Virus record (IMG/VR): IMGVR_UViG_3300021136_000059
Span: 1-23,209 of that record
Source: a virus
Length of the DNA stretch: 23,209 nucleotides
Reading direction: 5' to 3' (one strand)
A program made the position numbers and the translations under genes. Of the stretch, positions 1 through 23,209 are shown piece by piece. A model generated the notes under the pieces. The model was not told where the DNA came from. It was given only the letters and a program-made list of their open reading frames with translations, and ran no database searches. Every line of letters begins with the position of its first letter. The stretch's first letter is position 1.

Positions 1-258
1 GTAGAGGCGCTCGACTGGGCGATCGACTACCTGCCGCTCGAGCCTCACATGTTCTTTCATCAGCAGGACGACTGCACGCTGATCGAGGAGACTTTCATCT
101 GGACCTACCCTAACCCTAAGCTGATCCTAACCAAGAACAGCATCGCGGTAGTCCCTGAGCTCGCATTCGGTCTCGACAACATGGTACAGGCTACTCAGCG
201 CTGCTACGGCGTCTGCAGCGACTACGTATCGTACTGGCCAAACGATGGACTTCGATAA
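1..258 (+). CDS. Partial hypothetical protein, C-terminal part
   Basis: The frame is open from the first base and ends at TAA 256-258, so about 85 C-terminal residues are visible and the start lies outside the window. The visible part is rich in aromatic residues and acidic turns (for example FFHQQDDC and YWPNDGLR) and has no transmembrane segment. I do not recognise the family. Codon choice (GAC, CTC, CTG, ATC) matches the phage core genes, unlike the AT-rich homing endonucleases nearby. The next gene starts at 245 in another frame, a 14-nt overlap typical of a phage operon. Confidence 0.6.
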   Translation, partial: VEALDWAIDYLPLEPHMFFHQQDDCTLIEETFIWTYPNPKLILTKNSIAVVPELAFGLDNMVQATQRCYGVCSDYVSYWPNDGLR

Positions 259-475
259 TCCTGACTTCAAAGTAAAGTTCTGGGAATGGTTTGACAGGCT
301 GCCTAGGCCTGAGAGAAAGAAGTTTCAAGAGTACCCGTCGGATATGGCTGAGCTCTTCTTCTACAATAAGTACTACTCACGGGGGATTGATGCTAGTGGT
401 AACATGCCTGCCTTGCACGCAGGACTCGCCGGTCCGATTCCGGCATCCTCCACATTGAAAGACTCTGCTGTATAA
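245..475 (+). CDS. Small hypothetical protein whose frame runs through a tRNA gene
   Basis: A 76-codon frame starts at ATG 245 inside the end of the previous gene. Residues 1-46 look like a normal small phage protein, aromatic and charged (KFWEWFDRLPRPERKK). From about residue 46 the frame enters the tRNA-Ala gene (381-452) and reads it to the end. It stops at TAA 473-475, which is part of the TATAAATA late promoter of the next gene. The last 30 residues are therefore tRNA sequence read as protein and are unlikely to be an evolved domain. A likely explanation is that tRNA acquisition removed the original stop codon near 380. Function is unknown. I am fairly sure the N-terminal half is real and unsure that the tail has any role. 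Confidence 0.5.
   Translation: MDFDNPDFKVKFWEWFDRLPRPERKKFQEYPSDMAELFFYNKYYSRGIDASGNMPALHAGLAGPIPASSTLKDSAV
381..452 (+). tRNA. tRNA-Ala (anticodon TGC)
   Basis: The acceptor stem GGGGGAT (381-387) pairs with ATCCTCC (445-451) with one G-T pair. The anticodon arm is CCTGC-CTTGCAC-GCAGG (407-423), with anticodon TGC at 414-416. The T arm is GCCGG-TCCGATT-CCGGC (428-444). The D stem is short (ATG/CAT). Discriminator A is at 452, and CCA is not encoded, unlike the other tRNAs here. The T loop reads TCC rather than the usual TTC. The gene lies inside the reading frame 245-475. Confidence 0.85.
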
Positions 476-509
476 ATAGCTCGTAAACCCTATTGCAGCA
501 GAGTCTTTC
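457..509 (+). promoter_or_regulatory. Late promoter inside a hairpin masking the next gene's ribosome-binding region
   Basis: An exact T4-type late promoter TATAAATA lies at 471-478. It is bracketed by a perfect 14-bp inverted repeat, GAAAGACTCTGCTG (457-470) and CAGCAGAGTCTTTC (496-509), which ends 2 nt before the ATG at 512. The only purine-rich ribosome-binding candidate (AGAG, 500-503) lies in the right arm. Read-through RNA would fold and hide it. RNA started from the late promoter, at about 484, lacks the left arm and cannot fold. T4 is known to control I-TevI and some other genes this way; its use here is inferred. Confidence 0.75.
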
Positions 510-511
510 TT

Positions 512-1132
512 ATGAAATACCTCATATATAAAATCACCAATTTAGTCAATAGAAAGTACTATATTGGAAAACATCAGACTAAAGACTTAAATGATGGATA
601 TATGGGTTCTGGTAAACTCTTAAAAAGAGCTATCAAGAAGTATGGTATCGAGAACTTCAAAAAAGAAATACTTCATATCTTTGATAATGAAGAAGATATG
701 AATAATGCAGAAAAAGAACTAGTCGTCATTTCTGAAGAAACGTATAATCTGTGTGAAGGAGGTCGAGGAGGATTTAGCTATGTAAATCGTACCAGAAACC
801 ATCATGAACATAATCAAAAAATAGCTGACAAGCGTGACTATTCAAAAACAGATACTTCTTACGTCACAACAGAATGGATAGAAGAGAAAAGAGTTTCAGC
901 AAAACAACATTGGAAAAACGGTACGTATACTTTCATTCCAGATACAACCGGTATGAAACATACTGATGGTGTAAAAAAGAGAATGAGTGAAGCACATTCT
1001 GGAAGTAAAAATTCTCAATATGGAACGTGTTGGGTTACAGACGGTTCAAATTCCAAAAAGATAAAGAACGAAGAATTAAAAGAATATCTAGACAATGGGT
1101 TTGTTAAAGGCAGACGTATTAAGCGACCGTAG
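512..1132 (+). CDS. GIY-YIG homing endonuclease (Seg-like)
   Basis: This 206-aa protein has an N-terminal GIY-YIG nuclease domain: LIYKITN (4-10), the YYIG core (16-19) and the following GYMGSG stretch. A nick by this domain would start intergenic homing. The C-terminal part, with an SGSKNSQYG-type segment near 165-173, looks like the NUMOD-style DNA-binding tails of T4 Seg proteins. The gene is clearly AT-richer than its neighbours and uses AAA, GAA and ATA codons freely, which indicates transfer. It sits between two tRNAs, and its stop codon TAG (1130-1132) is formed by positions 8-10 of the downstream tRNA. Expression is probably late-specific through the 457-509 hairpin and promoter. Confidence 0.88.
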   Translation: MKYLIYKITNLVNRKYYIGKHQTKDLNDGYMGSGKLLKRAIKKYGIENFKKEILHIFDNEEDMNNAEKELVVISEETYNLCEGGRGGFSYVNRTRNHHEHNQKIADKRDYSKTDTSYVTTEWIEEKRVSAKQHWKNGTYTFIPDTTGMKHTDGVKKRMSEAHSGSKNSQYGTCWVTDGSNSKKIKNEELKEYLDNGFVKGRRIKRP

Positions 1133-1199
1133 TCCAATTGGTAGAGACACTAGCTTGAGGTGCTAGGCGTTGGAGGTTCGAGTCCTCTCGGTCGCACCA
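1123..1199 (+). tRNA. tRNA with anticodon GAG (Leu), short variable loop
   Basis: The acceptor stem GCGACCG (1123-1129) pairs perfectly with CGGTCGC (1189-1195). The anticodon arm is CTAGC-TTGAGGT-GCTAG (1150-1166) with anticodon GAG at 1157-1159. The T arm is GGAGG-TTCGAGT-CCTCT, discriminator A is at 1196, and an encoded CCA lies at 1197-1199. GAG reads Leu codons CUC/CUU, but the variable region is only 5 nt (1167-1171), whereas bacterial tRNA-Leu normally has a long variable arm. Leu identity is assigned from the anticodon alone. The first 10 nt overlap the end of the homing endonuclease gene. Confidence 0.85.
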
Positions 1200-1218
1200 T
1201 ATATAATAGGAGATCATG

Positions 1219-1452
1219 ATGGTAGTCTGGTTCTTAATAATCATAGGCATCTCACCTGACTTGAGTGAGGTACACACTAAGATCAACACGCCGATGGAGT
1301 ATAAGTACAACAACGAGGCTGTGTGCAAGGCCTATGGCCAGTACATAGCAGATGACCTCGCCAAGAAGATCGGTGACAAAGGTAAGATCTACTGGGAGTG
1401 TGATCCAGTAGAGGAGAACGAGTTCAATAGGGCTCTGCCTCCGAGGATTTAA
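1219..1452 (+). CDS. Small hypothetical protein with an N-terminal hydrophobic segment
   Basis: This frame encodes about 77 aa. Two ATGs lie in tandem (1216 and 1219). The second is preferred because it places the AGGAG at 1208-1212 at 6 nt spacing. Residues 2-11 are strongly hydrophobic (VVWFLIIIGI), consistent with a signal or membrane anchor, though the segment is short and lacks a clear cleavage site. The rest is soluble and contains two Cys (in EAVCKAYGQ and YWECDP) that could form a disulfide outside the cytoplasm. It lies between tRNA genes, directly upstream of a tRNA 5' half. Function is not recognised. Confidence 0.6.
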   Translation: MVVWFLIIIGISPDLSEVHTKINTPMEYKYNNEAVCKAYGQYIADDLAKKIGDKGKIYWECDPVEENEFNRALPPRI

Positions 1453-1484
1453 GCTGACATAGCACAGTGGTAGTGCACATCATT
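1453..1484 (+). pseudogene. 5' half of an interrupted tRNA
   Basis: The sequence has the form of a tRNA 5' half: acceptor strand GCTGACA (1453-1459), TA, D stem GCAC/GTGC around loop AGTGGTA (1462-1476), A at position 26, then CATCA-TT, which would be the 5' anticodon strand and positions 32-33. It then runs directly into the late promoter of the next homing endonuclease. Its acceptor strand is exactly complementary to the 3' half near 2206-2212. No 3' anticodon strand pairs with CATCA, so the tRNA is probably inactive. Confidence 0.65.
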
Positions 1485-1486
1485 TA

Positions 1487-1513
1487 TATAAATACTCCAG
1501 ACAATCTGGAGTA
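1487..1513 (+). promoter_or_regulatory. Late promoter overlapping a Shine-Dalgarno-masking hairpin
   Basis: TATAAATA lies at 1487-1494. A 9-bp perfect hairpin TACTCCAGA-CAA-TCTGGAGTA (1493-1513) follows and contains the Shine-Dalgarno GGAG (1508-1511) of the gene at 1519. A late transcript would begin near 1500-1501 and so lose the left arm, freeing the ribosome-binding site. A transcript entering from upstream keeps the hairpin. The logic matches 457-509, with a different stem sequence. Confidence 0.75.
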
Positions 1514-1518
1514 CTTCT

Positions 1519-2115
1519 ATGGAAGACTTAAAATGCCAATTTTGTGGACAAATGAAGAAAAGCTTAAAATCAATTAGAGCTCATCATGTCACATGTCCTA
1601 AAAATGATGACAGAAAATATAAGAACGGGATGATTGGTAAAACTCCATGGAACAAAGGTCTTTCTAAAGAAACAAATGAGATATTGAAAGGAGCATCAGA
1701 AAAATTATCTGGCGTTCCTCGAAAAGGAACTGTTTCTATCGAAGGAAGAATGAAACTTTCTTCTTTAGCTAAAGAAAGAGGTCTCGGTGGTTATAGACCC
1801 CATCCAAATAGAGGAACATATTATAAAGAAATATGGTTTGACTCTAGTTGGGAAGTAAGAGTAGCAAAATCTTTAGATGAGAATAAGATCAAGTGGGAAA
1901 GACCTAGAAATGGTTTCATCTGGAATGATGAAGGCAATAAGTACTATCCCGACTTCTATCTCATAGATCATGATGTATATCTAGATCCAAAGAATGCTTA
2001 CCTACAGAAAATAGATAAGCAAAAGATAGAAGCTGCTTCAATTAGAAATAACATTAAAGTTATAGTTCTTAATGAAGAACAGCTTGAATGGAGTACGATT
2101 GCTCTCATGGTATAG
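1519..2115 (+). CDS. Homing endonuclease, zinc finger + NUMOD3 + PD-(D/E)XK-like
   Basis: This 198-aa protein starts with a C-x2-C...H...C zinc-finger-like element (CQFCGQ at 6-11, then HHVTC at about 22-26). A NUMOD3-like segment (around GKTPWNKGLSKET, 40-52) and a third region with nuclease-like residues follow: FDSSWEVRVAKSL, YYPDFYL and YLDPKN, resembling the E...PD...(D/E)xK pattern of Vsr/resolvase-fold homing nucleases. Assignment to that fold is inferred from the pattern. The gene is AT-rich. Its last 15 nt lie within the 5' end of tRNA-Thr, and it lies between the two halves of an interrupted tRNA. Late expression is suggested by the promoter and hairpin at 1487-1513. Confidence 0.75.
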   Translation: MEDLKCQFCGQMKKSLKSIRAHHVTCPKNDDRKYKNGMIGKTPWNKGLSKETNEILKGASEKLSGVPRKGTVSIEGRMKLSSLAKERGLGGYRPHPNRGTYYKEIWFDSSWEVRVAKSLDENKIKWERPRNGFIWNDEGNKYYPDFYLIDHDVYLDPKNAYLQKIDKQKIEAASIRNNIKVIVLNEEQLEWSTIALMV

Positions 2116-2174
2116 AGGTAACATAACTCCTTGGTAAGGAGTAGTCGCAAGTTCAATTCTTGCTGAGAGCACCA
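2101..2174 (+). tRNA. tRNA-Thr (anticodon GGT)
   Basis: The acceptor stem GCTCTCA (2101-2107) pairs perfectly with TGAGAGC (2164-2170). The anticodon arm is ACTCC-TTGGTAA-GGAGT (2126-2142) with anticodon GGT at 2133-2135. The T arm is GCAAG-TTCAATT-CTTGC (2147-2163), discriminator A is at 2171, and CCA is encoded at 2172-2174. The D stem is weak. The first 15 nt overlap the end of the homing endonuclease frame. The CCA is followed by the CATCA that also appears at the end of the split tRNA's 5' half. Confidence 0.88.
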
Positions 2175-2177
2175 TCA

Positions 2178-2216
2178 AAAAAGAGGTCGACAGTTCGATC
2201 CTGTCTGTCAGCACCA
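2178..2216 (+). pseudogene. 3' half of the interrupted tRNA
   Basis: After an A-run, AGGTC (2184-2188) fits the variable region. It is followed by a perfect T arm GACAG-TTCGATC-CTGTC (2189-2205), acceptor strand TGTCAGC (2206-2212), discriminator A and CCA (2214-2216). The acceptor strand is an exact 7-bp match to GCTGACA at 1453-1459, about 720 bp upstream, across a homing endonuclease gene and tRNA-Thr. The anticodon is lost or unrecognisable. Confidence 0.65.
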
Positions 2217-2217
2217 T

Positions 2218-2293
2218 TGGGGATTAGTTCAGTTGGTAGAACGCCAGACTCTGAATCTGGATGTCCGAGGTTCGAGTCCTTGATCCCCAGCCA
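2218..2293 (+). tRNA. tRNA-Gln (anticodon CTG)
   Basis: The acceptor stem TGGGGAT (2218-2224) pairs with ATCCCCA (2283-2289). The anticodon arm is CCAGA-CTCTGAA-TCTGG with anticodon CTG, and the T arm is CGAGG-TTCGAGT-CCTTG. Discriminator G is at 2290 and CCA is encoded at 2291-2293. The U1-A72 pair and G73 are bacterial glutaminyl-tRNA identity features, supporting the assignment beyond the anticodon. Confidence 0.9.
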
Positions 2294-2326
2294 ATAAATA
2301 CCATAAACGGAGAACTTCTTTTATGG
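2293..2326 (+). promoter_or_regulatory. Possible late promoter and start-codon hairpin
   Basis: AATAAATA (2293-2300) differs by one base from TATAAATA. It is followed by CCATAAA (2301-2307), which is complementary to TTTATGG (2320-2326) spanning the ATG at 2323. The Shine-Dalgarno GGAG (2309-2312) is in the loop. A start near 2306 would remove the left arm, the same geometry as the homing endonuclease leaders but with a weaker stem and imperfect promoter. Confidence 0.35.
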
Positions 2327-3660
2327 TAACCGATCCCTATGTACTGTCCCTGCTCGCAAACAGAGCGTACGACGTATTAAGCGAGTCGTCTAAGACCATC
2401 TCTATCAGGATAAAGTCTGAGGAGAGAGGCGCTACTAGACGAGACATACAGACGAAGCTTCAGAACGATAAAGTCGTGTTTGAACAGAAGATGGTCCCTG
2501 GATCAAGCTTCGAGTCGACGATGTTCACCGCGAACAAGATAAACTATAGGTTCATCTACAAGCCGCTCAAGGGTGGCGGGTCGGGAGGCGGCGCCGAGCA
2601 GACGAAGCTCGCAGAGTCAGCACAGGCCGTGTACTGCGCCGTGGCTTTCGGCTTGGGCAGAGACCTAAAGAGCACTGACGAAGTAATAGAAAACTACAAA
2701 GCATACAGCAAGTTCTTTGACATCGACGGCGATCTTAAAAAGATTCTAAGCGAGCTCGGCGAGGACTGGGAGAGTTCCTCTATAGTCGGCGCCAACGCGA
2801 TCAGGAGCTACCTGCCAAGGAAGAGCTACGTATTTCATAGAGGTTCAAGGCTAGTCAACTCTATAAACTCAAAGTTCGCTGAGCTGAACGCGAAGCTGAT
2901 CTCTACTGATAAGTTCAAGAACATAAACAAGTGGTCGCCTGCAGACATCTGGGCCGTCGACGTCGGCTTCACTACGTTTGACACAGACATCAAGAAGATC
3001 AACGACCTATCATCTTTCAACGACTACATCTTGAGACTCATGAAGGAAAGAAAGATGGTCGGCATATCTCTCAAGAAGATAGAGACTGCCACTGCACACG
3101 CTACTGACTACAACGTAGGTACCGTCATCCCACAGGCAACGTTCTCTAAGTTCCAGATAACTGCGCAGTCGGCCAGCAAAGACGTCTTCGCTTCCAAAGA
3201 CGTCTACGTATCGATAAACTACAACAACGCAGAGTATAGAGTCCAGTTCAGAACTTTTGATATCGAGAAGACTTGGCAGGGTGAGATCAAGAGTACCTCA
3301 GCCAACCTAGGTAAGCTGTCAAACGGTCCGCTGAACATCATCCTGTCTTCTACTATAGGTAAGACGCTGACGCCGGCCGACACTATCAAGTCGTCTGCTA
3401 GGAACAGGGACGTAGTCCTATTCAAGAAGATGTATGCCCTCTACAACTCTCTAGAGCCAGGAAAGATCTCAGAGGTAGACTTCGTCAACAGGGCAAAGCT
3501 TCCGTCGACCACGGTCGACTGGGTCTTGTCTAAATATCTAGGACTCGAGATAATCAGCTTGATAAAGAACTCTTCTAAAAAGAATGAGATATGTGATAGG
3601 ATCATCAGGACAGCGATGTCGAGTACAAAATTATCAGCACCTTTTGTAAAGATTAGTTGA
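2323..3660 (+). CDS. Conserved-looking phage protein of unknown function, 445 aa
   Basis: The start is ATG 2323, with GGAG (2309-2312) about 10 nt upstream. No signal peptide or membrane segment is visible. A flexible Gly-rich linker (KGGGSGGGAEQ, about residues 82-92) separates an N-terminal domain of roughly 80 residues from the rest. The large central part contains a KWSPADIWAVD motif (about 205-215), and the C-terminal region from about 345 is basic and helical. It gives the impression of the large unknown proteins of T4-like cyanophages, but I cannot name the family or a function. Codon use is that of the phage core. A sigma70-like promoter overlaps its stop codon, so downstream genes can be transcribed independently. 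Confidence 0.75.
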   Translation: MVTDPYVLSLLANRAYDVLSESSKTISIRIKSEERGATRRDIQTKLQNDKVVFEQKMVPGSSFESTMFTANKINYRFIYKPLKGGGSGGGAEQTKLAESAQAVYCAVAFGLGRDLKSTDEVIENYKAYSKFFDIDGDLKKILSELGEDWESSSIVGANAIRSYLPRKSYVFHRGSRLVNSINSKFAELNAKLISTDKFKNINKWSPADIWAVDVGFTTFDTDIKKINDLSSFNDYILRLMKERKMVGISLKKIETATAHATDYNVGTVIPQATFSKFQITAQSASKDVFASKDVYVSINYNNAEYRVQFRTFDIEKTWQGEIKSTSANLGKLSNGPLNIILSSTIGKTLTPADTIKSSARNRDVVLFKKMYALYNSLEPGKISEVDFVNRAKLPSTTVDWVLSKYLGLEIISLIKNSSKKNEICDRIIRTAMSSTKLSAPFVKIS

Positions 3661-3685
3661 CAAACTAATAAATCTAGTGTATAGT
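3657..3685 (+). promoter_or_regulatory. Sigma70-type promoter TTGACA-17-TATAGT
   Basis: The -35 TTGACA (3657-3662) overlaps the TGA of the upstream gene. A 17-bp spacer and -10 TATAGT (3680-3685, 5/6) follow. The predicted start is about 3691-3693, right at the first base of the tRNA at 3695, so it would drive that tRNA and the outer-membrane protein gene. Confidence 0.75.
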
Positions 3686-3694
3686 AAATATAAT

Positions 3695-3772
3695 GCCCCA
3701 TTAGCCCAACTGGTTAGAGGTGCTAGACTTAGAATCTAGAGGTTCTCAGTTCGAATCTGAGATGGGGCACCA
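3695..3772 (+). tRNA. tRNA with anticodon TAG (Leu), short variable loop
   Basis: The acceptor stem GCCCCAT (3695-3701) pairs with ATGGGGC (3762-3768). The anticodon arm is CTAGA-CTTAGAA-TCTAG (3723-3739) with anticodon TAG at 3730-3732. The T arm is CTCAG-TTCGAAT-CTGAG, discriminator A is at 3769 and CCA is encoded. TAG reads the Leu codon CUA. As with the GAG tRNA, the variable region is only 5 nt (AGGTT), a class I shape. The tRNA-Ser 680 bp downstream has a normal long arm. Confidence 0.85.
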
Positions 3773-3792
3773 ATTCAACAAGGAGAGACTAA

Positions 3793-4446
3793 ATGAAGAA
3801 ACTTATCATCGCGCTCGCAGCGCTCACCGTGGCTTCGTCAGCTTATGCAACGGACCTCCCAGTAAAGAAGAAGCTCGTCGCTAAGCACCCTGCAGCAGTC
3901 ACTGCACAGGCAGCTCCAGTCGTCGCAGCACCTACGACATCTGTCTCGGCAGACGTCGGCGTCGAAGTCGATGCTGGTACCAACGATCGCAACAAGACTG
4001 CCTACACGATCGGCGTCGAGCATCAGCTCGGTGGCGGTGCGTTCGTCGCTGGTCAGGTACAGCGTCAGGACACGGTAGCTTCGGGTGAGCACGACTCCGT
4101 CGAAGGCTCGGTCGGCTACAAGCTCGGTCTCGGCTCGTCTGTCGACCTCAAGGGTTCGGTCGGCGTCGGCGAGCGCTGGGTTCCAGGTAGCGAGTACAGC
4201 TACTACGTCGGTCGTCTCAGCGCTGACGTAAAGCTCTCGCCAAAGCTTACTTGGAACGCGGTCCAGTATCGCTATCGTAACTCGTTCGATACTGCGTACG
4301 ACTTTGAGTCGCACCAGATCGGCACCGGCCTGACGTACAACGTCACCGACGCACACGCAGTCTACGCCAAGGTCTACCGTAACTACGACAAGGACTTCAA
4401 CGGAACTGACGACGGCGTCCTCGTCGGCTATAAGTTCTCGTTCTGA
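3793..4446 (+). CDS. Secreted outer-membrane beta-barrel (porin-like) protein
   Basis: This 217-aa protein has a clear signal peptide: MKK, a hydrophobic core, and a cut after AYA at residue 19. The mature start TDLPVKKK is followed by an Ala/Val/Pro/Thr-rich linker to about residue 50. The rest alternates polar and hydrophobic residues in short Gly-punctuated strands (for example GSVGYKLGLG, GTGLTYNVT) and ends in YKFSF, with the terminal Phe typical of substrates of the outer-membrane assembly machine. About eight strands would fit a small OmpA/OmpW-size barrel, and the style resembles alphaproteobacterial surface proteins. AAGGAGAG precedes the ATG at good spacing. Its role may be to alter the host surface, for example superinfection exclusion. 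The function is inferred and the family not fixed. Confidence 0.85.
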   Translation: MKKLIIALAALTVASSAYATDLPVKKKLVAKHPAAVTAQAAPVVAAPTTSVSADVGVEVDAGTNDRNKTAYTIGVEHQLGGGAFVAGQVQRQDTVASGEHDSVEGSVGYKLGLGSSVDLKGSVGVGERWVPGSEYSYYVGRLSADVKLSPKLTWNAVQYRYRNSFDTAYDFESHQIGTGLTYNVTDAHAVYAKVYRNYDKDFNGTDDGVLVGYKFSF

Positions 4447-4454
4447 TAACCTAA

Positions 4455-4540
4455 GGAGTGTGGGCAGGACGGTAATGCAGCGGTTTGCTAAACCGTACAA
4501 CCGCAAGGTTGAATAGGTTCGACTCCTATACGCTCCGCCA
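4455..4540 (+). tRNA. tRNA-Ser (anticodon GCT)
   Basis: The acceptor stem GGAGTGT (4455-4461) pairs with ACGCTCC (4530-4536). The anticodon loop is TTGCTAA on a GCGGT/ACCGT stem, giving GCT for AGC/AGU. A long variable arm contains an AACC/GGTT stem, and the T arm is ATAGG-TTCGACT-CCTAT. Discriminator G and CCA are encoded. This is a normal class II tRNA, about 9 nt after the outer-membrane protein stop. Confidence 0.92.
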
Positions 4541-4545
4541 ATTAG

Positions 4546-4576
4546 AAGGGGTCCATATATAAAGTATGGACCCCTT
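4546..4576 (+). terminator. Rho-independent terminator after the tRNA cluster
   Basis: A perfect 12-bp hairpin AAGGGGTCCATA-TATAAAG-TATGGACCCCTT ends in a T-rich tract (TTTGCTTT). It lies 5 nt after tRNA-Ser and 19 nt before the next start, so it probably ends the tRNA/outer-membrane protein transcript. The loop resembles a late promoter in only 6 of 8 positions (TATAAAGT). Confidence 0.75.
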
Positions 4577-4594
4577 TGCTTTATGGAGAATACG

Positions 4595-5464
4595 ATGACT
4601 GACTTGATAATCGGCGCTGTCGATAACTATGACTATGACCAGATGAAGATGTGGATCAACTCCGTCAACAGGTGCGGGTTCACTGGCAGGAAGGTGTTGG
4701 TGGTCTATAGGGCCAGCGACGATACCATCGCCAAGATCAAGGAGAGCGGGTTCGAGGTAGTGCGCGCCAACATAGAGGGACAGGCAGTACACGTCCAGCG
4801 CTTCGCTCAGATCGCAGAGATCCTTTATTCAATGGAAGACGTCGAGCGCGTAGTGTTCACGGACGTCAGGGACGTGGTCTTCCAAACAGATCCCATGAAG
4901 TGGCTTACCGTTTACAACAAAGACTTGGTAGTCGGCGCAGAGAACTTCAAGTACCGCGACGAGCCATGGAGCAAGAACAACATGCTCCAGATGTTTGGAC
5001 GCGAGAGTCTCAACCGCATGCTCGACACTCCGGTCTACTGCTGTGGCGTCATAGGCGGTAGGAGGGATGCCGTGGCCGACCTTCTCTGGGCCTCCTACAT
5101 GCTGTGTAGGGCACCCATCTTACAGTACGGCACTAATGGGATCGCCGACCAGTCTGCCATGAACCTAGTCTTGTCCCTCGACGCGTTCATCAGCAAGACT
5201 TCTTTCCAAGACACCAACAGTCAGTGGGTGTGTCACCTCGGTACGTCTACCCATGCAATCACAGAGGGCTCCGGTGAGATAGGCCAGCACTTCGCTAGGG
5301 GGTACACTACCGAGAAAGACATCAAGGGCTCCATGGTGTGTCCAGACCCCGCCCTACTCGGTGACGGGTCAGTAGTGAACCAGTTTGGCTTGCAGTTCTC
5401 TATCGTACACCAGTACGACCGTGCCAGTAAGTTCAGAGAGGCTATGGAGAAAAAGTTCGGATGA
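4595..5464 (+). CDS. GT-A fold glycosyltransferase
   Basis: This 289-aa protein starts at ATG 4595, chosen because GGAG at 4585-4588 lies 6 nt upstream; the ATG at 4583 has no ribosome-binding site. It has an N-terminal Rossmann-like alpha/beta region, then FTDVRD (88-93), which fits the metal-binding DxD motif of GT-A enzymes that bind nucleotide sugars. VVFQTDP follows, and a GTNGIADQSAMN segment (about 180-191) resembles the acceptor region of GT8-like families. No membrane anchor is seen. It may modify DNA, a virion protein or host polysaccharide; the sequence does not decide. It is translationally coupled (ATGA, 5461-5464) to a GNAT gene. Confidence 0.75.
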   Translation: MTDLIIGAVDNYDYDQMKMWINSVNRCGFTGRKVLVVYRASDDTIAKIKESGFEVVRANIEGQAVHVQRFAQIAEILYSMEDVERVVFTDVRDVVFQTDPMKWLTVYNKDLVVGAENFKYRDEPWSKNNMLQMFGRESLNRMLDTPVYCCGVIGGRRDAVADLLWASYMLCRAPILQYGTNGIADQSAMNLVLSLDAFISKTSFQDTNSQWVCHLGTSTHAITEGSGEIGQHFARGYTTEKDIKGSMVCPDPALLGDGSVVNQFGLQFSIVHQYDRASKFREAMEKKFG

Positions 5465-5937
5465 TAATTCGCAGGGCGACGAGGAAAGACTATCCTAAGA
5501 TACTCGAGATAGAGTACTCCAGCTTCACCACCGACTTCATTACCGAGGACCAGCTCAAGGTGAGCACTGAGACCTACGTATTGGAAGTAGATGGAGAGGT
5601 CGTCGCCTATGCTCTCTGGTACTTTAATTATGATAATATTTCAGGAAACTGCTATCTATACAGTCTCGCAGTGAATAAATATAACAGACGTAAGGGATAT
5701 TCACGACTGCTACTTGATAAATTCATTTCCACTGAGAGTTCGACACACTCCCTCCACGTCTCATCTGACAACCAATCAGCCATATCTCTTTATGAGTCAT
5801 GCGGATTCACGATCGTTGAGACGGTAGACAACTTTTACGAGGACGGGAGGTCAGCATTGTATATGCTGAAGGAACATGAAGACCAAGATAAACCACTTCT
5901 TCGGGAGACAAGACGCGTTCGACCTTCAGCTGGTTAA
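5461..5937 (+). CDS. GNAT-family N-acetyltransferase with an extended C-terminus
   Basis: The N-terminal MIIRRATRKDYPKILEIE is the classic first strand and helix of GNAT enzymes. The acetyl-CoA motif A follows as LYSLAVNKYNRRKGYSRLLL (an R-R-K-G-Y version of R/QxxGxG/A), and SAISLYESCGF is the usual RimI-type motif B. The acyl acceptor is unknown. The last 20 residues (EHEDQ onward) are not GNAT-like and overlap the next gene by 62 nt. A one-base shift near 5875 would stop at the TGA that overlaps the next ATG, so an ancestral ATGA overlap was probably lost by an indel. The middle (about 5620-5760) is AT-richer than its neighbours. Confidence 0.85.
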   Translation: MIIRRATRKDYPKILEIEYSSFTTDFITEDQLKVSTETYVLEVDGEVVAYALWYFNYDNISGNCYLYSLAVNKYNRRKGYSRLLLDKFISTESSTHSLHVSSDNQSAISLYESCGFTIVETVDNFYEDGRSALYMLKEHEDQDKPLLRETRRVRPSAG

Positions 5938-6556
5938 ACTCAGCATGGAGCTCGGAGACACGCCTGAGAGCGTGGCTCTCGACAACGGTTGGTCTATCTA
6001 CGACGGAAAGTGGATGCAGTCCCGTCTGACTCGAATCAGAGTAGACGCATTCATCAAGACTCCAAAGCCAATCAAGGGACACACTGTCGAGTATGTACCT
6101 ACTATGGAGAAGACTCCAGAGGTTGACCGTGTGTACGAGGCATTCCTCGAAGCGAGAGGTTTCAAGCCTCACTTTGACCTGTACTGCGACCTCGATAGGG
6201 CTTCCCTAGTCTCCATCAAGAAAGACGGAGTCATGGTCGCCTTCACCAAGTTCATTGAGTACGACGGCGGAGTCGAGAGCCAGTTCACAGCTTGGGACTA
6301 CGCTGAGCCAAAGCTGTCGCTTGGTCGCAAGATAGTAGACTTTGAGATCCAGTTCGCCAAGGACCTTGGACACGAGCACATCTACTTCGGTCCAGGCTAC
6401 GACGAGAGCTCCTTTTACAAGGCGGGCTTTCCTGGATTTGAGTGGTGGGACGGAGATTCATGGAGCACGGACAAGGATAAATATCTGGATCTATGCAGAT
6501 CAGACGCGTCCGTCAATACCCTAGAGGAGCTCAATCAGCTCTTCAAGAAGGAGTAA
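5876..6556 (+). CDS. Acyltransferase-fold protein resembling the arginyl/leucyl-tRNA-protein transferase C-terminal domain
   Basis: This 226-aa protein has a C-terminal half that follows the pattern of the Ate1/Bpt aminoacyl transferase domain: LSLGRKIVDFEIQFAKDLG (about 145-163), then HIYFGPGYDESSFYKAGF, then a Trp-rich end (EWWDGDSW). In Ate1/Bpt the corresponding parts are SLG...I..A...G, YLGYW and MxYK. The N-terminal Cys-rich region of true Ate1 is absent. It could attach an amino acid or acyl group to a protein or small molecule, and the preceding GNAT gene makes an acyl-modification theme plausible. The match is by pattern, without a search. The start overlaps the GNAT gene. Confidence 0.5.
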   Translation: MKTKINHFFGRQDAFDLQLVKLSMELGDTPESVALDNGWSIYDGKWMQSRLTRIRVDAFIKTPKPIKGHTVEYVPTMEKTPEVDRVYEAFLEARGFKPHFDLYCDLDRASLVSIKKDGVMVAFTKFIEYDGGVESQFTAWDYAEPKLSLGRKIVDFEIQFAKDLGHEHIYFGPGYDESSFYKAGFPGFEWWDGDSWSTDKDKYLDLCRSDASVNTLEELNQLFKKE

Positions 6557-6558
6557 TC

Positions 6559-7041
6559 ATGAAGCTTCCAAGAAAGCTGTCCTTTCGTGAGTATAAGTAC
6601 CTCACGGACCCGAAGTTCAAGAGACTGTTCAACAGACCATACAAGGTAGTCAAGACCTTCGACGTACCATACGTGGGTGGGTACTCCAAAGACGGAAGCA
6701 CAGTCTACTTTGACAGGCACGCCAACTTGAAGATGCCGAACGGCAAGGACATCCAGAAGTTTCTTGAGATGCACGAGAAAGTCGAGAAGGCCCTCATCGA
6801 CGGGTTCGGGTTAAAGTACCAGCAGGCCCACCTCATCGCGACTGCAGTAGAGCACGACGCGGTAGTACAGGCAGGGATCAACTGGGAAAAGTACAGCAGG
6901 TTCATCGACAAGTACATCAAGCTGGACGGTCACGAGAAGCTCACGAACGTCCCAAAGGACTTAGACCTAAAGCCCTACAAAGATGAGCGAGACAATCGAC
7001 TAGTCATCACTCTCGGTAAGATGGAAAAAGCTAAGGTATAA
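6559..7041 (+). CDS. Conserved-looking phage protein of unknown function
   Basis: The start is ATG 6559, with GGAG at 6550-6553 and the previous stop 3 nt upstream; a longer in-frame start at 6493 would overlap the previous gene without a ribosome-binding site. The 160-aa product has no signal peptide or membrane segment. It contains MHEKVEKAL (about 72-80) and YQQAHLIATAVEHD (about 88-101), a spacing of His and Glu residues that could bind metal; I cannot assign a peptidase or other family. It is the last gene of the plus-strand operon, directly before a terminator. Confidence 0.65.
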   Translation: MKLPRKLSFREYKYLTDPKFKRLFNRPYKVVKTFDVPYVGGYSKDGSTVYFDRHANLKMPNGKDIQKFLEMHEKVEKALIDGFGLKYQQAHLIATAVEHDAVVQAGINWEKYSRFIDKYIKLDGHEKLTNVPKDLDLKPYKDERDNRLVITLGKMEKAKV

Positions 7042-7042
7042 A

Positions 7043-7067
7043 AAAGGAGGGGATGATCCCCTCCTTT
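7043..7067. terminator. Bidirectional terminator between convergent genes
   Basis: A perfect 11-bp stem AAAGGAGGGGA-TGA-TCCCCTCCTTT is flanked by an A-run on the left and TTTATCTTTAT on the right, so it has a T-tract in both directions. It begins 2 nt after the plus-strand operon stop and ends 12 nt before the minus-strand lytic transglycosylase stop. Confidence 0.9.
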
Positions 7068-7078
7068 ATCTTTATGTG

Positions 7079-7534
7079 CTACATTTGACTTAGCACCATT
7101 CTACAATACTTTGACTTAGTCGGCTTATGGTTTAAGCCAGCATTGTAGACTGTGGAAGCGCCGCAGAGGTTGCCGTCTGCTACCTTTAAAGCTTCGCTGA
7201 GGTACCTCATACTGAATTCAAGGTTGATCTCAGGCATTGCAAGCTCTTGACACTTACCGGTAAATCCCACATCTCGTGCCGTTGAGCACTTGATTTGACC
7301 GAGTCCATATTCTCCATGAGAGCCCCTCAATTTAGGGTCATAGTTGGACTCTACCTTGACCACCGCGTGCGCGAATCTCTCAGGCACTCCGTGGTCTGCC
7401 GCCTTTCTCGATACCATTTCTTGGATTGATTCTTGGGCGTGAGCCCTTCCAATTGAGACCATCGGTACGTAGTCGTTGATGGTCAGTGTAGGCATCGATA
7501 GCAATGCAGCGGCTGCAATTGCTGCTATCTTCAT
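7079..7534 (-). CDS. Exported SLT-type lytic transglycosylase (probable endolysin)
   Basis: This 151-aa protein has an N-terminal signal-like segment (hydrophobic residues 3-12, candidate cut after AHA at 33). The SLT lysozyme-like domain follows: catalytic Glu in VKVESNYDP (E62), GEYGLGQIK (74-82) and the YNAG motif (about 129-132). It would cleave peptidoglycan between MurNAc and GlcNAc. A signal peptide on a lysis enzyme suggests Sec export (a signal-arrest or periplasmic endolysin) in place of T4 gene e lysozyme. AAGGAG lies 5 nt before the ATG. It stands alone at the end of the minus-strand region with about 90 nt of leader. A structural tail role is less likely given the signal peptide. 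Confidence 0.85.
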   Translation of the reverse strand: MKIAAIAAAALLSMPTLTINDYVPMVSIGRAHAQESIQEMVSRKAADHGVPERFAHAVVKVESNYDPKLRGSHGEYGLGQIKCSTARDVGFTGKCQELAMPEINLEFSMRYLSEALKVADGNLCGASTVYNAGLNHKPTKSKYCRMVLSQM

Positions 7535-7607
7535 TTATTCTCCTTAGGGTTGGGGCATCGGTTCTGCCAATACCTTACTTCGCACCAAAGGATACAGTGC
7601 GATTTAT

Positions 7608-7615
7608 TATTTATG
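7608..7615 (-). promoter_or_regulatory. Possible late promoter for the lytic transglycosylase
   Basis: On the minus strand the sequence reads CATAAATA, 7/8 to the T4 late consensus, in the AT-rich gap about 75 nt upstream of the transglycosylase ATG. The rest of the 7535-7625 gap shows no other clear signal. Lysis genes are expected to be late, but a single 7/8 match is weak evidence. Confidence 0.35.
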
Positions 7616-7625
7616 ATGATAAGAA

Positions 7626-7985
7626 TTAGAAGCTTTCTTCTCGAGCTTCCACGTGATCCGTCGGGCTCTCTTCCGAGACCTCAGGTGTGTCGACGATGAA
7701 GAACGTGATGTCCTCGTCGACGTCTTCTCTAGGCTGCAGGAGCCTACGAGCTTTACCGAGAGACTTAACTACCTCTCTAATAGTCTTCTGTACTACGGCG
7801 TCGTTGTGACCCATCTCAAGGTCCGTCAGCGCGCCTTCTAGGTTGTAGTCCAGTGAATACTCAATGTGGTACTTAGAGCCGTCTGCTCCGACCTGAACCT
7901 TAGGCTTGGGGAACAGGATCTCTGTGAGCTCTGCGAGCCTCTGTTCCGCCGGTGTCTTCTTCTTATATCCAAATATCTTAAACAT
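7626..7985 (-). CDS. Small acidic phage protein, unknown
   Basis: The start is ATG 7985, overlapping the upstream stop as TAATG and preceded by GGGGAAG; a longer in-frame start at 8006 lies inside the neighbour. The 119-aa product starts MFKIFGYKKKTPAEQRLAEL, a basic amphipathic N-terminus, and ends in a highly acidic tail (residues about 92-119, many Asp/Glu). Coiled-coil potential is visible around EGALTDLEMG to LGKARRLL. Function is unknown. Position directly after regA and a zinc-ribbon gene suggests a small replication- or regulation-linked role. Confidence 0.65.
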   Translation of the reverse strand: MFKIFGYKKKTPAEQRLAELTEILFPKPKVQVGADGSKYHIEYSLDYNLEGALTDLEMGHNDAVVQKTIREVVKSLGKARRLLQPREDVDEDITFFIVDTPEVSEESPTDHVEAREESF

Positions 7986-8182
7986 TACCACTTCCCCGCT
8001 GGGCAAACTGAGAACTTAAGCCAGCTCTTCAAGGGCATGAAGCAGCCGCAGAGGCTGCACGTCTTGAAGGTTGAGTTATAGTTCTCGCATGATCTACATT
8101 GTTCTAGTCGTTGTTCACGATAGGGCTTGTTTACACTGTCTGTGTTGATGGGCGGTTCTTCATAGTCCGGAGGACTCTGCAT
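7985..8182 (-). CDS. Small zinc-ribbon-like protein
   Basis: This 65-aa protein has an unstructured N-terminal half, then C-x2-C (CRSC, 29-32), a second pair CSLCGC (42-47) and CPAGKW at the end. The K-T-C-x2-C-G-C-F-M...C-P-x-G-K-W pattern is, from memory, a common small zinc-binding protein of T4-like cyanophages. Four or five Cys could bind one zinc. Binding partners are unknown. Confidence 0.75.
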   Translation of the reverse strand: MQSPPDYEEPPINTDSVNKPYREQRLEQCRSCENYNSTFKTCSLCGCFMPLKSWLKFSVCPAGKW

Positions 8183-8198
8183 GATATAGACTCCATTA

Positions 8199-8597
8199 TC
8201 AAACTTTCTTTCTACCGATGTTGTATTTAGCCACGAGCTCCCACTCGTTCTTTTCCTTGTGAGGCAGGATCTTGATCTGGCTCATAGGTGCGCGTGGGTC
8301 TGCGATGACGTCGGGATCGACTACCTTGGCTAGGTCCCACTGCTCGAGGAGAGACACGATGACATTCCTCCTACCTTTGTCCTCGTCTGAGAAGTTGGTA
8401 GGCTTACCGTCGAGTGCGAAGAGCTCCTTGAAGTGGACGATATAGTACTTGCCCTGCTTGTGCAGGATATGGCATGACTGATAGAGCTTCTTCTCTTTAC
8501 GAGAAGCGACACCGATCCTAGTCAGGGTCTCCTTGATCTTCAGGAAGTCTTCTTCTTCTCCTATCCTAATCTCGACCAGAGTATCGACGAGGTTCAT
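8199..8597 (-). CDS. regA: RegA translational repressor
   Basis: This 132-aa protein closely follows T4 RegA (about 122 aa): EEEDFLKIKETLTRIGVASR, then LYQSCHILHKQGKYYIVHFK, with the end WELVAKYNIG. RegA binds ribosome-binding regions of early mRNAs and blocks translation, including its own and clamp-loader messages. The order 44-62-regA is that of T4. It is coupled to gene 62 by an ATGA overlap (8594-8597). The C-terminal segment before WELV is slightly longer than in T4. Confidence 0.95.
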   Translation of the reverse strand: MNLVDTLVEIRIGEEEDFLKIKETLTRIGVASRKEKKLYQSCHILHKQGKYYIVHFKELFALDGKPTNFSDEDKGRRNVIVSLLEQWDLAKVVDPDVIADPRAPMSQIKILPHKEKNEWELVAKYNIGRKKV

Positions 8598-8971
8598 TTA
8601 ATACCACCCTTTTCTTGTTTTTGTTTTATCTCATCAAGCTGCTCTCTGGTAAGTATCCTTAGGGCAACCTCGGTGTTCCGAGTGTTGTATCCGAAGTATT
8701 CTTGAACGAGCTTAAAGTCAACGTCCCGCTGCGGTTTGTGCCACTTTGAGAAGCGTTTGCCTTTTCTGATGGTATTTATTAGATAGTCGAATTGAAGACG
8801 GCCATCTAGGTGGTGGTTTACGTTCATTTCCTGGGCGTAGGCAATACAGTCGACGAAGTAAGAGAGTCCACGGTTCACCATGAAAGATGGGTAAGATCCC
8901 TCGGATACGTCTTCAGTGAGTAGGTTCTCCTTGGTCTGGCCGACGGCCTTGATTACTTCAAAGGGGTTCAT
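8594..8971 (-). CDS. 62: Clamp loader small subunit gp62
   Basis: This 125-aa protein lies between gene 44 and regA, with ATGA overlaps on both sides. It shows the conserved core of the family, YPSFMVNRGLSYFVDCIAYA (27-46) and TIRKGKRFSKWHK (about 66-78), corresponding to the T4 gp62 segments YSKFMVENALS and VPRGKRYGKW. It is shorter than T4 gp62 (187 aa) and close to the length I recall for cyanophage versions. With gp44 it loads the sliding clamp. Confidence 0.93.
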   Translation of the reverse strand: MNPFEVIKAVGQTKENLLTEDVSEGSYPSFMVNRGLSYFVDCIAYAQEMNVNHHLDGRLQFDYLINTIRKGKRFSKWHKPQRDVDFKLVQEYFGYNTRNTEVALRILTREQLDEIKQKQEKGGIK

Positions 8972-9906
8972 GCGAACTGGAGCTCCATCATGAGCTCGGT
9001 CAGGCAGGCCATGAGGTTGATCTCGTGGTCGGCAGCGAAGGCAGCCTGATACTGGTACTTAGCCAAGATGAGGATGAGCTCGGGAACCGACTGAGCCTTG
9101 AGGATGGTGCTCGACGCGTCGTACAGGCCACGGAAGACCGTGATCTGGTCTACGTCGGAGTTCTCGCCAACCCACTTACGTATGTTGCTGAACTCCTTGT
9201 TCTTCATCATCAAGACGAGGTCCTTGATGGATACCTCGATCATGTTGTTGAGGATGCCGGAGTCGATGCGACCTGTAGCCGAGTAGCGCTGAAGCTCGTT
9301 GAGTACGCGACGCCAGTCGGGGAAGTGCTTCTTGATCACCTCTGCGACTACTGCTTGGTCGAACTCAATGCCCTCCTTCTCGAGGATGCCGGTAACGCGC
9401 TTGAAGAACTGTCCGGCAAGCTTAGGGATGTCTGCCTTGACGATCTTAAAGTCTATGACAGAACAACGAGAATGGAGAGGCTCAATAATGCGATTGCGAA
9501 AGTTACATGTAAGAATGAAGCCACAATTCCGTGAGAACTCTTCCATGAAGTTACGCAGAGCAGGCTGAGTGCTATTGGCATTAAGATAGTCAGCTTCGTC
9601 GAGAATAACATACTTACGACCTCCAGACAGTGAGACAGACGAGGCAAAGTTAAGGATCTCGTTTCGAAGGGTATCGATGTTGCCATTCATAGACCCGTTG
9701 ATTACGATGTAGTCACACTCGAGCTCTTCAAGCATGGCTCGAGCTACGGTGGTCTTGCCGACGCCCGCGCTACCAGATAGGATTAAGTTGGGGATGTTGC
9801 GCTGATCTACGAACTGCTGGAATGTAGCTTTGAGCTCGGCAGGAAGGATGGTGTCAGCGATCGCGTGTGGTCGATACTTCTCGACCCAGAGAAAGTCCTT
9901 GTCCAT
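8968..9906 (-). CDS. 44: Clamp loader ATPase gp44
   Basis: This 312-aa AAA+ ATPase starts at ATG 9906, where GGAG lies upstream at good spacing; an in-frame ATG at 9918 would place that GGAG inside the gene. Visible motifs are WVEKYRP at the N-terminus, Walker A SGSAGVGKTT (44-53), Walker B VILDEADYL with the DEAD box (103-106) and the SRC motif (146-148) of clamp loaders. It works with gp62 to open and close gp45 on DNA. A full-consensus promoter lies 39-67 nt upstream. Confidence 0.96.
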   Translation of the reverse strand: MDKDFLWVEKYRPHAIADTILPAELKATFQQFVDQRNIPNLILSGSAGVGKTTVARAMLEELECDYIVINGSMNGNIDTLRNEILNFASSVSLSGGRKYVILDEADYLNANSTQPALRNFMEEFSRNCGFILTCNFRNRIIEPLHSRCSVIDFKIVKADIPKLAGQFFKRVTGILEKEGIEFDQAVVAEVIKKHFPDWRRVLNELQRYSATGRIDSGILNNMIEVSIKDLVLMMKNKEFSNIRKWVGENSDVDQITVFRGLYDASSTILKAQSVPELILILAKYQYQAAFAADHEINLMACLTELMMELQFA

Positions 9907-9944
9907 AATGTACTCCATGATATAAAAGGGATGCCGAGAGTAGT

Positions 9945-9973
9945 ATTATACACCGCTCTCGGCACTTTGTCAA
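9945..9973 (-). promoter_or_regulatory. Full-consensus sigma70 promoter for 44-62-regA, inside an inverted repeat
   Basis: On the minus strand TTGACA (9973-9968) overlaps the TGA of gene 45. A 17-bp spacer leads to TATAAT (9950-9945), 12/12 to the host sigma70 consensus. The -10 lies in the loop of a 9-bp inverted repeat (9932-9940 with 9956-9964). In RNA reading through from gene 45 this repeat would form a hairpin followed by TCCCTTTTAT, a possible attenuator. Confidence 0.88.
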
Positions 9974-10638
9974 CCCATCGTCGAGGCGTTGGCCTCTACT
10001 GCTACCCAGTACTCTACACCCTTGCCGGTGAAGTGTGAGATACCCTTGCTCGAGATCTCGACGTCGTAGTCGCCAGGAAGCACCTTGATGTTCTCGGACT
10101 TGAACACCATGCGGAAGGTCTTGTCAGTCTTACCCACGTTGACGGAGTACACGTCAGAGAATGGGTTCTTGGAGTCGATGGCCTGGAGGTTGATGTCCGT
10201 GCCGTCACCGACTACCGCGATCTCGGGAAGACGAAGCACCCCGAGACCCTTCATTACGTCGACCAACGCTTCATTGGTCAGCTTGAAAGACACGTCGACC
10301 TCTGGGAGCTTGATGCCCTTCTCAGGTGGTACGATGATCAACTTCTCGTCTGCGTACCCATAGCGCATCGACTTACCAGTACCCGCGATTGTCAAGAACT
10401 TCTCACCGATCTCAAGTGTAGGGTCGGTGAAGAGCGACAGGGTGCTGAGGAATCGAGACAGGTCATAGATCGCAAACTGCTTCTCAAACGTCTGCTCGAT
10501 GGTTGCCTTGGCCATGACCGTCTTCGTAGTAGAGAACGTCGCTAGGACGTTTCCTGGCTTGAAGAGAAGCGATGCGTTGATCGAGGAGAAGTTCTTGAGA
10601 ACGTTGATGGTCTTTGGTTCAAGCTTGATCTTTTGCAT
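9970..10638 (-). CDS. 45: DNA polymerase sliding clamp gp45
   Basis: This 222-aa protein is near T4 gp45 length (228). It shows TINVLKNFSSINASLLFKPG at the N-terminus, AIYDLSRFLSTLSLF (about 56-70), and the C-terminal LPGDYDVEISSKG...YWVAVEA pattern, all collinear with T4 gp45. It forms the trimeric clamp that tethers the polymerase, and in T4 it also activates late transcription with gp33/gp55. That would connect it to the TATAAATA promoters in this window. The spacing to the upstream small gene is 19 nt. Confidence 0.95.
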   Translation of the reverse strand: MQKIKLEPKTINVLKNFSSINASLLFKPGNVLATFSTTKTVMAKATIEQTFEKQFAIYDLSRFLSTLSLFTDPTLEIGEKFLTIAGTGKSMRYGYADEKLIIVPPEKGIKLPEVDVSFKLTNEALVDVMKGLGVLRLPEIAVVGDGTDINLQAIDSKNPFSDVYSVNVGKTDKTFRMVFKSENIKVLPGDYDVEISSKGISHFTGKGVEYWVAVEANASTMG

Positions 10639-10657
10639 AATGTAACTTTCTTTCAGT

Positions 10658-10891
10658 TTAATTTACAGTAGGAGTAGATGCAGCGGTGACGATGCTCATG
10701 ATCTGGGCAGGTGTCTCCTTACAAGACATTACCTTCCCAGACTTCAGAACGAGGGCCGTCACGTTTGGACGGTCCTCATTCATCGTGATAAGCATCGAGA
10801 CCGGTTTAGTATAGCGTTCCATGACAACGATTTCGTCGGAGTCAATCCAGAACTCGTAGTTAGGTTCTGGATGTGTCAATTGGATCATCAT
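10658..10891 (-). CDS. Small FlbD-like protein, unknown role
   Basis: The start is taken at ATG 10891 (a second ATG follows at 10888), with AGGAAG upstream; a longer frame from TTG 10912 has no ribosome-binding site. The 77-aa product begins MMIQLTHPE and has short beta strands (WIDSDEIVVMERY, ALVLKSGKVMSCKETPAQI). This pattern recalls the small FlbD/YlzI-type domain, in which a conditional sigma-like beta structure ends in a V-x-E-x-x-x-x-I helix. The resemblance is weak, and I would not infer flagellar function. It sits just upstream of gene 45, where T4 keeps small replication- or transcription-linked genes. Confidence 0.6.
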   Translation of the reverse strand: MMIQLTHPEPNYEFWIDSDEIVVMERYTKPVSMLITMNEDRPNVTALVLKSGKVMSCKETPAQIMSIVTAASTPTVN

Positions 10892-10912
10892 ATTATCGGT
10901 CTTCCTTTTCAA

Positions 10913-11884
10913 TTACTTCTTGCTGAGAGCGGATGGATCAGCCGTAGCAGACGCACCGATCGACGCGAGGTCGGCAAGCGATCCACCAAAGATGTAGGTG
11001 CCGACGTGCTGCATCTTCATCCATGGGCAGAACCAAGTCTTCATGCCGAGCTCTTGGATCTTTTGGCAGAACCAATAGTCTTCCGAGAGGTAGCGCTTAG
11101 ACTTCTTACTGTTGATCTCGTTAGCAGCCGCGATTACCTTTTCGACCTCTGCCTTGACCTGATCAGGATCATTGAGACGAAGCTCGCTGATGCGCTTCAT
11201 CTGATTCTCATAATATACCCCAAAGTCTAATTTGTCAACCTCAGCTTGGAAATACATCATGATCTCGCGCGAGCCGTCGAACTGGGCTGTGCGGACGTGG
11301 TCGGGACGATAGCTGTACTGAGGGAACGAGTCAGCGAAGCGCTGCATGGTCTCCTTCTTGACCATCATGAAGCCCGTACCGATCTCGAGGACCTCGACTG
11401 GTTCCGAGATGGAGATGGACTGCTGATTGCCCTTTGGATTGAAGACGTAGTCGCCGACGAAGTTCTCGAGGACGTTCGGGTCCTTGTCTGCGATGCCCTT
11501 GTCGACTGCGAGCTTGATCTTCTCCCAGCTGATGCACTTCTTAGGGTATGGTCCGCCGATGACGTCGTACTCGTTGCCTTCCATGACAGACATTGCCAAG
11601 AGGGCGATGACGTCGTGTGGATTGAAGCCGATGTCCGAGTCGATGAACATCAGGTGAGTAGCGTCCGAGCGCATGAACTCATCGCAGCAGTAGTTGCGTG
11701 CGCGAGTGATCAGAGACTCGTTGAACAGAAAGTAGAACTGAAGTGGGATGCCGTAGTGTGTGCACAGTGCTGACAAGTCAGCGATTGAGCGGGAAAACAT
11801 ACCCGCGCACTGTCCACCATACATCGGCGTAGCGATGAAGAGCTTGTACTTGCGAAGCTCCTCGACTGGAACGTTGATCTCCAT
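10913..11884 (-). CDS. GT-A (GT2-like) glycosyltransferase
   Basis: This 323-aa protein has an N-terminal strand KLFIATPMYGGQ and the nucleotide-sugar metal site FIDSDIGF (80-87, DxD). EIGTGFMMVKKETM lies in the acceptor half, and SEDYWFCQKIQELG near the C-terminus is the usual ED base region of GT2 enzymes. No membrane segment is visible. It is the last gene of the proposed modification cassette before the replication genes and may add or extend a sugar on modified cytosine, though other acceptors are possible. An internal promoter (11210-11238) would serve the genes downstream. Confidence 0.75.
   Translation of the reverse strand: MEINVPVEELRKYKLFIATPMYGGQCAGMFSRSIADLSALCTHYGIPLQFYFLFNESLITRARNYCCDEFMRSDATHLMFIDSDIGFNPHDVIALLAMSVMEGNEYDVIGGPYPKKCISWEKIKLAVDKGIADKDPNVLENFVGDYVFNPKGNQQSISISEPVEVLEIGTGFMMVKKETMQRFADSFPQYSYRPDHVRTAQFDGSREIMMYFQAEVDKLDFGVYYENQMKRISELRLNDPDQVKAEVEKVIAAANEINSKKSKRYLSEDYWFCQKIQELGMKTWFCPWMKMQHVGTYIFGGSLADLASIGASATADPSALSKK
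11210..11238 (-). promoter_or_regulatory. Intragenic sigma70-type promoter TTGACA-17-TATTAT
   Basis: The minus strand reads TTGACA (11238-11233), a 17-bp spacer and TATTAT (11215-11210), 11/12 to consensus. It lies about 300 bp before the end of the glycosyltransferase gene and faces the small FlbD-like gene and gene 45, so it is a candidate early promoter for the sliding clamp. Confidence 0.65.
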
Positions 11885-11886
11885 GA

Positions 11887-12327
11887 TTATTTCTTCTCCT
11901 TGTCAATAACATCGTGAACGTATAGCTGCATCATCGCGTAGTGGATTACCTTCATGAGGTCCTTGCGCCAGTCTTCGCGCGATCCTTTGCGGCCGTATCG
12001 CTGGGCGTACTTCATTACGTTGCCCATGCAGAATCCCGTGCCGTGGCCTGAGTCCATGATGAACTCGGTGGCCTGAAACTTATTTCGTGAGTAGTGCTCA
12101 CCGTACGTGTCGTTGACGTAATCGGTGATCTCCTTTATATATCGTCCCTCGTCGTACTTGTAGTTGATAGCTGTACCCATGCTGACGCTGGCAGGACCTA
12201 CCGGTCCGTTCGAGCCAGCGATGCTCTTGAGGTAAGCAGAATAGTCAGTGACTGGTCCTACTGCGCCGGTCACGGGCCAACTGTTCTTATCATTAACGAT
12301 GTCCCATCTATTATTCACATCAGCCAT
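11887..12327 (-). CDS. DUF3310-type phage protein
   Basis: This 146-aa protein has a disordered Gly/Pro N-terminus (1-50), then a helical C-terminal domain with GTGFCMGNVMKYAQRYGRKG (about 95-114) and DWRKDLMKVIHYAMMQLY. This is the GN-x-x-KY-x-x-R...K...DL-x-K...Y signature of the small DUF3310 proteins of many phages, which are sometimes named nucleotide-kinase-like; the biochemical role is not established. It overlaps the upstream methyltransferase-like gene by 13 nt, suggesting coupled translation within the cassette. Confidence 0.75.
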   Translation of the reverse strand: MADVNNRWDIVNDKNSWPVTGAVGPVTDYSAYLKSIAGSNGPVGPASVSMGTAINYKYDEGRYIKEITDYVNDTYGEHYSRNKFQATEFIMDSGHGTGFCMGNVMKYAQRYGRKGSREDWRKDLMKVIHYAMMQLYVHDVIDKEKK

Positions 12328-13514
12328 TGTGTAATGTTCCCTCCACTCTTTGCTTCAATCTCATAGGTCCTTGATAGGTTGTTCTGGTATAGGTAGTCGG
12401 TGTCTACCTCCTCGAGCTCCCCTTGGAGCCACTTCTTGATCTCACCAGCCATGTCTGCAGCCGTCTGTACCGGAACGTTCTGACAGATATGGTTTGCACT
12501 CTTGGTAGGGTCGAGGAGCTGGAAGTTGTCTGGCAAGCCCATGATCGTCATGGCCTCCCGATAGTTTATATAGCGATCCTCGTAGGGATGCGTCAGGTTA
12601 GTCGGATAGTGGCCTACGAAGGCGCCGATGTAGTCCTTGGGTATGATCGTCCCACGGCGCATGATCGACCCTCCAGCAGCGAGCTTGTCGTGCTTGTACT
12701 TACACTTCTCAGCCTCCTTGGGAAAGCCGTTGGCGACCATCCACTCCGCTACCTGCATGTAGGTGTCGCCGTGGCGCTCGATGTAGGCCTGAGTGTCGTT
12801 CTCACGCACCTTCATGGAGTCCATGGTGTCGAAGAACTGACGGTGGCTGATGCCTCCGTGGATCTTCTCGAGTACGTAGCGGTAGTACGGGTCATCGGTA
12901 GGAGTCTTCTTGTTGATGACGTCGCGCTGTGTGTTGCCCTTTGCTCCGAGGATGACGTCCTCGATCTTTGAGTGTGGACGGTTGAAGTACGAGAACATCG
13001 GGGTCTTGTCACTCTTCCAAAAGAAGTAGAACGAGCGGTTACGTACCTGAGGACCACCATGAAGCAGTGTCTTGGTACGATAGACCGACATCGTGTAGCC
13101 GTTGTCCTTACCGATCTGGCGAAGCTGGTTACGGATGTTGTCACCGATCTTACCAGCGAATCCAGGAGCGTTCTCTCCCCACAGCACCTTAGGCCGAAGG
13201 TCTTCGAGGACGTATCGAGTGGTGTCGATCATCCACTTGTTATTCTGATTGTGGTCACCGTATCCATGAGACAGCTGAGACAGGCCAGCACATGGACAGA
13301 CGGAGCCGACCACATCTACATTATAACTCGGTTTCATATTCTTGTCAAGCACTAAATACGGAACCTCATTGTCGTAGTGGTTCACGATGTGCCTGTCGTT
13401 ACCCCAGAAAGCCTCGTAGGACATGAAGTAGTCGGGTCGACTGTCGAATGCCTGCTCTTGACCTAGGGTCTCGCCGCCGATGAGCGGCACAATGGTCGCG
13501 TGTTTAATCGTCAT
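12315..13514 (-). CDS. C5-cytosine methyltransferase family protein
   Basis: This 399-aa protein carries the C5-methyltransferase motif series in order: catalytic Pro-Cys in VCPCAGLSQ (C75, motif IV), ENAPG (114-118, motif VI), GGPQVRNR (153-160, motif VIII), REAMTIMGLPDNF (motif IX) and a motif X-like NVPVQTAADMAGEI near the C-terminus. Motif I is degenerate (PLIGGETLG, without the usual FxGxGG), and the residue after Pro-Cys is Ala where Gln is common. It could methylate cytosine or act on another C5 group; the neighbouring dCMP hydroxymethylase makes ordinary methylation questionable. The start ATG 13514 is contiguous with the upstream mutase stop. Confidence 0.85.
   Translation of the reverse strand: MTIKHATIVPLIGGETLGQEQAFDSRPDYFMSYEAFWGNDRHIVNHYDNEVPYLVLDKNMKPSYNVDVVGSVCPCAGLSQLSHGYGDHNQNNKWMIDTTRYVLEDLRPKVLWGENAPGFAGKIGDNIRNQLRQIGKDNGYTMSVYRTKTLLHGGPQVRNRSFYFFWKSDKTPMFSYFNRPHSKIEDVILGAKGNTQRDVINKKTPTDDPYYRYVLEKIHGGISHRQFFDTMDSMKVRENDTQAYIERHGDTYMQVAEWMVANGFPKEAEKCKYKHDKLAAGGSIMRRGTIIPKDYIGAFVGHYPTNLTHPYEDRYINYREAMTIMGLPDNFQLLDPTKSANHICQNVPVQTAADMAGEIKKWLQGELEEVDTDYLYQNNLSRTYEIEAKSGGNITQWLM
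13320..13348 (-). promoter_or_regulatory. Intragenic full-consensus sigma70 promoter
   Basis: The minus strand reads TTGACA (13348-13343), a 17-bp spacer and TATAAT (13325-13320), 12/12 to consensus. It lies about 170 bp inside the methyltransferase-like gene, read in codons for LDKNMKPSYN. A transcript from it could supply DUF3310 and the downstream glycosyltransferase without the full methyltransferase-like gene. Confidence 0.75.
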
Positions 13515-14513
13515 TCACTTATAATCCATTGCAATGCGGAGGGTAGAGTTGACTACTTGATCCATATTTAAGTAGACGTACATACCACAGCGGCCGATGA
13601 AGGTGATCTTGGGGTTTAGTGAGCTCATCTTCTTGTATGACTCATATCGTTCTTTATTTATGTCATCGTTTACTGGATAGTAGCGCTCGAACTTATTATG
13701 TTTATAGTCGCAGGGCTCCTCAGCAGTCAAGATTGTAGCGTATGGGTTGTCGCCGTGTCCTGGAAGGTTCTTCCACTCAGTGATCCTAGTATATGGACCG
13801 TCGTGCGTGAAGTTGACGGTGGTCACCGGAAACGCTTTAGGAACCTCTACTACCTTGGTGTGGAACTTGATAGAGCGGTAGTCGAGGTGTCCGAGCATGA
13901 AGTCGAAGTACTCGTCGATAGGCTGACTGTTGAACACGTGATCGTACTGATCTTCCATCCTCTTGTGAAAGTGAGAGCGAAGACGCAGAGTGATGTTGGG
14001 ATGGTCAAGCATGTTCTTGGCCATCTGTGTGTATCCATCCTTGGGAAGGAACTGATACTTGTCGTTGGGGAAGTAGCGGTCCTCGTCGTCGTCGCGGCCT
14101 GGAACCCTGTTCAAGATCTCAGGGTTGAGTTCCTCGATCGACTTGCCCCACATCTTCTTTGTGTAGGGACGATAGAAGGTGTCGACGATGTTCTCTGGTC
14201 CGACGATCTCCTTGGTGAGCCTGTTGGGAGGGAAGTCGACGAACTCACCGCTCTTGAGTAGGGCCTTGACCTTATGCTCGTATGGAAGCCACTCGGTGAA
14301 GCGACTCAGGTAGTTGAACACGTTCTCGTTGTTTGTATGGAACAGGTGTGGACCGTACTCGTGTACTCGGATACCGTGCTGGCTAGTGTAGTCGTACGCG
14401 TTGCCGGCTACGTGGTGGCGCTTGTCGATCACTGTGATGTCGTGACCAGCATCAGCTAGCTCACGCGCGATGGTGAGTCCCGAGAGTCCCGCTCCTACTA
14501 CTAGGTACTTCAC
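13515..14513 (-). CDS. glf: UDP-galactopyranose mutase
   Basis: This 332-aa flavoenzyme converts UDP-galactopyranose to UDP-galactofuranose. The N-terminal FAD site is VVGAGLSGLTIA (5-16). Family motifs follow: HEYGPHLFHT (about 51-60), FYRPYTKKMWG (about 113-123), PKDGYTQM, and the C-terminal FIGRCGMYVYLNMDQV, which contacts FAD. The length is slightly below the bacterial average (about 370) but no motif is lost. It overlaps the upstream glycosyltransferase by ATGA (14510-14513), and the epimerase that would make its substrate is two genes upstream. It is rare in phages, pointing to galactofuranose as the donor sugar in this cassette. Confidence 0.93.
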   Translation of the reverse strand: MKYLVVGAGLSGLTIARELADAGHDITVIDKRHHVAGNAYDYTSQHGIRVHEYGPHLFHTNNENVFNYLSRFTEWLPYEHKVKALLKSGEFVDFPPNRLTKEIVGPENIVDTFYRPYTKKMWGKSIEELNPEILNRVPGRDDDEDRYFPNDKYQFLPKDGYTQMAKNMLDHPNITLRLRSHFHKRMEDQYDHVFNSQPIDEYFDFMLGHLDYRSIKFHTKVVEVPKAFPVTTVNFTHDGPYTRITEWKNLPGHGDNPYATILTAEEPCDYKHNKFERYYPVNDDINKERYESYKKMSSLNPKITFIGRCGMYVYLNMDQVVNSTLRIAMDYK

Positions 14514-15619
14514 TTGGACGCCTCCAAGATGGCGCTGAGCTCATCACGTTCGACCTTCTTGTCGAGTGGGTGATTATCATACAGACACTCTTTCTGGAGC
14601 CGAGCTGTCTTGATGAGCTCATCGAGAGTCATCTGCTCGACATCCTTGGTCCTGAGTCCGACGTAGGCGTCGCCGTACACCGCACCTTCTCTGTCATCAC
14701 AGATCAAGATCGAGCCTGCGTCTGCTACTTGAAGTGGGCGGGCACGCCACCAGCCAGAACCGGAGTGGAAGTATCCAGGCATCAGGCAACCCCACTGTGC
14801 GTTGTATATGCGGCACATGTCAGGCTCAGTGAGACGGGTCTGCTTGACCTCTTCTCCTCGACGAGCTCCGTAGAAGTTGATCTCCCAGCTCCAGCTCCCG
14901 TCGTTCTGCTGTGTAAGCCACTTGCGAGTCTTCTTTTGGACCAGCGAGGCAAAGTTCCATGCACGGATCTTGCTCGCGGGATTCACGTCGTTGTCGACGA
15001 AGCTCATGATGGAAGCAGGCTCACCGTAGTTGTTTGAAGGGGTACGGTTGAGGTGATATGGGTTAGGGTTGAAGCGGAACACTCGACTCTTGTCCCAACC
15101 GAGATCCAGCTTGTCGAGGTCACCACGATCGAACGCAGAGACGAGCAGACGGTTGTTCTTTGACAACACTGTATGTACTGCCTCGATGTATTCGCTGGCA
15201 TAAGACGAGATTGTCTCTTTGTCCTCGATGCCCTGATAAAGGTCGACTAGGTACTCACGGAACGCCTTGCCGTTGTCGAGGTTCTCAAGGTCCTTGAGGT
15301 ACTGACCAAAGCTCGTATAGATCTGGTCTACCTGCCAGTCGTCGAACGCGATGATGCAGTTGGGTCGCTGTGAGATGGCATAGAGTCCGCCGTACAGACG
15401 CTGGCAGAATGCCTGAATGCTGTGGATGTAGACTATGACTTCATCGTAGTGGTCGAGGTTCTCACCGAGATCGACTGCGCGCTGCTCTACCTCATAGCCC
15501 ATGTCCTCGAGACAGCGGATGAGTGAGTAGTGTGATGGGACTACCTGCAGTTCTTGTACTAAGAAGTAGTCCTTCTTGCACTGCGACGCATTCATTCCCG
15601 TGATTAGAATCTTCTTCAT
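14510..15619 (-). CDS. GT-B glycosyltransferase resembling T4 DNA beta-glucosyltransferase
   Basis: This 369-aa protein is close to T4 beta-GT length (351). Its layout is collinear with that enzyme: strand KKILITGMN; VVPSHYSLIRCLEDMGYEVE (26-45), compared with a VPSSETIYLF segment in T4; DHYDEVIVYIHSIQAF (57-71), compared with NDYDRLIVVNSSINFF; FYGARRGEE (249-257), compared with FFGNARE; and a C-terminal donor site GSGWWRARPLQVAD (287-300) at the place of the T4 LRVWETMASD. The identity is low and I judge it by pattern. It may transfer a sugar to 5-hydroxymethylcytosine in DNA. Immediate coupling to GalE-like and mutase genes suggests UDP-galactose or UDP-galactofuranose as donor. Confidence 0.72.
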   Translation of the reverse strand: MKKILITGMNASQCKKDYFLVQELQVVPSHYSLIRCLEDMGYEVEQRAVDLGENLDHYDEVIVYIHSIQAFCQRLYGGLYAISQRPNCIIAFDDWQVDQIYTSFGQYLKDLENLDNGKAFREYLVDLYQGIEDKETISSYASEYIEAVHTVLSKNNRLLVSAFDRGDLDKLDLGWDKSRVFRFNPNPYHLNRTPSNNYGEPASIMSFVDNDVNPASKIRAWNFASLVQKKTRKWLTQQNDGSWSWEINFYGARRGEEVKQTRLTEPDMCRIYNAQWGCLMPGYFHSGSGWWRARPLQVADAGSILICDDREGAVYGDAYVGLRTKDVEQMTLDELIKTARLQKECLYDNHPLDKKVERDELSAILEASK

Positions 15620-16500
15620 CTTAGCTCCATATTATAAGCGCTGAGACACATGTCCTCGAGTGTCCTCTTACATTGTATATAGCCTGACTTCTTCTGTCCA
15701 ACAGGGATTGAGATGATCGCTGGATCACCAGCACGTCTAGGCGCGTCGTTCACTTCAAAGTCCTTACCGCTGACACGCTTCATGGTGTCTATGACCTCTC
15801 GACAGCTGTATCCCTTACCGCTGCCGATACACTCATACGGTGTATTCTTAGGATTATACACTGCTTTCACAATTGCGTCAACCAGATCCATCACATGGAT
15901 GTAGTCCCGTACGCATGTCCCGTCTGGAGTATCCCAGTCGGTGCCGTACAGGTTCATGGATGGTCTCTTGCCGGCCGCGGTCTCGGCTGCTATGCGGATG
16001 AGGTGTGTCGCGTTGCCGGTCTGTCTGAACTCGCCGTCGTTGCCGGCTACGTTGAAGAACCGGAAGATCGTGTAGTTCTTTGCCATGTTCTTCACTAGGC
16101 TCTCGGCCATAAGCTTAGACTGAGCATAGGGAGACACTGGGTCGAACGCGCCGGCAGTCGAAGCGAAGACGAAGTTCTCACAGCCGTTTGTGCCGTTGAA
16201 GTGCAGCTGCCAGTGAGTACCCATGGTGTTGTTGTGGAAGTACTCGAGTGGCTTGCTGACGGACTCCTCGACCGAGATGAATGCTGCTAGGTGTACTACC
16301 GCGTCGTATCTATAGGCCCACGTGAAGTCGTATGCGTCTCCGAACATGAGCTTGTCGACGTACTTGCGGACGTCGTTGGGTGACTGTCGGTCTATGTCGA
16401 TGCCGTGGACCTCAAAGCCTTCTCGCTTGAGAGCCTTCACCGTATGGGAACCGATGTATCCTGTACATCCGGTTACGAGAACTCTACCCTTGGAAAACAT
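15616..16500 (-). CDS. galE: UDP-glucose 4-epimerase-like SDR enzyme
   Basis: This 294-aa extended SDR protein has the NAD site VTGCTGYIGSH (9-19), SVEESVSKPLEYFHNN (76-91), catalytic YxxxK in PYAQSK (Y125, K129), and the GalE signature GTDWDTPDGTCVRDYIHVMD (186-205), which is much more specific than the general SDR fold. It interconverts UDP-glucose and UDP-galactose, feeding the mutase downstream. It is shorter than E. coli GalE (338), with the N-terminal third compacted. The start is ATG 16500, with AGGAG upstream; GTG 16506 is possible but too close. It ends in an ATGA overlap with the glycosyltransferase. Confidence 0.9.
   Translation of the reverse strand: MFSKGRVLVTGCTGYIGSHTVKALKREGFEVHGIDIDRQSPNDVRKYVDKLMFGDAYDFTWAYRYDAVVHLAAFISVEESVSKPLEYFHNNTMGTHWQLHFNGTNGCENFVFASTAGAFDPVSPYAQSKLMAESLVKNMAKNYTIFRFFNVAGNDGEFRQTGNATHLIRIAAETAAGKRPSMNLYGTDWDTPDGTCVRDYIHVMDLVDAIVKAVYNPKNTPYECIGSGKGYSCREVIDTMKRVSGKDFEVNDAPRRAGDPAIISIPVGQKKSGYIQCKRTLEDMCLSAYNMELR
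15853..15881 (-). promoter_or_regulatory. Possible intragenic promoter TTGACG-17-TATAAT
   Basis: The minus strand reads TTGACG (15881-15876), a 17-bp spacer and TATAAT (15858-15853), 11/12 to consensus, in the second half of the epimerase gene. It would serve the glycosyltransferase and mutase. The codons read VDAIVKAVYNP, a sequence common in this enzyme family, so part of the match may be coincidental. Confidence 0.45.
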
Positions 16501-16870
16501 AATCACTACACTCCTTCAAGACACTCAGTTCATACTCTCTATCGTTCAGCTTCCTATTTAGACCTGAAGGATGGGGTAGTGTGAAGTGCTCGACACCGAG
16601 CTTCTTGAGAGCCTTGGACGGGAACCCACCGAGGGCGAGTACCCTATCGTAGCCGACTGCACACTCGCTGAGCATGTCGAACTCAACGTCCTTGAACGAG
16701 TAGCTGCCCGGACGACCGATGCAGTTGACAAACGAGAAGTGCTTGAGACCGAGATAGTCTGCCCAGCCATAGAGTCGCTTGAGAGTGATGCAGGGCTTTA
16801 CTTTGGTGGAGTTGGATGGGTTGATACCTACGATGAGTACCTTACCAGCCTTCTGGTTCACTGACGACAT
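16484..16870 (-). CDS. Uracil-DNA-glycosylase-superfamily protein
   Basis: This 128-aa protein shows two hallmark segments of the UDG/MUG fold: VLIVGINPSN (11-20, the catalytic-loop GxxPS/G motif) and LPHPSGLNRKLND (98-110, the HPSxxN DNA-insertion loop), with VLALGGFPSKAL between. It is about half the size of canonical UDGs and so resembles the compact phage members. It may remove a specific base from DNA or may have been recruited to handle modified bases. It overlaps the deaminase end by 29 nt and the epimerase start by 17 nt, which places it within the cassette. The precise substrate cannot be read from sequence. Confidence 0.75.
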   Translation of the reverse strand: MSSVNQKAGKVLIVGINPSNSTKVKPCITLKRLYGWADYLGLKHFSFVNCIGRPGSYSFKDVEFDMLSECAVGYDRVLALGGFPSKALKKLGVEHFTLPHPSGLNRKLNDREYELSVLKECSDYVFQG

Positions 16871-17342
16871 CGATGATCTCTTCGGTGTGAAAGTCGTGTC
16901 TGACCGCTGATACGCCAGCTTCCTTGAACATCTGCTTGGTGAACTTGTAGGCGTCTTGCCAGATGGGTGCGATGTCCGCTGGGTGACAGATAAAGACGTT
17001 CTTGATGCCTACTTGGATGATCCCCTTAGCGCATTCAGAGCATACAGGAAGACCATGAACGTAAAGATCTGCGCCGTTGAGACTAGTTCCATTGAGTGTA
17101 GCATTGTAGATACAGTTCTGTTCAGCGTGGACTACAAACTTGTACTTGATCTCCCTGTCGTGAAGGCGTCGCTCACTGTCGTCGACTCCGCGAGGGAAGC
17201 CGTTGTATCCCTGTGCTAGGATCTGACCTTGACCACCGACGGCGACCGCGCCGATCTTGGTGCTCGGATCCTTAGACCAAGTCGAGATGTGTTGGGCTAG
17301 CTTGAGGTAGTTCTGCGTCCATCGCCATGACTTACTTGACAT
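16842..17342 (-). CDS. cd: dCMP deaminase
   Basis: This 166-aa zinc enzyme converts dCMP to dUMP. The zinc and proton-transfer residues are visible as HAEQN (72-76) and PVCSECAKGIIQ (99-110; C101 and C104). The early DPSTKIGAV and NGFPRGV motifs are those of phage and bacterial dCMP deaminases. T4 Cd is of similar size. It shares the substrate dCMP with the hydroxymethylase encoded upstream, so the two divide dCMP between thymidine and hydroxymethylcytosine synthesis. Its ATG overlaps the end of a homing endonuclease gene by 11 nt. Confidence 0.95.
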   Translation of the reverse strand: MSSKSWRWTQNYLKLAQHISTWSKDPSTKIGAVAVGGQGQILAQGYNGFPRGVDDSERRLHDREIKYKFVVHAEQNCIYNATLNGTSLNGADLYVHGLPVCSECAKGIIQVGIKNVFICHPADIAPIWQDAYKFTKQMFKEAGVSAVRHDFHTEEIIDVVSEPEGW

Positions 17343-17934
17343 CTTCTATCTCATTACAAAACATTTTGAAGCACTTGTTATGGTATTTCTTTATCATAGA
17401 TATACTATCTCTCTCATGGCATCCAATACAATAGTTTATCTGTTTATTAGTCGGTTCTTTTCCAAGGTGAGCTTTTCTAACTGCTTCTTTAACATATTCT
17501 GGTCTTTTAGTTCCAAAAATTGGATTATTAGAACCTAACATAGCTTGAGATTGCTTAGGACGTTTTTGTCCTATAAGTTTTTTATTTTGTTCTTTTCTAA
17601 ATGAAGATGCTTCTTCTTTTCTTTCTTCAGTCCATCTCTGCTTTAAGATCTTTTTTGTCTCTTCACTATGAGAGAATCCAATTTTCCATCCATGAGAACC
17701 ACCAACCGCATTGTTCCATCCTATTTTTTTATAAGGTCTCATTTCTTTTTCATATAAAAAACACTCTTCTCTAGTTCCTTCAAATAGTACTTTAACTGAT
17801 GATCCCTTAGGAACTCTGTTTTTTCTTAAATGTGTTTTATATCTCACGGATACGTTGTGACTAACTCCAACATATCCATCTTTTGTTGGATCTATACATG
17901 TTTCATCATATATCCAATAGACATAATTTTTCAT
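17332..17934 (-). CDS. GIY-YIG homing endonuclease with NUMOD3 repeats and a zinc finger
   Basis: This 200-aa protein has a divergent GIY-YIG domain: NYVYWIYDE (3-11), then GYVGVSHNVSVRYKTHL (20-36), with E at about 62 as the metal ligand. NUMOD3-like DNA-binding segments follow (GWKIGFSHSEETKKILKQ and FGTKRPEYVKEAVRKAHLGK). A C-terminal C-x2-C...H...C element (CIGCHERD...HNKC) completes a modular DNA-recognition tail. It is very AT-rich beside GC-balanced neighbours. It lies between dCMP hydroxymethylase and dCMP deaminase, and its last 11 nt contain the deaminase start. Late expression is suggested by the 17931-17986 leader. Confidence 0.85.
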   Translation of the reverse strand: MKNYVYWIYDETCIDPTKDGYVGVSHNVSVRYKTHLRKNRVPKGSSVKVLFEGTREECFLYEKEMRPYKKIGWNNAVGGSHGWKIGFSHSEETKKILKQRWTEERKEEASSFRKEQNKKLIGQKRPKQSQAMLGSNNPIFGTKRPEYVKEAVRKAHLGKEPTNKQINYCIGCHERDSISMIKKYHNKCFKMFCNEIEDVK

Positions 17935-17986
17935 TTTAGTTCCTCCTGATATATTCTTTATTTATATAAAGAAGGAACTAAAATGA
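17931..17986 (-). promoter_or_regulatory. Late promoter inside a hairpin that hides the homing endonuclease start codon
   Basis: Outer arms 17931-17944 and 17973-17986 are a perfect 14-bp inverted repeat. The arm nearest the gene contains the ATG (17934-17932) and part of the AGGAGG Shine-Dalgarno (17947-17942). TATAAATA on the minus strand (17966-17959) lies in the loop, so a late transcript starting near 17952 loses the distal arm and leaves the start free. The stem differs in sequence from those at 457-509 and 1493-1513, but the design is the same. Confidence 0.78.
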
Positions 17987-17998
17987 TTTGCCATTGCA

Positions 17999-18718
17999 TT
18001 ATTTGAAAATCTCTTCGTATTCTGCTTTAGTTAACATCTTACCGGTCTTAGAATATCCATCTATCATCCAGAAATCTTTCTGATAGCAATGCAGGCTACC
18101 AACTTGCCAGATGATGTCTCCAATGCCTACACCCAGGTCAGAGGCGAGCAGGTCCTGTACGTAGCGTTGCCAGGCCCAATCATTGCGATAACCCGCCCAG
18201 ACGTCGTTGGACCGCATCTGGACCACCACCTGAAGCTTACCGTCACGGATCATGTACTGCACTGCGTTGGTACAGATGAAGTCGGACATGCCGTCGGTGT
18301 TGTAGTCCTTGTGCATGGTAGGACGAGTGTAGATCATTACCGCGCGACGAGAGTTAGGGTTCTTCATCAGCTCAGTCAAGACACTCTCGTACTGTAGCTC
18401 GTTCTCATACGACCAGATGAGGTAGCCATAGTTCGAGTTGATCATGCCGTCGGGAGTAGCCACCTGCTTCCAGATAGCTGGTGGGCCGCCTGGAATGCTG
18501 TTGACGTTGAGCGACATCGAGCGATACCATTGAAGCTCGCGATCGATGTAGTCTTGGTTCGGCTCGCCGAAGATAGCTGGCTCATTTGCATTGAACTGAG
18601 CGCCGACCATCTCAAGCATCTTCACACCGGTCTTGTCGGTGACGAAGTCTTCACGAGCGAGCATGTCCTTGAACACACGACGAATCGTGTTGACTGTAAA
18701 TGCATAGTTCTGGGCCAT
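17999..18718 (-). CDS. 42: dCMP hydroxymethylase (T4 gp42 type)
   Basis: This 239-aa protein makes 5-hydroxymethyl-dCMP from dCMP and methylene-tetrahydrofolate. It follows T4 gp42 closely: DKTGVKMLEMVGAQFNANEP (28-47), INSNYGYLIWS, SRRAVMIYTRP, catalytic Cys in DFICTNAVQY (C149) and MRSNDVWAGYRNDWAW. The Asp in RND (D180) occupies the place of T4 D179, where thymidylate synthases have Asn, so the substrate should be dCMP rather than dUMP. It is coupled to the DUF1599-like gene by TAATG and followed by the homing endonuclease insertion. The phage genome therefore probably contains hydroxymethylcytosine. Confidence 0.95.
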   Translation of the reverse strand: MAQNYAFTVNTIRRVFKDMLAREDFVTDKTGVKMLEMVGAQFNANEPAIFGEPNQDYIDRELQWYRSMSLNVNSIPGGPPAIWKQVATPDGMINSNYGYLIWSYENELQYESVLTELMKNPNSRRAVMIYTRPTMHKDYNTDGMSDFICTNAVQYMIRDGKLQVVVQMRSNDVWAGYRNDWAWQRYVQDLLASDLGVGIGDIIWQVGSLHCYQKDFWMIDGYSKTGKMLTKAEYEEIFK

Positions 18719-19152
18719 TAGAGGTTACCCGGAGTCTTGATGTAGTTCACGCCGAAGCCTGGAGCTGCTGATGGAGTAATAGATTCCACTACAGCGTTTT
18801 CTAGCTTAGTAACTATAGCTCTTTTACGGTTCAAGAAGTCACGCGACGGGTCTTGGCCGTCGACCTTGCCACGAGAGTACGCGACAAAGAACGAGGCGTA
18901 GTTTGCCAAGTCTTTGGCCGAGTCGTCGAGCGATTCAAAGTTAGGGCTGTAGTTGGGATCGTGCTGCATGGCCTCGATGACCGAGCGCATGCGAAGCACC
19001 TTGGCCTGCATGACGTCGAGGATGGTAGCGCAGCCGGATGGGTAATAGTCGGCCTGCTTGATGGTCGAGTGTGGGTTCTGGTAGTCGTTGGACTTACGAC
19101 GCTGCAGGTCGATGCATTCCTGCAGTACCTTGATCGATTCGCGTTCTGTCAT
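18718..19152 (-). CDS. DUF1599-like (nucleotide modification associated) protein
   Basis: The start is ATG 19152, after AAGGGA; an upstream in-frame GTG (19188) lies deeper in the neighbour. The 144-aa helical protein has the pattern CIDLQRRKSNDYQNP (13-27), VMQAKVLRMRSVIEAM and DDSAKDLANYASFFVAY, matching the K-x-x-DY...K...R...D-x-x-NY layout of DUF1599, which Pfam calls nucleotide modification associated domain 1. The exact activity is not known. Location directly upstream of dCMP hydroxymethylase agrees with that name. The C-terminal tail (about 95-144) is variable. It overlaps the PD-(D/E)XK-like gene by about 59 nt. Confidence 0.65.
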   Translation of the reverse strand: MTERESIKVLQECIDLQRRKSNDYQNPHSTIKQADYYPSGCATILDVMQAKVLRMRSVIEAMQHDPNYSPNFESLDDSAKDLANYASFFVAYSRGKVDGQDPSRDFLNRKRAIVTKLENAVVESITPSAAPGFGVNYIKTPGNL

Positions 19153-19594
19153 ACTTAAATCCCTTGTACTTTGAGGGTGAGAGGTCACATAGCTGCTTAG
19201 ACAATTCGTTATTGTTTATAGTACCATAGATCTTCATATTTGTCAATGGGTACATCCGACACCAGTCGCCGTTGTACTGCATCGATCGAAAGCTTCTTGG
19301 GTTCTCTGACTCGTAGACCACGATGTGGTCGTTCTCGCTCTCGGGTACTCGGACGAAGAACAGACGGTCTACCTCGTCGCACTTCTTCCACTGCTTCTTA
19401 CCGAGACAGAAAGACTCAAACTTCTTGATCAGGACGAGAGTCTTTACCTCTACGGTCTGATCATCCGCTGTCATGTCCTTGATGGCGTCGTACTTATAGT
19501 CGCTCATCTCAACGACGTGCTTCTCGGCCAAGAGACCCTTTACGATCTCCTCGCCGAGTGCGCCGAGCTTCTCGATCTGCTCGCTCCTAGTCAT
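19094..19594 (-). CDS. PD-(D/E)XK nuclease-like protein
   Basis: This 166-aa protein has an N-terminal pattern fitting the restriction-endonuclease fold: helix with LGALGEEIVKGLL (10-22, core Glu), KYDAI (34-38, Asp) and TVEVKTL (47-53, the ExK lysine). It could be a small resolvase, repair nuclease or a nuclease against unmodified DNA, which would complement a modified-genome strategy as T4 EndoII/IV do; this is inference. The C-terminal part from about 125 contains an internal promoter and overlaps the next gene, so the last 20 residues may be poorly conserved. Start ATG 19594 overlaps the MazG-like stop. Confidence 0.55.
   Translation of the reverse strand: MTRSEQIEKLGALGEEIVKGLLAEKHVVEMSDYKYDAIKDMTADDQTVEVKTLVLIKKFESFCLGKKQWKKCDEVDRLFFVRVPESENDHIVVYESENPRSFRSMQYNGDWCRMYPLTNMKIYGTINNNELSKQLCDLSPSKYKGFKYDRTRIDQGTAGMHRPAAS
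19218..19246 (-). promoter_or_regulatory. Possible intragenic promoter TTGACA-17-TACTAT
   Basis: The minus strand has TTGACA (19246-19241), 17 bp, then TACTAT (19223-19218), 10/12 to consensus, with an AT-rich region after it. It points at the DUF1599-like and dCMP hydroxymethylase genes. The codons read PLTNMKIYGT. Confidence 0.5.
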
Positions 19595-19991
19595 ACTTCA
19601 CCTTCGTGAAGAGACCATGGTTACCCTCGTGGGACGGGGCAGTCCAGCCTTCAGGCTTGATGAGGTCTGGCAGGCCGAGAGGGTTGGGACGAGTTGTCTT
19701 GATTCCGGTCAGCTTGTTCATGTTGGCCTCGAGTACCGCGTCCCATGCCTTGTGTGAGTCGACGCCGAACCCGTCAAGGGTACCGATGGCGACGACGCAG
19801 AGGTCGATGAGCGCGTCCACTACGTCTTCAGCACCCTCAGCGGAGCGAAGCTCGTCGAGTTCTTCTTGTAAGAAGTTGATGCGAAACTCCAAGAACTTTG
19901 CGAGCATCTCAGAGTCCATCTTGTCGATGACGGGATGCACGCCGTAGTGCTTGTGCATTCGCCAAATATCCATAACCCAGTCACGACTCAT
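19587..19991 (-). CDS. MazG-like NTP pyrophosphohydrolase
   Basis: The start is ATG 19991 with GGAG upstream; a longer in-frame start reads into a homing endonuclease remnant and is rejected. The 134-aa all-alpha protein shows the metal-binding pattern FLQEELDELRSA (40-51, EExxE) followed by EDVVDALIDLCVV (55-67, ExxxD), as in MazG, phosphoribosyl-ATP pyrophosphohydrolase-like and dCTP/dUTP pyrophosphatases. It probably hydrolyses a dNTP to dNMP. Given the gp42 gene three genes downstream, dCTP to dCMP is the attractive substrate, a functional equivalent of T4 gp56 dCTPase. Substrate choice is inference. Confidence 0.8.
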   Translation of the reverse strand: MSRDWVMDIWRMHKHYGVHPVIDKMDSEMLAKFLEFRINFLQEELDELRSAEGAEDVVDALIDLCVVAIGTLDGFGVDSHKAWDAVLEANMNKLTGIKTTRPNPLGLPDLIKPEGWTAPSHEGNHGLFTKVKYD

Positions 19992-20130
19992 AATATTTTC
20001 TCCATTCTTTTTTGGAATAACTAGAATTTTTAGTACACCATCTATCAATAGTTTTTCTGGATTTTCCGGAATACTCGATAGCTTGATCTATATTTCCAAT
20101 TATAACACCATTATGTTCATATGTCAATCT
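19981..20130 (-). pseudogene. Remnant of a homing endonuclease C-terminal DNA-binding domain
   Basis: In the frame continuing from the upstream gene's stop codon, about 48 residues read NGVIIGNIDQAIEYSGKS, then RKTIDRWCTKNS and SKKEWRKYYES before TGA (19983-19981). This matches the NUMOD1/IENR1-type helix-turn-helix found at the ends of phage homing endonucleases (G-N-I-x-x-A...S-x-x-T-I-x-R-W). There is no nuclease domain, ribosome-binding site or convincing start; the only candidate TTG lies inside a promoter -35. The stretch is AT-rich like the intact homing genes. Its end supplies the GGAG of the MazG-like gene. Confidence 0.65.
20099..20127 (-). promoter_or_regulatory. Full-consensus sigma70 promoter before the MazG-like gene
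   Basis: The minus strand reads TTGACA (20127-20122), a 17-bp spacer and TATAAT (20104-20099), 12/12 to consensus, starting 3 nt after the upstream gene's stop codon. It would transcribe the homing remnant as leader, then MazG-like, PD-(D/E)XK-like, DUF1599-like and gp42 genes. Confidence 0.88.
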
Positions 20131-20667
20131 TTAGACATGTATCCACTCCGGTGCTTGACGTTTCTTCCAACTGTGCATGCTTGACTTACCTATCTTATAA
20201 TAGTGTCGATAGTTTGTCAATGGGTCGTCGCTGATCTTGTACTCGTCGGCCATGGCGGACGGCATAGGAGTCAGCCCGAGCCTGCGCAGGTTCATAGGCG
20301 GTGACTGCAGGTGGTAGCCCATGGCCTGACACTTGTGTTGCTTGCCGTAGCGATATGTATACTCCTCGCAGAGGGCAAAGAAGTGCTCGACCAGCCAGTT
20401 GTAGTTGTCGACTGAGTCGCGACACCATACAGCCGACGGGTGGTTCATGTGAGTCGCCTTGTACATGACGTTCTCGCGCTCGTCAGGCAGTACCCACTGC
20501 TTCTGCTTGCGACCAGACTTGCTGACGCCCTCGATGAGTCGACCGTCGTAGAGACGATGGGCCGTCGAGAGCAGCTGTGCCGACTCGAGGATCATCTTGA
20601 CGACGTGCTTGTCGACCATCATCTGAGCAGCCTTGATGGGGTCCTCGTCAATGTAGAAGATGTTCAT
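20131..20667 (-). CDS. Phage protein of unknown function
   Basis: The start is ATG 20667, overlapping the deformylase stop as ATGA; an in-frame GTG at 20676 is also possible. The 178-aa product begins MNIFYIDEDPIKAAQMMVDK, then HVVKMILESAQLLSTAHRLYDG, and ends with NYRHYYKIGKSS...WIHV. This head (MNIFY...DP...A...DKHVVKM..E.AQ.L.TAHR) is, from memory, a recurring unnamed protein of T4-like cyanophages. A distant relation to pyrimidine-dimer glycosylases (T4 DenV family) is conceivable from the small basic helical look, but I see no proof of the catalytic residues. Confidence 0.7.
   Translation of the reverse strand: MNIFYIDEDPIKAAQMMVDKHVVKMILESAQLLSTAHRLYDGRLIEGVSKSGRKQKQWVLPDERENVMYKATHMNHPSAVWCRDSVDNYNWLVEHFFALCEEYTYRYGKQHKCQAMGYHLQSPPMNLRRLGLTPMPSAMADEYKISDDPLTNYRHYYKIGKSSMHSWKKRQAPEWIHV
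20192..20220 (-). promoter_or_regulatory. Possible intragenic promoter TTGACA-17-TAAGAT
   Basis: The minus strand has TTGACA (20220-20215), 17 bp, then TAAGAT (20197-20192), 10/12 to consensus, about 60 bp before the end of the gene at 20131 and 93 bp upstream of the full-consensus promoter. It may be a secondary promoter. The codons read PLTNYRHYYK. Confidence 0.4.
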
Positions 20668-21140
20668 CGTTTCCACTTTCTGAAAGCCTGCTCACGGTGG
20701 TAGAGGTTGGCGCGGTTGTAGAACAGGATGCCGTCGAGGTGGTCGAGCTCGTGCTGGAAGATGCGAGCGGTCATACCCGTGTAGGTCTCGGTCCGAGTCT
20801 CACCGTTTGGCTGGGTGAACCGTACTCGAATGTGCTGAGGTCGCTTGACCTTGACAATCAACCCTTGATACGAGAGGCAGCTCTCTTCAAGGAGTACTTC
20901 CTCTACGCTGTGGTGGACGATCTTAGGGTTGAAGCAGACCAAGTTCTGAGGCTGTGCCCGCATCGCGAAGACGCGGAAGTTGGTACCTACTTGGTTTGCA
21001 GCCAGACCGACTCCGTTGTTGTCGATCATGGTCTTGACCAGCTCAATCGAGAACTCGATAGGGTCGAAGGGAGGGCTGCTGAAGTCGAAGGGTAGACACG
21101 GCTTAGTCAGTATTGGGTTGCTGCTCGAGATTAGTTCCAT
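20664..21140 (-). CDS. def: Peptide deformylase
   Basis: This 158-aa metalloenzyme removes the formyl group from nascent proteins. All three motifs are present: GVGLAANQVG (43-52), EESCLS (85-90, with Ser in place of the usual Gly before the metal Cys) and QHELDHLDG (129-137, HExxH). The start is ATG 21140, overlapping the gp46 stop as TGATG. Phage deformylases are common in T4-like cyanophages and other marine or alphaproteobacterial phages, where they may keep up with high translation demand. The protein is slightly shorter than host enzymes (about 170) through loss of the C-terminal helix. Confidence 0.95.
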   Translation of the reverse strand: MELISSSNPILTKPCLPFDFSSPPFDPIEFSIELVKTMIDNNGVGLAANQVGTNFRVFAMRAQPQNLVCFNPKIVHHSVEEVLLEESCLSYQGLIVKVKRPQHIRVRFTQPNGETRTETYTGMTARIFQHELDHLDGILFYNRANLYHREQAFRKWKR

Positions 21141-22852
21141 CACGCCACCATCTTGCTAAAGTTCTTGTGCTTCTCAAACTTGATCACATTGTCGAACTTG
21201 TCCACGATCTGATCCGTCTTATGACTTATTATATACACGTTTGCATCATTTGTCAACTGGTTTAATATCTTCATGAACTCCTCGGTACCGCTGGCATCGA
21301 GTGAGCTGTCGAAGACCTCGTCCATGATAAGGATGTTGGTGTTGACCGAGTTGCGCAGCTTTGCCACTGCTCGCCACGTGAACAGCACCGCCAAGTTGAT
21401 CCTCATCTTCTCGCCCTCTGAGAAGGACGCGTAGCTGAACTCGTCCCTGTAGCGGGACTTGATCGTCTCGTTGAAGTTCTCGTCAAGTTCGAACTGGACG
21501 AAGAAGTCCATGGCGCTCAAGTACTTGCTGATGAGCTTGTTGATGATAGGGATGTACTGCTTGATGATGCGCGACTTGATGCCGCCGTCTTTCAAGAGCA
21601 CGCCGGCTGCCTGATAGAGGACTTGATCCTCAGACAGCTTGATGATCTGCTGCTTGGTATTCTCGAGGTCCAGGATCAGCTCGTCCAGCTTGCTGGTGTC
21701 CTTGTCCTTCTCGGTCACCTTGATCGAGTCGATCTCTTCTTGGATCTGGGACTTGTACTCCTCAAGGCTGCTGATCTTCGTGAGTACTCGGTGGAGCTCC
21801 ATCCTCTTGGTGTTTATCTCGGCATGGATCTCCATGATCTCGGTGATGCGAGTGTTTACCTTATCGTACTCGGCAGACAGCTGAGTGAGACCCGCACTGA
21901 CCTCTGCGATGTTGTCGTTCTTCTTGTCGATCGACTCTGCCTTGAAGCCCTCGTCGATGTTACGCTGGCAGGTAGGGCAGTTCTCGTGGTTGTTTAAGAA
22001 CTCGATGTCGTTGTTTAAGTTGGCGATCTTGGCCTCGAGCTGGTGCTTGAGCCTGTTTACCTTGTTGACTCGCTTGCTCATGGCGTCCTCGTCGAGGATC
22101 TTGGTACCCAGCTCCTCGATGTCGCGGTCGATCTCAAACTTCTTGTCGATGAACTTGGCGATCTCGTCGTCGGTGGACTTGAGGCGCTCCCTCTTCTCCT
22201 TGATGAGCTTCTCACTGTTCTTCTGGATCTCGGCCATGTGCTCGCGCACCAGCTTGATCTTCTCCTCTACGAGGTCCTTGTCCTTCTCTGACTTCCAAAT
22301 GTCGTTGACGTTCTCGGCTGCCTTCTGCTTGAGGAGCACGTTCATTGTCGTGAAGATCTGTAGGTCGAGTAGGTCCTCGATGATCTCGCGGCGCTGACCA
22401 GTAGGCAGCTGCATGAACGGGACAAATGAGGCAGAGCCAAGCACCACCACTTGGCAGAACGACTTGTGGTTGATCTTGAGGATCTGCTTCTCGAGGATCT
22501 CTTGGTAGTCTCGGACGTCAGAAGACTGGTTGAGAAGCTTGCCGTTCATGTAGACCTCGAACAGGTTAGGCTTCACGCCGCGGATGACGTGGTACCTGTT
22601 CTGTCCGATGGTGAACTCAACCTCTACCTGCAGCTCCTTGCGAGTGATAGAGTTGATGAGCTGTCCCTTGTTCACTTTCCTGAAAGGCTTGTTGAACAGC
22701 ACGAACGACAGCGCGTCGAGGATCGTGCTCTTGCCTGCGCCGTTCTCACCGATGATGAGAGTGGTGCTAGACTTGTCGAGCTCGAGCTCCGTAAACGCGT
22801 TGCCTGTGGAAAGGAAGTTCTTATAGCGTATATGATGAAAAACTATAGCCAC
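21140..22852 (-). CDS. 46: Recombination endonuclease subunit gp46 (SbcC/Rad50-like)
   Basis: This 570-aa SMC-like ATPase is near T4 gp46 length (560). Walker A is GENGAGKST (35-43), the coiled coils (about 175-285 and 305-405) flank a zinc hook CPTC (292-295), the ABC signature is in FSEGEKMR (477-484), Walker B is ILIMDEVFD (507-515), and the H-loop is in IISHK (H544). With gp47 it processes DNA ends for recombination-dependent replication and degrades host DNA. The start is GTG 22852 with only a weak upstream AGAGA, so translation may depend on the upstream ORF that ends 4 nt before it. A full-consensus promoter lies in the H-loop codons. Confidence 0.97.
   Translation of the reverse strand: MAIVFHHIRYKNFLSTGNAFTELELDKSSTTLIIGENGAGKSTILDALSFVLFNKPFRKVNKGQLINSITRKELQVEVEFTIGQNRYHVIRGVKPNLFEVYMNGKLLNQSSDVRDYQEILEKQILKINHKSFCQVVVLGSASFVPFMQLPTGQRREIIEDLLDLQIFTTMNVLLKQKAAENVNDIWKSEKDKDLVEEKIKLVREHMAEIQKNSEKLIKEKRERLKSTDDEIAKFIDKKFEIDRDIEELGTKILDEDAMSKRVNKVNRLKHQLEAKIANLNNDIEFLNNHENCPTCQRNIDEGFKAESIDKKNDNIAEVSAGLTQLSAEYDKVNTRITEIMEIHAEINTKRMELHRVLTKISSLEEYKSQIQEEIDSIKVTEKDKDTSKLDELILDLENTKQQIIKLSEDQVLYQAAGVLLKDGGIKSRIIKQYIPIINKLISKYLSAMDFFVQFELDENFNETIKSRYRDEFSYASFSEGEKMRINLAVLFTWRAVAKLRNSVNTNILIMDEVFDSSLDASGTEEFMKILNQLTNDANVYIISHKTDQIVDKFDNVIKFEKHKNFSKMVA
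21228..21256 (-). promoter_or_regulatory. Full-consensus sigma70 promoter inside gp46 H-loop codons
   Basis: The minus strand reads TTGACA (21256-21251), a 17-bp spacer and TATAAT (21233-21228), 12/12 to consensus. It overlaps codons for LTNDANVYII just before SHK of gp46 and uses two consecutive ATA isoleucine codons, which the core genes here otherwise seem to avoid. It lies about 90 bp upstream of the deformylase start and would drive def and the genes below. Confidence 0.82.
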
Positions 22853-22856
22853 TTGT

Positions 22857-23042
22857 CTATCTCTTTCTCAAGTTTTCTTTCCATGGTAAAAGCTGTAAAT
22901 TATCAACACTTGCAGCTTGTTCTATGGATATATTTTCATCAAAGCATTGTCTTAGAGATTTTATATGGTCTAATTGATAACCGCTTTCAACTCCGCATAT
23001 AGTTCTAGGATAGTTATTTGGATTTATTTTATCTGCGTTCAT
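22857..23042 (-). CDS. Short HNH endonuclease-like ORF between genes 47 and 46
   Basis: This 61-codon frame starts at ATG 23042, 7 nt after the gene 47 stop, and ends 4 nt before the gene 46 start. It contains YQLDHIKSLRQCF (22-34) and VDNLQLLPWKENLRK (46-60), the His-Asn core of phage HNH endonucleases (LDHI...NLQ.LPW.EN..K). The N-terminal DNA-binding or first-His region of full-size members is missing, so it is either a minimal HNH protein or a 5'-truncated remnant. It is AT-rich compared with its neighbours. No late promoter hairpin is seen upstream. It separates a gene pair that is normally adjacent. Confidence 0.65.
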   Translation of the reverse strand: MNADKINPNNYPRTICGVESGYQLDHIKSLRQCFDENISIEQAASVDNLQLLPWKENLRKR

Positions 23043-23049
23043 TGCGTAA

Positions 23050-23209
23050 TCATTCTACGCTTAGAGCCTCATTATAAAGATTCTGGATCACCATCTCGAG
23101 CCGAGGCTTGTCAACCTTGGTAGTATTGATCTGCTCGATGTACTTCTTGAAGATCGTCATGGTGTCCTCGGCCTCCTTGACGATGTCGCCCTCGTCCTCG
23201 ATGTTGAGG
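23050..23209 (-). CDS. 47: Recombination endonuclease subunit gp47 (SbcD/Mre11-like), C-terminal end
   Basis: The frame is open from the window edge to TGA (23052-23050), giving about 53 C-terminal residues that include IFKKYIEQINTTKVDK and end in QNLYNEALSVE. The catalytic phosphoesterase domain is outside the window. The assignment rests mainly on position: gp47 precedes gp46 in T4-like phages, and the two form the Mre11-Rad50-like complex. The helical, charged tail with an LYxEA ending fits the family as I remember it. Confidence 0.7.
   Translation of the reverse strand, partial: LNIEDEGDIVKEAEDTMTIFKKYIEQINTTKVDKPRLEMVIQNLYNEALSVE

Follow-up and report, generated by a model that had tools for sequence, protein, structure and literature searches.

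Each of the three homing genes in the window, a 23,209-base stretch of a T4-like phage that makes up an entire IMG/VR record, appears to carry a late-only switch, with a lid on read-through RNA and none on late RNA, a reading to which we give a probability of roughly 85%. Early and middle transcripts entering by way of the tRNA array or of the gene for thymidylate synthase would hold both arms of an inverted repeat, fold, and thereby mask the ribosome-binding site. Later in infection, RNA polymerase with gp55 would start about six bases past the late promoter TATAAATA, and the resulting message, without the 5' arm, would be translated. The switch is supported by the sequences, the predicted folds, the co-variation of the arms, the enrichment at homing genes and the presence of gp55 in relatives; the start sites, the early read-through and the difference in translation we infer. 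Weighing against it are the weak Shine-Dalgarno sequence (AGAG) of the gene at 512 and the early read-through into the genes, which is assumed. The window also encodes a sliding clamp and a clamp loader, the latter including a protein about 62% identical to its counterpart in Stenotrophomonas phage DLP6, and all three nuclease products are putative homing endonucleases, their activity being read from families and motifs.

Leaders of the three homing genes

Gene 512 (512..1132, + strand) encodes a SegB-like GIY-YIG homing endonuclease of 206 residues (phrog_314, E 1e-40; about 39% identity to phage PP01 SegB). Its leader contains a perfect 14-bp inverted repeat (457-509), with the 5' (distal) arm at 457..470, the 3' arm at 496..509 and, between them, a 25-nt loop carrying the T4-type late promoter TATAAATA at 471..478 (+). 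The palindrome begins 3 nt past the called end of tRNA-Ala(TGC) (381..453, +; ARAGORN) and stops 2 nt short of the ATG at 512, and the end of the gene overlaps tRNA-Leu (1123-1199). Late transcription in T4 starts about six bases past the promoter, and by this rule the start is predicted near 484. Folding gives the long leader -28.7 kcal/mol (z = -7.9) and leaves the leader from 484 unstructured. The sequence-only reading had placed TATAAATA in the loop of a perfect 14-bp repeat over the ribosome-binding region of this gene, and both the coordinates and the predicted fold and accessibility, which put the 3' arm over the AGAG motif, agree with it.

Pattern search located two further TATAAATA sites, one at 1487 (+) and one at 17966 (-); another nuclease gene follows each of them at a distance of about 30 nt. 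The third homing gene (17332..17934, - strand) is GIY-YIG-like by a weak match below the Pfam cut-off. Its promoter (17959..17966, -; start predicted near 17953) lies in the loop of a perfect 14-bp repeat, with the distal arm at 17973..17986 (-), the 3' arm at 17931..17944 (-) over both AGGAGG and the ATG, and a fold z of -6.75. The second gene (1519..2115, + strand) matches PHROG endonuclease/resolvase families, and motif reading suggests a PD-(D/E)xK-like product. Here the hairpin TACTCCAG-acaat-CTGGAGTA (1493..1513, +; arms 1493-1500/1506-1513; z -3.8) covers GGAG, and the promoter (1487..1494, +; start predicted near 1500) sits on the 5' edge of the repeat and gives the start of its distal arm; together with the bases that follow (AATACTCC) it forms the 5' arm that pairs with the Shine-Dalgarno sequence (GGAGTA). 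The nesting of the promoter in a loop, as first proposed, thus stands at 512 and 17934 and fails at 1519, where the promoter is part of an arm. That a message from the predicted late start, near 484 in the case of gene 512, would lack the distal arm is supported at each of the three genes by its sequence, its predicted fold and comparison with relatives. No such leader was found at the relative of gene 1519 in Stenotrophomonas phage Bhz51.

When begun at the predicted late starts, all three leaders are weakly folded or unfolded. If the window's 32 gene starts are ranked by occlusion of Shine-Dalgarno and ATG, the homing genes take the first three places. The three exact TATAAATA sites compare with a mean of 0.28 in shuffled sequence, where 1 of 100 shuffles reaches three; the count of exactly three late promoters holds for the strict consensus, outside which falls AATAAATA at 2293-2300. 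That element lies upstream of the gene at 2323 (445 residues), has no palindrome and takes the form found in the T4 I-TevI leader.

Four perfect repeats in the window have arms of 11 bp or longer, against a mean of 0.15 (maximum 1) in first-order simulated windows; the four are the lids at 512 and 17934 and two terminator-like repeats (4546-4576 and 7043-7067). The first of the latter pair, a perfect 12-bp repeat past tRNA-Ser and before a glycosyltransferase-like gene, has TATAAAG in its loop and no late promoter consensus. The company of these two, and a T run after one homing leader in the nearest relative (G001, 132798), would fit palindromes that serve as terminators after the tRNA, with TATAAATA starting a late transcript beyond and the folding over the start codon incidental. 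We regard this as improbable: no T run lies downstream of the arms at 512, 1519 and 17934, the 3' arm runs up to the ATG or over it, and the start region loses more accessibility than at any other of the 32 genes.

Arm pairing and late promoters in relatives

Relatives of gene 512 were collected at 60 viral loci. About two thirds of the leaders in this family hold TATAAATA, CATAAATA or TCTAAATA in the loop, and about a third of the relatives are without the nested layout (e.g., L020, L035, L049 and L055-L059). In 28 distinct leaders, whose loops span some 15 to 33 nt, arm identity between sequences is 30%, yet each arm pairs with its own partner at 98% of positions, compared with 41% when partners are swapped. 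Co-variation was counted in two ways, by comparing arms directly and on an alignment built from a model, a first automatic alignment having misregistered several 3' arms. The co-variation score is 0.84 versus 0.27 in shuffles (reached in 0 of 500), and all 9 modelled pairs vary on both sides; the model-based alignment holds some opposite-strand matches of the same palindromes, so that these counts are not fully independent, a problem from which the arm-swap test is free. The signal is lost when the alignment is slid by one column. An inner stem pairing the promoter end (AATAG) with CTATT is kept in most leaders, and G-U outnumber A-C mismatches in the arms by 7 to 3, small counts that lean toward pairing in the transcribed strand. 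A search for useful relatives by solved-structure comparison found none.

Complementary arms would likewise be expected of a symmetric protein-binding site, and I-TevI represses its own promoter (PMC2988022); the repeat might accordingly be a two-fold DNA operator, bound by the endonuclease or some other dimer to silence the late promoter. The chance of this is slim in our judgement, because 30% arm identity among close homologues and loops ranging from about 15 to 33 nt are unlike a single protein site, and because an arm always covers the start region.

The leader model (R1), run over 644 kb and further phage records, matches almost solely homing-gene leaders. In G002, a palindrome before a decayed gene has kept its arms while its promoter is mutated to TATAAATG, and a solo 15-bp palindrome with the mutated promoter TATAACTA stands between tRNA-Met and tRNA-Asp with no homing gene (L018, 1081-1138). 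The palindrome-and-promoter layout also occurs at about 1490-1560 of locus L123, before a 293-residue frame that has no PHROG match, in a locus where no tRNA is called; this frame is possibly another homing family.

TATAAATA itself is more widely used. It occurs 17 times in the 150-kb nearest relative (G001), 14 times in the 51-kb G007 and 16 times in the 178-kb G002, upstream of structural genes as well as homing genes. The earlier observation that it is found only before homing genes is accurate for this early/middle-gene window and does not extend to the 150-kb relative. A scan of the whole genome for the same layout before other homing genes had been suggested; in these relatives, 8 of the 14 homing sites and 1 of the 22 others have strong nested repeats (Fisher p = 0.0007, an optimistic value in that copies which are nearly identical, between G001 and G007 or inside G002, count separately). 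The homing list was drawn up by visual inspection of GIY-YIG and HNH sequences and partly checked. The promoter is therefore not homing-specific, and strong nested palindromes nearly are. The promoter-as-arm form seen at gene 1519 is also present at three GIY-YIG genes of G001. At homing genes, replacing the long leader by the short one raises the predicted start-region accessibility from 0.28 to 0.55; at other late genes it goes from 0.49 to 0.63. The gene for the late sigma factor gp55 is found in the 150-kb nearest relative (E 5.5e-58), the window being a fragment only.

Insertion sites and tRNA junctions

The distance between the called end of a tRNA and the start of the palindrome is 2-3 nt in at least 22 loci, and the tRNAs are of a dozen kinds; several homing genes, like gene 512, end at or inside the next tRNA. 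T6 SegB cuts at RAWTSGAAC (PMC13096335), a motif that we take to be the complementary strand of the tRNA T-loop GTTCSAWTY. The fixed junction between palindrome and tRNA would be explained if the target resembled that of SegB and lay within tRNA genes. A change in the T-loop that shields the upstream tRNA from its own nuclease was considered and rejected, the T-loop being ordinary in nearly all cases and TCCGA in the window an isolated exception. A search for an uninterrupted junction of tRNA-Ala and tRNA-Leu, free of gene 512, returned occupied copies only. A role of the hairpin in 3'-end processing of the tRNAs or in their stability within the array, with the homing gene merely behind it, would account for the 2-3 nt spacing in nearly all cases and for the copy between two tRNAs without a homing gene, but is very unlikely given that, among about 95 tRNAs in three relatives, only homing genes and that one solo copy have such hairpins accompanied by a late promoter or what is left of one, and that gene 17934 and L123 show the layout with no tRNA nearby.

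Gene 1519, together with a tRNA-Thr(GGT) at 2101-2174, which its stop overlaps, interrupts the anticodon loop of another tRNA-Thr(GGT) within 1453-2216. Relatives with the uninterrupted tRNA (L006, L071) read ...CATCATT|GGTAATGATGAGGTCGACAG..., and the window reads ...CATCATT|TATATAAATACTCC (gene, tRNA) CAAAAAAG|AGGTCGACAG... The inserted tRNA-Thr differs from the broken one and is not its copy; having the same anticodon, it could substitute for the tRNA that the insert breaks. Gene 17934 is flanked by the thymidylate synthase and dCMP deaminase genes, which overlap directly in the 150-kb relative, an empty site. What was the end of the synthase (GTCAAGTAA) is now the end of the homing gene, and the thymidylate synthase of the window has a different C-terminal tail (17332-18030).

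These arrangements lead us to a broader and tentative proposal, for which the odds seem to us unfavourable. Palindrome and loop promoter may form a portable cassette that travels with tRNA-targeting homing genes, its start fixed past almost any tRNA 3' end, with selection acting only on arm complementarity and promoter. Some inserts would repair the gene they interrupt (the tRNA-Thr at 2101, the synthase tail at 17934), leaving the parasite nearly harmless.

Comparison with known late switches

How phages tolerate SegB-like nucleases, which cut many sites including their own phage's tRNA genes, was described in 2026 as an important question still to be answered (PMC13096335). A late switch in which only the pairing is kept, spread over a large set of tRNA-array homing genes, may offer a direct and testable part of the answer.

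The switch is known in kind, and the three genes of the window are additional members. According to two reviews (PMC2988022, PMC3014915), the mechanism of lid and late promoter was worked out for T4 I-TevI, I-TevII, I-TevIII and segB and for Aeh1 mobE. At T4 I-TevI the late promoter overlaps a hairpin that masks the ribosome site in upstream-started transcripts, as established experimentally (PMC2988022, PMC3014915); I-TevI, however, lies inside a group I intron, where the lid also protects splicing, whereas the genes of the window are free-standing. T4 gene e (lysozyme) follows the same logic (PMC3014915) but is an ordinary lysis gene and not mobile. Aeromonas phage Aeh1 mobE is, like the genes of the window, a free-standing homing gene with its ribosome site under a hairpin, as cited in PMC2988022; by that description it differs in belonging to the HNH family and in lying within a ribonucleotide reductase gene. 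T4 segB (PMC2988022) is a GIY-YIG homing gene between tRNA genes, with its start under a hairpin and a predicted late promoter, all as at gene 512. Analysed by the same method, the T4 leaders of I-TevI (AATAAATACTTCT...AGAGGTATT) and segB (CATAAATACTC...GGAGATATT) take the promoter-as-arm form of gene 1519; at segB the promoter-like ACATAAATACTC is itself the 5' arm, whereas at gene 512 the promoter lies in the loop of a 14-bp palindrome. New here are the co-variation across many phages, the promoter-in-loop palindrome, its constant position next to the end of the tRNA and the decay of the promoter in dead copies.
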